From Nostoc sp. PCC 7107 (lineage in GTDB: Bacteria > Cyanobacteriota > Cyanobacteriia > Cyanobacteriales > Nostocaceae), in assembly GCF_000316625.1 (NCBI RefSeq), contig NC_019676.1, positions 6,218,501 to 6,282,500 of the forward strand: a stretch of DNA of 64,000 nucleotides. The letters are read 5' to 3'. Position numbers and translations under genes: made by a program. This document shows, piece by piece, positions 1 to 64,000 of the stretch (positions are counted from its first letter, which is position 1; the number at the start of each line of letters is the position of its first letter). Below the pieces are notes generated by a model. That model had not been told where the DNA came from. It searched no databases and was given only the letters and a program-made list of their open reading frames with translations.

Positions 1-2168
1 TCATTTTGGAATAACTTATAGATATCAGTTTGAGGTAAAATTATTCCTTCATGTAAGGATATCCATAAGTCAGATGCTGTATCTACTACAGATTTTTCAT
101 TCACTATCGCCAGAGTTTTTAAGTCAAATTCATGTCCGATACAGGCAGCCATTTTTAAGACATTTTGCGTTACTATTGGCAATTTCTCTATTTGCCGTGC
201 CATAAAATCAACAACATCATCTGTCAGCACTAATGACTGTATTACAGCAAAATCATACTGCCAATAACCTACATCAAAGTTAAATTTAATGATGCCATCT
301 TGATGTAAAGACTTCAAAAATTGAGTTGCAAAGAAGGGATTACCCTTGGTTTTAGCAAATACCATTTGCCCTAGAGGAATAGCTATCTCTTGATGGCAAC
401 CAAGAGTATCAGCAATCAAGGAATTTAAATTACTCTGATTTAGAGGTACTAGGGTAATCTGATTAATACTTGTTCCAGCTTTTTCAATTTGCTGTATTGT
501 TAAACAAAGTGGATGGGCTGGGTAAACTTCATTATCACGATATGCACCAATTAGTAAAAAGTTTCCTTCAGATTGAGTAACTTTTAGCTCTTCATCAACT
601 TCCAAAACGTCCCCATCAAATACAGGGTTCCACAAGTTATTTGTAGGTTCAGACGCAACTACAACAGCAGTTTGATTATTGGTATTATTTTGACTCATCA
701 ATAGTTGAATAAATTGCAAAGAGGCTGAGTCTGCCCATTGCAAGTCATCCAGAAAAATGACTAAAGGATGCTCTTTAGTACTAAATACTTGAATGAATCT
801 TTGAAATAATAGATTAAATCGATTTTGAGCAGCAGTTCCCGAAAGTTCCGAAATTGCTGGTTGTTTACCAATAATTTGTTCTAGTCCAGGAATTACATCA
901 ATAATTACCTGTGCTTGTTCACCCAATGCTAAGAAAATTTTGTCTTTCCATTGTTGAATTTGAGCATCAGTTTCTACCAAAATTTGCCCCATCAAGTCTT
1001 GAAAAGCCTGTACTAATGCTGATAAAGGAATGTCACGTTGGAATTGGTCAAATTTACCTTTGATGAAATAACTGCGCTGTCTAGCAATCGGTTTATGTAC
1101 TTCATTGACTACGGCGGTTTTACCAATCCCAGAAAAGCCCGCGACTAGGATCATTTCTGTCGTACCTCTGGCTACGCGCTCAAAGGCTGTAAGTAAGGTA
1201 GCAACTTCTTTTTCACGACCATAGAGTTTTTCTGGGATGAGAAAACGGTCGGAAACATCTTTAGTAGCTAACTCGAAGGTGGTAATATTACCGATTTCTA
1301 GCCATTGCTGATAGCAAGCTTCTAAGTCGTACTTAAGTCCGTAAGCACTTTGATAGCGGTCTTCGGCATTTTTAGCCATTAACTTGCTAACAATTGCAGA
1401 CAAAATTGGCGGGTGATTACGATTAATTTGCTGTACGGTTGGTGGTTGTTTAGCAATGTGAGCGTGAACCAACTCCATCGGTTCAGTGTTGGCGAAGGGT
1501 AACTGTCCGGTTAGGAGTTCAAAAAATGTGACTCCTAAAGAATAGAAATCACTGCGGTAATCAATACCACGGTTCATTCTACCTGTCTGTTCAGGAGAGA
1601 TGTAAGCTAGTGTTCCTTCTAAGACGTTAGGATTTGTCAGGTATTGAATTTCTCTTGGTAGGAGAGTAGCAATACTGAAGTCGATAATTTTAATTTCTAA
1701 AGTACTGGGGTTAATCAGGATATTTGCAGGTTTGATATCTTTATGAATAAGGCGACTGCGATGTAACCCTTCTAAAATAGATGCGATCGCTATAGCAATA
1801 GGGAAAAATTCTTGTAGTGTAATCCCAAACTCTTGTGTAGCTTTATTCTGCCGTCCCCAATCTTTGAGCGATATCCCGCCAAAGTCCTCCATGATTAAAG
1901 CATAGCCATTGCGATAATTTTCTAAACACAGAGGTTGAACTATGCCTGGTAAATTGAGGTTTTTGGTGATTGTATACTGATTACGGAATTGGGCAATTTC
2001 ACTGAAAGTAGGATACTCATTTCTTATCAGTTTAATTACTACTGGTTGGTGGTCTTGTTCCTTAATACCTCGATAAACTAAGGTTTTGCTACCACAATAG
2101 ATTTGTTCTACAACTCGATAACCAGGTAAAGAGAACACTTTATCAGATAATACTAACATTGCAGTCAT
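1..2168 (-). CDS. Multidomain Ser/Thr protein kinase with AAA ATPase domain (partial, C-terminus outside window)
   Basis: The frame is open from an ATG at 2168 to the window edge (about 722 residues), so the C-terminus is missing. The N-terminal ~270 residues are a Pkn2-type kinase: the catalytic loop reads HKDIKPAN, followed by IIDFSIATLL, where DFS replaces the usual DFG, and an SPEQTGRMNRG activation segment. A P-loop AAA/NACHT-like domain follows, with Walker A GFSGIGKT and a Walker B-like VIFLDDLQWAD. This order matches the very large cyanobacterial and proteobacterial proteins that continue into GAF and histidine kinase domains. That continuation is inferred and not visible here. Such proteins are cytoplasmic signal integrators; the target is unknown. 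The start follows the intergenic stretch directly, with a second ATG three codons later as an alternative. Confidence 0.88.
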   Translation of the reverse strand, partial: MTAMLVLSDKVFSLPGYRVVEQIYCGSKTLVYRGIKEQDHQPVVIKLIRNEYPTFSEIAQFRNQYTITKNLNLPGIVQPLCLENYRNGYALIMEDFGGISLKDWGRQNKATQEFGITLQEFFPIAIAIASILEGLHRSRLIHKDIKPANILINPSTLEIKIIDFSIATLLPREIQYLTNPNVLEGTLAYISPEQTGRMNRGIDYRSDFYSLGVTFFELLTGQLPFANTEPMELVHAHIAKQPPTVQQINRNHPPILSAIVSKLMAKNAEDRYQSAYGLKYDLEACYQQWLEIGNITTFELATKDVSDRFLIPEKLYGREKEVATLLTAFERVARGTTEMILVAGFSGIGKTAVVNEVHKPIARQRSYFIKGKFDQFQRDIPLSALVQAFQDLMGQILVETDAQIQQWKDKIFLALGEQAQVIIDVIPGLEQIIGKQPAISELSGTAAQNRFNLLFQRFIQVFSTKEHPLVIFLDDLQWADSASLQFIQLLMSQNNTNNQTAVVVASEPTNNLWNPVFDGDVLEVDEELKVTQSEGNFLLIGAYRDNEVYPAHPLCLTIQQIEKAGTSINQITLVPLNQSNLNSLIADTLGCHQEIAIPLGQMVFAKTKGNPFFATQFLKSLHQDGIIKFNFDVGYWQYDFAVIQSLVLTDDVVDFMARQIEKLPIVTQNVLKMAACIGHEFDLKTLAIVNEKSVVDTASDLWISLHEGIILPQTDIYKLFQN

Positions 2169-2485
2169 ATTCACAATATTTTAACTGCGCTTAGTATTCC
2201 CTTTAATTTACCTCCTTTAACATCGAAGTATTGTTTTTAATCAATCTGCTGTTTTTCTAGTATTTCAACGGTTATAGGGTGTTATAGAACTGTAAGTAAG
2301 AAGATATTGGTCAATTCCTAAGTTTTATTAATTTCCCTCTAAATCTCCCTTAAACAAGGAGACTTTGAGTAGGTCATTCCCTATTTTTAAGAACAGGTTG
2401 GAGCTAAAAGTATTCATATATGAATAATGGATTTTCAAACATTTTCTAAGTTTTGTAGAGCATTAATTTAACGCTCTACAGCAGT
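2169..2485. other. Intergenic region between kinase and MAPEG gene
   Basis: This AT-rich 317-bp spacer contains the promoter side of the kinase gene and the 3' side of the MAPEG gene. Apart from a hairpin at 2455-2479 I see no ORF, RNA gene or repeat. Confidence 0.5.
2455..2479 (-). terminator. Hairpin after MAPEG gene
   Basis: GTAGAGC (2455-2461) pairs with GCTCTAC (2473-2479) just beyond the MAPEG stop. On the minus strand the stem is followed by AAAAC and not by a U-run, so it is only a weak terminator candidate. Confidence 0.35.
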
Positions 2486-2878
2486 TTACGACTTTACCAA
2501 AGTGATAATGATGCCAATCAGCGAACCTAAAAGTAGGACAGACCCACTAATAATAGTAATAGCAAAGCCAATCATGCGCTTTTCTGCGGCCTGATAATAT
2601 CCCCAAGCGTAGACAATTCTACCTACTAGCCAGATAGCACCGATAATTGCTCCCCACAATGGGTTGATATAAACAGAGAACAACCATAAACCCGGTAAGA
2701 ATAAAATAGTTTGTTCTAGGGTATTTTGTTGGACGCGCAGTACACGTTCAAAGTTAGGTTCTCCTGTCATTTTGGGAGGCATTACTTTGTATTTTGCTCT
2801 AGCTCGACCAACATTAATTGTGATTACCGAGTACAGCAGCAATGTTAAGGCAGTGATGAGACTAGTCCAAGGTGACAT
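2486..2878 (-). CDS. MAPEG family membrane protein
   Basis: About 130 residues with four hydrophobic segments. It carries the MAPEG signature GEPNFERVLRVQQNTLEQ near residue 40. MAPEG proteins are small membrane proteins of eicosanoid and glutathione metabolism in eukaryotes; bacterial members often have unknown substrates, though some act as membrane glutathione transferases. I place the start at 2878 (MSPWTSL...) because a GAGG ribosome-binding site lies about 8 bases upstream. A longer frame to 2923 would add 15 residues with no family support. The gene stands alone, divergent from nuiA. Confidence 0.85.
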   Translation of the reverse strand: MSPWTSLITALTLLLYSVITINVGRARAKYKVMPPKMTGEPNFERVLRVQQNTLEQTILFLPGLWLFSVYINPLWGAIIGAIWLVGRIVYAWGYYQAAEKRMIGFAITIISGSVLLLGSLIGIIITLVKS

Positions 2879-3093
2879 ATCCAAATCCTCGTTTATCAAC
2901 AAAGTATAATTCTTTCGTCTCATCTATGGGAGTTCACAGAGTTTTTTCTTGAATAAGCGCCGAGAAAATCAATATATTTACACAAAAAATGAGCGATCGC
3001 TTCAGTAATTAGAATAGTATTAAGATTACAGAAAATTTTTCTAAATATGTTGTAATTTTTAAAGCTTAATTTTATTGCCACAATCTCAATCGT

Positions 3094-3495
3094 ATGATTA
3101 ATCAAGTTACGGAAAATCTGAAGCAAACTTCTCATGATTTGCTCATGATGAGTGAATCAGAATATCCCTTTGAAGTTGTTTGCTGGAAAGATCAAGCTCA
3201 GGAGCCTTTGACTAATGAAAAACTTCTCCAATTAACAAGTCATCCTTTAGAAACCCCAATTGAACTAGTAGACTTAGATTATTTTTTTCGGAACTCTGCT
3301 GAAGAGAAAGAATGGCATAATGAAATTCAAAAACAAGATGTGCAGAAATTCCAAACTATGCTTAAAACACTCAAGCATAATCTCACAGATATCCAAGTTT
3401 ATCGTTTAGGGACGATAAATATTGATGTTTATATTATTGGTAAAACTGCATCTGGTGATTTAGCGGGAATTTCTACAAAAGTTGTAGAAACCTAA
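3094..3495 (+). CDS. nuiA: Nuclease A inhibitor-like protein (NuiA family)
   Basis: A 133-residue acidic cytoplasmic protein beginning MINQVTENLKQTSHDLLMMS, close to the length of Anabaena NuiA (135 residues). It contains the SESEYPFEVVCW stretch and ends in a C-terminal Thr (VVET). In the published Anabaena NucA-NuiA complex the inhibitor's C-terminal Thr helps bridge the nuclease metal ion, so the Thr ending is notable. Its role would be to neutralise NucA that has not been exported. It lies tail-to-tail with the nucA-like gene, 130 bp apart. The assignment rests on sequence resemblance plus the neighbouring nuclease. Confidence 0.9.
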   Translation: MINQVTENLKQTSHDLLMMSESEYPFEVVCWKDQAQEPLTNEKLLQLTSHPLETPIELVDLDYFFRNSAEEKEWHNEIQKQDVQKFQTMLKTLKHNLTDIQVYRLGTINIDVYIIGKTASGDLAGISTKVVET

Positions 3496-3537
3496 TTTTA
3501 TTTGCCTGTCTTTACACACAGATAGGTTTGAAGTTTG

Positions 3538-3607
3538 ATACCAAGTTGCCAAAGTTAGTTTTGTTGAAAATCAAAAATCAATAATTCAAACTAAGACAAC
3601 TTGGTAT
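3538..3607. repeat. 11-bp inverted repeat between nuiA and nucA
   Basis: ATACCAAGTTG (3538-3548) is repeated inverted as CAACTTGGTAT (3597-3607) around a 48-nt spacer. It sits between the converging genes and could be a bidirectional terminator or a small MITE. The ends resemble, but are not identical to, the ATACCAATT ends of the IS630 element at 36.5-37.7 kb. Confidence 0.5.
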
Positions 3608-3625
3608 AAGTTCAACTAACTATCT

Positions 3626-4495
3626 TTATAAATTGTCAACTCTAGCCTCAATTACGTTTTGAACAGAGCTAGGAACGTTAGAAAGAAAGTTGTAGGTGGT
3701 TCCCGTTGCACTAGTAAGTCTTGATTCTAAAGTATCAACACTAATTCTATAACTTCTCCAATTTGCATTTCTCACACCTTGTGTATTGGGTATATCTACC
3801 GCAATTACCCTTGTACTGGTAGTTACACTACCAGCTCCAGAATTTGGTTTATTTAAAACTACAATCACCTTGTAAGTTCTGGCTGGGACAGTGATTGTAC
3901 CACCCGTAGGTGTTGTAATCGTGTTTCTCGCACCATTTGACCCTGTACCACCAGTGCCATAAGAACCAGCAATAACATAGAGTTCTGTGCTTGAGGTGAC
4001 TAAACTTCTAGTATAGTTTTCCAAATTCGCCCATACACCTTGATTATTATCCGGGGCTTGGGGAATGATATTTGTCATAAAAAATGTAGCCGAATTGTTA
4101 GCAACTGTGTTAGTTCTATCGGCAGAAGGAGTCATGTGTCCTCTGTCAAAGCCGCTACCTGTATAATCTGTACCTTGGACTCGATAGCAACCAGAAGGTA
4201 AGGTAGTATCTGCACGAAAATCATCTTGGCGAGGCGCACTTCCTAACCATGATGTGTTTAATTGCCAACTTACCCAATTTGGTGTGCCGCGAAAACAGTT
4301 ATGTGAAGTGGCATACTGAAATTTACTTAATAATAAATTATTGGTACTACTGCCTGCATTAGTGGGATTTCCCATCGCTAAATGATTTACATTGGTTTGA
4401 GCCGTTAGGGGCTTTTGAACAGAATTAAATATGGCAAAAACTGCTGCTGGTAAAGCAATAGGTAGAATAAACTTGAAAAATTTAGACTTGTGCAT
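3626..4495 (-). CDS. nucA: Secreted DNA/RNA non-specific endonuclease (NucA family)
   Basis: 289 residues with an N-terminal signal peptide (basic start, hydrophobic residues about 8-24, Ala-rich exit near 32-34). The beta-beta-alpha-metal nuclease signature DRGH is at 117-120. Spacing matches Anabaena NucA exactly: R89, H120, N151 and E159 correspond to NucA R93, H124, N155 and E163 (general base, Mg ligand and phosphate-contacting residues). It should degrade DNA and RNA outside the cytoplasm. Two Cys (67 and 103) may form a disulfide. The convergent neighbour encodes the matching inhibitor. A palindromic sequence lies 85-122 bp upstream. Confidence 0.95.
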   Translation of the reverse strand: MHKSKFFKFILPIALPAAVFAIFNSVQKPLTAQTNVNHLAMGNPTNAGSSTNNLLLSKFQYATSHNCFRGTPNWVSWQLNTSWLGSAPRQDDFRADTTLPSGCYRVQGTDYTGSGFDRGHMTPSADRTNTVANNSATFFMTNIIPQAPDNNQGVWANLENYTRSLVTSSTELYVIAGSYGTGGTGSNGARNTITTPTGGTITVPARTYKVIVVLNKPNSGAGSVTTSTRVIAVDIPNTQGVRNANWRSYRISVDTLESRLTSATGTTYNFLSNVPSSVQNVIEARVDNL

Positions 4496-4810
4496 TTGTG
4501 GTTATTTGTATAAACAAAGCAAAGTTTTCTCTGTATTGATTACAGAAAATAAGCAAAACTTAGCGATTGAAATATAAATCCGGTTTAATAAGAGGAGGTA
4601 AAAACAATGTAAACCGGACATTAATTTTTAGTAATGATTAGTGCTAAATATTAGTACAATTTCTGAATAGTGATTTCCGCATAAGTACTGTATGAAAAGA
4701 TAATTAACTGGAAATAAACACAGTTAAAACAGATAAATATATACTTTCTCTAGAGAAAATTTCTCAAGCTGGTAATTCCTACGTTGGGTGAAATGAAGAG
4801 AAACCCCAAT
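4496..4810. other. Intergenic region upstream of nucA with inverted repeat
   Basis: CCGGTTTA (4580-4587) and TAAACCGG (4610-4617) form an 8-bp inverted repeat with a 22-nt loop, about 85-122 bp upstream of the nucA start codon. On the plus strand the loop holds AGGAGG followed by ATG-TAA, a start codon directly followed by a stop. It could be an operator for nucA or chance. The rest of the region shows nothing. Confidence 0.4.
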
Positions 4811-7800
4811 TTAGGTTCTACCTACAAGGCTGGCGACTACTGTAGCTAACTCAGCAGGTTCTATTGGTTTAGGTAAATGTAGTTGAAAACCTTCTTTAAT
4901 AGCACGCATTCGGTCTTCGGCTCTAGCGTAGGCGGTTAAGGCGGCTGCGGGAATTTTACCACCTTGTTCTGGAGATTGCGATCGCAATTGGCGAATTAAT
5001 GAATAACCATCTTCACCGGGCATACCGATATCACTAACTAATACATCGGGTTTCCACTGAGAAATTACTTGTAATGCTTCTTTAACTGAACTCACTGCTT
5101 GAACTTGGGCTTGACATTGTTGCAGTACTGTGGATATATATTCCCTGGTGTCGGTTTCATCATCTACTACCAGGACGCGTACACCAGCTAATAAGGGAGG
5201 TACAGGTGCAAGACTGTCTGCTTCTAGTAGGCCAACTGGTGCAGAAATAGTTTCTTTGTTGGGCAACAGTAAGGGTAATTGGACTATAAAAGTCGTACCT
5301 TGTCCTTCTCCTGGGCTATCTACATTGACAGTCCCACCGTGCAGTTCTACTAGATGATGGACGATTGCTAAACCTAGTCCTAAACCACCGTGCGCCCTGG
5401 TACTGGAACTATCGGCTTGACGAAAGCGATCAAAAACGTAAGGTAGAAACTCGCGCTGGATACCTACACCTGTATCAATGATTTGAATTTGTGCGTAGCT
5501 GAGAGATTCGGTCACATGACCAACACTTCTGGAGATGTGAATTTCCACTCTCCCGCCTTGGGGTGTAAACTTAATGGCATTAGAGAGCAGATTCCACATA
5601 ATCTGCTGCAAGCGATCGCTATCACCAGAAATGACAAATTGGCTGGCGTTATGCGGTAAATCTCCTTGATTAACCCTAGAAAATTGCAACTCAATTTCTT
5701 TAGCTTGGGCGGCTAAAGTCACAGTTTCAATGGTTGATTCAATAATAGTGATCAGATTGCACGGAGAAACTTTGAGATTTAACTTACCCCTAATCATCCG
5801 AGAGATATCGAGTAAGTCTTCAATCATTTGAGTTTGTATTCTAGCATTGCGCTCAATGGTTTCTAAGGCTTTGGCAATTTGAGTTTCGTTCAGGTTGCGA
5901 CTACGTAGCAGCTGCGCCCAGCCGAGAATTGCATTGAGGGGCGATCGCAATTCGTGAGAGAGTATGGCTAAAAACTCATCTTTCATCCGGTTGGCTTGTT
6001 GCAACTGCTCGGTTTGCTGTTGCAAAGAACTAATTAAACTCGCTCTTTCCATTGCGATCGCAATTTGGTCGCAAATTGCCTGCATCATCCCTCTTTGATT
6101 TTCGGTGAAGAAATCCCGTCGGCAACTACCAAAAGAAAGGGTACCGAACAACTTACCTTGAGCAATTAATGGGTAACAGTAGTAAGCCTTCACACCTAGT
6201 GAGCGAATTAATTCTGTTTTGGGGTCGCTTGATTGCTGGACATCTTCTACATATATTAATTGGTGACATTGGGCTGCTGTACCGCAGACTGCTTTACCAA
6301 ATTCTAATAACTCAATTTCTTTTGCTAGTTCTGGTGTCACGCCGCCATAAGAAGCGAGACGCATTACTTGAGAGTTATCTTCAATCAAATAGTTGAAGTA
6401 AACATCTAAATTAATTTGTTCTTGAAGATGGCGGAAAACTCTGTCTATCAAAGCCACTGGTTGCTGGCTAGATAAAAGAGCGCTGGCTGTACTAAATAAT
6501 AATTGCAGCCTTTTATTACCTAGAGATAATGCCTTTTCTGCTTGCTTGAGTTTAGTGATATCTTGAAATACCAACACACAGGTAGCTGGATAGCCGTGCA
6601 TTGCTGGCAGTGTATCTGCAAATATTAATAAGGAATATACACCTTGGTTAGTGTGCCAGTCCATTTCTACATTATGCAACCGCTCACCACGGGCAACTCG
6701 TACCCCTGGCATTTGCTCATTAGGAATGCGGTTGCCTGTGGCATCTGTGCAATAGTAGGCTGTGTGATAATCTTCGGCTGGCACATCTTGGGGAAATTCG
6801 CCGCCTGCTAATTCGTTGGCGGTGCGATTCGCAAATTTTACCCGTGCAGTTCCTGGCTCAATAAATAGCAATGGTCTGGGCATGAGATTTAACACATCTT
6901 CCAGCCATTTTTGTTGCTGCTGCTGTAATTCCTCAGCTTGCTTGCGGCTCGTAATATCTAAGAATGCGCCAATACAACCCCTGCTGTTACCTTCTTCATC
7001 AAATAAAGGGGCGACATATTCTAACAACTTGGTGACTTGGCCGTTGTTATGAACAATATCTAATTCAAAATCTAGAACTTCTACACCATGCGCGGCGGAA
7101 TACTGCATAGGTAGTTCTTCTGGCAAGAGTTCTCTACCTTCACGGTATATTTTAAAAGTTGTGGGTCGTTCTGCAACAGGGGCGGTGAGAGAAGCATTAA
7201 TCTCGCTTGAGATGCCCAATTGCTTGGCGAAACAAGGGTTAACACGAATATTTCTACATTCACGATCTTCCGCAATGCCAATTCCTATAGGAATCACATC
7301 TAATAAGGTTTGCAACTCGACAACTCGCCGTTGTAAATCTCGATTGAGTTGCAGGATTTTTTCTTGTGCTTGTTGGCGTTCGGTTAAGTCCAGAATAAAA
7401 GCTACAGATTCTTGCTGTTGTTCTCCCACTAATACGTAACCAACTAACACTGGTATACACATACCATCTTTGCGAAGATATTCTTTTTTGTATGGTGTAC
7501 AAGCGCCATTAGTATTTGTTTTAGCTTGGGCGATCGCTTGTTCATCTAAATGCTGATACTCTGGCAGTGTGATGGTATCCCGCTTTAAGTGACCTGCGAG
7601 TAAATCTTCGCGGGTATAACCAACCATCCTCAGAAACTCGTCATTTGCTTGGTGAATATTGCCGTAAACATCACCAAGCAAGATTCCAATGACGTTAGCA
7701 TCTACAAAACTTTTAAGTTTTTCTTCATAGGTTCTCAAGGCTGTTTGCGTGCGTTCGTTGTTGAACCACAGGCGCTCTACCACCGCAGCACATTGCCAAA

Positions 7801-8704
7801 TCAACAGGGCAAAAATAATAATTAAAATCAGTGCAAATACTGCTATGGCAAAATCCGGCTCATAATATCCGGCTCGCTGGCCTTGAACTATCAACCAGCC
7901 TAATAATAAAGGTACAGCGATCGCAGCTATCAATAAACGACGCGCCAGTAAACCGCCATAACTTTCACCGGTAATTACGCGCATAAATCCTTGGTCTACA
8001 TTTGACCAAAGAATTCCCATACACAGCACACTAAACAGTAATACTGTGTGTAATGCCATCGGTGTTCCATTCGCAAAGAGACTGTAGAGAATTTTGATGT
8101 TGTAGGTGTAACCGATAAGCGCTTCTAGGGAAATCACCCCAGCCATCAGAGTCAGAATTTGACTATACCAATAGCGGCGTTCACTGGTTGAATCAGTCAA
8201 AAGTTCTAAAGCACAGCCTAGGAAAAAAAAGTTAGCTGCTGTGTTTAATCCCATCCTGCCTGGATAAGATGTCAACAAGGGAGTTTGTGTGTCCCGAAAC
8301 AGTAGCTCATCAATGCCAAAATTTGCGCCAAATAAATATTGAATAATTGTGAGTAAGGCAATTATGATTGGTATTAAACTCAATGCTCTAGCCAACCACA
8401 AATAAATAACTGGCCGTCTTCGCTTGAGTTTCTGTCTAAAATCTACATCAGTCTGCTTGTTTTTGTTGATTTGTGACAGCCACAGCGACATACCTAATAA
8501 GATAAAACACAGCGCTGTGTTGACCTTCATTGTGAACAAACTAGGGTTGTTACCCATTTTGAGAAATTCAATGTGGAACATCCATCCAAGCAGCACAAAA
8601 CTACCTGCAAGGATGGCGATCGCTGCTGCAACCTTGACCAATATTGAATTTCGTACATCTTGCATTTGCAAGCGGTTGCTATTTGGCATTGATATTTTTG
8701 TCAC
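4811..8704 (-). CDS. Membrane hybrid sensor histidine kinase (PAS-PAS-PAS-GAF-HisKA-HATPase-REC)
   Basis: 1297 residues. Roughly eight membrane segments occupy residues 25-310. PAS domains lie near 330-445, 465-590 and 605-720, each followed by the usual ERQQAQEK/SRKQAEE linker. A GAF domain covers about 735-905. The H-box HELRSPLNAILGW, N-box NLLSNAIKF, G1 DTGVGI and G2 GLGLGLAI then follow. A C-terminal receiver (about 1175-1290) has VLVVDDETD, the phospho-acceptor in VSDIGMPGEDGY and the LPKPI lysine. All phosphorelay residues are present, so it should autophosphorylate and pass phosphate to its own receiver. The signal and final target are unknown. The start is GTG at 8704; ATG at 8689 is an alternative. 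No regulator gene adjoins it. Confidence 0.94.
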   Translation of the reverse strand: MTKISMPNSNRLQMQDVRNSILVKVAAAIAILAGSFVLLGWMFHIEFLKMGNNPSLFTMKVNTALCFILLGMSLWLSQINKNKQTDVDFRQKLKRRRPVIYLWLARALSLIPIIIALLTIIQYLFGANFGIDELLFRDTQTPLLTSYPGRMGLNTAANFFFLGCALELLTDSTSERRYWYSQILTLMAGVISLEALIGYTYNIKILYSLFANGTPMALHTVLLFSVLCMGILWSNVDQGFMRVITGESYGGLLARRLLIAAIAVPLLLGWLIVQGQRAGYYEPDFAIAVFALILIIIFALLIWQCAAVVERLWFNNERTQTALRTYEEKLKSFVDANVIGILLGDVYGNIHQANDEFLRMVGYTREDLLAGHLKRDTITLPEYQHLDEQAIAQAKTNTNGACTPYKKEYLRKDGMCIPVLVGYVLVGEQQQESVAFILDLTERQQAQEKILQLNRDLQRRVVELQTLLDVIPIGIGIAEDRECRNIRVNPCFAKQLGISSEINASLTAPVAERPTTFKIYREGRELLPEELPMQYSAAHGVEVLDFELDIVHNNGQVTKLLEYVAPLFDEEGNSRGCIGAFLDITSRKQAEELQQQQQKWLEDVLNLMPRPLLFIEPGTARVKFANRTANELAGGEFPQDVPAEDYHTAYYCTDATGNRIPNEQMPGVRVARGERLHNVEMDWHTNQGVYSLLIFADTLPAMHGYPATCVLVFQDITKLKQAEKALSLGNKRLQLLFSTASALLSSQQPVALIDRVFRHLQEQINLDVYFNYLIEDNSQVMRLASYGGVTPELAKEIELLEFGKAVCGTAAQCHQLIYVEDVQQSSDPKTELIRSLGVKAYYCYPLIAQGKLFGTLSFGSCRRDFFTENQRGMMQAICDQIAIAMERASLISSLQQQTEQLQQANRMKDEFLAILSHELRSPLNAILGWAQLLRSRNLNETQIAKALETIERNARIQTQMIEDLLDISRMIRGKLNLKVSPCNLITIIESTIETVTLAAQAKEIELQFSRVNQGDLPHNASQFVISGDSDRLQQIMWNLLSNAIKFTPQGGRVEIHISRSVGHVTESLSYAQIQIIDTGVGIQREFLPYVFDRFRQADSSSTRAHGGLGLGLAIVHHLVELHGGTVNVDSPGEGQGTTFIVQLPLLLPNKETISAPVGLLEADSLAPVPPLLAGVRVLVVDDETDTREYISTVLQQCQAQVQAVSSVKEALQVISQWKPDVLVSDIGMPGEDGYSLIRQLRSQSPEQGGKIPAAALTAYARAEDRMRAIKEGFQLHLPKPIEPAELATVVASLVGRT

Positions 8705-8888
8705 CGCATCTCTAACTAGACTAGCGTGCTGAAATTTGAGTTTTTTATAGGTTTACATCTTTTATTGTTCATCTGGGATGTTACTATTAACTGGCTATTT
8801 TTTCATCTACCTATAATAAGACTATAATTTTATTTTTGCTAAACTATCTCCATCTTGATTGCTGCTTTTTTATTCCCTCTCGACACAA

Positions 8889-11246
8889 TTAAAATGACAA
8901 GCTTCGTTCTTGACCATCATCAATAAATTGCTGTTGGCCTACGCCTACAAGTTCTACAATTATTTGTCGCCGTGGTGGTGTCCATTGTCCTTCGCGCATA
9001 CTAATGTTGACTATTATTTGATTTGCCTCTGTCAGTATGTTAATTCTTCTGAAGGAAAAATTTTGATTGATGTAGGCGAATGTTTGCCCATCATCTTCAT
9101 AAAAACTATATTCACTATTACCAGGCCAAACCCGCAAGCGAATTTCATTAGGTGGTAATTCATCCACATATTGCATCACTGGCTGCATAGGAATTACTGC
9201 ACCACCTCGCACATAAAGGGGCATTTTTTCGAGGGGTGCATCAGCCAAAATATGAGTTGCGCCTTGATAACATTCACCACTCCACCAGTCATACCAAGTA
9301 CCTGCGGGTAAATAGACGGCTCGATGTTCCACACCGGGACGGTAAATTGGCGCAGCCATGAGTGATGAGCCTAAAAGTACTTGATCATAAAGGGTGTAAG
9401 TTTGCGGATCGTTGGGAAAATGGTAGAGTAATGGTCTTAAAATTGGTGCGCCTGTGGTGGCTGCTTCCCAAAATAAACTATAAATATAAGGCAAAAGCTG
9501 ATAACGCAGATTAATATATTCTCTACAGATATTTTCAGTGCGATCGCCAAATACCCAAGGTTCATGACGCATCGTAGACATGGCCGAGTGTCCACGCATC
9601 AAGGGGTAAAGCATTCCTACCTGCATCCAACGAGCAAACAATTCCGCCGTTGCATTTCCCGCAAATCCGCCAATGTCACAACCCACAAACCCCACGCCCG
9701 AAAGTCCCATATTACAAAGCATGGGTAGGGACATTTCCAAATGTTCCCACAAAGAATGGTTGTCCCCCATCCACACAGAAGACCAACGCTGCACACCAGC
9801 ATAACCAGAACGAGTTAATACAAATGATCGCTCTTGTTGACGATGTTGTTGTAATCCTTCCCAACAAGCCTTCGCCATCATCAACCCATACAAATTATGT
9901 ACCTCTTGATGAGTAGCAAAATCCTCTTCTGCGCCCTGCGGTGCATCCAAGGGAAACCAAATCTTCTCGCCACCATCACCAAAGGGACGAGTATCAATTG
10001 CAGGTTCATTCATATCATTCCAAATACCTGCTACACCAACATCTGTCAGATTTTTGTGCAGATTCCCCCACCAATGACACACATCCGCCCGCATAAAGTC
10101 GGGAAAGACGGCTTTTTCCGGCCAAACATAACCGTGAAACAGCGCCCCATCAGCTTTCCGCACAAAATAATCGTTGGCTAATCCTTGGTCAAAAACGTGA
10201 TAATTAGCTTCTGGTTCATACTTCACACCAGGATCAACAATTGTGACTGTTTTAAAACCATCTTTTGCTAAATCTCCAATTAATTGTGCTGGGTGAGGAA
10301 AACGGGCAAGACTCCAAGTAAAGACGCGATAACCGCGCATATAGTCAATATCCAGGTGAATTACATCACAAGGAATACGACGTTGGCGAAATTCCTGTGC
10401 TAATTCTCGCACCACAGTTTCTGATTCATAACTCCAACGACATTGGTGATATCCTAAAGCCCACTTGGGCGGTAAAGGCATTCTCCCTGTTAACTGAGTA
10501 TAGGTGCGGAGAATTTCCGCAGGTTCTGGGCCGTAAATAATGTAATAGTCCAACTCCCCACCGCGAGTTTCCATTTTCCACACCCCTGGTTGGGCTGCAC
10601 CAATATCAAATTGACTCCAGAAGGTGGTATTCAAAAAAATGCCGTAGCCGATATGAGGACGCAACGCCATAAAAAATGGAATCGCTTGGTACATTTCATC
10701 GGTGATTGCATCGTAATCTAAAGCATCAACTGTCCAGTTTGTTTTAACTTGACTGAGTTTATCCAAAAAGCCTGTGCGTTCACCAAAGCCATAAAAATGT
10801 TCATCGGGGGCAATTTTTTTCCAGTTAGCAACTGCACCTAAACGCCAACCAATCCCCATATCTGCATCTTGAGCAAAAGGACGATCAGCTAAATCAAAGC
10901 AGCTAAGATGAAAATTTTGCTTTTGGATACAGATGTGAATTTTTTCTGTTGTAATTTCTAAAGTTGTATCAGTTTCTTTTACCTCATAAAATACTTGTTC
11001 CCATTCACTATCATCTACAGTTATCGCCCAAGGACGACGAGACAAAAATTCGCCTGTGGGTGCAAAACGCACGCGGATTAAATTCGCTGCAAGTATGCTG
11101 AGACTGAGGCGTGAATCACCAGAGGCAAAATTAATACTGCGTTCATTGTTGTTTACCAATTCCCCGTTCATGACTGTTTTCCACGGTTGGTTTGTGGTAG
11201 GGAGTTTTCCAAAATATTGCGGCATGATGTATGAGTTTTTTAGCAA
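8889..11246 (-). CDS. Glycoside hydrolase family 31 alpha-glucosidase
   Basis: 785 residues, a full-length GH31 enzyme with an N-terminal beta-sandwich and a catalytic barrel. The nucleophile motif GIWNDMNEPA places the nucleophile at D411. RGHSAMSTMRHEPW and RYQLLPYIYSLF are typical barrel and exit motifs. It should release glucose from alpha-glucosides such as maltose or glycogen-derived oligosaccharides; exact specificity cannot be read. There is no signal peptide, so it is probably cytoplasmic. ATG at 11225 (MPQYFGKL) is an alternative start and agrees better with the family N-terminus. It is monocistronic, with a 20-bp palindrome about 215 bp upstream. Confidence 0.95.
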   Translation of the reverse strand: MLKNSYIMPQYFGKLPTTNQPWKTVMNGELVNNNERSINFASGDSRLSLSILAANLIRVRFAPTGEFLSRRPWAITVDDSEWEQVFYEVKETDTTLEITTEKIHICIQKQNFHLSCFDLADRPFAQDADMGIGWRLGAVANWKKIAPDEHFYGFGERTGFLDKLSQVKTNWTVDALDYDAITDEMYQAIPFFMALRPHIGYGIFLNTTFWSQFDIGAAQPGVWKMETRGGELDYYIIYGPEPAEILRTYTQLTGRMPLPPKWALGYHQCRWSYESETVVRELAQEFRQRRIPCDVIHLDIDYMRGYRVFTWSLARFPHPAQLIGDLAKDGFKTVTIVDPGVKYEPEANYHVFDQGLANDYFVRKADGALFHGYVWPEKAVFPDFMRADVCHWWGNLHKNLTDVGVAGIWNDMNEPAIDTRPFGDGGEKIWFPLDAPQGAEEDFATHQEVHNLYGLMMAKACWEGLQQHRQQERSFVLTRSGYAGVQRWSSVWMGDNHSLWEHLEMSLPMLCNMGLSGVGFVGCDIGGFAGNATAELFARWMQVGMLYPLMRGHSAMSTMRHEPWVFGDRTENICREYINLRYQLLPYIYSLFWEAATTGAPILRPLLYHFPNDPQTYTLYDQVLLGSSLMAAPIYRPGVEHRAVYLPAGTWYDWWSGECYQGATHILADAPLEKMPLYVRGGAVIPMQPVMQYVDELPPNEIRLRVWPGNSEYSFYEDDGQTFAYINQNFSFRRINILTEANQIIVNISMREGQWTPPRRQIIVELVGVGQQQFIDDGQERSLSF

Positions 11247-11458
11247 CAGGACTGATGCAGGTTTTTAATATTAATCTGATTGTAGAAATTAAAAATGGCA
11301 ATTTTAATTAACGATTTTTAGCTCAAGCAAACTCATCATTAATTATATTGATTATTGTGGCGATCGCATCCACATTAAAGTAGATTTACAATCTCTGCCA
11401 TATTATAGATACAGTCTGAGAAACTTAAAATTTAAGCTATTCTTAGTTAGAGTTCAGT

Positions 11459-11478
11459 AGAATGTAAATTTACATTCT
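11459..11478. promoter_or_regulatory. 20-bp perfect palindrome upstream of the GH31 gene
   Basis: AGAATGTAAATTTACATTCT reads identically on both strands. It lies about 213 bp upstream of the alpha-glucosidase start and has the size of a dimeric repressor site. No cognate regulator is adjacent, so its role is inference. Confidence 0.3.
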
Positions 11479-11843
11479 GATAAAAGCAAAGGTTTGAAGA
11501 CAAAACTAAGGAAGAGAAAGAAAAGGAGATTTGTTATTACAGCTTTCTTTTTCTTTCTCCCTTTTGTACTTATATAAAACTCACATTTGATGTTTAATCA
11601 GTACATTTGTCTAGGCCTTCTTTGCTGCCAACTGTTCCTAAATGCACAAAATTGTCTCTTAGACAATAAGCGTTTGCGAAAATTATCGGTTTTGGCTTTC
11701 TCCTCAATCGCCCCAAAGCAAAGCCTAGTTTTTTGTGATTCGTGAGCAAAGCTGCTTCATCTTCAGGGGAGAATTCACAAATGAAGACTCCGGCGATATC
11801 AACCTGAAGGTAACTAAGTCGAACGATGCAAATAAACAGAAGA

Positions 11844-11868
11844 GTCAACTCTCATCACCTTAACTGAA
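11844..11868. repeat. Fragment of the 46.3-kb MITE family
   Basis: About 25 bases (TCAACTCTCATCACC followed by TTAACTGAAC) match, in inverse orientation, the left end of the MITE at 46316-46526. The other end is not found here, so this is a truncated copy. Confidence 0.5.
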
Positions 11869-12143
11869 CAGTAGGGGGTTGGGGAGGGGTAATTTTGTAC
11901 CACACCAGAGTTGGAAATACTATGGCTGGGGATTACCTAAGATTTGAGGGGGGAATTGTAGTGAGAATTCAGGAGCTAGACTCCAGGAATCAGGATGTGG
12001 GAAAATCAGATATGATTGCTAGATTCCTGAGATTTAACATTTAAAGATGGATATAGCCTGTACGCACACCACAGTAGTATCGATTTAGAAACTAAGCGCA
12101 AGCTGATTAATAATTTCGACTGGCGACCTCATATTGGAAAAAA

Positions 12144-12343
12144 TGAATGCAGTTGAAATTGACTCTTGGGAAGAATACCAATTATTCAGGGTTGTCAAGC
12201 AAATTAATATACAACCTATGCAGTTCCTGAAAGCAATTAATCCCAGTACAGGGGAAGTGCCTGTTTCTAAAGTACCTCTGCTATTGAGGCTGTGCAGTGG
12301 TTAAACAGAAATCGCAAATCAAAATAAAACTAGGATTTCAACA
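12144..12343 (+). pseudogene. Frameshifted coding remnant, family not securely named
   Basis: A 53-codon frame (12144-12305) contains QFLKAINPSTGEVPVSKVP. After a +1 shift the sequence continues as TSAIEAVQWLNRN. The two halves together resemble the C-terminal end of cyanobacterial proteins that end in a CPSTG...VLRVPP...REAITWVNW pattern. I recall this from memory and cannot confirm the family. No start or upstream body is present, so it reads as a decayed 3' fragment. Confidence 0.3.
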
Positions 12344-12355
12344 CAAAAGTTGGTT

Positions 12356-13153
12356 ATGAAAATTTGGCAAGCTGATTTTTATCGGAGTTCACAACAAGAT
12401 AAATCTGGACAAGTGTTGTGGGAGTTGTTGATTTGTGATGTAAATCGCAGCTTTGAGTATACAGCAGCCTGTCCCCAGTCAGAGGCAAATTCAAGCTGGG
12501 TTATTGAACAAATTCAACAAGCAGCAGGTGAAAAATTACCAAATGTGATTCAAGTTTTTCGGCCGCAGTCGTTAAGTTTAATTGAAACAGCCGGACGCAA
12601 CTTAGGTATTGTGGTAGAAGCAACCCGCCGGACTTTAGCACTCAAACAGTGGTTACAAGAAAGGCATTCTGCTGTTAGTTTAGAAAAACCTGCACCTTTA
12701 CCATTACCAGAAAATCTTTGGGGTGAACAGTGGCGCTTGGCAACTTTAGCGGCTGGCGACTTAGAAACGGAATTTAGCGATCGCCCCATTCCCATTTTAT
12801 CTATGCCAGAATTTCTTACACCCATAAATCTGGGTTTGGCCTCAACAATACCTGTTCCTGGTGTAGTAATTTATGGCGGTAGGCAATCTATGCGTTTGGC
12901 ACGTTGGTTAGCCACAGCTAAACCTGTAGCTTTAAATTACATAGCTGGTGCGCCCGATGGTTTAATTTTAGAAGCTGGTTTGGTTGATAGATGGGTATTA
13001 GCCACTTTTGAAGATGCTGAAGTCACCACCGCTGCCAAAATTTATGAACAGCGTAAACAACAAAGTCGAGGATTACACTTTTTGTTAATTCAACCCGATG
13101 ATTCTGGGATGACTTACAGCGGCTTTTGGTTATTACAAAGCGAAATTAATTGA
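12356..13153 (+). CDS. Tab2/Atab2 family RNA-binding protein
   Basis: 265 residues starting at ATG 12356 (MKIWQADFYR); a TTG six bases earlier would add two residues. The opening MKIWQADFYRS, the mid-protein RPQSLSLIETAGRNLGI and the C-terminal LHFLLIQPDDSGMTYSGFWLL are hallmarks of the Tab2 family (formerly DUF1092). Plant Atab2/Tab2 binds RNA and promotes translation of photosystem mRNAs. The cyanobacterial role is inferred to be similar but is not shown. It stands alone on the plus strand. Confidence 0.93.
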   Translation: MKIWQADFYRSSQQDKSGQVLWELLICDVNRSFEYTAACPQSEANSSWVIEQIQQAAGEKLPNVIQVFRPQSLSLIETAGRNLGIVVEATRRTLALKQWLQERHSAVSLEKPAPLPLPENLWGEQWRLATLAAGDLETEFSDRPIPILSMPEFLTPINLGLASTIPVPGVVIYGGRQSMRLARWLATAKPVALNYIAGAPDGLILEAGLVDRWVLATFEDAEVTTAAKIYEQRKQQSRGLHFLLIQPDDSGMTYSGFWLLQSEIN

Positions 13154-13235
13154 ATAAGTAATTTTTGGTGGTAATTATTTTTACTTATTGCCATAACCAA
13201 GGTAATTAAAACAACTGCACAAGACTTTTAACTCT

Positions 13236-13370
13236 GTCACCTGTTACCTGTCACCTATCACCTGTAATACCAATTCTCTAAAATGAAGCAACATATTCAA
13301 ACCCTGAAAACCATGCTATATCTGACTTTCTTAATTACGAATTACGAACTAGTATCACCTATCACCTGTC
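13236..13370. repeat. Heptameric STRR clusters flanking a 90-bp insert
   Basis: CACCTGT/CACCTAT heptamers cluster at 13236-13266 and again at 13353-13370. The DNA between them begins AATACCAATT. This is the short tandem repeat type common between cyanobacterial genes. The second cluster overlaps the last codons of the DUF2470 gene. Confidence 0.6.
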
Positions 13371-13642
13371 AGCCGTGCCTGTTTTACCATCGCAATCAAA
13401 GTTTGATGGGCATCTTCCGCATCAGCTAAAACATGGTCAAATTGGATACGCACTGGTATCGTTTCTCCATTTAGTTGTGCGCTTAAATCCATACCTTGAG
13501 CATCAATTAATAGCATTTGGGCGGCTGTCGCCTCTGTGACATTAGCAAAAGCTTTTGCATATAGTAATACCGCCTCAGCATGATCTTCATTCATGTGGTT
13601 GCAGATGCGTGAGCTAATTTCGGGAGAAAATTGTTCAGACAT
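13355..13642 (-). CDS. DUF2470 domain protein
   Basis: A 95-residue protein that is entirely a DUF2470 domain: SRICNHMNEDHAEAVLLYAK at 11-30, then LLIDAQGMDLSAQ. The domain forms the C-terminal part of HugZ-type heme utilisation proteins and of plant proteins related to glutamyl-tRNA reductase binding. Free-standing copies are common in cyanobacteria and their function is unproven. The HMNEDHA motif is intact. The last five codons, including the stop, lie in an STRR repeat, so the C-terminus may differ among relatives. Confidence 0.88.
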   Translation of the reverse strand: MSEQFSPEISSRICNHMNEDHAEAVLLYAKAFANVTEATAAQMLLIDAQGMDLSAQLNGETIPVRIQFDHVLADAEDAHQTLIAMVKQARLTGDR

Positions 13643-13861
13643 TGGGCAAACGAAATTAAGATAACATCCTAAATTTTAAGCTAATGCAAAGCCAATGTTT
13701 AGTGTTAGTGCGTGTTTGCCGATTTAGCGTCTTTGGTACAGACAATAAGACTTCAAATAAAATTTAAATTTACTCAAGTAATATTTATATTTATTTACGG
13801 AATAAACACCGCTCATACTGTAGCAAAAATATTAAACTGATTTTATTCCAGTTAAAAGCAG

Positions 13862-14620
13862 ATGAGCGAAACTAGGCAACGGCGAATAGTTATTGGGGAT
13901 GTGCATGGCCATTATGAAGGCTTGATGACTCTGTTAGAGGCGATCGCACCAACATCAAATGATCAAGTTTATTTTCTCGGCGACTTAATTGATCGCGGCC
14001 CCCACAGCTACCATGTAGTTAACTTTGTCAAACAGAATAATTATCCCTGTCTGCTAGGTAACCACGAGCAGATGTTATTGAATATTCTCACCCAAAAAAA
14101 TGTTCCCCCACCAGCCATGCAGGCTTGGCTATACAGCGGCGGACAAGCAACTCTCAGCAGTTACCAAACATCTACCATTCCCCAAGACCATTTAGATTGG
14201 TTTCAAGCGCTGCCCACTTATCTAGATTTGGGTGACATTTGGTTAACTCACGCCGGATTAAACCCTACCATGCCTTTAGCCGAACAAACTGCCGATCAGT
14301 TTTGCTGGATTAGGGACGAATTTCACGGGATCGAAAAGCCTTATTTTCCTGATAAGCTCATTATTGTTGGGCATACTATCACTTTTACTTTACCAAACGT
14401 AACTCCCGGTAAACTAGCCGAAGGCAAAGGCTGGTTAGATATAGATACGGGAGCCTATCATCCCCGCAGTGGTTGGTTAACGGGATTAGATATTACCAAT
14501 CAGCTAATTTATCAAGTGAATGTTTTTCAAAATAGTGTGCGTATCTTGCCTTTAGAAGATGGGGTAATTACGGTTGAGCCTTCCCAAATCAAAGCTCGCC
14601 GCCATCCGCAGCGAGCATAG
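13862..14620 (+). CDS. PPP-family serine/threonine protein phosphatase
   Basis: 252 residues with all metallophosphoesterase motifs in order: GDVHGHYEG, GDLIDRGPHS, GNHEQ, a mid-protein LTHAGLNP and IVGHTI, followed by WLDIDTGAY. These supply the two-metal ligands and catalytic His of bacterial PP1/2A-like phosphatases (the PrpA/PphA group). It should dephosphorylate phosphoproteins in the cytosol; the substrate is not evident. Start ATG at 13862. Diadenosine tetraphosphatase-like hydrolases share the fold and are the main alternative. Confidence 0.9.
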   Translation: MSETRQRRIVIGDVHGHYEGLMTLLEAIAPTSNDQVYFLGDLIDRGPHSYHVVNFVKQNNYPCLLGNHEQMLLNILTQKNVPPPAMQAWLYSGGQATLSSYQTSTIPQDHLDWFQALPTYLDLGDIWLTHAGLNPTMPLAEQTADQFCWIRDEFHGIEKPYFPDKLIIVGHTITFTLPNVTPGKLAEGKGWLDIDTGAYHPRSGWLTGLDITNQLIYQVNVFQNSVRILPLEDGVITVEPSQIKARRHPQRA

Positions 14621-14652
14621 TTTTTGGTTGTTGATTGCACAATAAAATAAAA

Positions 14653-15510
14653 TTAGACTAACGGTCGGATATTAGCTCGATAAGCAGCGTTATCTAAGCC
14701 ATCACGCCTACTACTAGGTTGAGCGTTAATTGCACGTTTGAGATTAGTAATGCGATCGCTTGTAGCCGGGTGTGTACTCAAGAACGTTGGGCCAGAACCA
14801 CTTTTTAACAGCTTTTGCATAAAGGAGACCATACCTGATTGGGCATAGCCTGCTCTTGTTAAAGTTCTTAAACCTCTTTTATCAGCATCAAACTCATCTT
14901 GGCGACTGCGGGGACGGTTGAGCGCTAAGTCTACACCAATAGCCACTGCTTGATTACGGTCTAAGCCTGCGGCTGTAGCCACTCCACTAGCAAGCGCTCT
15001 TTGTCGCATTTGCTTAACCAAGTGTTTACCACCTATGTGACCAATTTCATGAGCTATCACACTGGCTAGTTCTGCTTCATTTTCGGCAGTTTTTAGTAAA
15101 CCTGTGTTGACATAAACAAAACCCCCAGTGGTAGCAAAAGCATTTACAGCGTTGTCTTCTACTACTTGGAACGTAAAGGGAAGATTGGGGCGATCGCTAT
15201 TGGCGGCTAATTTTTGACCAATGTCTTGCACATAACGATTCACCGCTTCATTTCGATACAGACGAATTTCACTACGTAGCTCATCATTCATCTGTTTGCC
15301 CAGTTCTACCTCCTGGCGATCAGATATATTAGACAGTTGAAGTATCTGCGCTCCTTGGAACAACAGTGGTAATAAATCTATAGCCCGACTGGGCGCGGGA
15401 GTACTCAGACACAAACTCAGAGCAACTACCACCGAAATTATCGGATATAACCAACTACGTTGCCAGCGACGATAATTGGCCGAAAAACCTTTCCAAGTCA
15501 TCATAAGCAC
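14653..15510 (-). CDS. M48 family metalloprotease, exported
   Basis: 285 residues. An N-terminal hydrophobic segment (about 21-42) with a small-residue exit suggests export or membrane anchoring. The zinc motif HEIGH is at 154-158, with the downstream third ligand Glu in RQDEFDADKRG about 50 residues later. This layout matches BepA/YcaL-type M48 proteases, which act on misfolded envelope proteins; here the C-terminal TPR domain of BepA is missing. It converges with the phosphatase gene, 32 bp apart. ATG at 15504 or 15501 could also be the start. Confidence 0.92.
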   Translation of the reverse strand: MLMMTWKGFSANYRRWQRSWLYPIISVVVALSLCLSTPAPSRAIDLLPLLFQGAQILQLSNISDRQEVELGKQMNDELRSEIRLYRNEAVNRYVQDIGQKLAANSDRPNLPFTFQVVEDNAVNAFATTGGFVYVNTGLLKTAENEAELASVIAHEIGHIGGKHLVKQMRQRALASGVATAAGLDRNQAVAIGVDLALNRPRSRQDEFDADKRGLRTLTRAGYAQSGMVSFMQKLLKSGSGPTFLSTHPATSDRITNLKRAINAQPSSRRDGLDNAAYRANIRPLV

Positions 15511-15832
15511 TTCTGATAATAGTTTTAGGACAAGGGAAAATAATTAAGACAAAATATGAGACGAAATTACAGCTTGTGAAGTTGCATTTTCATCTGATGA
15601 CTACGGATGCGATCGCCCATATTCTCCCCAGAAGTATTTATCTGAATTAGGCGATAGCAAGTGTGTAAAGGATTGGCAACTTTACGCCGATTTTTCCAAC
15701 TCGTGATACACTGTCGCAAGACTGCAACGTCCAGCCATTTTCAGCCTTATTTTCAGTCGGAAAATCTACCGTGTCCCAGATCAACTTTGTTGCTACAATC
15801 AAATACTTTGTTTGTCTATAGGAAAAGTTTTT
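15511..15832. other. Intergenic region, M48 protease / DUF4330
   Basis: This 322-bp divergent spacer should carry both promoters. It contains one HIP1-like site. I see no hairpin, repeat or RNA gene. Confidence 0.4.
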
Positions 15833-16366
15833 ATGGCTATTTTTGATTCCAAAGGTCGCTTGTTCGGGAAAATCAATATTCTTGATTTAGGTGCTGCACT
15901 CGTAATTATTCTAGTCATAGTGGGCATTTTCATCTTTCCTGGAACCTCTGGTTCTGTAGCTCAAGTTGGTTCAAAAACAGTCCCGATTGAAGTAGATTTG
16001 GCAGTACGGGGTTTGAATGTGCGCGACCCTGAACGCTTATTTGACAATGGATTTAAAAAAGGCGGTAAAACTAACGTCATTATCCGCAATCAGCCCTACG
16101 GTCAAATTGGCATTAAATCTATTGAAGTGCTAGAGAGAACAATCACCGCTACCCAACCAGATGGTTCAGTTAAGGAAGTCAAAGATCCTAGAAAGAACAA
16201 TTACAGTACAGATATGCTGTTAACTTTGGAAGGTAAGGCTCAAGTAACAGAAAGTGGCCCAGTTTTAGGTAACAGCAAAGTCAAAATTGGTATGCCTTTT
16301 GAGTTAGAAGGCTTTAATTACAACTTCAACGCCACTGTGATTGATGTGCGCGTGCAGAATAAATAA
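15833..16366 (+). CDS. DUF4330 domain protein, single-pass membrane
   Basis: 177 residues from ATG 15833, preceded by GGAAAAG. A TTG seven codons upstream is unlikely. The N-terminal FDSKGRLFGKINILDLGA is typical of DUF4330, followed by one membrane helix (about 22-40) and a soluble periplasmic domain. The family is widespread in cyanobacteria, with no established function. It ends before a strong hairpin shared with the convergent hydrolase gene. Confidence 0.87.
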   Translation: MAIFDSKGRLFGKINILDLGAALVIILVIVGIFIFPGTSGSVAQVGSKTVPIEVDLAVRGLNVRDPERLFDNGFKKGGKTNVIIRNQPYGQIGIKSIEVLERTITATQPDGSVKEVKDPRKNNYSTDMLLTLEGKAQVTESGPVLGNSKVKIGMPFELEGFNYNFNATVIDVRVQNK

Positions 16367-16371
16367 GAAGA

Positions 16372-16392
16372 GTCAATGGTCAATGGTCAATA
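16372..16392. repeat. Three tandem heptamers (GTCAATG type)
   Basis: Two copies of GTCAATG and one of GTCAATA stand head to tail directly after the DUF4330 stop. Inverted versions (CCATTGAC) occur at about 16415 and 16485. This is a cyanobacterial STRR. Confidence 0.7.
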
Positions 16393-16437
16393 GTCCAGAG
16401 TCAAAAATCAAAAGTCCATTGACCAATGGATGTAAGC

Positions 16438-16455
16438 CCCCGGATAAATCCGGGG
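16438..16455. terminator. GC-rich hairpin between convergent genes
   Basis: CCCCGGA (16438-16444) and TCCGGGG (16449-16455) form a perfect 7-bp stem with a TAAA loop. There is no U-run, but its position between two convergent genes suits a bidirectional transcription stop. Confidence 0.5.
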
Positions 16456-16470
16456 AATCAATCAAAAATC

Positions 16471-17379
16471 TCAAATTGTCCGACCATTGACTAAAGTCAA
16501 AAACTGGCGAATTAATCCAATAGTGACTGCTGGTAGTTCTAACTGGGGTGTTAATCCTACACCATCTAATTCTTGAAATACGCGAATTGCTTGGAGGTTC
16601 ATCTGTGCCAAACGACGACCGATGTCGGGGCCGGTAAATTGGGATTTTTGCCCCCAAATAATTGCAGTGGGAGTTGTCAGTTGTTGAATATGCAGTGACA
16701 AATCAAAACATAAGTCGCCCCGCACAAAAGATAATGCGGCATATTCGGCATTAGGCTGCTGGGCAGACTGGAGATAAGCTTCAGCAATTTCTTGATAGAC
16801 TCGATTAGCTTGAGCAAATTGTCTTTGCTCTAAAAAACTGCGAATCCCTGCTTCTGTGGCAATACCAGTACTGTAGAGTAAACGGTCAAGAACTGGCACA
16901 CTGACCAATTGAGCGAAAAAACTCCGGGAGTAGTCTGTGCCAAAATCAGATAGTCCAGCAGGTGTGGTGAGAATTAGAGACTTAAATAATTCAGGATGAG
17001 CGATCGCTACTCGAATTGTCAACGCCGCGGTCAAGGAGGACGCAATCACTGTTACTGGTGCTGTACAAGTTTGCTGCAAAAATTCCCGAATCGTCGTTAA
17101 ATAATCTTCAATCTGGTAATTCCGCACTGGATGTTCTGATTTACCCCACCCGATTAAATCTGGGGCGAGAATGCGATATTCACTAGCAAAAGCTGGATAA
17201 ACCTTTGACCACTCATAAGCAGAAGACCCACCGCCAAAACCATGTAGAAATACTAAAGTTTCTGCTTCTGGTTTGGCGATCGCTTTATTTTGCCAAAGTG
17301 AGCCAGTAGCAGTGTAATATACCATTCTTCCTAGCGATGTGATGATTGAGCTTTGCTCAAATCCCTGTGGCTGAAACAT
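16471..17379 (-). CDS. Alpha/beta hydrolase-fold protein with degenerate catalytic residues
   Basis: 302 residues. The oxyanion-loop motif FLHGFGGGSSAYEW and the LAPDLIGWGKSEHP strand-turn clearly mark the fold. The nucleophile elbow reads A-S-S-L-T (113-117) in place of G-x-S-x-G. The usual acid position (WGQKSQF) lacks Asp, and the region where GH..P is expected reads DGVGLTPQLELP without His. If these alignments are right, Ser115 has no triad partners, so the protein may be non-catalytic. Monocistronic. Confidence 0.85.
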   Translation of the reverse strand: MFQPQGFEQSSIITSLGRMVYYTATGSLWQNKAIAKPEAETLVFLHGFGGGSSAYEWSKVYPAFASEYRILAPDLIGWGKSEHPVRNYQIEDYLTTIREFLQQTCTAPVTVIASSLTAALTIRVAIAHPELFKSLILTTPAGLSDFGTDYSRSFFAQLVSVPVLDRLLYSTGIATEAGIRSFLEQRQFAQANRVYQEIAEAYLQSAQQPNAEYAALSFVRGDLCFDLSLHIQQLTTPTAIIWGQKSQFTGPDIGRRLAQMNLQAIRVFQELDGVGLTPQLELPAVTIGLIRQFLTLVNGRTI

Positions 17380-17819
17380 ATATATCTGTCGTTAATTTAT
17401 GAATAAATCAAGTTATTGAGTGCAACTAACACTCGCTTCACCCCTAACACCCCGTACTTTAATGGGATTTCCTAGAAATTATCTATTGCTATTATTAGCA
17501 AACCCTCATTTTTCTACCTCTAGCCTCCGCCAGATTAAGCAGATGTAAAATCACTGGCTTACGTGTAAAGATTCAGTGATTTTTTTGTCTCTCATTTGCC
17601 GTGTATTTGCCTGGAAATACTTTAGCTAAAGGCTTTAACCAAGTAGCTTGTATTACTTTAGTCATATAAGGGGCATCAGTTTTTTATGGTAATCTATCAG
17701 AAAACTCACGTAAAGTTTTGAGCGTCCAGAATAGTTGAAATACCTAAGATTAACAACGATTCTGCGTTCAGCAAAAACAGCTTTAGATATAATTACTTAT
17801 CTAAATCGTTCTCTAGGTA
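17380..17819. other. Intergenic region with an orphan terminator
   Basis: 440 bp between a divergent gene pair. The only structure is a terminator-like hairpin at 17548-17586 on the plus strand, with no plus-strand gene in front of it. A small transcript ending there is possible. Confidence 0.4.
17548..17586 (+). terminator. Orphan rho-independent terminator candidate
   Basis: AAATCACTG (17548-17556) pairs with CAGTGATTT (17574-17582), and seven T residues run from 17580 to 17586. The nearest upstream plus-strand gene is 1.1 kb away behind a minus-strand gene, so it may end a small RNA. Confidence 0.45.
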
Positions 17820-18413
17820 ATGGTAAGGCGGGGCGTTGTGGTAAAGCAGGCTACTCTTCAATCGGATAAAGCACCAACGTTGGCAGATTTTAAAGATGTA
17901 CTGGAAAACTGCGATGTGCATATAGCTTCAGCTTGGCGGGGACAGTTAGCAGAAACTCTAGAAACAGCCAAAGTCGGTATCCCTATTTGTGTGTGTTTAA
18001 ACTTAGAAGATTTAAAATGTTTTGAATCTGTAGAAACTCAGTATGAGCGTTGGGGTGTAATTTTCCGCAATTCGATCGCCATACAACCTTCAAACCCGGC
18101 ATTTCCCACCCATTCTGGTCAGATAGTATTGATGGGTTCACCAAAAGGCGGATTTCTCGAAGCGAGTTTTGTCAATCCAGTCAACTATGTTAGTGCCTAT
18201 GTTACTAGTTCGCAACGGCTAGTAATGTCTGCCTATGATGGCGATCGGCAACTTCTCAGCCAAACAGTGCTTCCGGGAGCTAATCTTGCCAATTCTGAAT
18301 CAGCTGTACCTCCAAACACCTTATTGTCTGTCACAGCTAATAAGATTCACTTTGTGACCTTCTGTGCGTTTGACGGTCAATTTACCATTGACGACTTTCG
18401 TTTTTGTCTTTAG
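17820..18413 (+). CDS. Hypothetical protein, beta-rich C-terminal domain
   Basis: 197 residues, no family recognised. The N-terminal third (about 1-70) is mixed alpha/beta. Residues about 95-197 are rich in short beta segments (FVNPVNYVSAYVTSSQRLVMSAYDGD...), resembling the jelly-roll domains seen in cyanobacterial and PEP-CTERM proteins. There is no signal peptide or membrane helix, and the Cys-rich stretch ICVCLNLEDLKCF is near 57-69. The ATG at 17820 has a weak ribosome site. The bracketing promoter region and long open frame support a real gene. Confidence 0.65.
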   Translation: MVRRGVVVKQATLQSDKAPTLADFKDVLENCDVHIASAWRGQLAETLETAKVGIPICVCLNLEDLKCFESVETQYERWGVIFRNSIAIQPSNPAFPTHSGQIVLMGSPKGGFLEASFVNPVNYVSAYVTSSQRLVMSAYDGDRQLLSQTVLPGANLANSESAVPPNTLLSVTANKIHFVTFCAFDGQFTIDDFRFCL

Positions 18414-18576
18414 TCGGTTCCCTATTCCCTACTTGATGTATGAGGTACAGGTAAGCCACTTAACTCAATAGTTGCCGTATAGACTTATCAATAATCAGTA
18501 ATTTTGACTTCATCATGTGCCTAATCCCTGGTAAAAGATATATTAGAAAATCTCGTAAACAAATTAGGTAAATACT

Positions 18577-19356
18577 GTGGCAAAGGCTTCGTTTTCTTTG
18601 CAGCAACTAATTAACCAGATACCCAACTGGTCACTTCCAGCATTTTTGCCAGGAAGTCCCAAGCAGCAAAATTTCAAGCCTTTTTCCAGTTCAGGAAGCA
18701 TTCTTGGCTCCCTGACAATAGTCATTGCGATGCTTTTATGGAACTGGAAACTGCTATTAGCTCTTGTTGTTGGCGTTGGAGTGATGTTAATCTCCTACTC
18801 AACCCAACAATGGAACTGGCAAATGCGTTGGGTAGAAATTCAGAAATTTCTCCAAGGGCCAAATCGTCGGTTGGTCTTAGCTGTTAGTAGTGGCGGCCTG
18901 GCGACTATTAGCACTTATATGGCAGCGGCTATCTGGGTTGACTCTCACAGCCCTTGGATGGCTACTGGTGCTATTTTGCAGGGTTTGGGAACTTTATTCA
19001 CGTTAGTTTTGTTGCTTTGGCAAATTCTCAGCCGTCATTCCAATCAAGAACAAGTAATATTTGAGCAGTTGTTACTCAATTTAACTGAACAAGACCCATT
19101 GAAGCGATTGATAGCTGTACGCCGCATTACTAAATTTGTCTCTCGTCAGCCAGTTAATGCTGCGCTACAGCCAGAAGTTATCCAATGTTTGCAACTTCTG
19201 TTGACTACAGAGGAAGAAAAGATCATTCGAGAGGCAGCTTTTGAGAGTTTACAAACCTTAGATAAGCTACAAAATCTACCATCCAGCACAGCTACGCCTT
19301 TACAACCAGTCAAGTTAAAAGTCCAAACCCAAAAGTCTCAAGTTTTGAACTATTAG
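18577..19356 (+). CDS. Membrane protein with C-terminal armadillo-type repeat fold
   Basis: 259 residues starting at GTG 18577 behind an AGGTA site. A short soluble N-terminus is followed by hydrophobic segments near 42-73 and 102-152, then a helical HEAT/ARM-like C-terminus (about 155-245: DPLKRLIAVRRITKFVSRQPV...). Such proteins are conserved in cyanobacteria without assigned function. It converges with ftsE, 33 bp apart. Confidence 0.75.
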   Translation: MAKASFSLQQLINQIPNWSLPAFLPGSPKQQNFKPFSSSGSILGSLTIVIAMLLWNWKLLLALVVGVGVMLISYSTQQWNWQMRWVEIQKFLQGPNRRLVLAVSSGGLATISTYMAAAIWVDSHSPWMATGAILQGLGTLFTLVLLLWQILSRHSNQEQVIFEQLLLNLTEQDPLKRLIAVRRITKFVSRQPVNAALQPEVIQCLQLLLTTEEEKIIREAAFESLQTLDKLQNLPSSTATPLQPVKLKVQTQKSQVLNY

Positions 19357-19389
19357 CCAAATTCTGCTGTAATTTTCAGACTTCAGACT

Positions 19390-20139
19390 TCATTTCCGAT
19401 ACAGTCTGCCATTACGAACTTGCACCACAGGATGATTGCACCGCCTCACCAGTTGTTCATCGTGGGTGGTCACAATAACTGTAGCCCCAAAAGAATTTAA
19501 CTTTTGCAGAATTTGGATCACTTGCCAAGAATTATCTGGGTCGAGATTTCCTGTGGGTTCATCTGCTAAAAGTAATGGTGGTGTTCCCACGATCGCCCTT
19601 GCAACACTTACCCGTTGTTGCTCTCCCCCCGAAAGCTGATCGGGAAAACAGTCAGCTTTAGAAAGTAAACCCACCAGCTTTAAAGTCGGTTCTAAACGTC
19701 GCTGAATTTCCTTGCGCGTGTAACCTTGGGCTTGCAGTACAAATGTCACATTTTCTGCTACCGTTCTTTGGGGAATGAGTTTGTAATCTTGAAAGACAAT
19801 TCCAATCCTTCGCCGTAACAGTGATAAGCGATCGCCCCGCAAATCTGTGACATTGCAGTCATTGACAATTACTTCTCCCTGAGTCGGTAACTCTTCACCA
19901 TATAACAGTTTCAACAGTGTTGATTTACCAGAACCGCTTGGCCCCGTAATAAATAAGAATTCTTTCGGCTTAACCTCTAAACTCACATCTAACAATCCAT
20001 GACAGCCATTGTTATATGTTTTTGTCACAGAGCGTAACTGCACAATGGGAGCATTACTAACGCTTTCCGGTGGAGACTTAATATCTTTTACGGGAATATC
20101 TTGATCAGTTTTGACCGGAGTTTTGACAACTGTTCTCAT
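19390..20139 (-). CDS. ftsE: Cell division ATP-binding protein FtsE
   Basis: 249 residues. It has Walker A GPSGSGKST, the Q-loop VFQDYKLIPQRTVAENV, signature LSGGEQQR, Walker B LLLADEPTGNLD and switch His THD. The PQRTVAENV and DEPTGNLDP stretches are characteristic of FtsE and not of generic ABC proteins. The first ~30 residues are an extra Pro/Lys-rich extension. FtsE pairs with membrane FtsX to activate septal peptidoglycan hydrolases; ftsX is not in this window. Confidence 0.92.
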   Translation of the reverse strand: MRTVVKTPVKTDQDIPVKDIKSPPESVSNAPIVQLRSVTKTYNNGCHGLLDVSLEVKPKEFLFITGPSGSGKSTLLKLLYGEELPTQGEVIVNDCNVTDLRGDRLSLLRRRIGIVFQDYKLIPQRTVAENVTFVLQAQGYTRKEIQRRLEPTLKLVGLLSKADCFPDQLSGGEQQRVSVARAIVGTPPLLLADEPTGNLDPDNSWQVIQILQKLNSFGATVIVTTHDEQLVRRCNHPVVQVRNGRLYRK

Positions 20140-20389
20140 GGGAAAAATGTATACACCTGATTAGAACTAAAAACCTAAAAAATTTCAATTTAAGATTCTC
20201 TTAAAAATAATGATTCCCAGGACAGGCCTAGGAATCTCAAGTTTAAGGGCAAAAATTTAATTTTTTGGCAATTTTCAGTACTATCCGCAAGCCCTAATTT
20301 GGGATTTGGTATCAATCAAGCAAAAAGTGAAAAGGTAAAAAACTAGATTTCTTTTGATTTTTGCTTTTTGCCTTCCTACTCCCTATTTC

Positions 20390-21142
20390 CTAGACTGCAC
20401 TTTTGACGGTTAAACGGTAAACAAACGCTTTGAGTGCAAACTCTGGCAAAGCTAACATCCGTCGCCAACGCCAAGGTTCTTGATATAACCGATAAAGCCA
20501 TTCCAGATTATTATTACCTAACCAAGCGGGGGCGCGGGTTTTGCTTCCTGACCAAATATCCAAACTACCACCAACACCAATCCAAATTGCTTGGGGACAT
20601 AAATGGCGATTTTGGGCAATCCATAATTCTTGACGTGGTACTCCCAAACCAACCAAAATTACTTGAGGCTGTAGTTGGGTGAGAGTTTGGTGTAGTTGAG
20701 CTTCTTCTTCTGGAGAATGATATCCAGAATGAGTACCAACTATATTTAAATCCGGGGCTTGCTGCTGCCAAAAATCTGCGGCTTTTGTTGCTACTCCTGG
20801 TGCGCCGCCGTAAAAAAATACTTTTGCATCTTTTTGCTTTTGTCCAATTTCCCGCAGTAATGTCTCTGATAGTTCAATTCCTGGACAACGCTGAACTTTT
20901 TGCCAGAAAAGCCACTGCAAATACAAAACAACACCAGCACCATCAGGTATCACTAACTCAGCATCGTGAATTACCTGGGCTAGTGCGCTGTTTCGTTCTG
21001 CTTGCATAGTCATTTCTGCATTCAGCGTCACTACATGAGTACCTCTGCTGTGTTGCAGGCATTCTAGCAACCAGCCTGGATAGTTACTCATGACATGAAC
21101 TGGTATTCCTAGTACCGAAAATACTTTAGGCGGTTTAGACAT
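20390..21142 (-). CDS. WecG/TagA/CpsF family glycosyltransferase
   Basis: 250 residues (GT26). The NAEMTMQAERNSALAQVIHDAELVIPDGAGVVL block and FFYGGAPGVATKAA are family signatures. LVGLGVPRQELWIAQN includes the conserved PxQE. Members transfer ManNAc or related sugars to lipid-linked acceptors during surface polysaccharide synthesis. There is no membrane helix, so peripheral membrane action is likely. It is not in an obvious polysaccharide cluster here. Confidence 0.92.
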   Translation of the reverse strand: MSKPPKVFSVLGIPVHVMSNYPGWLLECLQHSRGTHVVTLNAEMTMQAERNSALAQVIHDAELVIPDGAGVVLYLQWLFWQKVQRCPGIELSETLLREIGQKQKDAKVFFYGGAPGVATKAADFWQQQAPDLNIVGTHSGYHSPEEEAQLHQTLTQLQPQVILVGLGVPRQELWIAQNRHLCPQAIWIGVGGSLDIWSGSKTRAPAWLGNNNLEWLYRLYQEPWRWRRMLALPEFALKAFVYRLTVKSAV

Positions 21143-21778
21143 AGCCTATTGATTAGCCTCACATCACACCAGATTGTCTCGAACGATAGTTTATCAAATA
21201 TTTTAATCAGTCGCCTAGGCAATTTTGGGCAAATATTAGTTAGAAAGTCACACCAATAAAAGTTCTTCAGTCCTTTCTCTCAGAGGAGAGTATGCCAGAA
21301 AGTTGTGATGTATACCAAGATTTTTTTTGATAAGAATTTCTAATATCTAGACCTTCTGGTATTCTATTGATTTGCGATGTTTCATAGCTAACCTTCATCT
21401 GAATGTAATTTTTACTAGCGATCGCATTCCGCTGATCGTAATGAGTAGTTGACAAGTATGAATCTGTCGTAAATCAACCAGTATACTCATAAAAAAGGAG
21501 GTTGGCTTTTACATAACCTAAGTAAGTTTGCTTACTAGTCAAAATATCCAACAAAATATAACTAATTGGTTAGATTACTTGTATCTCAGGTATAACCTGA
21601 CATTTAATATTCAAGGGAATTAATTACCAAATCAGTCAGCAAAACTACTAAATACTAGGTTTACCTAGGCAAAACTTCTATATTTATTTTTTACGAATGT
21701 TTTTCAACGACAATCTACCAAGATTTTTGCATTAACTCGGTTTGACAGTTCAGTTAGTTTAACGGGCGGAAGTTGACA
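21143..21778. other. 636-bp divergent intergenic region
   Basis: Promoter region for the WecG-like gene and the response regulator operon. An AAAAAAGGAGG motif at about 21491 is not followed by a sensible ORF. A 62-codon minus frame inside it shows no family resemblance. No RNA gene recognised. Confidence 0.4.
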
Positions 21779-22495
21779 ATGAATAAAATTCGGATTGTTT
21801 TGATCGAAGATCATGACCTCACCCGTGTTGGTATTCGCACAGCACTACAGCAAAAAGAAGAGATTGAAGTGCTAGGCGAAGCTGGCAATGCTGCGGAAGG
21901 CTTAAAATTGTTAAAAATCTTACACCCAGATATTGCGATCGTCGATATTGGTTTACCCGATAAAGATGGTATCGCACTTACCAAAGAAATTAAAGCTCTG
22001 TCTACAGGAGAAGATGCGACAAAAGTGTTGATTCTAACACTCCGAGATAATAAAGAAGCCGTGCTTGCAGCTTTCGCAGCTGGAGCAGACTCTTACTGTA
22101 TGAAAGATATCAAATTTGATAATTTACTAGAAGCAGTCAGAGTTACGTACAATGGCAATGCTTGGATTGATCCAGCGATCGCCAGAATTGTGTTACAACA
22201 GGCACAACATAATTCCCCTAAACAGGAAACAGTTCCAACAGGCAACAAAAATATCCCCCAAAATCAAGGCTTTGGGGAAAGTGAGGAAATAATTGACCCT
22301 TATACCCTGACAGAACGCGAGTTAGAAGTGTTACAGTTAATTGTCGAAGGTTGTAGCAATGCAGTTATAGCTGAACGACTTTATATTACAGTTGGGACTG
22401 TAAAAACACATGTCCGTAATATTCTAAATAAGCTATGCGCTGATGACCGTACTCAAGCAGCAGTCAGAGCTTTGCGCTCTGGGTTGGTTGGATGA
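21779..22495 (+). CDS. NarL/LuxR-family response regulator
   Basis: 238 residues from ATG 21779 with GGAAG upstream; the TTG two codons earlier is less likely. The receiver is at 3-125 with acidic pocket EDHD and phospho-acceptor D56 (DIAIVDIGLPDKDG). A linker of about 50 residues leads to a LuxR-type HTH (LTERELEVLQLIVEG...VGTVKTHVRNILNKL). It should bind DNA when phosphorylated. No cognate kinase is adjacent. It precedes the RsbU/RsbW-like pair by 188 bp and may be co-transcribed with them. Confidence 0.95.
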   Translation: MNKIRIVLIEDHDLTRVGIRTALQQKEEIEVLGEAGNAAEGLKLLKILHPDIAIVDIGLPDKDGIALTKEIKALSTGEDATKVLILTLRDNKEAVLAAFAAGADSYCMKDIKFDNLLEAVRVTYNGNAWIDPAIARIVLQQAQHNSPKQETVPTGNKNIPQNQGFGESEEIIDPYTLTERELEVLQLIVEGCSNAVIAERLYITVGTVKTHVRNILNKLCADDRTQAAVRALRSGLVG

Positions 22496-22682
22496 GGCGA
22501 TTTCAGGATATAAAAACCCTGAAATATATTGAGGAAGAAGCTAACTTTGAGTGAATTTATCAGTTCAAAGCAGATGATTTCTCTGGATTAGGGCTAGTTT
22601 TTTGATTTGTTTGTAGGTTGTCATCAGGTGGGATAAAAATTTTATTATCTCGCCACACAAGTATCGGAAATTAAAGTCAAAT

Positions 22683-24353
22683 ATGACTGAGACAGAGGTA
22701 GAAAAACTCAAGCTCATGATTGTTGATGATGAGCTAGATAATCTGGATTTACTCTACCGCACTTTTAGGCGAGATTTTCAAGTATTTAAAGCCAATCATG
22801 CCCTAAGTGCGCTGGACATATTGGATAAAGAAGGTGAGATGGCCGTGATCATCTCAGATCAAAGAATGCCAGAAATGAATGGCACCGAATTTCTCAGTCG
22901 CACGGTAGAACGGTTTCCCGATACGATTAGGATTCTTCTAACTGGTTTTACTGATGTTGAAGATTTGGTGGATGCAATTAACTCCGGTCAAGTTTTCAAA
23001 TACATCACAAAACCTTGGAATCCTGAACGGCTAAAGTTACTAGTTGAACAAGCTACTGAGACATATCGCTTAGTCAAGCAACGCACCCAAGAGTTGCGTC
23101 GTTCTCTGCGACGAGAATCTTTATTTAATGAGGTGACGACAGCAATTCGAGAGTCTCTCGACTATGGCAATATGTTGCAAAAAATTGTCGCCACGATTGG
23201 ACAAACATTTGATGCAACTTGTTGCTTACTGATACCTGTAGAAGGCGATCGCTTGACTGAAGACAAATTCTCTTATCAAGATGCCAACTCTTCTATATTA
23301 AATTTTGCTTTTGACCACAGTCTATTTGAAAAAGTTGTTGAAACTCGTCACTACCAACTTAATCAAGAAACCTTTGACGGCCACCCTTGTAACTATCTGG
23401 TAGTACCTCTTACCTATCAGCAGCAATTATTGGCGGTACTGGCTCTTTATCAGGTGGGACGAGATGAACTTTGGCCAGATGAAGATATTAAATTAATTAC
23501 AGGTGTAGCTGACCAAGCAGCATTAGCCCTCTTCCAAGCAAAACTCTACCAACGCCTGCAAGAAAAACAAGAGCAAATTCGCGCAGAGTTAGAGGTAGCA
23601 CGCCAAATTCAAAACAACCTGCTGCGGCAAAGTTTACCTGATATCAAAGAGGCGAAGCTACAAGCCTGCTGCTATCCGGCGCGAGAAGTGGGAGGCGATT
23701 TTTTTGAAGTATTCGTCCACCCCAAAGGAGATTTATGGTTGGCTGTGGGCGATGTTTCGGGAAAAGGTGTACCTGCGGCTTTATTCATGGCTAGTGCCAT
23801 TTCTGTATTGCGCCGCGAATTATCTCAAGAAACACCAGCCGAACCCCATGTGATTGTCCAGAATCTTAATCATGCTCTGTGTAATGACTTAATTAGCAAT
23901 AATTGCTTTATTACTCTTGTGTTAGCTTGTTATACCCCTACCACAGGAGAACTAGTCTACGCCAATGCTGGGCATATTTATCCTCTGCTATGGTCACATC
24001 AAGCTACCTCAACTCAAGAACCCAACTATCTTAAAGTCCGCGGCATTCCTCTGGGTATTTTACCTACCTGGCAAGCACAGTCAGGACGATTACATCTCTC
24101 TTCTGGAGATACTTTATTGTTAGCTAGTGATGGGATTACTGAAGCAACAGTATCAAATGAGTTACTAAAATGCGAAAAAATAGATGGTAATTTTTCGGCA
24201 GGTACTCACTCTATGCTGAATCAAGAAGGCCTTTGGCAACTTCTCCAAACAGAACCACAACCACTTTCCCTCAACCATTTACTAGCTCGCATCCAAGCAA
24301 ATAATCAAGTTCAAGAAGATGATCAAACTATACTTTCACTAGAGGTTTTATAA
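22683..24353 (+). CDS. REC-GAF-PP2C (RsbU/SpoIIE-type) protein phosphatase
   Basis: 556 residues. An N-terminal receiver (about 10-130) has phospho-acceptor D59 (ISDQRMPEMNG). A coiled linker follows, then a GAF domain (about 155-300) and a C-terminal SpoIIE-type PP2C phosphatase (about 320-556) with GGDFFEVF, GDVSGKGVPAALFM, ANAGHIYP and LASDGITEA metal-site motifs. It should dephosphorylate an anti-sigma-factor antagonist in response to receiver phosphorylation. It lies 3 bp before the RsbW-like gene, so the two form an operon. Confidence 0.95.
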   Translation: MTETEVEKLKLMIVDDELDNLDLLYRTFRRDFQVFKANHALSALDILDKEGEMAVIISDQRMPEMNGTEFLSRTVERFPDTIRILLTGFTDVEDLVDAINSGQVFKYITKPWNPERLKLLVEQATETYRLVKQRTQELRRSLRRESLFNEVTTAIRESLDYGNMLQKIVATIGQTFDATCCLLIPVEGDRLTEDKFSYQDANSSILNFAFDHSLFEKVVETRHYQLNQETFDGHPCNYLVVPLTYQQQLLAVLALYQVGRDELWPDEDIKLITGVADQAALALFQAKLYQRLQEKQEQIRAELEVARQIQNNLLRQSLPDIKEAKLQACCYPAREVGGDFFEVFVHPKGDLWLAVGDVSGKGVPAALFMASAISVLRRELSQETPAEPHVIVQNLNHALCNDLISNNCFITLVLACYTPTTGELVYANAGHIYPLLWSHQATSTQEPNYLKVRGIPLGILPTWQAQSGRLHLSSGDTLLLASDGITEATVSNELLKCEKIDGNFSAGTHSMLNQEGLWQLLQTEPQPLSLNHLLARIQANNQVQEDDQTILSLEVL

Positions 24354-24356
24354 GTA

Positions 24357-24782
24357 ATGAAAAGTGAGCTTCATGTACCAAGTGATCTGAATTATTTAAA
24401 TATCGTCGAAGCCTGGTTGCTGGGATGCTTGAAAGTCAAGCTAGGAGAATCTGTTGATTGGTCTCGTCAATCTAGTCGTTTACGACTGGCTTTGGTAGAA
24501 GCCTACTCTAATGTGGTGCGTCATGCCCACAAAGAGCAGCCGAATTTACCAGTATTACTGCGTTTAGAACTCAAAGACCGAGACATTTCCCTAGAAATCT
24601 GGGACTATGGTGAAGGCTATGATATGTCTACTTACTTAGCACCCAATCCTGTAGACAAACAAGAAGGGGGTTATGGATGGCTCATTATGAATCGTCTTAT
24701 GGATAAGGTAGAGTACCAATTACAAGTTAACGGCGCTAATTGTTTAAAATTAGAAGCCACTATTCCAGAATTGGTGAAATAA
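24357..24782 (+). CDS. RsbW-type anti-sigma/serine kinase ATPase
   Basis: 141 residues, a lone GHKL ATPase domain: N-box LALVEAYSNVVRHAHK (about 42-57), G1 EIWDYGEGYD, G2-like GGYGWLIMNRL. This is the RsbW/SpoIIAB arrangement, in which the kinase phosphorylates an STAS antagonist and binds a sigma factor or other partner. No STAS protein is encoded here. It starts 3 bp after the phosphatase stop, which supports a partner-switch cassette. Confidence 0.92.
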   Translation: MKSELHVPSDLNYLNIVEAWLLGCLKVKLGESVDWSRQSSRLRLALVEAYSNVVRHAHKEQPNLPVLLRLELKDRDISLEIWDYGEGYDMSTYLAPNPVDKQEGGYGWLIMNRLMDKVEYQLQVNGANCLKLEATIPELVK

Positions 24783-25096
24783 CCCGAAGTAATTATAGGA
24801 ATCCAGTTTGATGACTGGACATCTGCGTGGAAGCAGTAGGTAAAAAACAACGGGGAACAGCCAAGAAGACAAATGTCTGTTCATCAAGCAAAAATGACGA
24901 ATCATTGGGACTTTGGATTGCAGACGGCTAATTAAGGCAATTGGTGATATTAAGAAAAGTTAAGTTAAATACTAACTTTTACTAAGTTACTAACTGCCTT
25001 GGCTACTGCTATAAATTCAATTAGAATGAATAAAATTATTAATAATGGTGCAAGATATGGGACAACTAAAATTCATATTTTGCTAATTCTTTTGTC
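24783..25096. other. Intergenic region before the GT39-like gene
   Basis: 314 bp, AT-rich. I see no repeat, hairpin with U-run, or ORF. It should contain the promoter of the next gene. Confidence 0.35.
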
Positions 25097-26710
25097 ATGA
25101 AAACTCTATCTATTCAAAATCATCAAAGAGACTTTATCTGGATAAAAATCCTTGTTATTTCTATTATAATTTTAGGAATTTATTTTCGGTTTGCGAATAT
25201 TGGCCATAAAGTTTATTGGACAGATGAAGTTTACACATCATTATGGCTTTCTGGTCATTCCAGTTCAGAGATTATCGAAAAATTTTATCATGGTGAAATT
25301 GTTAATCTTGGTATCTTAAAAGAATATCAACAGATAAATATTACCCAAGGTATCAGTGGTGCAATTACTCGTCTGGCTTTAGAAGACTCTCAGCATCCAC
25401 CACTATATTACTCTCTTGCTTGGTTTTGGTCAGCTTGGTTTGGTAATTCTGTAGCTGCAATTAGAAGTTTATCTGCCATTATTAGCGTATTTTCTTTAGT
25501 CAGTGTATATTTTTTATGTCAAGAATTATTTGAATTACCTTTAACAAAGTGGGTTGCTATTTTACTGATAGCCATCTCGCCGTTTTATGTTTTATATGCT
25601 CAGGAGGCTAGAGAATATAGTCTGTGGAAATTGACGATTATAATTTCTAATTATTCATTTTTATTAGCTTTCAGGAAAAAATCATTTTTCAGTTGGTTGA
25701 TTTATGCAATTACACTCACTCTAAGTTTTTACACATTTTTGTTTTCAATCTTTTTAGCCCTTGGTCATGGCATTTATATATTAAGTATTCATGGGTTCAA
25801 AAAAACTCAGTCATTAATTGCTTATTTATTATCTATCACAGCCGCCATTATCGCTTTTATCCCTTGGCTGATAATTATTTATCAAGGTAGAATTGCTGGC
25901 AGAATTCAACGATTAGATTGGATAACAGAAGAGACGAGTTTACCTGCTTTAATTGGGAAATGGCTGCTAAATATCACGCGAATTTTTTTAGATTGGGTAA
26001 TTATTAATGAAAATACATCAACTAAAGCAATAATTTGGTTGATACCATTTACTTTTGCATTGATAGTTTTGATTGGTTATGGATTTTACTATCTCTATCG
26101 TTCAATGCCTAAAAGTACTTGGTTATTTATATTAACTTTAACTTTAACAACAGCAACAGCCTTAATTATTCCTGATATTATCTTTGGCGGTAGGCGTTCG
26201 GGAGTGGCGAGATATCTAATACCGACATTTTTAGGAATTCAATTAACAATTGCTCATCTTTTAGCTAGTAAGTTAGTCGCGGTTCAAAGCATAAAATGGC
26301 AAAATATCTGGAGATTAATTACGATTTTTATCATCTCTATTGGTGTGATATCTTGTGTAATTATCTCTCCGGCTGGGATTTGGTGGAATAAAGGTGCCGC
26401 AAATAATTTAAGGTTAGATCAAGTCGCTGCTGTTATCAATCAAAGTCATCATCCTGTAGTAGTCAGTGATGCTAAATTTCCATATATTTTAGGGTTAACT
26501 CATATACTTAATTCCGATGTAAATTTTCAGTTGGCGATTCAGCCTCAAGATTTGGTGGTTCAGAAAGCACAAGACAATTTATTTTTGTTTTATCCATCAA
26601 GAAAGTTATACAAATATCTGAAGATTAACTATAATTTAGAACCTCTATATCTAGGGAAAAATCCAGTTTTGGGTTTATGGAAATTACAAGCTATTAATCA
26701 GCGCAATTGA
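25097..26710 (+). CDS. Membrane glycosyltransferase, GT39/ArnT-like
   Basis: 537 residues with about 10-12 hydrophobic segments. After the first helix comes the acidic first loop VYWTDEVYTS (about 43-52), matching the catalytic Asp-Glu region of polyprenyl-phosphate-sugar-dependent GT-C enzymes (PMT, ArnT, RgtA). HPPLYYSLAWFW is another family motif. It should transfer a sugar from a lipid carrier to an extracytoplasmic acceptor; donor and acceptor are unknown. The coding sequence is more AT-rich than its neighbours. Its 3' end overlaps the convergent tetR by 17 bp. Confidence 0.85.
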   Translation: MKTLSIQNHQRDFIWIKILVISIIILGIYFRFANIGHKVYWTDEVYTSLWLSGHSSSEIIEKFYHGEIVNLGILKEYQQINITQGISGAITRLALEDSQHPPLYYSLAWFWSAWFGNSVAAIRSLSAIISVFSLVSVYFLCQELFELPLTKWVAILLIAISPFYVLYAQEAREYSLWKLTIIISNYSFLLAFRKKSFFSWLIYAITLTLSFYTFLFSIFLALGHGIYILSIHGFKKTQSLIAYLLSITAAIIAFIPWLIIIYQGRIAGRIQRLDWITEETSLPALIGKWLLNITRIFLDWVIINENTSTKAIIWLIPFTFALIVLIGYGFYYLYRSMPKSTWLFILTLTLTTATALIIPDIIFGGRRSGVARYLIPTFLGIQLTIAHLLASKLVAVQSIKWQNIWRLITIFIISIGVISCVIISPAGIWWNKGAANNLRLDQVAAVINQSHHPVVVSDAKFPYILGLTHILNSDVNFQLAIQPQDLVVQKAQDNLFLFYPSRKLYKYLKINYNLEPLYLGKNPVLGLWKLQAINQRN

Positions 26711-27311
26711 CAATTAGGTGTGTTAAAGCATCGATAATGCGATCGCTCTCCATTGGCATAATATACTTACCGTGCATAATCTCCTGTGTCATCACAAAAT
26801 GTACTAATGAACCAATGAGTATCCTAGCTGTGGCTTCCGGGTCGGGAATGTTCAATTCCGTGCAAGATGCTAAATATTTACTGATAGTCTCAATTGCAGG
26901 TTTGGCAATACTACCAATAAACACTTGTGCTAATTCAGGAAACCGCGCTGACTCTCCCATTAGTAAGCGTTCAAATGCTTGATATTCCTGGTCATTCACC
27001 ATCTGGTCTAATGCTGTTTTGGCTAACCTCCGCAGCACAATGTAAGGTTCTCCCTGAAGGGGTTGCGTCCCTAAAATTGAATGAAACCGCTTTCTTGCCA
27101 GTTTTTCGATTAATGCCCGAAATAAGCCTTCTTTATCTTGAAAATGGCTGTACACCGTGGCTTTAGAAACACTGGCTGCTTCTGCCACTTTATCCATACT
27201 CGTAGCAGCATAGCCGTGGGCGAGAAACTCCTGCATTGCCCCTTGGAGAATCTTTTCTACTTTCTCTGTTGAATTTGAACGGTCAATTTCCCCCGCTTTT
27301 GGGCGTGCCAT
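26694..27311 (-). CDS. TetR/AcrR family transcriptional regulator
   Basis: 205 residues. The HTH lies near 18-65: KILQGAMQEFLAHGYAATSMDKVAEAASVSKATVYSHFQDKEGLF. The C-terminal half is a helical ligand domain with no recognised specificity. It is divergent from devB. The intervening 303 bp contain two CGGTTTAGT-bearing palindrome-like sites, so it probably represses itself and the exporter. Confidence 0.95.
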   Translation of the reverse strand: MARPKAGEIDRSNSTEKVEKILQGAMQEFLAHGYAATSMDKVAEAASVSKATVYSHFQDKEGLFRALIEKLARKRFHSILGTQPLQGEPYIVLRRLAKTALDQMVNDQEYQAFERLLMGESARFPELAQVFIGSIAKPAIETISKYLASCTELNIPDPEATARILIGSLVHFVMTQEIMHGKYIMPMESDRIIDALTHLIVNCAD

Positions 27312-27427
27312 TGTTTAATATTCCTTATCTTGTAATCTGTCTTAAGAATTTCTGTAGCTGTAACACTTGAGTCGAAAGCAAGTCTGGCAATGCTCTTAAA
27401 TAGTAAATACTTTTTGGCGATGGCTTG

Positions 27428-27480
27428 ACTAAACTACTCGGTTTAGTATAATCCTAATTATATAACTATACGGTTTAGTT
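27428..27480. promoter_or_regulatory. Pair of candidate TetR operators
   Basis: Site 1: ACTAAAC (27428-27434), 6-nt spacer, GTTTAGT (27441-27447). Site 2: AACTA (27464-27468) with TAGTT (27476-27480). Both contain CGGTTTAGT, at 27439-27447 and 27471-27479, 32 bp apart (three helical turns). They lie between divergent tetR and devB. Confidence 0.55.
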
Positions 27481-27614
27481 TTGTATTTCACGCTTCATTG
27501 TTCTCTTATAACCGTTGAGCATCTACATCCAAACTGGGTCACGACATTTACCAAAATTCTATTTTTCCCGCATTTGAATCAACCAATCTGGAATGGTTTC
27601 AAAGGTATGCTATC

Positions 27615-28811
27615 GTGCAAAACTCAAAGCTAGGCAGGCCGATATCTCGTCAGTCTATTTTCCGTCCACCCTTTTTTATCGCCACTATTGTATCTTTAAC
27701 CGTAATTGGCAGTAGTATTTTTACTGGATTAAAATTTCGGGAAGCGGCTAATCAAAGGGCGCAAATTCCAGCAGTACTGTTGCCAGAAATTAAAACAGTC
27801 ACAGCTTTGGGGCGCATTGAACCAAAGGGAAAAGTCATACAACTCTCAGCTTCGACATCAACTGAAGTTAATCGAGTTGAACAATTATTAATTAATGAAG
27901 GGGATAAGGTAAAAGCAGGGCAAATAATTGCCATTTTAGATAATCGCGATCGCTTAGAAGCAGCATTTAAAGAAACACAAGAACAAGTCAAAGTCGCCCA
28001 AGCGAATTTAAATCGCACTCAAGTAGGGGCAAAACGTGGAGAAATTGCAGCCCAAACAGCAAAAATTGCCAGTCTAGAAGCAGAACGCCAAGGAAATATT
28101 GCTTCTCAAGCGGCAACTGTTGCCCGTTTACAAGCCGAAGTCGAAAACGCTGTCATTGAAAATAATCGTTATCAAGTTCTGTTTAAAGAAGGTGCAATTT
28201 CGGTTTCCCAACGAGATAGCAAACGCTTAAATTTAGAAACTGCCCAAAAAACGCTTCAAGAAGCCCAAGCCCAGTTAAAACGCATTCAAACATCTAGTCA
28301 GCAACAACTCAAAGAAGCCGCAGCCACATTAGACCAAATTACCGACGTGCCGAAAGTCGATGTTGAAGTTGCCCAAGCCGAAGTGAATCGTGCGATCGCC
28401 TCAATGAATCGGGCTAAGGTAAATTTACAACAAGCTTACGTGCGATCGCTCCAAGATGGTCAAGTATTTGAAATCCACACCCAGCCAGGGGAATTAATCG
28501 GCAATGATGGCATTGCCGACATTGGACAAACTAGCCAAATGTATGTTGTCGCAGAAGTTTACGAAAGCGATATTGGCAAAGTCAGTCCAGGACAAAAAGT
28601 GCAAATAGTCGGTGATTTTTTGCCCATTGAATTGCAAGGAACAGTAGAACGCAAAGGCTTGCAAGTACGGCGACAAAATCTAGTCAATAGTGACCCTCTG
28701 AGTAATATTGATAACCGAGTAGTCCAAGTACATATCAAACTAGATCAAGCATCCAGCCAAAAAGCAGCCACTTTGAGTAATTTGCAAGTCAAAGTGGTAA
28801 TTCAACGTTGA
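27615..28811 (+). CDS. devB: ABC exporter membrane fusion protein, DevB family
   Basis: 398 residues starting at GTG 27615. One N-terminal membrane anchor (about 20-40) is followed by a split biotinyl-lipoyl domain (GRIEPKGKVIQLSA... and KVKAGQIIAILDN), a long coiled-coil hairpin (about 110-255) and a beta-barrel region (YVVAEVYESDIGKVSPGQKV). In Anabaena the DevBCA-TolC pump exports heterocyst glycolipids. Several DevBCA paralogs exist, so the cargo here is unproven. The stop codon lies inside the first copy of a 33-bp tandem duplication. Confidence 0.92.
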   Translation: MQNSKLGRPISRQSIFRPPFFIATIVSLTVIGSSIFTGLKFREAANQRAQIPAVLLPEIKTVTALGRIEPKGKVIQLSASTSTEVNRVEQLLINEGDKVKAGQIIAILDNRDRLEAAFKETQEQVKVAQANLNRTQVGAKRGEIAAQTAKIASLEAERQGNIASQAATVARLQAEVENAVIENNRYQVLFKEGAISVSQRDSKRLNLETAQKTLQEAQAQLKRIQTSSQQQLKEAAATLDQITDVPKVDVEVAQAEVNRAIASMNRAKVNLQQAYVRSLQDGQVFEIHTQPGELIGNDGIADIGQTSQMYVVAEVYESDIGKVSPGQKVQIVGDFLPIELQGTVERKGLQVRRQNLVNSDPLSNIDNRVVQVHIKLDQASSQKAATLSNLQVKVVIQR

Positions 28812-28853
28812 TTGCTGTTAGTCAAAGTGGTAATTCAACGTTGATTGCTGTTT
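28788..28853 (+). repeat. 33-bp tandem duplication over the devB stop codon
   Basis: A 33-base unit beginning GTCAAAGTGGTAATTC occurs at 28788-28820 and 28821-28853, differing only in the last base. The unit carries the final codons (VKVVIQR) and stop of devB, so a second in-frame copy of the ending follows the true stop. Confidence 0.95.
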
Positions 28854-28920
28854 GTCATTGGTCATTTGTCCTTTGTTATTGGTCAAAAAATACTATTTCT
28901 TCATACTCAGCACTTAATTT

Positions 28921-30096
28921 ATGATGTGGCTTATCAAACAAATACAGCGACGCACACCTTTAGGGTGGCTGCAACTGAGTCATGAAAAAAGTCGGCTGTT
29001 AGTAGCATTATCAGGCATTGCCTTTGCTGATGTGCTGATGTTTATGCAGCTTGGCTTTGAGACTGCACTGTATGACAGTAATACAAGACTGCATCGAAGT
29101 TTACAAGCAGATATTGTGTTACTCAGTCCTCAAGCCCGAAACCTGCAAAGTATGTCTTCGTTTTCGCGGCGACGCTTGTACCAAGCGATGGATGTTCCTG
29201 GGGTAAAGTCAGCCGAACCAATGTATTTTAGTAACAGTATTTGGAAGAATCCGCAAACGCGGCGCGAGACTGGGGTGCTAGTAATTGGGTTTAATCCCAA
29301 TAAGCCAGCCTTTGATTTACCCGATGTCAACCAACAATTGCAGACGATCGCCTTACCTGATAATGTTCTCTTTGACCGTGGTGCTAGAGGCGATTACCAA
29401 AAAGCGATCGCCAAAATTGATCAAGGTAAAATTCTCACCACAGAAATGGAACGACGCACAATTAGAATTAGTGGATTATTCCAAGTTGGTGCGTCTTTTG
29501 GGGCGGATGGTAGCCTGATGACTAGTGATCAAAACTTTTTGCGAATCTTTCCTCGACGACAGTCAAGTAGTATCAGTTTGGGTTTAATTAAAATACAACC
29601 TGGCTATGATGCAAAACAGGTAGCAATGGCATTGAAATCACACCTGAGAGATGATGTTAAGGTGCTAACTCATGCCGAATTTATTGAATTTGAGAACAAC
29701 TTTTGGCGAACAAATTCACCCATTGGATTTATTTTTAGTCTGGGTGTCTCAATGGGATTTGTGGTTGGGGTAATTATTGTTTACCAAGTGCTTTCGACTG
29801 ATGTTAATGCCCATATCAGGGAATATGCCACCTTTAAAGCTATTGGCTATCGCAATTACTATTTACTCAGTGTAGTTTTTGAAGAGGCATTAATTTTAGC
29901 ACTACTAGGTTTTATCCCCGGTGTAGCCGTATCCTTGGGGCTTTATCAGCTAACCCGCGCCGCGACAAATTTACCAATGTATATGACTTTAATGCGGGGA
30001 TTACAAGTAATAATTCTCACCTTTATGATGTGTGCAATTTCCGGTGCGATCGCTACTCGTAAACTGCAATCTGCTGACCCTGCGGATATGTTTTAA
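28921..30096 (+). CDS. devC: ABC exporter permease, DevC family
   Basis: 391 residues (ATG at 28921 or 28924). A MacB/FtsX-type topology is visible: an N-terminal helix with the DevC-typical FADVLMFMQLGFETALYDSN, a large periplasmic domain, and three C-terminal helices (about 270-375). It ends DPADMF. It is the membrane subunit between DevB and the DevA ATPase. Its last 4 bases overlap the stop of the inverted uma2 gene, which separates it from devA. Confidence 0.93.
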   Translation: MMWLIKQIQRRTPLGWLQLSHEKSRLLVALSGIAFADVLMFMQLGFETALYDSNTRLHRSLQADIVLLSPQARNLQSMSSFSRRRLYQAMDVPGVKSAEPMYFSNSIWKNPQTRRETGVLVIGFNPNKPAFDLPDVNQQLQTIALPDNVLFDRGARGDYQKAIAKIDQGKILTTEMERRTIRISGLFQVGASFGADGSLMTSDQNFLRIFPRRQSSSISLGLIKIQPGYDAKQVAMALKSHLRDDVKVLTHAEFIEFENNFWRTNSPIGFIFSLGVSMGFVVGVIIVYQVLSTDVNAHIREYATFKAIGYRNYYLLSVVFEEALILALLGFIPGVAVSLGLYQLTRAATNLPMYMTLMRGLQVIILTFMMCAISGAIATRKLQSADPADMF

Positions 30097-30680
30097 AATA
30101 TTTCCGTTAAATCCAAAACAAATCCTGGTAAAACATCCTCTCCCGATAAAGTTTGCGGACTTTGCAAAATTTCAACTTCTTGATTGGGGCGATAAATTTC
30201 TACCTGCTGCTGTTGACGATTAATTAACCATCCCAATTTTGCGCCATTATCCATATATTCTCTCATCTTGGCGCGTGTCTTTTCTAGGGAATCACTGGGA
30301 GACATTAATTCAACCACAAAATCAGGACATAAAGGCGCAAATCTTTCTTTTTCAGCTTGAGTCAAAGCGTTCCACCGTTCTATTTTCACCCAAGACGCAT
30401 CAGGAGAACGTTCTGCACCGTTAGGAAGTTTGAATCCAGCCGAAGAGTCAAAAGATTTTCCTAGCTGATTCTGGCGACTCCAAGCTCTTAACTGATAAGT
30501 TAAATCGGCATTGTAGTAACCAGTTTCGCTTCCTGTCGGTGGCATAATAATTAATTCCCCTGTAGCTGTGCGCTCAAATCTCAAGTCACGATTATTTTGA
30601 CAAAGTTGAAAAAACTGCTCATCAGTTAAGTCAATATTTAGTTCGAGGGGAGCAGGTAAACTGACGGTGTTAGTGTTCAT
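30093..30680 (-). CDS. Uma2 family PD-(D/E)XK nuclease-like protein
   Basis: 195 residues from ATG 30680 (MNTNTVSLPAPLELNIDLTD). An upstream frame to 30743 adds 21 residues without family match. Conserved Uma2/DUF820 features are LIIMPPTGSETGYYNADL, SPDASWV, CPDFVVELMSPSDSLEKTRAKMREYMDNGAKLGWLI and a C-terminal EDVLPGFVLDL. The D...E...K order supports a restriction-endonuclease-like fold. Uma2 genes are highly multiplied in cyanobacteria and their substrate is unknown. It lies inverted between devC and devA. Confidence 0.93.
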   Translation of the reverse strand: MNTNTVSLPAPLELNIDLTDEQFFQLCQNNRDLRFERTATGELIIMPPTGSETGYYNADLTYQLRAWSRQNQLGKSFDSSAGFKLPNGAERSPDASWVKIERWNALTQAEKERFAPLCPDFVVELMSPSDSLEKTRAKMREYMDNGAKLGWLINRQQQQVEIYRPNQEVEILQSPQTLSGEDVLPGFVLDLTEIF

Positions 30681-30908
30681 ATTATCTGTACAAAGAACAG
30701 CAATATATAGCAGTTCGATTTGATTTCTGAACTTACTCGTCAAGCTAGGAACATGGAAGCGAAACTGTACTGAGTTTTTTCAAAAATCAAGTAGAAGTCC
30801 TATATTTTTCAATTTTAGTATCGTTTGTGCAGCGATCGCCTCACTTGTTACAACAGCGTCACACACCCGAAACATACTGAGAATTTCTCATTAAATTCTG
30901 ACTTACTT

Positions 30909-31601
30909 ATGACTCACAAACCCATTATTTCCATTGATAATCTCAATCACTACTTTGGTCATGGGCCACTGCGTAAGCAAGTCTTGTTTAAAATCAACTT
31001 AGAAATTAACGCTGGTGAAATTATTATTTTGACAGGCCCTTCTGGCTCTGGTAAGACTACTTTATTAACTTTAGTCGGTGGGTTGCGTTCTCCACAATTT
31101 GGCAGCTTACAGGTTTTAGGACAAGAACTTTGCGGCGGTACAGCCGAACAATTAGTGCAGACACGCCGCCATAACGGTTATATCTTTCAAGCACACAACC
31201 TGCATGGTAGTTTAACCGCAGTGCAGAATGTCAAAATCGGTTTAGAATTACACCCACATATTAGTCCCGAAGAAATCCAAACGCGCTCAATCTTGATGCT
31301 AGAACAGGTTGGTTTGGGAAATCACCTGCATTACTATCCTGATAAACTCTCAGGCGGGCAAAAACAACGAGTAGCGATCGCCCGCGCTTTGGTAAGTTAT
31401 CCCAAAATTGTCTTAGCCGATGAACCGACAGCCGCCCTTGATAGTCAGTCTGGTCGAGATGTAGTTAACCTGATGCAAAAACTCGCTAGAGAACAAGGCT
31501 GTACCATCTTAATGGTGACTCACGACCATCGGATTTTAGACATTGCCGATCGCATTGTGCAGATGGAAGATGGCAAGTTAGTGCAAGCAGCCTCAAGATA
31601 A
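30909..31601 (+). CDS. devA: ABC exporter ATP-binding subunit, DevA family
   Basis: 230 residues from ATG 30909 (MTHKPIISIDNLNHYFGHG); an upstream frame to 30825 is not part of the family. Walker A GPSGSGKTT, Q-loop FQAHNLHGSLTAVQNV, signature LSGGQKQR, Walker B IVLADEPTAALD and switch His VTHD are all present. The HYFGHG...RKQVLF opening is typical of DevA. It supplies energy for DevBC export. It is separated from devC by an inverted gene, so it needs its own promoter or read-through, and is followed by a good terminator. Confidence 0.94.
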   Translation: MTHKPIISIDNLNHYFGHGPLRKQVLFKINLEINAGEIIILTGPSGSGKTTLLTLVGGLRSPQFGSLQVLGQELCGGTAEQLVQTRRHNGYIFQAHNLHGSLTAVQNVKIGLELHPHISPEEIQTRSILMLEQVGLGNHLHYYPDKLSGGQKQRVAIARALVSYPKIVLADEPTAALDSQSGRDVVNLMQKLAREQGCTILMVTHDHRILDIADRIVQMEDGKLVQAASR

Positions 31602-31700
31602 AATTATTCACAACATCGTCGTGTGTTCGCAATATGGTCGTCACAACTGTATGTGATATTAAATGCTGTATTTGGTTACAAAATGCTTTTTTTTGGGTAT

Positions 31701-31726
31701 AAGGTAGGGCTTCCTACCTTTTTTTT
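31701..31726 (+). terminator. Rho-independent terminator after devA
   Basis: AAGGTAGG (31701-31708) and CCTACCTT (31713-31720) form a perfect 8-bp stem with a GCTT loop, followed by a run of T residues to 31726. Confidence 0.9.
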
Positions 31727-31819
31727 ATTTATGCGATCGCTTTTTTGCCGCAATTAAAGTTCCTACTTCCTCCCCTAACATTAAAATGGAGATTAATGTA
31801 AAGTTATCCCATAGCCAAA

Positions 31820-33664
31820 GTGTCAGACTCTCTGCCATTGCGCGATCGCTACCTCGCTTTAATTGACGAAATTGTGCAACTCACCCTCCAGGGCAAAATT
31901 AGCTCGGTGGAGATGGTGTACCAAATGTTGCAAAAAGGTATAACATCTGGTACAGGGGAAATATTTGAGTTAGCGTTGAGCGATCGCTTGAGTACCATCC
32001 AAAGTCAGGTAGACAGCGAAAAGGATGAACTCAAAAAAGCCAAGGCTAACCGCAGTCTCAGAGCAATTAAAACAATTCAAAATCAATGGCAACGTTATTG
32101 GGAACAAAATAAAGCCATAGAAGCGATCGCCTTAGCAGTTCGAGAAATTACCACCGCTTCCGCAGATGAACGCCTCTCTACATTCTTGCGTTTCACTGAT
32201 CCCAATCAAAAGCAACCATTCAACTCATCACAATTACAACAGTTAGCCAAAGGTTTACAACAATTTGCTCAATTAGATACTGATATCGAACAAATCTCAC
32301 AAGGCATTATGCGTGGTTTGGCTGGTTGGCAAAAACTCCAAGACCACTTGATTAGTTGGATGTATGAGCAAAATCGAGAATTGGGGTTTGGCGGCGTACC
32401 AGGAGAAAATGGCCCTTGGGCAACTTGGGCAAAAAAAGTTAACAGCGAGTTCCCCCAAGCGCTGTTTCGCAGTTTAGCTTTGGAACAATCGGCAATCGAA
32501 TTTGCCCAACAGCGACGTAATATCATCCTCAGCGATTGGGTAGAAATGACGTTGATATTACAGTATTTGCAACGCGGGTTAGTCAGTTGGTTTGACCAAC
32601 AACCATATAATGTGCAAGCAGGCTCAAAATTATCAATTTCGACTTTTTTGACCTTTGCCGTGATTTGGAGTCAGTTAGCGAGTGGTTTTGGCAACACTGC
32701 GGCTATCTATGGTGATGGTGGTTCCCAAATTATGCTGCAAATTCTGCGGAATTTTGCCCAGCGGGCATATTTTCCCCTGTATGGTGGGATATTTGCTTCT
32801 TTTTCAGGTAGTTATTTACGCAACGCCTTAGATTATTTAGATGAACCATTACGCCAAGTTGAGGGAACCCAAGAAAAAGCCAGAATTTTGACGTTATTGG
32901 GTTATTCACAGCGAGCTTTAGGACAATATCAACGCTCGATTAATTTTCATCAGCAAGCATTAGAAATAGCCAGATATGCAGGCGATCGCCCCTGTGAAAT
33001 TGCCAATCTCAACCACCTCAGCCGCACCTATGTACAGGAAAAAGATTATGGCGAGGCGATTAATTATAGCCAACGGGCGTTAATCTTGAGTCGGCAAGCA
33101 GGCGATCGCACAGGTGAAGCCAATGCTTTGGTAAATTTGGGTTACAGCAAAGTTATGCAGGCGCAACAATTAGAACAAATTGAACCAGAAAGTTATGAAA
33201 TGCCAATTAATTATTTAGCACAAGGTTTAAAGTTATTAGATAAATTAGGAGATATCCAAAGTAAAGCCTTGTGTTTGAGTAGTTTAGGTATTGCTTATCT
33301 TGTAATTGATGAAGCGCCAACTGCGATTAAATATTTAGAAGATGGTTTTAAAACAGCACAAACTTGCGGAGACTTATATCTTCAAGGACGAAATTTAGCA
33401 TATTTAGCTGAAGCTTATTATCAACTACAAAATGCCGAAAAAGCCATTTATACTGGTGGTTTGGGAATGTATATTTTAGAGCAGATTGCTTCTAGTGAAT
33501 GGAAACAGCCCGCAGGTTTATTAACAATTTTGCAAGGACAAATAGGCAAAGAAGCATTCCAAAATCTATTACAACAACACCGTTCTAAAATTATGGCGAT
33601 TATCGGTGTTGATGGCTATGATCACATCCCAGCAATATTAACAACATATCAGCAAGATATTTAA
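31820..33664 (+). CDS. TPR-repeat protein
   Basis: 614 residues starting at GTG 31820. The N-terminal ~330 residues are mostly helical, with a Gln-rich middle part of no recognised family. From about 345 to 560, tetratricopeptide repeats are visible (ARILTLLGYSQRALGQYQRSINFHQQALEIAR, then ANLNHLSRTYVQEKDYGEAINYSQRAL). The repeats are of the NB-ARC/kinesin-light-chain type and suggest a protein-binding scaffold. There is no signal peptide or catalytic domain. Confidence 0.82.
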   Translation: MSDSLPLRDRYLALIDEIVQLTLQGKISSVEMVYQMLQKGITSGTGEIFELALSDRLSTIQSQVDSEKDELKKAKANRSLRAIKTIQNQWQRYWEQNKAIEAIALAVREITTASADERLSTFLRFTDPNQKQPFNSSQLQQLAKGLQQFAQLDTDIEQISQGIMRGLAGWQKLQDHLISWMYEQNRELGFGGVPGENGPWATWAKKVNSEFPQALFRSLALEQSAIEFAQQRRNIILSDWVEMTLILQYLQRGLVSWFDQQPYNVQAGSKLSISTFLTFAVIWSQLASGFGNTAAIYGDGGSQIMLQILRNFAQRAYFPLYGGIFASFSGSYLRNALDYLDEPLRQVEGTQEKARILTLLGYSQRALGQYQRSINFHQQALEIARYAGDRPCEIANLNHLSRTYVQEKDYGEAINYSQRALILSRQAGDRTGEANALVNLGYSKVMQAQQLEQIEPESYEMPINYLAQGLKLLDKLGDIQSKALCLSSLGIAYLVIDEAPTAIKYLEDGFKTAQTCGDLYLQGRNLAYLAEAYYQLQNAEKAIYTGGLGMYILEQIASSEWKQPAGLLTILQGQIGKEAFQNLLQQHRSKIMAIIGVDGYDHIPAILTTYQQDI

Positions 33665-34264
33665 TTAGCAGGGAAGCTCATAACTCCCTTTGCTGAAGTT
33701 GATGGATTTGAAAGTAAGTAACCTGAATGCTAACATTTTGTTGCATCTCCTATGTAAACGCGGTTAGTTTTTGATAAAGCGCGATCACCTGATTTTTTAA
33801 TCCAGAATCTTGATATTGAATTTTTGCTCAAGTAAACAAGATCAGGGATGGCACAAACCCCACCATAGGCGATCGCATTCAATTTTTGATAAAATCTGGC
33901 AAACTTGACCTTGTGTTTCTCTTCATATCCTTCTGGATAAGCACAGATTGGCAAGTATAGACTTTCCTACAAACATAGAAAAAAGCTATCGAATTGATTA
34001 CATAAACTGTATTGTGCTTGATGGCGGTAGTTGGTCTGGTTTTAATTCTATATCTGCAATTCCATAAACTTTCCAATTTAATCTGGGAATTTTAAATCGA
34101 TTTTGATGTATCCTAGATTTTCTTAGGTAATTTTTTCAACACCCAAGTTCATAAAACTTTTTTACGGATTTCCCTCAAGGTTCTTGAAGAAGTTCTTGAA
34201 CTCTCTAAGAATCTACCTTTTGTTGCTTATTTCTTTGTCACACTTTAAGGCTTAACAAATCATC
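33665..34264. other. 600-bp region without a recognisable gene
   Basis: Short minus-strand frames (33730-33954, 33879-34076) have no family resemblance and low-complexity composition. I see no RNA gene or transposon end. It may be decayed sequence plus the promoter of the small gene at 34265. Confidence 0.35.
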
Positions 34265-34525
34265 ATGGATATACGACTCATCAAAAAATCCGAAAAATTA
34301 ATCCTGAAAAAAATAAAACAGATAGAAGAAGAAAATCTTTCAATAGATGATTTTGAGAGCCAAGAAGCCACATCTGAGGAGAAACAAGTAATTAATGTAG
34401 TAGAAAATAGAGAGGACGACTATATTCCGTTGCGAGATAATCCTGTAGTTTTATCTATCGCCAATTCAGGATGGCAGGTTTCGGAAATCCTCAGAGATAT
34501 CAGAGTAGATACTTTCTGTGATTGA
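34265..34525 (+). CDS. Small hypothetical acidic protein
   Basis: 86 residues, unrecognised. It is helical and charged at the N-terminus (LIKKSEKLILKKIKQIEEENLS), then has a Glu-rich linker and a C-terminal IPLRDNPVVLSIANSGWQVSEILRDI. The frame is followed 30 bp later by a strong terminator hairpin, which favours a real gene. No functional prediction. Confidence 0.5.
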   Translation: MDIRLIKKSEKLILKKIKQIEEENLSIDDFESQEATSEEKQVINVVENREDDYIPLRDNPVVLSIANSGWQVSEILRDIRVDTFCD

Positions 34526-34554
34526 TCAATAATTTGGTAAAAATCGATAGGTTC

Positions 34555-34587
34555 AGATACCCGAATTCTCTAAAAATTTGGGTATCT
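34555..34587 (+). terminator. Hairpin after the small gene
   Basis: AGATACCCGAATT (34555-34567) pairs with AATTTGGGTATCT (34575-34587), one G-U wobble, 7-nt loop. The following bases are only weakly T-rich. The stem closely resembles the hairpin at 41388-41420. Confidence 0.7.
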
Positions 34588-34743
34588 TGTGGAACAAAAG
34601 CAGGCAAATACTCACTTATTTTAAATGCGTTGTGGCCAGCTTTTTACTAGTTATCACAATAACTTGATATCTTCTGGAAATGTAGTCAAGGCTATTTTGG
34701 GATAGCCTACTTTGGAGAAGGTAATTCGCGCATGGTAATTTTA

Positions 34744-36327
34744 TTACCGATTAATCCGAATCAACTCTGTCAGAATACTATCCAAGCTACCATTAACTTG
34801 AATTTTTTCAATCTTCTCGGCAATTCGTTCTAGTATTTCTAGTTCTTTTAACCGCAATGCGACGGGATTATCTTCCATAACTCTGGCAGTATTTAACATA
34901 CTGCGAGTTGCAGCCGTTTCTTCACGACGACGAACTACGTTGGCTTGGGCGGTTTTTTCCGCTTCTACCACTTTACTCAAAATGGTTTTAATTTCACCAG
35001 GAAGAATAATATCTTTCACCCCTACCGAATCGACTTCAATTCCATAGTCAGCGGTTCTTTGGCTGATGTATTCAAAAATACTATTATCAATCGCGCCTTT
35101 ATCCTCTAGTAACGCATCTAAGGTTCGTTCGCCGACTGCGCCACGCAAAGCAAATTGTAGCTCTTTGTATAAGTAGCCAACAATATCCGCTAACCCATTT
35201 TTGGCTCTCAGAGGGTCGATGATGCGATATCCAGCAGTTAAATTTAAGCGTAACGGTACCTTATCTTTAGACAGAATATCTTGACCAGATACTTCTAAGG
35301 TTTGCTGACGTAGATCAAAAACTTGTGTTTGCACAGAACGCCCGAACACCCACCAGACGTGCATTCCTGGTTGCAATTGTGTTTGAAACTCTTGATTGAT
35401 ATACAGTAGCCCAAGGTACTGTGCTGGAACTTCGCAGATATGCAAACAATTACGGCTCAAAGTGAGAGTTTCTGGTAAACCTGAAACTAATTCAGCAATT
35501 AAACGTGGTGGTAATGTTGCATCAGTATTGATGTCAATCACTTCTACTTCCATACCCCGCCAAAATAGTTTGCGACTACATGGTTTGAGGATAGCAATTA
35601 CTTTACCTTGATAACGAGCGATCGCTACTTGTTGATTTTGTAATTGCACTGTCTCACAATAAGCCGCGACAAACTCAGGATGTCGTTCAATCAGCACCTC
35701 TTCTAAAGGAAAATCTGGATTTGGGACAATCCGGCTGAGAGTTCGTACTGTCACATCTCGATCAGTAGCCCAAAAAGCATACTCACCAGATTCTAGCGGC
35801 TGTATAAAGTTATTCTGCACATACAGTAAACCAATCTCATACTCGGAAATTTGGAATTTCTTAATTCCATTCAAGGCAATTCCCCGTAATTGTTGCACAA
35901 ATTCAGCAGGTAATGCCAAACTTTCATTCAAGTTAAAAAGGTGAGTTTCTACCTCAATAAAACCACGCCAAAAAGCTCTGAGTTGATTTGGTGGAACACT
36001 AACCCAATTTTGACCCCAGTGGACTAAGGCTGCTTGATTGAATCCAGTTCTTACTACTACAAGATGTTCCTGTAACTCTGAACTGTGATTTCGCAGCAAT
36101 AGTTCCAAGTTTTCAATCTTAGCTTCTGGTTGGTTGAGGTTATAGGTTGTGACTTGCCAATGCTTGCCAAAATAAGTGTAAGTACCAGGCTGCAAAATTT
36201 TCTTAAAATCACTGCGGTGATATAAGATACCAATTTCGTTAGGTTTGATATAGAACGTTTTCCACATAGTAATTCCCATAGATAACTTAGGCAGTTGTAG
36301 CCTAGAAAGAAGATTTGATAAAAACAT
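34744..36327 (-). CDS. Slipin/SPFH-domain protein with repeated N-terminal module
   Basis: 527 residues. The C-terminal ~200 residues are an SPFH/band-7 domain ending in a helical oligomerisation stretch (VVEAEKTAQANVVRRREETAATRSMLN). The N-terminal half contains a ~135-residue module repeated: YEIGLLYxxxxFxxxLxxGxYxxW-like segments occur at 31-64, 164-197 and 304-339. A second sub-motif (FWRG with preceding basic residues) is at about 119 and 256. SPFH proteins scaffold membrane microdomains and proteases. No clear transmembrane helix is seen. The start could also be M17 (36279) or M21. Confidence 0.82.
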   Translation of the reverse strand: MFLSNLLSRLQLPKLSMGITMWKTFYIKPNEIGILYHRSDFKKILQPGTYTYFGKHWQVTTYNLNQPEAKIENLELLLRNHSSELQEHLVVVRTGFNQAALVHWGQNWVSVPPNQLRAFWRGFIEVETHLFNLNESLALPAEFVQQLRGIALNGIKKFQISEYEIGLLYVQNNFIQPLESGEYAFWATDRDVTVRTLSRIVPNPDFPLEEVLIERHPEFVAAYCETVQLQNQQVAIARYQGKVIAILKPCSRKLFWRGMEVEVIDINTDATLPPRLIAELVSGLPETLTLSRNCLHICEVPAQYLGLLYINQEFQTQLQPGMHVWWVFGRSVQTQVFDLRQQTLEVSGQDILSKDKVPLRLNLTAGYRIIDPLRAKNGLADIVGYLYKELQFALRGAVGERTLDALLEDKGAIDNSIFEYISQRTADYGIEVDSVGVKDIILPGEIKTILSKVVEAEKTAQANVVRRREETAATRSMLNTARVMEDNPVALRLKELEILERIAEKIEKIQVNGSLDSILTELIRINR

Positions 36328-36542
36328 TTATCAGTTTCGCTTGAAGAATTTACCTGGATGTTTTCTGGCAAGTAGGGAAAGCTTGATGTATCACAAATTG
36401 CCTGACACACCCTGTAATTGAGCTAATAAGTTTCTAACATCTGTAATATACATAATACATTGTAATTTTAAACTCCGCAAATGTTGAAATTTATTTACTA
36501 CTCATCTGTAATACTCTGTACTACAAAGAGAGTTATACCAAT

Positions 36543-37133
36543 TCAAAAAATGTTTGCGACAGATAAGGCATTGAGGATGAAGTCATAACCAGTCAAAGAA
36601 GCAGCAATTTGAGGAGTGAGGAGAGCTAGGAGTTGAGCAACCTTGGTTTGCAGATGCTCGCCTGTTATCAAATAGCTCCCATTTCAAGTCTTGCTTGAGA
36701 TATTCCCAAACGCGCTCTATGGGATTGAGTTCAGGAGAATGAGCAGGCTGGAACAAAAGAACAATATTCTCTGGAATTTGTAAACGTTTAGCTTGATGAA
36801 ATAAGCCGTTATCAACTTGGAGAATGTTAAGTGATTTGGGATAACAGGCAGCGAACTCGTTCAAAAATTGTTGGTAGCATTCGGTATCAACATGAGAAAA
36901 CTGCCAAAATAAACTTTCCCCAGTAAGTGGTTCAACTGCTCCATATAGCCAGAACGCTTTAAATTGCCACTGCCAATCACCAATAGGCTTAACTCCGGGA
37001 AGAGTAATTTTACGTCCTTCAATGGTTTTGAGTCCAAATCGACTCTCATCTTGTACAAAATAACGAATATTTTCGTACTGAGGCAAGATAATGGCACTGT
37101 ATTGAGCAATTAATTGCAAGTCATCACCGAGTT
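36543..37133 (-). pseudogene. IS630 transposase OrfB (DDE domain), frameshifted
   Basis: The DDE catalytic half: VQDESRFGLK, ILQVDNGLFHQAK and SPELNPIERVWEYL carry the three acidic residues. As sequenced the frame ends at 36583 with an aberrant Ser/Cys-rich tail. A one-base shift at about 36655-36665 restores a sensible ending (LQTKVAQLLALLTPQIAASL...) with a stop at 36543-36545, next to the terminal repeat. The copy is therefore probably inactive unless the shift is a sequencing error. Confidence 0.8.
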
Positions 37134-37619
37134 TTTTTTAAAAGACTCTAGTTTTTCTTCGTCCTGTTTTCGGTTACGCGGACGTGGGACTTTCAGCTTG
37201 GCTTTGAGCCTGTAACGTGCCAGATGATGTACAGTTGCGTACTCAGCTTGCACACCCAAGGTTTTTTCTAACCAATGTTGTATTTGTGTGTACCGTTGAA
37301 ACCCACCTTCTGGTTGTTCGAGTTGTTTTTTCAAACTCGATACAGCCCAATCTGGTATTGCTCTTTTTCGACCTGAACTCGTTCCAAATTCAACAACCGC
37401 CTCAATTCCTCCTTCTCGATAATCTGCCAACCATCGATGTACTGTAGCTCGATGTTTTCCCAAGATTTTAGCAATCTCACTTACACTCATTTCTTGCCCT
37501 TTAATCAGATATAGGGCTTGTATACGTTCTTTGCTCCGAGACTGTTTTTGATGTTTGAGCAACTTCTCTAGTTCCTCGACACTTTCTTCTATCTCGATTT
37601 GTGTTACCCCTACCATCAC
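37110..37619 (-). CDS. IS630 transposase OrfA (HTH domain)
   Basis: 169 residues. A homeodomain-like HTH (about 35-70: ERIQALYLIKGQEMSVSEIAKILGKHRATVHRWLADY) is followed by a second winged region and the LEKTLGVQAEYATVHHL stretch. It binds the terminal repeats. Near its end the minus strand reads CTTTTAAAAAAAAC, containing A-AAA-AAC, a classical -1 slip site. This would fuse it to OrfB through the LGDDLQLIAQ frame. Confidence 0.9.
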   Translation of the reverse strand: MMVGVTQIEIEESVEELEKLLKHQKQSRSKERIQALYLIKGQEMSVSEIAKILGKHRATVHRWLADYREGGIEAVVEFGTSSGRKRAIPDWAVSSLKKQLEQPEGGFQRYTQIQHWLEKTLGVQAEYATVHHLARYRLKAKLKVPRPRNRKQDEEKLESFKKNSVMTCN

Positions 37620-37806
37620 ATACCCTGAATGCTACTTCTGTCTATTTTTACCATTTGTCGCATTCTTTTTTCAAATTGGTATTAGCGATCATCGCTAGAT
37701 GAAACATAAAAAATGAGGGTGCGTTAGGCTTCAAACCTTAACACACCCTGAATCTACACCCTGATACTTTAAAAAATAAGGTGTAGCAACTTGACATTTC
37801 CTAAAA

Positions 37807-38379
37807 TTAATACCAGCCTCTATTAGGTGATTCTGGAATCACCGCATAAGCATCAATTTCAAACAACATACCATCCAGAGCCAATCTCGGAACAGGAATC
37901 AGTGTGTTTGCAGGTGGTGTGTTACCCCACAAATTACCAATTTCGCGTCCTAATGGAATTAATTTTTCTTGGGTGTGATTTACTATCAGCACAGTTGTTT
38001 TAACTACATCTTTAGGTCTTGCACCGGCTGCATTTAAGGCAAACCGCAGATTTTGAAAAGCCCTGACTAATTGCCCTTCGTAGTCACTAGACACAAGATT
38101 TCCTTGTAAGTCTGACCCAAATTGACCAGAAATATACACAGTTCTTGTTCTTGGTGGTGTAATTGCTATGTGACTATAGCCATTTTGAGGAGCATTATAT
38201 AAAGTTGGCGGGTTCAGCAAAGTCACATCTCTATTTGCATTACCCTGAGCGACTACTTCCTTTTGTGTTCCTGCAACTAAGGCGGTACCTAATCCGCTAC
38301 CTCCTAGCCACAAAAGAGCATTTCGCCGTGAAAATTTTGTCACTATTGAATTGACTGCACTGGTGATACGTTGAGTCAT
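37807..38379 (-). CDS. RidA/YjgF family protein with Tat signal
   Basis: 190 residues. A twin-arginine signal (SRRNALLWLGGSGLGTALVAG, about 18-38) precedes a complete RidA fold (about 55-185) with YISGQ, AFQNLRFALNAAG, DVVKTTVLI and a late Arg in PRLALDGMLFEIDAYAV. Cytosolic RidA hydrolyses reactive enamine/imine intermediates of PLP enzymes; an exported version must act elsewhere, and its substrate is unknown. It stands alone downstream of the retron region. Confidence 0.88.
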   Translation of the reverse strand: MTQRITSAVNSIVTKFSRRNALLWLGGSGLGTALVAGTQKEVVAQGNANRDVTLLNPPTLYNAPQNGYSHIAITPPRTRTVYISGQFGSDLQGNLVSSDYEGQLVRAFQNLRFALNAAGARPKDVVKTTVLIVNHTQEKLIPLGREIGNLWGNTPPANTLIPVPRLALDGMLFEIDAYAVIPESPNRGWY

Positions 38380-38688
38380 TGAAGCTCCGTAGATATTAAG
38401 TTATTTATTTTTGACTAGGCTCAAATTCTATTATGTAGTTAATATGCCTCAAAAATCACCACAAATCCCACTAATTGGGTGCAATTACGCAACGAATATA
38501 CTAACTTTAAAATATCTTTAATATTTGACTAATTGGTCTAAAAAATTTAGAATTTTTGAAAAAAATCGCTACTTTTACAAAATTTTTGCTGTGCTTGGTT
38601 TTCTGAGTACACAAATAATATCAGCATCAAATTGGATTGCTTTAATTTATTATGAGTAATTTTGGAAAAATACCATATATCTAATTTT
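38380..38688. other. AT-rich intergenic region, ridA-like promoter side
   Basis: 309 bp between the ridA-like start and the second retron ncRNA copy. It is rich in A/T tracts (AAAAAATTTAG, GAAAAAAATCG). No RT-coding sequence follows the second ncRNA copy here. Confidence 0.4.
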
Positions 38689-38970
38689 AAACTCTGCAAA
38701 TGTCAGTGTTTACAGTTGAGTTGCGGGCAAAAGCCTCTCCAAAACTGGATTAAGATTGTTGCTAATTTCTGGAAACTACCCAAAGATAATCTCAAAAAAG
38801 ATAGCAAATCTCAAATATGCCGTTCAGTTTGTCAGTTCCAGAAAACTGGATGTGACCAACGAAGGGACATACTCAAAATTAAGGAGGAAACAATTGCACT
38901 GGCTTCCTGGCTGTTACTAACGAAGATTATGAGTAATCAACGGTAGCAGAACACGAACATCGCAGAGTTT
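38689..38970 (-). ncRNA. Second retron msr-msd-like ncRNA copy (no RT directly after it)
   Basis: A 282-nt segment strongly similar to the ncRNA upstream of the RT (40358-40632) and in the same orientation. Its ends are complementary: AAACTCTGC (38689-38697) and GCAGAGTTT (38962-38970), matching retron a1/a2 repeats. The best-conserved core on the RNA strand runs from CTGAACGGCATATTTGAG through TTTTTTGAGATTATC and GGGTAGTTTC to AATCCAGTTTTGGAG. The 5' part diverges but keeps hairpin-forming ability. It lies about 350 bp downstream of the RT stop. Confidence 0.75.
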
Positions 38971-39074
38971 ACTAACCAAAATAGATTTTTTCTTTCTTGG
39001 TTTTTCCCGATTCTGTGAGTGCGAAATAGCCTTGTCCCTAACAAGGTGCCTTTATCCAAGGCGAGGTGTTGTGT

Positions 39075-39147
39075 GAGAAAATACAGGGTTTTTACCTGTT
39101 ACCAATCGGCGATACACCGATCGCTCACTTAGTGAAATAACTTTCTC
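39075..39147 (-). other. Degenerate tRNA-like element
   Basis: 73 nt that fold as a cloverleaf: acceptor GAGAAAG/TTTTCTC, anticodon stem ATCGG/CCGAT with 7-nt loop TGTATCG, and T stem ACAGG/CCTGT with 7-nt loop TAAAAAC. It aligns with the tRNA-Met-like gene at 40797-40868 but lacks U33 and the TTC consensus of the T loop. It is therefore a tRNA-derived structure and not a working tRNA. Confidence 0.55.
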
Positions 39148-39171
39148 ATGACTAGTTACATATCAGGCAGC

Positions 39172-39244
39172 GGTATACGTTCAATCCAATGGTTGACGTA
39201 CCAGTTGAGCATACAGAACTCAAACTAGAGCTTTGCACAATGTA
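39172..39244 (-). other. Structured tail element, copy 2
   Basis: Homologous to 40974-41045. On the RNA strand GAGT/GCTC closes a 7-nt loop (39207-39221). GT-CAA pairs with TTG-A-AC around an 8-nt loop. Both stems show base-pair-preserving differences from the other copy. Confidence 0.55.
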
Positions 39245-39316
39245 TTTCTAATCGATACTTAATTTAACTCAAGCAGATATGCAGAAACAGACGGTAATTA
39301 CTTAAGGAAATACTTC

Positions 39317-40354
39317 TCAATTTTTCTTGCCATATTTTTTCTGAATACGCTGAATTTGTTGTTGGAACTCTGCACCTTTTTCGGGGTTTACCATTGCGAC
39401 AAAGTTGGCGAATCCGGTGATTGAGGTGAGAAGATGAGAAGATTTACCCCAATATTTACCGTCTAACCCTTCATTTTCTATTTGATGTAGAGTTGCACGG
39501 AAGTTTTTTAATTTTTTCCGAGAAATATTAGTTTTTTCGTTGACGATAATCCCCGTCACTTCTTGCTGTTGAGAGTTTCGCAAAATGCGGGTTTTGTCTG
39601 GGTTGATGGCAAATCCTTCGTCAGAGATAATGGATTGAGCTTGTTTAATGAAATTACTGGTATATTTAACATTCTCACCTGATGCTGAAAATGTTAAATC
39701 ATCAACATAACGAGTGTAGGTAAAAGTAGATTTTGTGGCGATCGCACTTAAACGCTCATCTAAACTCCGACAAATAATATTAGTAATTGTGGGGCTGGCT
39801 GGGGAGCCTTGGGGAAGATGACGTTGCTTGAGTTCAACAAAGTCTATTTTACCGTTTACGTTGCGTTCTTCAACTACGGGTGCAGTACACAATAGCCCAA
39901 AGATTGTAGCAACAGATGAAGAATAACCGAAAGATTGAAATAATCCTTTAACACGCTGATATGTAATAGCCGAGAAAAAATCTTGTAAATCAAGGTTAAT
40001 AATTATTTTTGCACCAACATGAGGGGTAGCATTAGTGATGATGGAGCGATCGCCACAAAAACCATGTGCGGCATTATTAATGGCAATTTTTTGTAAGATA
40101 TTCTGCAAAATCCAGTTTTGAGCGCGTTTTAAATCCGGCAATGGTGCAGAAATAATTCGCGTTCCTGCAATTTTTTTTGCAGTTTTGAAGTGAATGTAAT
40201 GTGAAATCTGGGAACCTTGAGAATTAAATGCTAAAAAACGAAGTCGATCAATACTAATTTTCATAGCCGCTGCAATTTGCTCGGCATTATATATATCTAA
40301 ATTGTATTTTTTTAACTGTTCTATATTTTCTTGCGTATTATTTTTCCAACTCAT
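39317..40354 (-). CDS. Retron reverse transcriptase
   Basis: 345 residues from ATG 40354; a longer frame to 40477 would translate the ncRNA and is rejected. RT motifs in order: LDLQDFF (121-127), QGSPASP (182-188) and catalytic YVDD (216-219). Both retron-diagnostic motifs are present: NAxxH as NATPH (108-112) and VTG (266-268). The C-terminal ~60 residues are a thumb-like helical end (YWGKSSHLLTSITGFANFV) with no extra domain. The enzyme should reverse-transcribe the adjacent msr-msd RNA into msDNA. The start codon is 3 nt beyond the ncRNA 3' repeat. No accessory effector gene is adjacent, whereas most defence retrons have one. Confidence 0.93.
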   Translation of the reverse strand: MSWKNNTQENIEQLKKYNLDIYNAEQIAAAMKISIDRLRFLAFNSQGSQISHYIHFKTAKKIAGTRIISAPLPDLKRAQNWILQNILQKIAINNAAHGFCGDRSIITNATPHVGAKIIINLDLQDFFSAITYQRVKGLFQSFGYSSSVATIFGLLCTAPVVEERNVNGKIDFVELKQRHLPQGSPASPTITNIICRSLDERLSAIATKSTFTYTRYVDDLTFSASGENVKYTSNFIKQAQSIISDEGFAINPDKTRILRNSQQQEVTGIIVNEKTNISRKKLKNFRATLHQIENEGLDGKYWGKSSHLLTSITGFANFVAMVNPEKGAEFQQQIQRIQKKYGKKN

Positions 40355-40357
40355 TTT

Positions 40358-40632
40358 AAAACTCTGCAAATGTAGGTTTTTACAGTTCAGTTGCGGGCAA
40401 ATGTATCTCCAAAACTGGATTAAGATTGTTACTACTTTCTTGAAACTACCCAAAGATAATCTCAAAAAAGACAGCAACGCTCAAATATGCCGTTCAGCTT
40501 GCCCATTCTAGATAACTGGAAGTAAACGAAGGACATACTCAAGTTGAAGAGAAAACATTTGCACAGGCTCCTTAACTGTGACTACCAACACCACGAGGTG
40601 ATATTAGTAGTCAACCTACAATGCAGAGTTTT
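40358..40632 (-). ncRNA. Retron msr-msd ncRNA upstream of the RT
   Basis: 275 nt ending 3 nt before the RT start codon. The ends are perfect 11-bp inverted repeats, AAAACTCTGCA (40358-40368) and TGCAGAGTTTT (40622-40632), which fits the a1/a2 arms that prime msDNA synthesis. On the RNA strand the 5' third forms a hairpin, GACTAC pairing with GTAGTC and containing CACC-TCGT-GGTG. A second stem begins at GGAG and closes with CTC. The exact msr/msd border and branching G cannot be fixed by eye. A diverged copy lies at 38689-38970. Confidence 0.82.
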
Positions 40633-40649
40633 TACTCAAATTCAATTAG

Positions 40650-40668
40650 CTACCCCTTGACGGGGTAG
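40650..40668. terminator. Hairpin between tRNA-like array and retron ncRNA
   Basis: CTACCCC (40650-40656) and GGGGTAG (40662-40668) form a 7-bp stem. The T-run (40671-40676) is on the plus strand. On the minus strand it may be a processing or pausing structure before the ncRNA. Confidence 0.5.
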
Positions 40669-40696
40669 TGTTTTTTAACCTGGAAAGGTTTTTGGT

Positions 40697-40767
40697 GGCA
40701 GAAAGTGGATTTGAACCACTGATCTTTGGGGACAAGCCCAACGAGCTAACCAACTGCTCTATTCCGC
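40697..40767 (-). other. tRNA-like element with contracted anticodon loop
   Basis: The minus strand begins GCGGAAT and ends TTTCTGC (acceptor with one wobble and one mismatch). The D arm AGC...GCT and T arm TGG-TTCAAAT-CCA are standard. The anticodon arm TTGGG/CCCAA encloses only six bases (CTTGTC), so no normal anticodon can be presented. It is probably a decayed or repurposed tRNA-Met-type gene. Confidence 0.6.
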
Positions 40768-40796
40768 AAATTTGTCTTTTAACCCGGACAGGGTGG

Positions 40797-40868
40797 GAGA
40801 AAGTACAGGAATTGAACCTGCAACACATCGATTATGAGTCGATTGCTCTACCAGTGAGCTAACTTTCA
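40797..40868 (-). tRNA. tRNA-like gene with CAT anticodon (Met or Ile2 type)
   Basis: Cloverleaf on the minus strand: acceptor TGAAAGT/ACTTTCT (T1:T72 mismatch), D arm GCTC-ACTGGTA-GAGC, anticodon stem ATCGA/TCGAT with loop CTCATAA (CAT at 40834-40836), T arm CAGG-TTCAATT-CCTG. It is the best formed of the array. The unpaired first acceptor position and the degenerate neighbours leave its function in translation uncertain. Confidence 0.65.
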
Positions 40869-40877
40869 GGGTGTTGG

Positions 40878-40947
40878 TGTTTGATGTAGGAGTCGAACCT
40901 ACGACCAGCCGAGTACCTCGGATGCTCTACCACTGAGCTAATCAAGC
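40878..40947 (-). other. tRNA-like element, Asn-type body, anticodon loop lost
   Basis: Acceptor GCTTGAT/ATCAAAC (one mismatch), D arm GCTC-AGTGGTA-GAGC and T arm GTAGG-TTCGACT-CCTAC are intact. The anticodon arm CCGAG/CTCGG has only three unpaired bases (GTA). It cannot decode normally. Confidence 0.6.
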
Positions 40948-40973
40948 GATGGAGTAACAACCAATTACTCTAC

Positions 40974-41045
40974 GGTATACGCACAATCCAGAGGTTGGCG
41001 CACCAGTTGGGTATAGAGAACCCGAACCATAGTTGAGAAAATGTA
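40974..41045 (-). other. Structured tail element, copy 1
   Basis: Homologous to 39172-39244. On the RNA strand GGGT/ACCC closes a 7-nt loop (41009-41023), and GC-CAA pairs with TTG-T-GC. Compared with copy 2, a G-C pair becomes A-U in the first stem and C-G becomes U-A in the second. This indicates that the structure was kept. Confidence 0.55.
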
Positions 41046-41452
41046 TTATTACCTTGTAACTTAATGTAGCACAAAGGAATTGAAAGTCAACTTATTGCTG
41101 GTGGTGGTGCGATCGCACTACTATAAGACTTTAGTTAGAAGAAAACAGAATTTTCACTCAGTACAAATATTATTTTTGACTGAATCCAGACAGATTTAAC
41201 TGATATCTACAGCTAATGATAGAGTTCATTCGTATCTTCAATATTTAGCATCAAAGTAGTCACAAATATTAATCCATCCACTAAAAGCTGTATTTTAAAT
41301 ATTATGCCTGTTAACTGCTTGACACAGCTAAATAAGAATACAGTTACCAGAATCAATATAGTATTTCTAAATCATTCGTAAACAAACAGATACCCAACTT
41401 CTTAAAGAAGTCGGGTATCTAAAACTTTTACAATTCACAAAAGCGAAATTAT
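41046..41452. other. Intergenic region between tRNA-like array and ABC operon
   Basis: 407 bp holding the terminator of the exporter operon (41388-41420) and presumably the promoter of the minus-strand tRNA-like/retron transcript. No ORF or repeat otherwise. Confidence 0.4.
41388..41420 (-). terminator. Terminator of the ABC-2 exporter operon
   Basis: AGATACCC-A-ACTTCTT pairs with AAGAAGT-C-GGGTATCT (one internal mismatch). It lies 33 bp after the last permease stop and is followed on the minus strand by TGTTTGTTT. Confidence 0.75.
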
Positions 41453-43171
41453 TTAAATAGCATACTCATTTCCTGATAACAATGCTTTAGTTGCAGACTC
41501 TCCTGCTTTTTTCAACTTACGCATTAGTTGAGATACCAAAAGTCCGGTGAGTGCAAAATGTCCTAAAATTGCCAGAAAATAAGTCAATGATAATCCATTG
41601 GTGCTTGTTGGCGGAGATAAAGCGATGACTGGCGCAGCAATGGAAAATAGCCAAACTACAGCATAGTTGTCAGGTTTAGAGAAAAATATTCCTAATAAAA
41701 TGGGTGGGAGTATAATTACAGACATTAACACCCCTGTTGCCCATAATTGGCGCTGTTCATTTTTCATGAATAGAACTAATTGGGTCAAGGCTGCATACAT
41801 AACAGCTAAACTCCCAGCAAAAAGCAGTGCTAGGCAAGCATTAGTTTTATTTTCGCTATCTGCTTGGGAGATTAAAACAAAGCAACTTAAGCCTGTAACA
41901 GACATTATCGCATTAATAGCGATCGCTAAAATTGCCGGACTTTTTTCACCCCAGATTAAATCATTAACTAAACTATTTTTTCCTAAACCTTTGGTATGAA
42001 AAATATGTCTATATCTTGCCCAATCTTGTAGTGTTATACGACCAGGACTGATGGCTGCAATTAAATATAAAAACAGCACTAAGTTCAAAACCATTAAAAG
42101 ACCGATATTTTCTTGAATTGCATAACTCCTAGGTGAGATATTAAATATTAAATCTTGCCAATCAGCACATCCTAAAATAATGACACTAAAGCAAACAGTG
42201 AGTAGATAACTGTGCTTTTTAGTCAACATAGTTGCATTAGGATCAGAAAAGCAACGCTGTAAAGATTGCCAAATAAAGTACGCACCTACAAAATAAACTA
42301 CTATTGCAAAGCAAGCTGTAGTGATAAAACTTTCTCCTACAGGCAGAACAAACCAAAAAAAGTCGGTAAACTGGGGAATATTTTTGGTTAATTCAGAATT
42401 AATCTCAGGATATGGAATTAAGAAACATGGGTTAACTAGCCCAAAAAAGCTCACTGGATTATTAGCAGAAAAATTAGATGCTATGGTTTGCTTGCTAAAT
42501 ATGAGATAACCTAATAATGCGCCACTACCTAACCAAGCTTGAAAACTGCCTAACCAAGAACCAACTAAGCCAAATAATAATGCAGCACTGTAGTAGACCA
42601 AACTAGCAGCTATGACTACTGCATAAAAACTGATAATTTCCATTAAAGGAATTTTCGCATTCAACCCTGACCATAAATGCAAAGGTAAGGCTAACACTAC
42701 AACAACATAAATTAAGGCTGGAACACCTAGAATTTTCCCCCATAAAATACTTTGTGATGATTGGGGACTAAGGCGAATAAAATTGAGAGTATCACGTCTT
42801 TCTTCTGTAGCTAAATCATTAATCAGAAGATAGCTTCCTGCTGCTAATAATCCAAAGCTAACAATAATACTCAGCCAAGTAAAAATATCAAACGACCACA
42901 ATTGCCAATTGATGATAACTTGACCTAACCCATCAGTTAGGCATTCTGGATATTCATATTTTGTGATACCTGTACAATATTTATTGGGACTACCTTGTAA
43001 TACACTCAGGCGTGTAGGTAACTGGGCTTGAAATGACATGAATAATATAAATTGACCCAAAAAAGATATAGCAGATGCTAATACGATATTACGTGTTTTT
43101 AGCCGCCCTCTGAGTTCTCTAAATAACTGTGGATTCCAATTTCCTAAGCGATGTATCAAACCTTCTATCAT
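41453..43171 (-). CDS. ABC-2 type exporter permease (paralog 2)
   Basis: 572 residues with about 12 hydrophobic segments. It begins MIEGLIHRLGNWNPQLFRELRGRLKTRN and contains EERRDTLNFIRLSPQSSQSILWGKILGVP, a membrane-proximal signature of this cyanobacterial permease family. It ends AGESATKALLSG. The upstream gene encodes a clear paralog with the same landmarks, suggesting a heterodimer driven by the shared ATPase. Substrate unknown. Last gene of the operon. Confidence 0.88.
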   Translation of the reverse strand: MIEGLIHRLGNWNPQLFRELRGRLKTRNIVLASAISFLGQFILFMSFQAQLPTRLSVLQGSPNKYCTGITKYEYPECLTDGLGQVIINWQLWSFDIFTWLSIIVSFGLLAAGSYLLINDLATEERRDTLNFIRLSPQSSQSILWGKILGVPALIYVVVVLALPLHLWSGLNAKIPLMEIISFYAVVIAASLVYYSAALLFGLVGSWLGSFQAWLGSGALLGYLIFSKQTIASNFSANNPVSFFGLVNPCFLIPYPEINSELTKNIPQFTDFFWFVLPVGESFITTACFAIVVYFVGAYFIWQSLQRCFSDPNATMLTKKHSYLLTVCFSVIILGCADWQDLIFNISPRSYAIQENIGLLMVLNLVLFLYLIAAISPGRITLQDWARYRHIFHTKGLGKNSLVNDLIWGEKSPAILAIAINAIMSVTGLSCFVLISQADSENKTNACLALLFAGSLAVMYAALTQLVLFMKNEQRQLWATGVLMSVIILPPILLGIFFSKPDNYAVVWLFSIAAPVIALSPPTSTNGLSLTYFLAILGHFALTGLLVSQLMRKLKKAGESATKALLSGNEYAI

Positions 43172-43249
43172 TACTATATTCTCCCAAAAAATACTTAATA
43201 AACAGCTTAAAAAGAACTAGTTGAATATCTAGTTCCCCTTTTTTATAAA

Positions 43250-45160
43250 TTAGCGTCCTGCTAACAATGCTTTTGTCGCAGATTCTCCAGCTAACTTCAC
43301 CTGATTTGTTAAATGTAAATTTAACAATGTTAAAACAGTAACCTCAGCTAAAAGTGACATAAAAACAGTGAATGTTGCTGAGTGTTCTAGTCCTAACCAA
43401 GGAAAATTAGAAAATAACCAAAAGACAGAATCTGCTTCAGGTGTAATGTTCAACAGACTATAAATTGTTGGTGGCGTAAATATCAACACACCTATAGTTG
43501 CGATCGCAAATAAAGTTCGCCGTGGAGTTTTGAGTAATAATATTCTCTGCGCTATAGTTGCATAAATCATAGCTAAACTAATAAACATAGCTAATCCTAA
43601 GATAGCTTTCATTCTGCCAATTTTGTTCACCCATTCAATGGCATTGTTATCATGAGTATTCAACGCAGGGGCGAGTATAATCCAAACTAGTAAGGGGATA
43701 GTAATGATTATTAAACTCAACGCAACTGAAACTATGATAGGACTTTTATCATGCCAAATTAAATCGCGCCATACAGATTTATTGCTAAAAGCACCGCTAC
43801 TAGATGTTTGTTGATGGCGATATCTTGCCCAATCTTGTATTTGTTGTCTATGAGGAGACAAAATTACTAACAAGCAAGTTAGTAAAACCAGGTTAAATAA
43901 TACAATCCAGAAGAAATTTTGACCGATTTGATAATTCAAATCATAGTAGCAGTTTATTGGTTTATATTGTCGGTAAGCGGGGCAGTAATTCTTGGTATAT
44001 TGCAGAGTAAAACCCCAAAAAATTACTTGAGCGCCAGCTAGAAGTAAGTAACTTTGTCCTTTACTGAGTAAGGTAGCATTAGGATTGCGAAACCGCCGTT
44101 TGAGTGCTTGCCAAATCCAATAGCAGCTAACACCATAATTGAATAGATGTAATCCTATAAATGTAAAAACATTCTTCCCTAATGGTATATAGAAAAATTG
44201 GGTTTCTGATAAAAGCGATGGATTACCTCTGTTAAATAGATTGGGAAACAGATATTTTGTCATATCAAAAGGACTTAATAGCCTTAGCCAAGCTGCTGTA
44301 GTGTGGAGGTTTTGGGTATTTAATGCAAGCTGCATTATAGTTATCAAAAACATAAATACTGCGCCACTAGCTAACCAAGGTTGAAGGCCACTAAATCTAT
44401 TACTCATTAAGCCAAATAATAATGTGGCACTATAGAAAAAGAAACAACTAGCGCCTAGAAGTATATAAAAACTGAAAATATAACTAATGGCAATTTTGGC
44501 AGAAATTCCTGACCAGATGTGTAAGGGAATTGCCAGCAAAATTATCAAGTAAATGATAATTGGTACTCCTAGCATTTTGCCAGTTAAAATGCTGGTTTCT
44601 GACTGGGGGCTAAGACGAATAAAGTTGAGAGTGCCACGGCGTTCTTCTTGGGCTAAATTATTGACTAGCAAATATGTACCTGCTACTAATAGTGTATAGA
44701 TAAAAACTACACAGAGTGTAAGAAATATGTATTCCCAATGGTCGCGCCACCACATTTGAAAGTTAATTTCGGAAATAGGGCATGGTTGCTGATATAGGTT
44801 GTAATCTAACTGTTTTTGTTGTGCTTTGAGGGATTGCAATTTATCTTGAGAGTCCAGCAGTTTTGTGAGGTCGTAGTTTTTCTTACTACTATAAAAGTTA
44901 ACTTGTTTTTGAGTCTGATCTATGAGTTTATAAACTGATTCAATTTGCTTTTGATAAACTTTGCTCAAATTACAATACACCCCATTCATAGGATATTTAT
45001 TATGGGGATATTTTCCAAGATGATAGAGAAAAAGTCCTAATTGACTAATTAGTGAGATAGCAAAGGCAAATATCAGATGAAAAGGTTTGAGGCGACCTTT
45101 AATTTCTCGTAGAAACTGAGGATTCCAGTCGCCAATTTTGTCTAAGAGATTGAGATACAT
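43250..45160 (-). CDS. ABC-2 type exporter permease (paralog 1)
   Basis: 636 residues from ATG 45160 (MYLNLLDKIGDWNPQFLREIKGRLKP), chosen because it aligns with the paralog start; the frame extends to 45217 inside the ATPase gene. It carries EERRGTLNFIRLSPQSETSILTGKMLGVP and ends AGESATKALLAG like its neighbour. It has a larger first extracytoplasmic loop (about 50-125), rich in Lys/Gln and containing two Cys (about 63 and 127). Substrate unknown. Confidence 0.88.
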   Translation of the reverse strand: MYLNLLDKIGDWNPQFLREIKGRLKPFHLIFAFAISLISQLGLFLYHLGKYPHNKYPMNGVYCNLSKVYQKQIESVYKLIDQTQKQVNFYSSKKNYDLTKLLDSQDKLQSLKAQQKQLDYNLYQQPCPISEINFQMWWRDHWEYIFLTLCVVFIYTLLVAGTYLLVNNLAQEERRGTLNFIRLSPQSETSILTGKMLGVPIIIYLIILLAIPLHIWSGISAKIAISYIFSFYILLGASCFFFYSATLLFGLMSNRFSGLQPWLASGAVFMFLITIMQLALNTQNLHTTAAWLRLLSPFDMTKYLFPNLFNRGNPSLLSETQFFYIPLGKNVFTFIGLHLFNYGVSCYWIWQALKRRFRNPNATLLSKGQSYLLLAGAQVIFWGFTLQYTKNYCPAYRQYKPINCYYDLNYQIGQNFFWIVLFNLVLLTCLLVILSPHRQQIQDWARYRHQQTSSSGAFSNKSVWRDLIWHDKSPIIVSVALSLIIITIPLLVWIILAPALNTHDNNAIEWVNKIGRMKAILGLAMFISLAMIYATIAQRILLLKTPRRTLFAIATIGVLIFTPPTIYSLLNITPEADSVFWLFSNFPWLGLEHSATFTVFMSLLAEVTVLTLLNLHLTNQVKLAGESATKALLAGR

Positions 45161-45194
45161 AGCAGAAATTAGGGTAAGTTTGAGGGATGATGCT

Positions 45195-46145
45195 TTATGA
45201 TGCTTGTTTATGACCAAGCTTGAGAAAAATGGTTTCTAAGTCTTCTTGAGTGCAATGAAAATCAGTAATGGGTATACCAGATTGAATCAGCGATCGCAGT
45301 AATTCTGCACAAGCTGTTTGATCACCAGAAAAATTTACTCTGATATTGTGATTTCCTGGTAAAACTTCCCACGCTTCCACCAAAGGATGATTTTTTAATT
45401 CACTAATTACAGCGTCTATTTTTCCCAAGGTTGACAACATAATTTGTTGTCGAGCTAAACGCTCATACAGATGTTTGAGTGAAGCACTTTCTACTAAAAA
45501 GCCTAGTTCCATAATTCCAATTGAAGTACACAGTTCCGCTAAATCGCTCAGAACATGGGACGAAATTAAAATTGTCATCCCAGCTTCTTGCAAAGCTTTG
45601 ATAATTTCACGGAACTGCATCCTGGCGATGGGATCAAGTCCAGATACGGGTTCATCTAGGAGTAATAAAATTGGTTCATGAATGATAGTACGTGCTAAAC
45701 TAAGGCGCTGCTTCATTCCCCGCGACAGTGTAGCAATTAAACTGTTGCGTTTATTACCTAATTGGATAAGTTCTAAAACTTCATGGAGACGCTGAGTGCG
45801 ACGTGGTTCGCGCAAACGATACAACCGCGCAAAGTAATCGAGGTAATCCCAGACTGTCAAATCTTCATATAGCGGATAGTCATCGGGTAAGTAGCCAAGA
45901 CGACGCTTGATAGTGGGGTTACTCTTGTCACGTACCATGCGATCGCCATTAATATATATCTCACCCGTTGTTGGCTCCTCAGCAGTTGCTAACATCCGGA
46001 TGAGAGTTGTTTTACCCGCGCCATTCGGCCCTATCAGTCCGTATACTTCACCCGCTTGGATTTCTAAATCAACATCATTGACGGCTATATACCTTTCAAA
46101 TTGCTTAGTGAGTCCACAGGTGCGAATTGCTAATTCTTTTACCAT
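45195..46145 (-). CDS. ABC-2 exporter ATP-binding protein
   Basis: 316 residues. Walker A GPNGAGKTT, a Q-loop region YLPDDYPLYEDLTVWDYL, signature LSRGMKQRLS (SRGMKQ in place of SGGQ, typical of the CcmA/NatA group), Walker B ILLLLDEPVSGLDP and switch His SSH. A ~90-residue C-terminal domain follows. It powers the two downstream permeases, whose genes start 34 bp further on. Confidence 0.93.
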   Translation of the reverse strand: MVKELAIRTCGLTKQFERYIAVNDVDLEIQAGEVYGLIGPNGAGKTTLIRMLATAEEPTTGEIYINGDRMVRDKSNPTIKRRLGYLPDDYPLYEDLTVWDYLDYFARLYRLREPRRTQRLHEVLELIQLGNKRNSLIATLSRGMKQRLSLARTIIHEPILLLLDEPVSGLDPIARMQFREIIKALQEAGMTILISSHVLSDLAELCTSIGIMELGFLVESASLKHLYERLARQQIMLSTLGKIDAVISELKNHPLVEAWEVLPGNHNIRVNFSGDQTACAELLRSLIQSGIPITDFHCTQEDLETIFLKLGHKQAS

Positions 46146-46305
46146 AGCTGCTAGAGTACGGCGGTTAATTACACACTAACCTAGCCTCTCTCTGACATGG
46201 TTGTCAGGCTCGTTTCCGAAATTGAAACTGAGTTAATGTCAAATTTATCTTCAGTGTTTAAATATACAGCTAATTACTTCTTAAGCACGTAAAAAAGCAG
46301 GTAAA

Positions 46306-46536
46306 GCATATAACCCAATACGGTTCAGTTAAGGTGATGAGAGTTGATTTCTCAATTCTGCTTACCTATCAGACACTCAGCAAGATTTGGGGGAGAATCC
46401 CCCAAGCCCCCTATTGGGTGACGGTTGCGTCCCCCAAACCCCCTCCAAAATCATTCGTGCGTTTTTGGTTGAGTAATTATTTGTTGGTTTTGTTGTAATT
46501 TAGTTTTCTTAATATGAACCGTATTGGCATATAACC
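46306..46536. mobile_element. MITE with 10-bp target duplication
   Basis: The element body 46316-46526 (211 bp) starts CAATACGGTTCA and ends TGAACCGTATTG, terminal inverted repeats extending to about 19 bp with mismatches. It is flanked by perfect 10-bp direct repeats GCATATAACC (46306-46315 and 46527-46536). It has no coding capacity; inside is a GGGGGA/TCCCCC hairpin. The 10-bp duplication suggests mobilisation by an IS4-like transposase. Confidence 0.88.
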
Positions 46537-46610
46537 TACCTACTTGTTCATAAATATTCTTATTTTTTGAAAGAGTTTGACAAATTAAATTTGATGTGTA
46601 TGGGGCAAAC

Positions 46611-47477
46611 TTAACTCATCATTGATGCAGATGAAATCGCAGAGTCTCCATCATTTGGTGTACCACTTACAGATTGGCTACTAAAGGCATAACGTTGTTC
46701 GGGGATAGGATAACCTGCTTCACCAAAGGCTTCCCGGATGGCTTTATTAGTGTCAAAATAAACTTGCCAGTAGTGATCGTTATTGCAGTAGGGACGTACT
46801 GCTAAGACTGGCCCGGCTAAATTAAAGGTGATAATTTCCACATCTGGTGCGGGATTATTGATCACATTAGGAATTTCGCTGATTCTGGCTTTTAAACGAG
46901 CGATCGCATCATTATGATTCACATCATGATGCAGTTGAGCCAGCAAATCAACTCGACGGTAGGGATTAGCAGAAAAATTTTGGATATTATCAGAAAAAAT
47001 CTTATTATTGGCGACAATTGTTAAGACATTATCCGGTGTGGTGATATTAGTGGTGAACAGTCCTATTTCTGTAACTGTACCTGTGACACCTGCGGCTGTA
47101 ATAAAGTCTCCGACTTTAAATGGATTAAAAACAATCAAAAAAGCACCAGCGGCAAAGTTAGCCAACAGTCCACCCCACGCTGCACCGATAGCCACACCTG
47201 CTGCGGCTAATAATGCGGCAAAAGAAGTGGTTTCAATGCCGAAAAAGCCGAGAATTGCCACAACTAAAATAATTCTTAAAGTTACGGCAATGATATTCAG
47301 CAGGTAGTTAACTAGAGTTGGATCAACGTGTTGACTGCGAAAACCACGTCTGACTAACTTGAGTGCAAAATCAATCAACTTCTGTGCCACAATCCACAGA
47401 GCGATCGCACCCAGGATTTTCAAGCCAAACCCTGTTAACAGTGCAATGGCAACTTGTCCGATTTGATTAAAATTCAT
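46611..47477 (-). CDS. MscS-type small-conductance mechanosensitive channel
   Basis: 288 residues. Three membrane helices (about 10-30, 55-80, 88-110) end in the Gly/Ala-rich pore helix ALLAAAGVAIGAAWGGLLANFAAGAFLIVFNPFKVGDFI, the MscS signature. A beta-domain follows (VTEIGLFTTNITTPDNVLTIVANNKIFS) and then an alpha/beta C-terminus. It should release solutes during hypo-osmotic shock. Monocistronic. Confidence 0.94.
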   Translation of the reverse strand: MNFNQIGQVAIALLTGFGLKILGAIALWIVAQKLIDFALKLVRRGFRSQHVDPTLVNYLLNIIAVTLRIILVVAILGFFGIETTSFAALLAAAGVAIGAAWGGLLANFAAGAFLIVFNPFKVGDFITAAGVTGTVTEIGLFTTNITTPDNVLTIVANNKIFSDNIQNFSANPYRRVDLLAQLHHDVNHNDAIARLKARISEIPNVINNPAPDVEIITFNLAGPVLAVRPYCNNDHYWQVYFDTNKAIREAFGEAGYPIPEQRYAFSSQSVSGTPNDGDSAISSASMMS

Positions 47478-47730
47478 ACTCTTTTTTATTTCTTGCTGCT
47501 TTTATCAAAAACATACAAGAAACTGAGTAAAAAATCTTGATGAACAGTTTTTTTTAATCTTTGAATAGATGCGAAATGGCAGATTAACAGTTAATTAAGG
47601 CTGACTAATCGTGGTGAAGCCACCAAATTAGACGATTCCAGATTTTGAAACTGAAAATTAAAGCTTCCAGATGTACATCTTGCTCGGTATGATATTTAAT
47701 CTGCAAGCATTTACCTAATAGAAACTAGCT

Positions 47731-48816
47731 ATGACGCAAAACTACCGCATTACCTTACTTCCCGGCGATGGCATTGGCCCTGAAATTATGGCAGTGGCGG
47801 TAGATGTGCTAAAAGTCGTAGGGAAAAAATTTGATATTGAGTTTGCATTCCAGGAAGCTTTGATTGGTGGTGCAGCCATTGACGCAACGGGCGAACCTTT
47901 GCCGACTGCAACCTTAGATACTTGTCGGAACAGTGATGCTGTTTTACTCGCCGCTATTGGTGGTTATAAGTGGGATACTTTACCATCTCACCAGCGCCCA
48001 GAAGCAGGTTTGTTAGGATTACGCGCGGGTTTAGGTTTATTTGCCAATTTACGCCCCGCCCAAATTCTGCCGCAGTTAATTGACGCTTCGACTTTGAAAC
48101 GGGAAGTTGTCGAAGGCGTAGATATTATGGTGGTGCGGGAACTCACGGGAGGAATTTACTTTGGTAAACCCAAAGGCATTTTTGAAACTGAGACTGGTGA
48201 GAAACGCGGTGTGAATACAATGGTTTACAGCGAGTCAGAAATTGAACGCATCGGGAGAGTTGCCTTTGAAACTGCCAGAAAAAGACGCGGTAAACTCTGT
48301 TCTGTGGATAAAGCCAACGTATTAGAAGTATCGCAGTTGTGGCGCGATCGCATCACCAAGCTGTCCGCCGAATATCCCGATGTGGAACTGTCTCACCTAT
48401 ATGTCGATAATGCCGCGATGCAATTAGTCCGCGCTCCTAAACAATTCGATACGATTGTCACAGGTAACTTGTTTGGCGATATTCTCTCCGATGCGGCGGC
48501 GATGTTGACTGGCAGTATTGGAATGTTACCTTCTGCTAGTTTGGGTGCTTCTGGCCCTGGCGTATATGAACCAGTCCACGGTTCTGCACCCGATATTGCC
48601 GGACTTGATAAAGCCAATCCTCTCGCACAGGTTTTGAGTGCGGCGATGATGTTACGCTACGGGTTAAATCAGCCACAAGCAGCAGATACCATCGAAAAAG
48701 CTGTATTGCAAGTTTTAGAACAAGGCGATCGCACAGGCGATATCATGTCACCAGGAATGAATCTTTTGGGTTGCCAAGCAATGGGTAAGTCACTCATTCA
48801 AGCACTAGAGAAATAA
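47731..48816 (+). CDS. leuB: 3-isopropylmalate dehydrogenase
   Basis: 361 residues. [41 protein letters not shown], the DKANVL segment with catalytic Lys, [28 protein letters not shown] and [11 protein letters not shown] are all as in LeuB. It oxidises and decarboxylates 3-isopropylmalate with NAD+ in leucine synthesis. The ELTGG stretch favours LeuB over isocitrate dehydrogenase. Single gene. Confidence 0.97.
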
Positions 48817-48909
48817 TTCTTTGAGGAGAAACTCGCCAAATTGGCAATTTTTACAAGAAGTTTCGGGTACACTATAGACAAAATCTAGTAAGTAGATAGC
48901 AGTAACATA

Positions 48910-49170
48910 GTGTACGCTTTACGACAAGATACAGCTAATTTCACCGCCTCTAGAATCCAGCCGCCTCTGGTTGATCCCGCTATCATCAGGGCGGCTGGTC
49001 AGATTTACTACACATATTGTGAAGTACATCCTGAAATCGCCGGGCAGCCTTCCGGGGTAGCAATTAATCGTGTTACCCATCGAGGTAAGGTGATTTTTAC
49101 TCACCAACCAGTTCTATTACCTCAAGAATGTTTTGTGCCTTTAAATCAAATTGAGTCCCACATGTATTAG
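48910..49170 (+). CDS. Small hypothetical protein
   Basis: 86 residues from GTG 48910 (MYALRQDTANFTASRIQPPLVDPAIIRAAGQ). There is no signal or membrane segment; the Cys is at 36. The composition and regular coding pattern look real, and it lies between leuB and pilD. Family not recognised and function unknown. Confidence 0.6.
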   Translation: MYALRQDTANFTASRIQPPLVDPAIIRAAGQIYYTYCEVHPEIAGQPSGVAINRVTHRGKVIFTHQPVLLPQECFVPLNQIESHMY

Positions 49171-49175
49171 TCAAT

Positions 49176-49250
49176 AGTCAAGTCAATGGTCATTTGACAA
49201 ATAACAAATGACAAAGCACAAATGACACAGAACATTTGACAAATGACTAT
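49176..49250. repeat. TGACAAA/TCAATGG-type short repeats
   Basis: The interval contains repeated ACAAATGAC and TTTGACAAA words and a GTCAATGGTCATTTG segment. It is a cyanobacterial STRR-like cluster that runs up to the pilD start codon. Confidence 0.5.
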
Positions 49251-50072
49251 ATGGACTTTTTAATGGCTGTTCCGGCGATGATTGTTGTTTTCGCCTTGGG
49301 TGCATCTATAGGTAGCTTTATCAACGTTGTCGTTTATCGAATCCCTGCGGGGTTATCGATTCTTTGGCCACCTTCCCGTTGCCCCCATTGCTTAAACCAG
49401 CTAAAAGCTTATGACAATGTACCTGTGCTGGGATGGTTGTGGTTACGAGGAAAATGCCGTTATTGTAAAAGCAAAATTGCTGTTCGTTATCCGGTGGTAG
49501 AAGCGATAACGGGTGTAATTTTTGTCATTGTTTTTTTAGTATTTCAAGTTTCCATTGCTACATTGGGATATTGGACTTTTTGCAGTTGGTTATTAGCCTT
49601 AGCCTTAATTGACTTAGATACCATGACTTTACCCAATGCCCTAACGCAATCGGGGTTAGTGGTAGGTTTGGGATATCAAATAATTAGCGGTTTTGTCCCA
49701 GAAGCCAGCGGGGTAGGAATAATCAGACACCTGATGATGGGAATAGTCGGTGCAGTTATTGGTTTATGGCTGTTTGAGGCGATCGCCCTTGGTGGTTCAA
49801 TTGTGTTAGGTAAAACTGCAATGGGGGCGGGAGATGCCAAACTCGCAGCCATGATGGGCGCTTGGCTGGGTTGGCGGTATTTGCTTTTGGCTAGTTTAAT
49901 TGCCTGTGCCGTGGGAGTATTCATAGGTGGATTAGTAATTGTGCGATCGCCTCAAAAAACAGGAGTAAAAATCCCCTTCGGCCCTTTTTTAGCACTAGGC
50001 GCAATCATCACTGTCTTTACCGGCCCAGCCATTTTATCGGCTTATTTGAAATTTGCCTTTCCTTCCAGCTAA
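49251..50072 (+). CDS. pilD: Type IV prepilin peptidase (A24A)
   Basis: 273 residues from ATG 49251; the TTG five codons earlier lies in repeat DNA. It opens with ASIGSFINVVVYRIP, then the tetracysteine zinc motif CPHC...CRYC. Multiple membrane helices follow, with catalytic aspartates in LIDLDTMTLPN and GAGDAKLAAMMG. It cleaves and N-methylates prepilin and pseudopilin precursors at the inner membrane, for type IV pili or natural competence. Confidence 0.95.
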   Translation: MDFLMAVPAMIVVFALGASIGSFINVVVYRIPAGLSILWPPSRCPHCLNQLKAYDNVPVLGWLWLRGKCRYCKSKIAVRYPVVEAITGVIFVIVFLVFQVSIATLGYWTFCSWLLALALIDLDTMTLPNALTQSGLVVGLGYQIISGFVPEASGVGIIRHLMMGIVGAVIGLWLFEAIALGGSIVLGKTAMGAGDAKLAAMMGAWLGWRYLLLASLIACAVGVFIGGLVIVRSPQKTGVKIPFGPFLALGAIITVFTGPAILSAYLKFAFPSS

Positions 50073-50086
50073 ATAATATCTGTAAA

Positions 50087-50115
50087 GTAGGGTGGGCAAA
50101 GTTTGCCCACCCTAC
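50087..50115. terminator. Long perfect hairpin after pilD
   Basis: Fourteen bases, GTAGGGTGGGCAAA (50087-50100), are repeated inverted at 50102-50115 around a single G. This is a common cyanobacterial intergenic palindrome and a likely transcription stop. Confidence 0.75.
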
Positions 50116-50152
50116 AAACTACTGCGCGGGTTCAAAACTCTTGATTTTAGTT

Positions 50153-50170
50153 AGTCCGCGTAGGCGGACT
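50153..50170. repeat. AGTCCGC hairpin repeat
   Basis: AGTCCGC (50153-50159) and GCGGACT (50164-50170) form a small stem with a GTAG loop. It is a frequently seen intergenic palindrome type in Nostocales. Confidence 0.5.
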
Positions 50171-50327
50171 TCGTTTTTATAGCCGCGAATTCCATTCGTC
50201 GGGGCTAAGACACCCTTACACCCACTCTCCATAGAAAATCTTTGTGTGTAGTCCTGATTTACTCAAACACCCAGATTAACCGATACAATCGGTTAAACAG
50301 ACTCTACATTATATTTAAGCGATCTAT

Positions 50328-50732
50328 ATGGTAACTAAATCTGATGTTCAGGTGACAGTTTCCCTGACGGAATTGGGCTTGGATGATGAAGAATTGCAAG
50401 CCCAAGTACAAAATTTACTCCCCCAGTTGCGAGATGTGGATGGGGTAGAAGACGCAGATTTAGTTGCTGTTACAGAAGTACCACAAGGTTCTAAGGCGTT
50501 GGGTGGTTTTTCTTTGGGAACATTTAAAGCACTGGTGAACCCTGCTTTAATTAAGCCTGTGTTTGATTTTTTAGGGCGTTTGTCTAACAAAACCTTTGAA
50601 ATTGAAGTAGAAGCTTACGGAGAAAAATTCAAGGCGAAAGCTAGTAGCAAAGAAGATTTGATTTTCATCCTCGAAAAAACCGAAACTTTATTGAACAACG
50701 CCAAAAATAGACAAGACAGCAATAATGGATAA
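50328..50732 (+). CDS. EACC1-like effector-associated protein
   Basis: 134 residues. It matches the small alpha/beta proteins (effector-associated constant component 1 type) that precede caspase-like genes in cyanobacterial conflict systems: VTVSLTELGLDDEELQAQVQNLLPQLRDVDGVEDADLV, then FEIEVEAYGEKFKAKASSKEDL. Its stop overlaps the caspase start by 8 bases, so the two are translationally coupled. The assignment rests on context plus general resemblance. It is intact although the downstream gene is broken. Confidence 0.8.
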   Translation: MVTKSDVQVTVSLTELGLDDEELQAQVQNLLPQLRDVDGVEDADLVAVTEVPQGSKALGGFSLGTFKALVNPALIKPVFDFLGRLSNKTFEIEVEAYGEKFKAKASSKEDLIFILEKTETLLNNAKNRQDSNNG

Positions 50733-51381
50733 GGTAGCACTGTTAATTGGGATTAGCGAATATGAACCAGGACTAACACCGCTACCCAATGCTGTGAATG
50801 ATGTTGAGGCGATGCGGCGAGTTCTGGTAAACCCAGAAATGGGTGATTTTGCACCAGAGAATGTCACAGTGCTGCAAAACCCCCAACGGCAAGAAATGGA
50901 AGATGCTATTTATAACTTGTATGCCCATCGTGACAAGGATGACTTGCTGCTGTTTTACTTTTCTGGTCATGGAGTGACAGTTGAAAGCGGTGATTTTTAC
51001 TTCTCAACTTCCATCACCAGAAAAAATCAAAACAAATTAGTCCCTACAACCGCCGTAGCTGGGACAAGTGTACATAGCTGGATGAACCAAAGCAAATCTA
51101 AGCGACAGGTAGTAATTTTAGACTGCTGCTTTAGTGGTGCGTTTGCCAAAGGTTTGACAGCAAAAGACATTGATAATATTGACCTAGAACAAAAATTAGG
51201 CGGTGAGGGTAGAGCAATTCTCACAGCTTCTTCTTCTACACAATATGCTTTTGAATCTGATGGTTTAGACTTGTCAATTTACACTCATTATCTTGTAGAA
51301 GGCATAGAAAAAGGTCTGATGTGGCTGATGCCATTGAAGCGGAAGTTAAACAACCATATCTGGAGTATCAGCGTAAGTTAG
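50725..51381 (+). pseudogene. Caspase-domain protein, truncated by frameshift
   Basis: A caspase-like peptidase domain with KVALLIGISEYEPGLTPLPNAVNDVEAM, catalytic His in FSGHGV (H82) and Cys in ILDCCFSGAF (C135). It is intact to about residue 195 (YLVEGIEKG). The frame then reads 23 aberrant residues and stops at 51381. The adjoining frame from about 51321 resumes a typical linker (EVKQPYLEYQRKLEEYA). The expected segment between is missing, so a deletion with frameshift has separated the peptidase from its C-terminal domain. Confidence 0.85.
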
Positions 51382-52577
51382 AAGAATATGCAGCAACGCT
51401 TGTTGAAACAGTTGAAAGTGAACCAACCCTGAGTGAAAGAACGCTCAACGATTTAAGAGATTATCAGCAACATTTGGGTTTGCGGGATGAAGATGTCGCA
51501 CCGATAGAAGAAAGGATAATTGGACAAGCAAAACCGCCTGTGTTTGTGGAAGAATTACCTGATGTGGCGTATTCTTCAAACCTAACCCCCAGCCCCTTCC
51601 CTACTAGGGAAGGCTACGGTGTACACACAAGTCCAAGTAAAGTAATAACAGAAGGAGTTGTGGGGAGAGGTTTGGAGAGGGGTTCTACTTCACTATTTCA
51701 AACTAATCAGTTTGAATTTGAAATAGTGAAGGTGGACGCTAAAGGACAAATCATCAACCGCAGTCAGGGACGCGCCGAGTTTTTTACTGAAGACTTGGGT
51801 AATGGCGTAGTTCTAGAAATGGTGTCAATTCCTGGCGGTAAATTCCTCATGGGTTCGCCAGAAAGTGAGGAAGGACGAAGTGACTATGAAAGTCCACAGC
51901 ATAACGTCACTGTTCCACCCTTTTTTATGGGTAAATTTCCTGTCACCCAAGCTCAATGGAAAGCTGTTGCGGCTCTGGATAAGGTAAATATTGATTTAAA
52001 TCCCAACCCATCCCATTTTAAAGGCGCTAACCGTCCTGTAGAGTGTGTTTCTTGGGATCATGCGGTAGAGTTTTGCGCTCGATTGTCGAAAAAGACTGGT
52101 AAGATATATCGCTTACCCAGTGAAGCAGAGTGGGAATATGCTTGTCGGGCGGGAACAACTACGCCGTTTTATTTTGGTGAAACGATTACGACTGAGTTAG
52201 CAAATTACCAAGGAACAGACTGGGAGTATCAAGGAAAAACTTACCCAGGTAATTATGGTCAGGGGCCGAAAGGTGAATATCGGGAACAAACAACAGAAGT
52301 TGGGAAATTTCCGGCAAACCCCTTTGGTTTATTCGATATGTGTGGTAATGTATGGTAATGGTGTCAGGATGAGTGGCACAAAAATTATAATAATGCGCCG
52401 ACTGATGGCAGTGCATGGCTGATTGAGAATGATAATCTATATCCTCTGCTGCGCGGTGGTTAGTGGGGCAGCAATCCTAGGTATTGCCGTTCGGCGAATC
52501 GCGGCGGGTATGGGCGTGTCATCAGGTTCGACCTCGTGGGTTTTCGGGTTGTGGTTGTGCGGGGCAGGGCTTCTTAG
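51321..52577 (+). pseudogene. FGE-sulfatase/SUMF1 domain, C-terminal part of the broken caspase gene
   Basis: The first ~135 codons are a linker. A formylglycine-generating-enzyme-like domain follows (GNGVVLEMVSIPGGKFLMGSPESEEG, YRLPSEAEWEYACRAGTTTPF, FGLFDMCGNVW). A TAA at 52356-52358 stands where Glu is expected in GNVWEW, and a TAG at 52461-52463 where Ser is expected in LRGGSW. The same frame continues to 52577 through SNPRYCRSANR and VGFRVVV. Two nonsense mutations plus the upstream frameshift show decay. In intact relatives this domain is fused to the caspase. Confidence 0.85.
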
Positions 52578-52705
52578 CACTTTACTCTCTTTTCCTTTTG
52601 CCCTCTACACTTTTTTCTTTACCCTTCTCCCGTGCGAAGCGCGACAAAATTTTTTAGATTTTTTGCATCTTGATGAGTGATTTACCCATAATACAGCAAT
52701 CTCTC

Positions 52706-52895
52706 GTAGGTTGGGTGAAACGAAGTGGAACCCAACAAATGATATAAAAAAATCAAAATTTCTCAACTACAAAAATTTAAATTCACATAGTAATTAGTTA
52801 TAAAATCTATCAACTTGGGTTGGATTGAGACACAAAATCCAGCATAAGTTTATTAGATAAAGTGTTGGGTTACGCGATCGCTCCACCCAACCTAC
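52706..52895. mobile_element. 190-bp MITE-like element
   Basis: GTAGGTTGGGTG (52706-52717) is repeated inverted as CACCCAACCTAC (52884-52895), with nested AACCCAACA/TGTTGGGTT. It is non-coding apart from supplying the last codons and stop of the DUF433 gene. This is a common cyanobacterial repeat family. Confidence 0.7.
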
Positions 52896-53250
52896 AAATA
52901 TAACTACGAGATATTTCAGTGCCATGAGTTTGTATCGCCATTTTTTCAGCCTTTAATTTACGTAGCCTTTCAACAACTGGATTAGGGTTGCGACTTTGTT
53001 CTTCTCTCATGCGATCGCCCCACTCTAGCCAATCTTTCAAATAAGCATCTACAGCTTGTTGATTGTGTAAGTAGTAGAGAATAGTAGTATAAACCTGCTC
53101 TAAAGTAAGTGAAGTATAGGTTTTAGCAATCTCTTCGGGAGTTTTAGCACGGAATAGGTAGTCAAATAAAATTGTTTCAATTCCTACTCTTGTACCCTGG
53201 AGTCTAATATCATCAGGTGCAAGAAAGTTAAAGTAGTCTTCAAGCTGCAT
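52870..53250 (-). CDS. DUF433 domain protein
   Basis: 126 residues from ATG 53250 (MQLEDYFNFLAPDDIRLQGTRVGIETILFDYLF); the frame runs on to 53343 without support. The DUF433 domain (about 1-75) includes KTPEEIAKTYTSLTLEQVYTTILYYLHN. It is a small HTH-like fold found in VapB45-type antitoxins and in free-standing form in cyanobacteria. No toxin partner is adjacent. The final eight codons, including the stop, lie in a MITE. Confidence 0.85.
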   Translation of the reverse strand: MQLEDYFNFLAPDDIRLQGTRVGIETILFDYLFRAKTPEEIAKTYTSLTLEQVYTTILYYLHNQQAVDAYLKDWLEWGDRMREEQSRNPNPVVERLRKLKAEKMAIQTHGTEISRSYICRLGGAIA

Positions 53251-54082
53251 AGTTCGCTGAAAATAATATGTTGATATTATTGCCTGATCGTAACATCGAA
53301 CTAATTTCAACGATTCTTGGCCACAGAAGTGGAGCGATCGCAAGTTTAATATTCTGCTCTCTAGATAAACCGAGCAAGCGATCGCGTGATCTACTATAAT
53401 AGTATTGTTTATCAGCTTTCTGTTTATAGCTTAAGAAAGCACTTACAATTCCTAACGACTGTAACAGTCATTACGCCATCGCCGCTTCACCTTTTGATAA
53501 TATCAGCCTGTGACTTGTATTACCCTCTTAACGAAAGAGACCCGTTGGCAAAACTAAAGCCACAGATGCTAACTGCTCAGAAACTAGCACAATAATTTAC
53601 AAAAGATGGGGACAGCCGCTTGCCGCTAGGGTTGGGTAACAGCATATTTTTGGGAGAGTTGGTATTCCAATGGAGATGACGCAAGCTAATACATTTACAA
53701 AATGATATCCGCGAGAGACTTGTATTGGTATAAGCATTTTCGTTAAGCTGGCAACCAAAGATACAAATTTACAGTGAACAGTAAACAGTTATCAGTTATG
53801 TCCTTAGTGAAACATCGCACTAATTAGTGGAATGGGTTGGTTGTAGGTCTCAATCCCCCACCATAAGCTTGATAACTGATAACTGATAACTGGTCTAAGG
53901 TCTGAATTGCTTATAAGCGTAATTTTGGCTATGTAGTCATCAGGCATTTGTTTTAATTAATGGCAAATGAACGCCAGTTGCGACAACGGAGGAAACCTCT
54001 GCAACGCACTTGTTTCCCCAAAATACTGGTTCCTAATGACAAAAGACTGTTTTCGACCCATACCCACTTGAATAAGATAAAA
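53251..54082. other. 832-bp intergenic region before accD
   Basis: No credible gene. It contains HIP1 sites, a tandem GATAACT heptamer array (three copies, 53871-53891), its inverse-type words near 53780, and the accD promoter. Short frames (53386-53595) look random. An accD-frame extension to 53960 has no family match. Confidence 0.45.
53871..53891 (+). repeat. GATAACT tandem heptamers
   Basis: Three exact head-to-tail copies of GATAACT, a typical Nostocales STRR. Confidence 0.85.
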
Positions 54083-55033
54083 ATGGCAAACAACGAAGAA
54101 TCACGCGGTTTAAAGTCTCTGTTTGATTGGTTTGCAAATCGAAGAAAATCAGGCTCTACCAACCTGGAACGGCAAGAACGGGAAATTGCTGATGGGTTAT
54201 GGCACAAGTGTTCTAAGTGTGGTGTTTTAACCTATACAAAAGATTTGAGAGCTAATCAAATGGTCTGCGTTGAATGTGGGCATCATAATCGGGTAGATAG
54301 TGATGAACGCATCCGCCAATTGATAGATAACAACACTTGGCAACCGATAGATGAGCATTTGCGTCCGACAGACCCCTTACAATTCCGCGATCGCAAACCT
54401 TATAGCGATCGCCTCCGGGAAACAGAAAGCAAAATCGGTCTCATAGACGCGGTGAAAACCGGGTTGGGACAAATCAACGGAATGCCCGTAGCCTTGGCTG
54501 TGATGGACTTCCGTTTTATGGGTGGTAGTATGGGTTCCGTTGTTGGCGAAAAAATCACCCGCTTAATTGAACAAGCAACTGGGCGACGTTACCCTGTAGT
54601 TATTGTCTGCACCTCTGGTGGTGCAAGAATGCAGGAAGGTATGCTTTCCCTGATGCAGATGGCGAAAATCTCCGCAGCTTTAGACCGCCATCGTGATGCT
54701 AGATTATTGTATATTCCTGTGTTGACTAACCCCACAACTGGTGGTGTAACTGCGAGTTTTGCCATGTTAGGCGATATCATTTTGGCAGAACCTAAATCAA
54801 CCATCGGTTTCGCTGGTCGGCGCGTGATTGAGCAAACCCTCCGGGAAAAACTGCCAGACGATTTTCAGACTGCTGAAGATTTGCTCAAGCATGGCTTTGT
54901 GGACGATATTGTACCCCGTACTCAGTTAAAGAATACCTTGTCCCAGCTAATTGCTTTACACCAACCAATTACAACCGCCCCTTCAATGATGTTGTGGGAG
55001 TCAATGACATTGAGTTCTACAGCAGTTGAATAA
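54083..55033 (+). CDS. accD: Acetyl-CoA carboxylase carboxyltransferase subunit beta
   Basis: 316 residues from ATG 54083 ([24 protein letters not shown]). A four-Cys zinc ribbon (CSKC...CVEC, about 43-65) precedes the carboxyltransferase domain with [46 protein letters not shown] and [11 protein letters not shown]. With AccA it transfers CO2 from carboxybiotin-AccB to acetyl-CoA, the first step of fatty acid synthesis. Confidence 0.97.
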
Positions 55034-55144
55034 AAGTAAAAAGGTAAAAGTTTAGATTTGTTTTACCTTTGATCTTTTGCCCTTCGGGTTCGGCAGTTGC
55101 TTCAAGTCGGGAAACCCGCCCAACGCACTGCCTCACCTTTTGCC

Positions 55145-56521
55145 TTATCTTCCAGGTTCTTGGACAAAAAACAGTGGGACAAGTGCGGCTAGGCGCAACA
55201 AGCCAGAGAGAGCGAATAATCCCAGTAAGCCATCCCAAATAGCAAATTGGGCGATAACACTGCCGATGGTTGTGCCTAAAGCACCGCTACCACCAGCCAC
55301 AGCCGCCGCGATCGCAAAATAAATTGACTGATTTTTAATTGGTGCGATCGCTAATTGTAAATTGTTATTACACAAATCAATGGCTGCCCAGGTCACACCA
55401 GCCAAAATATGTAAAAGTGGCAACCATAGCCAAATATCCAGTTGATTGGCATTAATTCCTAACCACAAAATTGGTGTCAGTCCTACCATAATTCCCACAA
55501 AAATTAAAATTGGCAGATTACCAACTCTATCTGCTAATTTGCCCCACCAAATCATCATCAACAAGTTAGCCCCAGCTTGCAAACTGCCGTAAAGCGTCAC
55601 CCAACTCACATCTATACCCAACGTATCCAGCATATAGAGGTTAAAAAAAGGTGCGCTCAAATGAACAGCAAACATCCATAAACTGATATAAATTAGCAAT
55701 ATTAAAAAGTTATAATTTTTCCAAATACTTGTATTAGGTAAAGAAACTAATTCATTTGTATTCTTAATAGAAGTAGAACCCAAAGAATTTTGTAATTGAG
55801 GATTAATGTCTACCTTGAAATATTGACAGCTAATGCTAACAATGCCAAACACAACCCCAATTAGCAAAACTACCCCATAACCTTGGATATTCCCGCCATA
55901 CCAATGAGATACCACTAAACCAGCTAAAGGCAGACAAATCAAATTAGTTAAGCTAACCGCACTGTTGCGAATTCCAAAATATCGGCCGCGCAATCGTCGC
56001 GGAACGATCATTGCTAACCAACTCATCCACGATGCACAACCTAACCCGCCTAAAAGATGAGTGGCTAAAACAATTAACAGAGTCATCAAAACTAACTGTT
56101 GTGAACTTATACCGCCCCAACTAAAAACAGCAATAGCGATCGCTAAAATTAGCCATACTAGGCGAGCAGTTCCATATATCCCCAGCGCATACCGAAAACG
56201 GCTCGTAGTGCGTTCTGATAAATATGCACCCAAAGGCTGAATGAGATTTACCAGCATAGGTATAGAAGATAACATCCCAAATACCACTGGACTAGCATCT
56301 AATTCCACGAGGAAATTACTGAGTAAAATACCTCCAGTAGTAATTCCAAAAACCGTTGCTAAAATAGCATCCAGCGTAGAGGCGCGTAAACTAGTACGAA
56401 TCCCATCCTTAGAAATACAGAAGACAGGTTTTTTGCTAGGAACAAGTGTAGTTGTTGGTGTAACAATCTGGGATATTTCCAGAATCGGAGAAGCAGCTGT
56501 TTCGACCTGAACAGAATCCAT
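55145..56521 (-). CDS. Major facilitator superfamily transporter
   Basis: 458 residues, 12 membrane helices in two halves with a long middle loop (about 225-255). The N-terminal cytoplasmic ~60 residues are followed by GGILLSNFLVELDASPVVFGMLSSIP. Loop 4-5 reads VPRRLRGRYFGIRNSAVSL. Substrate unknown. It is divergent from the sugar-binding-protein gene, 152 bp apart. Confidence 0.87.
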   Translation of the reverse strand: MDSVQVETAASPILEISQIVTPTTTLVPSKKPVFCISKDGIRTSLRASTLDAILATVFGITTGGILLSNFLVELDASPVVFGMLSSIPMLVNLIQPLGAYLSERTTSRFRYALGIYGTARLVWLILAIAIAVFSWGGISSQQLVLMTLLIVLATHLLGGLGCASWMSWLAMIVPRRLRGRYFGIRNSAVSLTNLICLPLAGLVVSHWYGGNIQGYGVVLLIGVVFGIVSISCQYFKVDINPQLQNSLGSTSIKNTNELVSLPNTSIWKNYNFLILLIYISLWMFAVHLSAPFFNLYMLDTLGIDVSWVTLYGSLQAGANLLMMIWWGKLADRVGNLPILIFVGIMVGLTPILWLGINANQLDIWLWLPLLHILAGVTWAAIDLCNNNLQLAIAPIKNQSIYFAIAAAVAGGSGALGTTIGSVIAQFAIWDGLLGLFALSGLLRLAALVPLFFVQEPGR

Positions 56522-56673
56522 AGTTATATTTGAAGTAACGCACCTCGGCGCAGTTTTAGGTATAATTTTTCGTTATTTTATCTTGCTTAATCTCAACAAA
56601 AGTTCAGATTTATTAAACATCTGTCCTCAGCTACAGACGATATAAGTGAAGTAAAAGCTACTGTCATCTATCC

Positions 56674-57921
56674 GTGAAAAGAATTAGCTTGTGGAGATTT
56701 TTTGGTGTAGTAATAGTGATCGCGATCGCTATTATTGGTTGTCACAGTCTACAACAACCAACAGCAAATGCCCTCAACATCAAACTTAGTGGCTGGGCTG
56801 GTTCCCAGGTTGAACAAAAGCTATTAAAACAAGTTTTGCAAGACTTTGAAGCCCAGCATCCCAACATCAAAGTTAAATACGAAGTTATTTCTGACCAATA
56901 CATGGACGTAATTAAAACTCGTTTGGTCGGAGATGCGGCTCCTGATGTATTTTATCTTGATGCCCTGGAAGCGCCTTTTTTGATGAGCCAAAATGTTTTG
57001 GAACCTTTAGATAACTACATTCAGCCAGAATTTGACATAGAAGACTTTGAAGTTACCCTTTTAGATAGTTTCAAGTATCAAAACTATATTTATGGGCTAC
57101 CAAAAGACTATTCTACGTTAGCTCTTTTTTATAACACAAAATCTTTTGCAGCCGCAGGTTTAAATAGTCCGCCAACCACTTGGTCAGAACTGCGTTCTTA
57201 TTCCCAAAAATTAACAAGCAAGCTCAACAAATATGGTTTTGGTGAATTGCCTGAATTAGCACGTCAGGCATATAAAATTAGAGCCTTTAATGGAAAAATT
57301 ATTGATGAGAACGGTTATGCAAATTTTGCCAGTCAAACTAGTTTACAAGGCTTGCAATTAGTCATCGACCAGTATCAAAAAGATAAATCATCTGCTCAAA
57401 AATCTGATGTCGGCACAAACTCAGGTAGCGAAATGTTTGGTCAAGGTAAAGTAGCGATGGTGATTGAGGGAAACTGGGCGATTCCTTACCTACAAGAAAC
57501 ATTTCCTCAACTCGAATTTGCTACAGCCGAATTACCTACGATTAATAATCAAAAAGGCACAATGGTGTTTACTGTCGCCTATGTCATGAACAAGCAATCT
57601 CAGCATAAAGCCGCCGCTTGGGAGTTGATTTCTTATCTGACTGGTAAAGCGGGAATGCAAAAATGGACAGCCACAGGATTTGCATTACCAACACGAAAAT
57701 CCGTAGCGCAAAAGTTAGGCTATGACAAAGATATTCTGCGAAAATCATTAGTTGCAGGAGTGAGTTATGCGACACCTTGGCAAGTTGGGAAATATCCCCA
57801 AGCAATTATGAATAATTTTGATAATCAGTTTGTCAGTGCTTTGTTAGGACAACAACCATTACAGCAAGCGATGTTACGGGCGCAGAATTCGGCAAATCAG
57901 CAAATTAAAGTGATGGAGTAA
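56674..57921 (+). CDS. Sugar ABC transporter substrate-binding lipoprotein
   Basis: 415 residues from GTG 56674. The lipoprotein signal ends AIAIIGC (Cys about 23). It has the family 1 extracellular solute-binding fold: LSGWAGSQVEQKLLKQVLQDFEAQHPNIKVKYE, DVFYLDALEAPFL, GLPKDYSTLALFYN. This pattern is found in maltose- and glycerol-3-phosphate-type importers; the ligand is not evident. Two matching permease genes lie 2.7 kb downstream, beyond an inverted AAA+ gene. No ATPase subunit is encoded nearby; a shared MsmK/UgpC-like ATPase is likely. Confidence 0.92.
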   Translation: MKRISLWRFFGVVIVIAIAIIGCHSLQQPTANALNIKLSGWAGSQVEQKLLKQVLQDFEAQHPNIKVKYEVISDQYMDVIKTRLVGDAAPDVFYLDALEAPFLMSQNVLEPLDNYIQPEFDIEDFEVTLLDSFKYQNYIYGLPKDYSTLALFYNTKSFAAAGLNSPPTTWSELRSYSQKLTSKLNKYGFGELPELARQAYKIRAFNGKIIDENGYANFASQTSLQGLQLVIDQYQKDKSSAQKSDVGTNSGSEMFGQGKVAMVIEGNWAIPYLQETFPQLEFATAELPTINNQKGTMVFTVAYVMNKQSQHKAAAWELISYLTGKAGMQKWTATGFALPTRKSVAQKLGYDKDILRKSLVAGVSYATPWQVGKYPQAIMNNFDNQFVSALLGQQPLQQAMLRAQNSANQQIKVME

Positions 57922-58002
57922 TAGACTTCTAAATAAAAATTCTCTCTCTGTGTTCTCTGCATCTCTGTGGTTCGTTCAGGTTAGTGATATTAGTAATATA
58001 AT

Positions 58003-58033
58003 ATGTTGGATTAAATTTTATGTAACCCAACAT
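58003..58033. terminator. Hairpin between convergent genes
   Basis: ATGTTGG (58003-58009) pairs with CCAACAT (58027-58033). It sits between the binding-protein gene and the convergent AAA+ gene. Weak candidate. Confidence 0.35.
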
Positions 58034-58056
58034 AAATGTAAATGTTTTGAATGTTT

Positions 58057-60489
58057 CTAATCAATTTCCCATTCTACTCTCAAGGTTTCCAACTTAGGAT
58101 TTTTGACACTCAGTCGCTTACACTCTTCCAAAAATTCCTTCACCTGTTCTTGAGTCAAACTTAAACCGCCATCTTGAAGATTATCAATATAAGTAATCAC
58201 ATCTGAAGTTGTTAGATATGAATTTATCTCTTCAAGTAAGATAGCATTATTGACTTCTCGACAAACTAACTCAATATCAGATGAAGTAAATCTGCTACTC
58301 TTCTCTGCTAACATTTCAAAACTTACAGACTGATTTACATTAATTTGTGATAGATAATGCTGAAATATATCGGCTCTTTCTACTTGGTTTGGTGGAAAAA
58401 TTGGAACCTTCCAATCTAATCTGCCAGAACGTTTTAAGGCGTTATCAATGCCACTTAAATAATTAGTAGCGGCAATAACTATTACATCACTATCTTTGAT
58501 ATTATTCAGTTCAATCAATAATTGATTAATTGTGGCTCTTTGGTCAGTGTGGGAATTCTCATCATTCCGGTTAAACCCAATGCTATCTAACTCATCTATA
58601 AATAGCACAGAAGGGGCTTTTTTCTTAGCTTGGACAAAAATGTCTCGAATATTTTTCTGACTTTGACCTATCCAAACACTGATAATATCAGCCGGGGAAA
58701 ACTTAAAGAAATATCGCCCTGATTCATTGGCAAAAGCATTAGCCAGCAATGTTTTACCACATCCAGGTAATCCATAGAAAAGAATGCCCCCAATTGCACC
58801 TTTATGTCCTTTGGATTGTAATTTGAGCAGTTTATTTAATTTTTCTTTTTCCTCATTTAGTCCTTTGACTTGCCTAAAGTCCAGTTTTACTTGTTTGACA
58901 ACGGGTGTGAGTTGTCTGGTAACATTTCTTTTAACCCTATATTCAAAAGTCGGATATTCAATTTTTTCAAATGAAACAGGCACTAATTGATGTTTTTCAT
59001 AATCTGGTGTCATAACTATAATTTTAAAGTTACCACCATAGTATTCTGCTAGTTTATATTCTAAAATTTCTTTAGTCTTTTTCAGTTGATAGTAGTTACG
59101 AGCAATTTCAAATCCAGGTACTACTAACCAGACACTTTCTAAAGTATTTGGCCATACCTGAGATTTTCGCAAAATTCTCTTGATCATATCAAAAAATAGA
59201 TTGGTATCAGCAAATTCTTGATATTTGAGAGTTTCTATTTCAACAACAATTTTATTTTTGATATATACTTCTATTTTTTCGGTTTGATATTCTTCATATT
59301 CATCCTCATCTGTATTATCTTCTTCTTGGGAAGTTAACTCTACTTCACAGCCGATATGACATAATTCATATCCTAAACTTTCTAAAGTTTTGATCGCAAA
59401 ATATTTTAGATATATGTATTCAGTGCTTTCTTGCTGCCACTTCAGATGATACAAATGTTCAGGTTTTATCTTCAGTAGTAGTTGTGATTCAGCTTGAATT
59501 TGAGCTTTTTGAAGCTCTAAAAAATAATTAAGTAGAGAGACATCATCTTCATCTGTTTGGTAATAAGGAAGTTCTAATAATAGCCGGAAGTGAGATAATA
59601 TTTCTTCTTTTTTCTCAATAGCAGCTTCATGAGAATATTTACATCTCAGTGTAAAAGTAAAAGGGATTTTACTGGCAACTGTATCTACTAAATGTCCTAA
59701 ACTATCTTCTTTTTGTTGGGCTTGAATTTCTAATAATGATGGACAATGGAACAAAAGGAAAGATTGTGTAGAGTTATATTTGTTTAAAGACAAAGATATA
59801 TATTCAAATTGCTCATCAAATTTTTCTGAATCTAGTAATTCTAATCCCGTACCTCCAAGTATAACGCTCGTCATAGTTGAGCGATAGAAATGAAATATAT
59901 TAGCGCCTTTAATGGAGCTTTCTTTGTCATTTTCGCAATCATCATCAGAATCAATTATATTGGTAGGAAATTGGCGTACAGAAGTACTTGTAACCTCAGT
60001 TATTCCTTGGTATTGAAATTTTCTAATCAACTCGTAATTAAATATTTTGACAACAATATCTGAAAAAAAATCCACCTCTTGAGGGATGAGAAAAATTCCC
60101 ATAGGTTGATTTGAATCTAAACAAGACTGGAAGCGTTCATATTCTTGGTCAGAGCCAAAGTCAAATAAATAGTAAAAGAAATCATGCTTAACTTGAATCG
60201 TTTCTTTAAGCTTTTGAGAAATTACCTCAGATGATAAAAACTCTTCAGAAAGTTCTACACCTTTGAGAGAAATATCTATTTTGGTGTCTAACGGAACATA
60301 TAAATCAAAAGCTGGGTCAGCACACAGCCCTAAGTTATCAAGAATGGTATTAAAATCATCTATAAATGCTTGGCTTCGACGTTGATAACCAAACTGTTCC
60401 ATGATGGTTTTAACTCGCAAGCTTTTTTTGGCTTTACCTGTTCTTTGCAGTTCATTTTTGATAGAGCTTAAATAGGCTGTATATGACAT
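58057..60489 (-). CDS. Large AAA+ ATPase with novel N-terminal region
   Basis: 810 residues from ATG 60489, with AGGAG 7 bases upstream; a TTG five codons earlier is less likely. Residues about 1-75 look like a helical/winged-helix domain (YTAYLSSIKNELQRTGKAKKSLRVKTIMEQFGYQRRS). Residues 75-480 have no recognised family; an acidic stretch and a strand-rich part reading IEVYIKNKIVVEIETL may be nuclease-like. The C-terminal AAA+ domain has LFYGLPGCGKTLLANA, VLFIDELDSIGFNR, the sensor VIAATN and RSGRLDW, close to FtsH/Cdc48 types but with no protease motif. It lies inverted inside a sugar ABC gene set. Confidence 0.82.
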   Translation of the reverse strand: MSYTAYLSSIKNELQRTGKAKKSLRVKTIMEQFGYQRRSQAFIDDFNTILDNLGLCADPAFDLYVPLDTKIDISLKGVELSEEFLSSEVISQKLKETIQVKHDFFYYLFDFGSDQEYERFQSCLDSNQPMGIFLIPQEVDFFSDIVVKIFNYELIRKFQYQGITEVTSTSVRQFPTNIIDSDDDCENDKESSIKGANIFHFYRSTMTSVILGGTGLELLDSEKFDEQFEYISLSLNKYNSTQSFLLFHCPSLLEIQAQQKEDSLGHLVDTVASKIPFTFTLRCKYSHEAAIEKKEEILSHFRLLLELPYYQTDEDDVSLLNYFLELQKAQIQAESQLLLKIKPEHLYHLKWQQESTEYIYLKYFAIKTLESLGYELCHIGCEVELTSQEEDNTDEDEYEEYQTEKIEVYIKNKIVVEIETLKYQEFADTNLFFDMIKRILRKSQVWPNTLESVWLVVPGFEIARNYYQLKKTKEILEYKLAEYYGGNFKIIVMTPDYEKHQLVPVSFEKIEYPTFEYRVKRNVTRQLTPVVKQVKLDFRQVKGLNEEKEKLNKLLKLQSKGHKGAIGGILFYGLPGCGKTLLANAFANESGRYFFKFSPADIISVWIGQSQKNIRDIFVQAKKKAPSVLFIDELDSIGFNRNDENSHTDQRATINQLLIELNNIKDSDVIVIAATNYLSGIDNALKRSGRLDWKVPIFPPNQVERADIFQHYLSQINVNQSVSFEMLAEKSSRFTSSDIELVCREVNNAILLEEINSYLTTSDVITYIDNLQDGGLSLTQEQVKEFLEECKRLSVKNPKLETLRVEWEID

Positions 60490-60642
60490 TTTGTCTCCTG
60501 ACAATAACCAAATCTATTGTTCCCAAACTGAGATATGCAGTTAGCTTACAGAAGCGATCGCTCTCATTCCCGATGTACCATAAATAATCATGCACTACTT
60601 ATCGCTTCAACTGGGTTGTGCGGAATTAGGCGGAGTTAAGTT

Positions 60643-61536
60643 ATGTTGCAAATTAACAGACGGCAAAATCTGACAGAAAATCTGGCTGGATATCTGTTTC
60701 TCGCACCCACTATTCTGGTTTTGGGAACTTTTGTTGTATTACCCATTCTCTACGCCGTTTTTCTGTCGTTACACAAAGTCCAACTTCTCGGCGAAATTGA
60801 ATATGAGTTTATCGGCTTTCACAATTTCAGCCGCTTAGTTGAAGATGAACGCGTTTGGATTGCTTTAAAAAATACGGCGGAATACGTGGCTATTGTCGTA
60901 CCTAGCCAAACTCTTTTGGCTTTGGTTTTGGCAGTAACTCTCAACTCCGGGATTCGTGGGAAGAATTGGTGGCGCATTCTCTACTTTTTGCCCACAGTGA
61001 CTTCTTCCGCCGTGCTGACACTGATTTTTATGTGGATTTATAACACGGATGGGCTACTGAACGATGGTTTAGCTTTTGTGGGTTTACCTACTTATAACTG
61101 GTTAGGTGATCCATCTGTGGCACTGAAAGGCATCATGATGATGAATATTTGGTCAACTGCGCCGTTTTATATGGTGATTTATCTTGCGGCGTTGCAAGAT
61201 ATTCCCCAAAAATTGTACGAGGCGGCAGAACTGGATGGGGCAAATACTTGGCAGCAGTTTATTTACGTAACAATTCCGTTACTCAAACCTGTAACTTTTT
61301 TTGTCGTAGCCATCGGAATTATCGGGACTTTTCAATTATTTGACCAGTCTTACATTTTTTCTGGTGGGACTGGCGGGCCGAATAATGCGACGCTGACTTT
61401 GGTGTTGCTGATTTATCAAGCAGTATTTCGCAATTTACAGATGGGTTATGCAGCGGCGATCGCATTTTTATTAGCTGTAGTAATTATCACCATAACTTTA
61501 ATTCAGCGGCATTTATTTGGAGGCGAAAAAATGTGA
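60643..61536 (+). CDS. Sugar ABC transporter permease (MalF/UgpA type)
   Basis: 297 residues, six membrane helices. GGAG lies 7 bases before ATG 60643. The EAA loop reads YEAAELDGANTWQQFIYVTIPLLKP, the site that contacts the ATPase. It forms a heterodimer with the next gene product, whose start overlaps its stop by 4 bases. Confidence 0.94.
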   Translation: MLQINRRQNLTENLAGYLFLAPTILVLGTFVVLPILYAVFLSLHKVQLLGEIEYEFIGFHNFSRLVEDERVWIALKNTAEYVAIVVPSQTLLALVLAVTLNSGIRGKNWWRILYFLPTVTSSAVLTLIFMWIYNTDGLLNDGLAFVGLPTYNWLGDPSVALKGIMMMNIWSTAPFYMVIYLAALQDIPQKLYEAAELDGANTWQQFIYVTIPLLKPVTFFVVAIGIIGTFQLFDQSYIFSGGTGGPNNATLTLVLLIYQAVFRNLQMGYAAAIAFLLAVVIITITLIQRHLFGGEKM

Positions 61537-62369
61537 CGATAATTTCTCGCATTCCTTGGCTCAAAGTACTGTTATACCTAGTGTTGACAGTTTATGGAGT
61601 TATCACTGTCATACCCTTTCTTTGGGCATTGTCGGCATCGTTTAAACCATTATCAGAGATTGTCAACGGCAGCAGTAATTTTATCCCGCAGAATTTTACT
61701 TTAGATAATTACAAGCAAATTTTTTTACAAGAACCGCTATTTTGGCGCTGGTTATTCAATAGTATAGCGATCGCCGTTAGTGTGACACTATTAAACTTGA
61801 TCTTTAACTCAATGGCGGGTTATGCCTTAGCGAGACTGCGCTTTGTTGGTAAAAACTTCTGGTTTTTCTTAATTTTGGCAGTGTTGGCAGTCCCAGCCCA
61901 AATTACCTTGATTCCCACCTTTTTGATTTTAAAGGCGATCGGTTGGCTAAATTCTTATCAAGGCATGATTGTACCGGGGATGGTGAACGCTACTTTTATC
62001 TTTATGATGCGGCAGTTTTTCGTCAATTTCCCTAGAGAATTAGAAGAAGCAGGACAATTAGACGGCTTAACTACCTGGGGAATTTTTAGATATATTGTCT
62101 TACCTTTAGCCAAACCAGCCCTAGCAGCCCAAGCCGTTTTCGTCTTCATGGGTAGTTGGAATAATTTTTTGCTCCCTGTCGTCATCTTATTTGACCCCGA
62201 AATGTTCACCTTGCCCTTGGGCTTGAACACCTTCAAAGGTCTATACATCAGCTATTGGAACTACATCATGGCCGCTTCTATGGTTTTTACCCTACCTGCT
62301 TTAAGTATATATGCTTTCTTCAACCGCTATTTTATTCAAAGTGCAGCCTTTACAGGCGGGAAAGGATAG
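61533..62369 (+). CDS. Sugar ABC transporter permease (MalG/UgpE type)
   Basis: 278 residues from GTG 61533 (ATGTGA overlap with the upstream stop). Six membrane helices and the EAA loop LEEAGQLDGLTTWGIFRYIVLPLAKPALAA. It partners the preceding permease and the lipoprotein at 56674 in sugar import. A MITE-like palindrome follows directly. Confidence 0.94.
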   Translation: MTIISRIPWLKVLLYLVLTVYGVITVIPFLWALSASFKPLSEIVNGSSNFIPQNFTLDNYKQIFLQEPLFWRWLFNSIAIAVSVTLLNLIFNSMAGYALARLRFVGKNFWFFLILAVLAVPAQITLIPTFLILKAIGWLNSYQGMIVPGMVNATFIFMMRQFFVNFPRELEEAGQLDGLTTWGIFRYIVLPLAKPALAAQAVFVFMGSWNNFLLPVVILFDPEMFTLPLGLNTFKGLYISYWNYIMAASMVFTLPALSIYAFFNRYFIQSAAFTGGKG

Positions 62370-62379
62370 TTTTATAAAA

Positions 62380-62473
62380 TAGGACTTACGCATTCATGAC
62401 AAAAAACTAAGCTTTTGCGATTACTTCGCTTCGCTCGTAATGACGTAAAATCTTAGTCCGTGCGTAAGTCCTA
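62380..62473. mobile_element. 94-bp MITE-like palindrome
   Basis: TAGGACTTACGCA (62380-62392) and TGCGTAAGTCCTA (62461-62473) are perfect 13-bp inverted ends. Inside is a second hairpin (ACTTCGCTTCGCTCG). It is a non-autonomous repeat that may also stop transcription from both convergent operons. Confidence 0.75.
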
Positions 62474-62493
62474 ATATTCATAAAAAACTAGTA

Positions 62494-63675
62494 TTACTCG
62501 TATACTTTAGTAATAAAAAACACACTTAACAAACTGACAACAGCACTGACAATAAAAGTAGAGGCGTACCCTGCGCGTTGAGCGAGAATTCCAGCCAAAA
62601 TTGTAGCGGCAATTCCACCTAAAAATATTACTGATACTTGAATTGTATAATCAGTTGCGGCAGTAGTGCGATCGCTCTTGTCCATCATGGCACTGAGAAT
62701 TGCAGTATATGCCATACTTTGGGTAGCATTAACTACAATACATACTGTATACAGCACAGAGAAACTAGCAATACCCATCGCTGGCAAAATATACAACAGC
62801 GTTGCAACGGCGGCGACAATTCCAAACACAATTAGAGACTGCTTACGTCCCCACCGCATAACCATCACTCCCGCAATTAAGGCTGACACAATACGGACAC
62901 TATAGCTAACTACACCTAATATCCAGCCAATATCTGTTAAAGACAAACCTCTATCTACCAGCAACGGACGAATCAATACACTAGTCACACTCTCACCAGT
63001 CATATACAACAGCAAAACCAACAGCCAAGGTATGATTTTGGGGCGAGAGAGGAAGCTAACAAAGGGTTGGAAATAGGACTGAAAAAAGTTTAAGTTTTTT
63101 GATTTTGAGGTGACTTGTTCTTGATAAAGCAATATTGGTATGAGGTTTAGCAGCAAGAAGATTGACATCGCAACTAAACTATAACGCCATCCCACTTTCT
63201 CTAATAAAATCAGCATTATACCGCCGCCAATCACTGCTCCTAAAACGTTTCCTCCCGATTGAATAGCGTTTCCTAATCCACGTTCTTGGGGTTCTAATAA
63301 ATTCACTGCTAAGGCATCAGTTCCAATATCTTGACTAGCCGAAAATAAACAGGACAAAAACACACAAATTAGCAATAAAGTTAGGTTTTCTTGATACTCA
63401 AGAAAAGCACTGATTAAAAGAGTTGATATTAACAACAATTGGAAACAAATAATCCAACCGCGATAATGTCCTAATTTTCCTAAATGGTAGCGGTCAATAA
63501 AAGGCGACCACAGAAACTTTAACCCTGATGGAATAACTAATAAACCTAAAAATCCAATAGTATCCAGCGACATATTTTGTTGTCGCAAAAAAACAGGTAA
63601 TGCCTGGAAAAAGAAAGTGGTGGGGATGAATTGAGAAACATAAAGGGTAGCAAGCAAAACGAGCTTGGAGATCAT
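62494..63675 (-). CDS. MFS transporter, AmpG/siderophore-permease (RhtX/FptX-like)
   Basis: 393 residues from ATG 63675 (MISKLVLLATLYVSQFIPTTFFFQALPVFLR); the frame runs to 63744 inside the receptor gene. Twelve helices. PSGLKFLWSPFIDRY and SASQDIGTDALAVNLLEPQERGLGNAIQSGGNVLGAVIGGG are typical of the AmpG-like group that includes inner-membrane siderophore importers. It begins 7 bp after the TonB-dependent receptor stop, so the two are co-transcribed. That supports passage of an Fe-siderophore across the inner membrane. Confidence 0.85.
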   Translation of the reverse strand: MISKLVLLATLYVSQFIPTTFFFQALPVFLRQQNMSLDTIGFLGLLVIPSGLKFLWSPFIDRYHLGKLGHYRGWIICFQLLLISTLLISAFLEYQENLTLLLICVFLSCLFSASQDIGTDALAVNLLEPQERGLGNAIQSGGNVLGAVIGGGIMLILLEKVGWRYSLVAMSIFLLLNLIPILLYQEQVTSKSKNLNFFQSYFQPFVSFLSRPKIIPWLLVLLLYMTGESVTSVLIRPLLVDRGLSLTDIGWILGVVSYSVRIVSALIAGVMVMRWGRKQSLIVFGIVAAVATLLYILPAMGIASFSVLYTVCIVVNATQSMAYTAILSAMMDKSDRTTAATDYTIQVSVIFLGGIAATILAGILAQRAGYASTFIVSAVVSLLSVFFITKVYE

Positions 63676-63682
63676 GGTGTTG

Positions 63683-64000
63683 TTATAAGTTGGCACGAAC
63701 TTGCAATCCGTAAGTGAGTAGTTCACCAAATCCCGCAGTGACATTCGGTGGTGGGAATAAAAAACCGGAGGTTATGTAGCGTGTGTCAAACAAGTTATTG
63801 GCAAACAAATAAATACCGTAGTTGCTTTTTTCGTAACCAATTCGAGCATTGATTAAGGCAAATGGATCTTGCTTAACTTGGTTGGCATCATCAAAATAGG
63901 TTGTGCCGTAACCACGTAATTCTAGACGGGCAAAAATACCACCTGGACTGCGATATTGTGCTGCTAGGTTGTAAGTAATTTCTGGTGCGTAGGGAACGCG
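63683..64000 (-). CDS. TonB-dependent outer membrane receptor (partial, C-terminus only)
   Basis: The last 105 codons of a beta-barrel receptor; the N-terminal plug and most of the barrel lie beyond the window. Visible strands include ITYNLAAQYRSPGGIFARLELRGYG, the FALINARIGYEKSNYGIYLFANNLFDTRY motif (the typical NLFDxxY turn) and a final strand TYGLQVRANL. It takes up ferric siderophores or similar ligands with TonB-ExbBD energy. It is upstream of the MFS gene in the same operon. Confidence 0.9.
   Translation of the reverse strand, partial: RVPYAPEITYNLAAQYRSPGGIFARLELRGYGTTYFDDANQVKQDPFALINARIGYEKSNYGIYLFANNLFDTRYITSGFLFPPPNVTAGFGELLTYGLQVRANL

Follow-up and report, generated by a model that had tools for sequence, protein, structure and literature searches.

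The second copy of a structured RNA lying downstream of a retron-type reverse transcriptase (RT) in Nostoc sp. PCC 7107 (64,000-nt stretch of DNA, hereafter the window) is a member of a conserved, tRNA-bearing structured RNA family, and belongs to the RT-linked kind. A retron RT has probably been re-partnered here with an RNA that carries tRNA-like parts and is associated with a Band_7 protein, the class-2 unit being the RNA of the RT; a probability of roughly 0.55 is assigned to this reading, which was reached by comparison of sequences.

The two RNA copies and their units

The class-2 RNA domain of the window (nc2; 38686..38972, minus strand) was 83.75% identical over 240 nt to the class-1 domain (nc1; 40356..40633, minus strand, ending at the RT start), the direct repeat including a 146-nt block at 90% identity. 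Both domains and the RT (39317..40354) are on the minus strand, so that nc2 is downstream of the RT. A second homologue in the same orientation behind the RT, diverged in its 5' third, had been described in the sequence-only reading, and the comparison of nc1 with nc2 confirmed both points, the differences being concentrated in that third. The terminal arms AAACTCTGC/GCAGAGTTT are complementary in nc1 and in nc2, where their retention had been claimed, and the proposed hairpins of nc2 were in agreement with a fold more stable than that of 200 shuffles (z −7.0; nc1, −11.0, 200 shuffles likewise). A 94-aa open reading frame spans the nc2 segment.

A profile of the two RNAs (built from the window and L087–L093; the eight loci L094–L101 are independent of it) placed both copies, flanking the RT, in the window and in 15 relatives (L087–L101), which supplied the comparison with related genomes that had been suggested; a locus with a broken RT (L104) gave one RNA copy by this profile. 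Nostoc sp. FACHB-280 and Nostoc spongiaeforme FACHB-130 also have both copies. In the 15 downstream copies (15 loci), 95.5% of cells were kept paired, and random decay of homologues with loss of the arms, also considered in the sequence-only reading, was not seen. The covariation counts given here are biased towards the structures, since the consensus structures were derived from the same alignments (A1 and A2; L098 was omitted as near-identical to L095): cells changed on both sides numbered 80 against 34.4 in shuffles for the second-copy set (0/500 as high) and 64 against 21.8 for the first-copy set (0/500 as high), and changes on both sides were located at 15 of 68 pairs of the second-copy structure (15 rows) and at 13 of 75 pairs of the first-copy structure (16 rows). 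The covariation that had been asked about was found in part: cells changed on both sides were in excess, and further pair types were not above shuffles (second copies, 46 vs 48.7, 491/500 as high; first copies, 478/500 as high). By number of pairs, the second copies gave no clear excess either (15 vs 12.6; 47/500 as high). Random decay of nc2 is ruled out by covariation together with synteny.

The RNA domain is the last part of a larger unit in which a leader is followed by one or more tRNA-like parts and then by the RNA. The leader was present in 82 of 86 units, and a tRNA was called by ARAGORN at most 500 nt upstream of 73 of the 86 RNA copies. Units in which a further hairpin, H, immediately precedes the RNA are termed class 2 (30/86); their order is leader, tRNA-like, H and an RNA domain of ~285 nt. 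The nc2 feature thus exceeds the segment first noticed, with an upstream hairpin, a tRNA-like and a leader at 39029–39221. Element H (39029..39063, minus strand) consists of two short hairpins and ends in CCTTGTTAGGGACAAGG; the tRNA-like (39074..39148, minus strand; fold z −5.1, 0/200 shuffles; alignment) is a cloverleaf with a decayed T-loop, for which no call was returned by ARAGORN; the conserved leader (39170..39221, minus strand) was located by alignment, its upper end being counted on the printed sequence. The alignment of class-2 5' regions (A4) was made from 17 of 28.

The class-1 unit of the window, also on the minus strand, has a conserved leader (40973..41022) and three tRNA-likes: T1 (40875..40947; GTA, anticodon arm two bases shorter), T2 (40794..40868; CAT) and T3 (40693..40768; two-base anticodon according to ARAGORN). 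Shortened anticodon arms were found in the first and third tRNA-likes of several loci, the window included, and because of them decoding by these tRNA-likes appears unlikely; anticodons at corresponding tRNA-like places vary widely among loci. A dense array of tRNA genes is located elsewhere in the same genome (G000:C1:3484810-3487444).

On the other side of nc2, a 22-nt stretch nearly identical (95%) to the nc2 end was found at 36463–36484 (also 37807–38379), beyond a Rid/L-PSP gene; the Rid/L-PSP segment looks as if it had been inserted at the 3' end of nc2 with a short duplication. A transposase element (36535–37682; inverted ends, HTH and DDE_3 in two frames), which we take to be IS630-like, separates the Rid gene from the Band_7 gene.

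An RNA family with a Band_7 partner

With nc1 as DNA query, a match was obtained in 101 of 217 Nostocaceae genomes (up to three candidates per genome scored), and only 17 of the 101 had an RT of the window kind at the locus. Relatives of the RT (E ≤ 1e-40) occurred in 50 of the 217 genomes, 17 of these being the RNA-linked loci (an open RT at 16, a broken one at the other); the RNA family was not found at 26 other RT loci from the same set that were fetched (L010–L031, L102, L103, L105, L106). At the level of the order, 388 genomes were sampled and the RNA was matched in 58, of which 31 belong to other families, some of the matches being short and weak. All 20 solo loci fetched, which have the RNA with its closing arms, had 1–4 tRNA genes on the RNA strand within the stretch, and at none of these 20 did the RT search give a match. 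As evidence of a retron template the closing arms do not count, because they are present in RT-less copies as well: an end-to-end pairing run of at least 7 was reached by 33 of 37 RT-less copies and by 81 of all 86 copies, a test that is weak alone because 27% of shuffles reach the same run.

In the window, only tRNA was matched in Rfam at the gathering score; at E ≤ 1, in 36300–41300, tRNA was joined by sub-threshold YrlA and Plastid-ycf2 matches, over the tRNA-likes only. A known Rfam RNA was rejected, the RNA domains being unmatched in Rfam, and a plasmid- or phage-borne RNA was rejected as well, the class-1 copy having no match in 50,697 phage records and none in plasmid records.

The usual companion of the RNA is a Band_7/SPFH protein, of membrane-scaffold type and in the window of 527 aa (34744..36327, minus strand; Pfam PF01145, E 5.4e-30; synteny; co-occurrence). 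Both were present in 99 of the 217 genomes, the RNA only in 2, Band_7 only in 6 and neither in 110; genomes and loci are related by descent, and P values from such counts are too optimistic. A Band_7/SPFH gene of ~525 aa was found downstream, in the fetched stretch, at 57 of 63 loci (picked by hand from match lists, not random). In three genomes (G001, G012, G157) the RNA and Band_7 are at least 20 kb apart, in a fourth (G166) they are on different contigs, and both are kept in all four; the pattern fits partners. Band_7 was found at loci with and without the RT. When 37 loci were compared for families frequent at RT-bearing loci and absent from RT-less ones, only the RT itself was returned.

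Burroughs and Aravind are said to have described, in 2016 (NAR), SPFH/Band-7 modules with tRNA-like RNA. The likeness is a Band_7 protein beside tRNA-like RNA genes; the present loci differ in the ~280-nt structured domain after the tRNA-likes, in having no adjacent RNA ligase, and in the retron RT that joins some of them. The RNA and Band_7 could be a tRNA-sensing or RNA-repair scaffold that the RT only tunes. Such a scaffold would agree with these modules, with the co-occurrence of RNA and Band_7 where the RT is missing and with the wide variation of anticodons, but no RNA ligase was found beside the locus, the two RtcB genes of the genome both lying elsewhere; we regard it as very improbable.

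Large structured RNAs also include GOLLD and ROOL, which according to PMC12286853 are often near tRNA islands, with tRNAs sometimes inside GOLLD linkers. Size, structure and the association with tRNA are shared; the window RNA domains have no Rfam match, the class-1 RNA has no phage match, and the tie to Band_7 is a further difference.

The reverse transcriptase and the type XIII hairpin

The RT of the window (39317..40354, minus strand; 345 aa from ATG) was assigned to the retron type by PADLOC (RT_XIII, E 1.3e-154) and by the RT tree (89 rows kept; duplicates, broken RTs and short matches left out), in which it is inside the type XIII clade. It matched the Ec86 retron RT in PDB with E 1.1e-48 and contains NNAAH, YVDD and VTG, which we take to be motifs of retron-type RTs. 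An in-frame TTG would extend it upstream into nc1. The dN/dS values of 0.16–0.32 (six pairs) indicate that the RT is under purifying selection.

Canonical type XIII relatives mostly have an N-terminal extension of ~127 aa, which the window RT does not have. Short RTs make up one clade (99/93) of 24 rows, of which 23 have the RNA in the fetched stretch and the remaining one lies at a contig end. Before the aligned core they have 0–56 aa, where canonical relatives from cyanobacteria mostly have ~131; short RTs also occur in some distant rows of other kinds. At L144, L145 and L154, RTs with the N-terminal extension stand beside the RNA and are placed in a separate part of the tree, so that RNA-linked RTs occupy two places in it.

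A profile of the canonical ncRNA (~190 nt) matched 26 of 39 upstream regions of other RT relatives, from 24 distinct loci and with two of the matches no longer than ~50 nt, and gave no match in the window or at any short-RT locus, an absence less sharp than it looks, the other 13 of the 39 having been missed too. The candidate of nc2 as a canonical type XIII msr-msd was dropped on this profile. This ~190-nt RNA, with its hairpin in a constant position, is common to canonical type XIII RTs (L013–L048 and others) across phyla, its hosts being cyanobacteria, Acidobacteriota, Myxococcota, Pseudomonadota and others. The loop and stem rule located the hairpin at that position in 20 of 26 rows, with compensatory changes in the stem (GGACGG..CCGTCC, GGATGA..TCATCC, GAATGG..CCATTC).

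The label "msr-msd", under which the second copy had first been described, could not be kept: the RNA occurs in 101 of 217 genomes with the RT at only 17, and the ncRNA of canonical type XIII retrons is not the same RNA. The unusual arrangement beside a retron-type RT is, on the other hand, agreed. The same two observations bear on the reading of the locus as an ordinary retron with two msr-msd templates, one msDNA being made from each copy. That both RNAs flank a retron RT, and that in the window and in L087, L088 and L089 the class-1 RNA stops where the RT begins, would suit such a retron. Yet the RNA with its arms is also found where there is no such RT, and at L152, L160, L161, L190 and L191 the only copy found is the one behind the RT; two templates are thus considered improbable.

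A frequent core of the canonical hairpin, CGGUG(K)AUCGCCG (K = G/U), is the anticodon arm of the class-2 tRNA-like (39103–39123 in the window). Type XIII retrons resemble the window locus in RT sequence and phylogeny and in this hairpin, and differ from it in the extension of the RT, in the upstream ncRNA and in the place of the hairpin, which in the class-2 unit is inside a tRNA-like. When the same loop and a stem of at least four were required, the hairpin was found in 28 of 30 class-2 units against 2 of 56 class-1 units (L196, L197); the class-2 units that failed the rule were L092, whose spacer is shortened, and L147, with a single change in the loop. The exact 13-mer occurred 34 times in 875,583 bp (fetched loci from L087 on, without duplicates, and 14 kb of the window), with 0 occurrences outside the units and the type XIII ncRNAs. 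Palindromes of the GCGATCGC kind are common in cyanobacteria and could help to make part of the shared hairpin. Working tRNAs have U33; the hairpin-bearing anticodon arm of class 2 does not. This shared hairpin is the strongest clue that the RT may work with the class-2 RNA. In a literature search covering few subscription titles, no report was recognised on the family, on the type XIII ncRNA, on paired retron ncRNAs or on tRNA-like RNA with SPFH.

Linkage of the RT to class 2

A class-2 unit was directly behind the RT at 26 of 27 RT-bearing loci (L161, with the RT in two frames, counted among them), 144–674 nt away; the exception, L154, had an RT with a truncated class-2 unit only. Among the 36 other loci, which include L104 with its broken RT, class 2 was found at four (L146, L155, L163 and L199); no RT was seen at L146, L155 or L163, and the genome of L199 has an RT at another contig end. 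The order of RT and class-2 unit is constant, whether the resident unit follows them (L144, L145, L147) or precedes them (window, L087–L101). At L163 and L146, tandem units, one of each class, precede Band_7, and no RT is present in the fetched stretch; these tandems perhaps arose after loss of the RT.

Within each of two groups of genomes, the trees sort the copies by position rather than by genome, and the two groups split from each other before their copies do, which implies duplication or homogenisation in each group, more than once. RT-less relatives have one copy, which in these two groups falls with the upstream copies (L119, L120; L132, L136); there the upstream copy has the look of a resident, and the downstream one of an addition. 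The division is less clean in family f2, where two RT-less copies that have no H (L157, L198) group with downstream copies.

These data also bear on nc2 as a decaying remnant. The sequence-only reading had offered a second retron that had lost its RT, and the company of the RT at 26 of the 27 loci contradicts it; a leftover of a duplication is the other form of the same reading. Some loss is visible: the T-loop of the window class-2 tRNA-like is decayed, and in genus g38 the class-2 domain has no first stem-loop. Set against this are a structure kept with covariation in 15 copies, an RT flanked by one copy on either side in the window and in 15 relatives, and position-specific clades inside each genome group, and a remnant of either origin is hardly credible. 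It was further observed that the class-2 RNA of g38 (L093–L101), having lost that stem-loop, has kept the closing helix.

A constant order on either side of the resident unit, at 144–674 nt, is also what a passenger cassette would give, that is, an RT and class-2 unit that recombine together at the RNA locus, the enzyme and the RNA being functionally unconnected. Not expected of a passenger are the type XIII hairpin within the tRNA-like of class 2, the retention of RT and class-2 unit together in several families and the purifying selection on the RT, and the RT's own ncRNA was not found at the short-RT loci; the cassette is rated unlikely. For the re-partnering of the RT with class 2, the tree of 84 RNA domains is an adverse result: copies behind the RT do not form a single clade (10 label changes), and confidence in the re-partnered RT has been lowered for that reason.

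If the RT has been re-partnered, the type XIII hairpin in the tRNA-like anticodon arm would be the point at which the class-2 RNA is recognised and bound by the RT. Priming would then follow, and part of the class-2 unit would be copied into cDNA; the Band_7 scaffold may hold the particle in a complex that acts as a sensor, by analogy with msDNA in retrons, any role in defence being equally conditional, and the class-1 copy would serve a function independent of the RT. The full form of this proposal, a tRNA-scaffolded retron in which the recognition hairpin has moved into a tRNA-like that replaces the msr, the adjoining RNA is copied and an RT-independent sister RNA stands alongside, is put forward tentatively, at somewhat less than an even chance.

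Three subjects that are usually separate, namely retron RTs, tRNA-like RNAs and SPFH/Band_7 scaffolds, are linked by this locus. If the RT uses the class-2 RNA, a retron would be seen to have swapped its RNA partner with one hairpin retained, and a direct test of recognition by type XIII RTs would be given. The RT aside, the RNA family is large and conserved, is without an Rfam match in the window, and is nearly always found with Band_7 (217 genomes); this near-constant company makes an RNA-protein complex directly testable.
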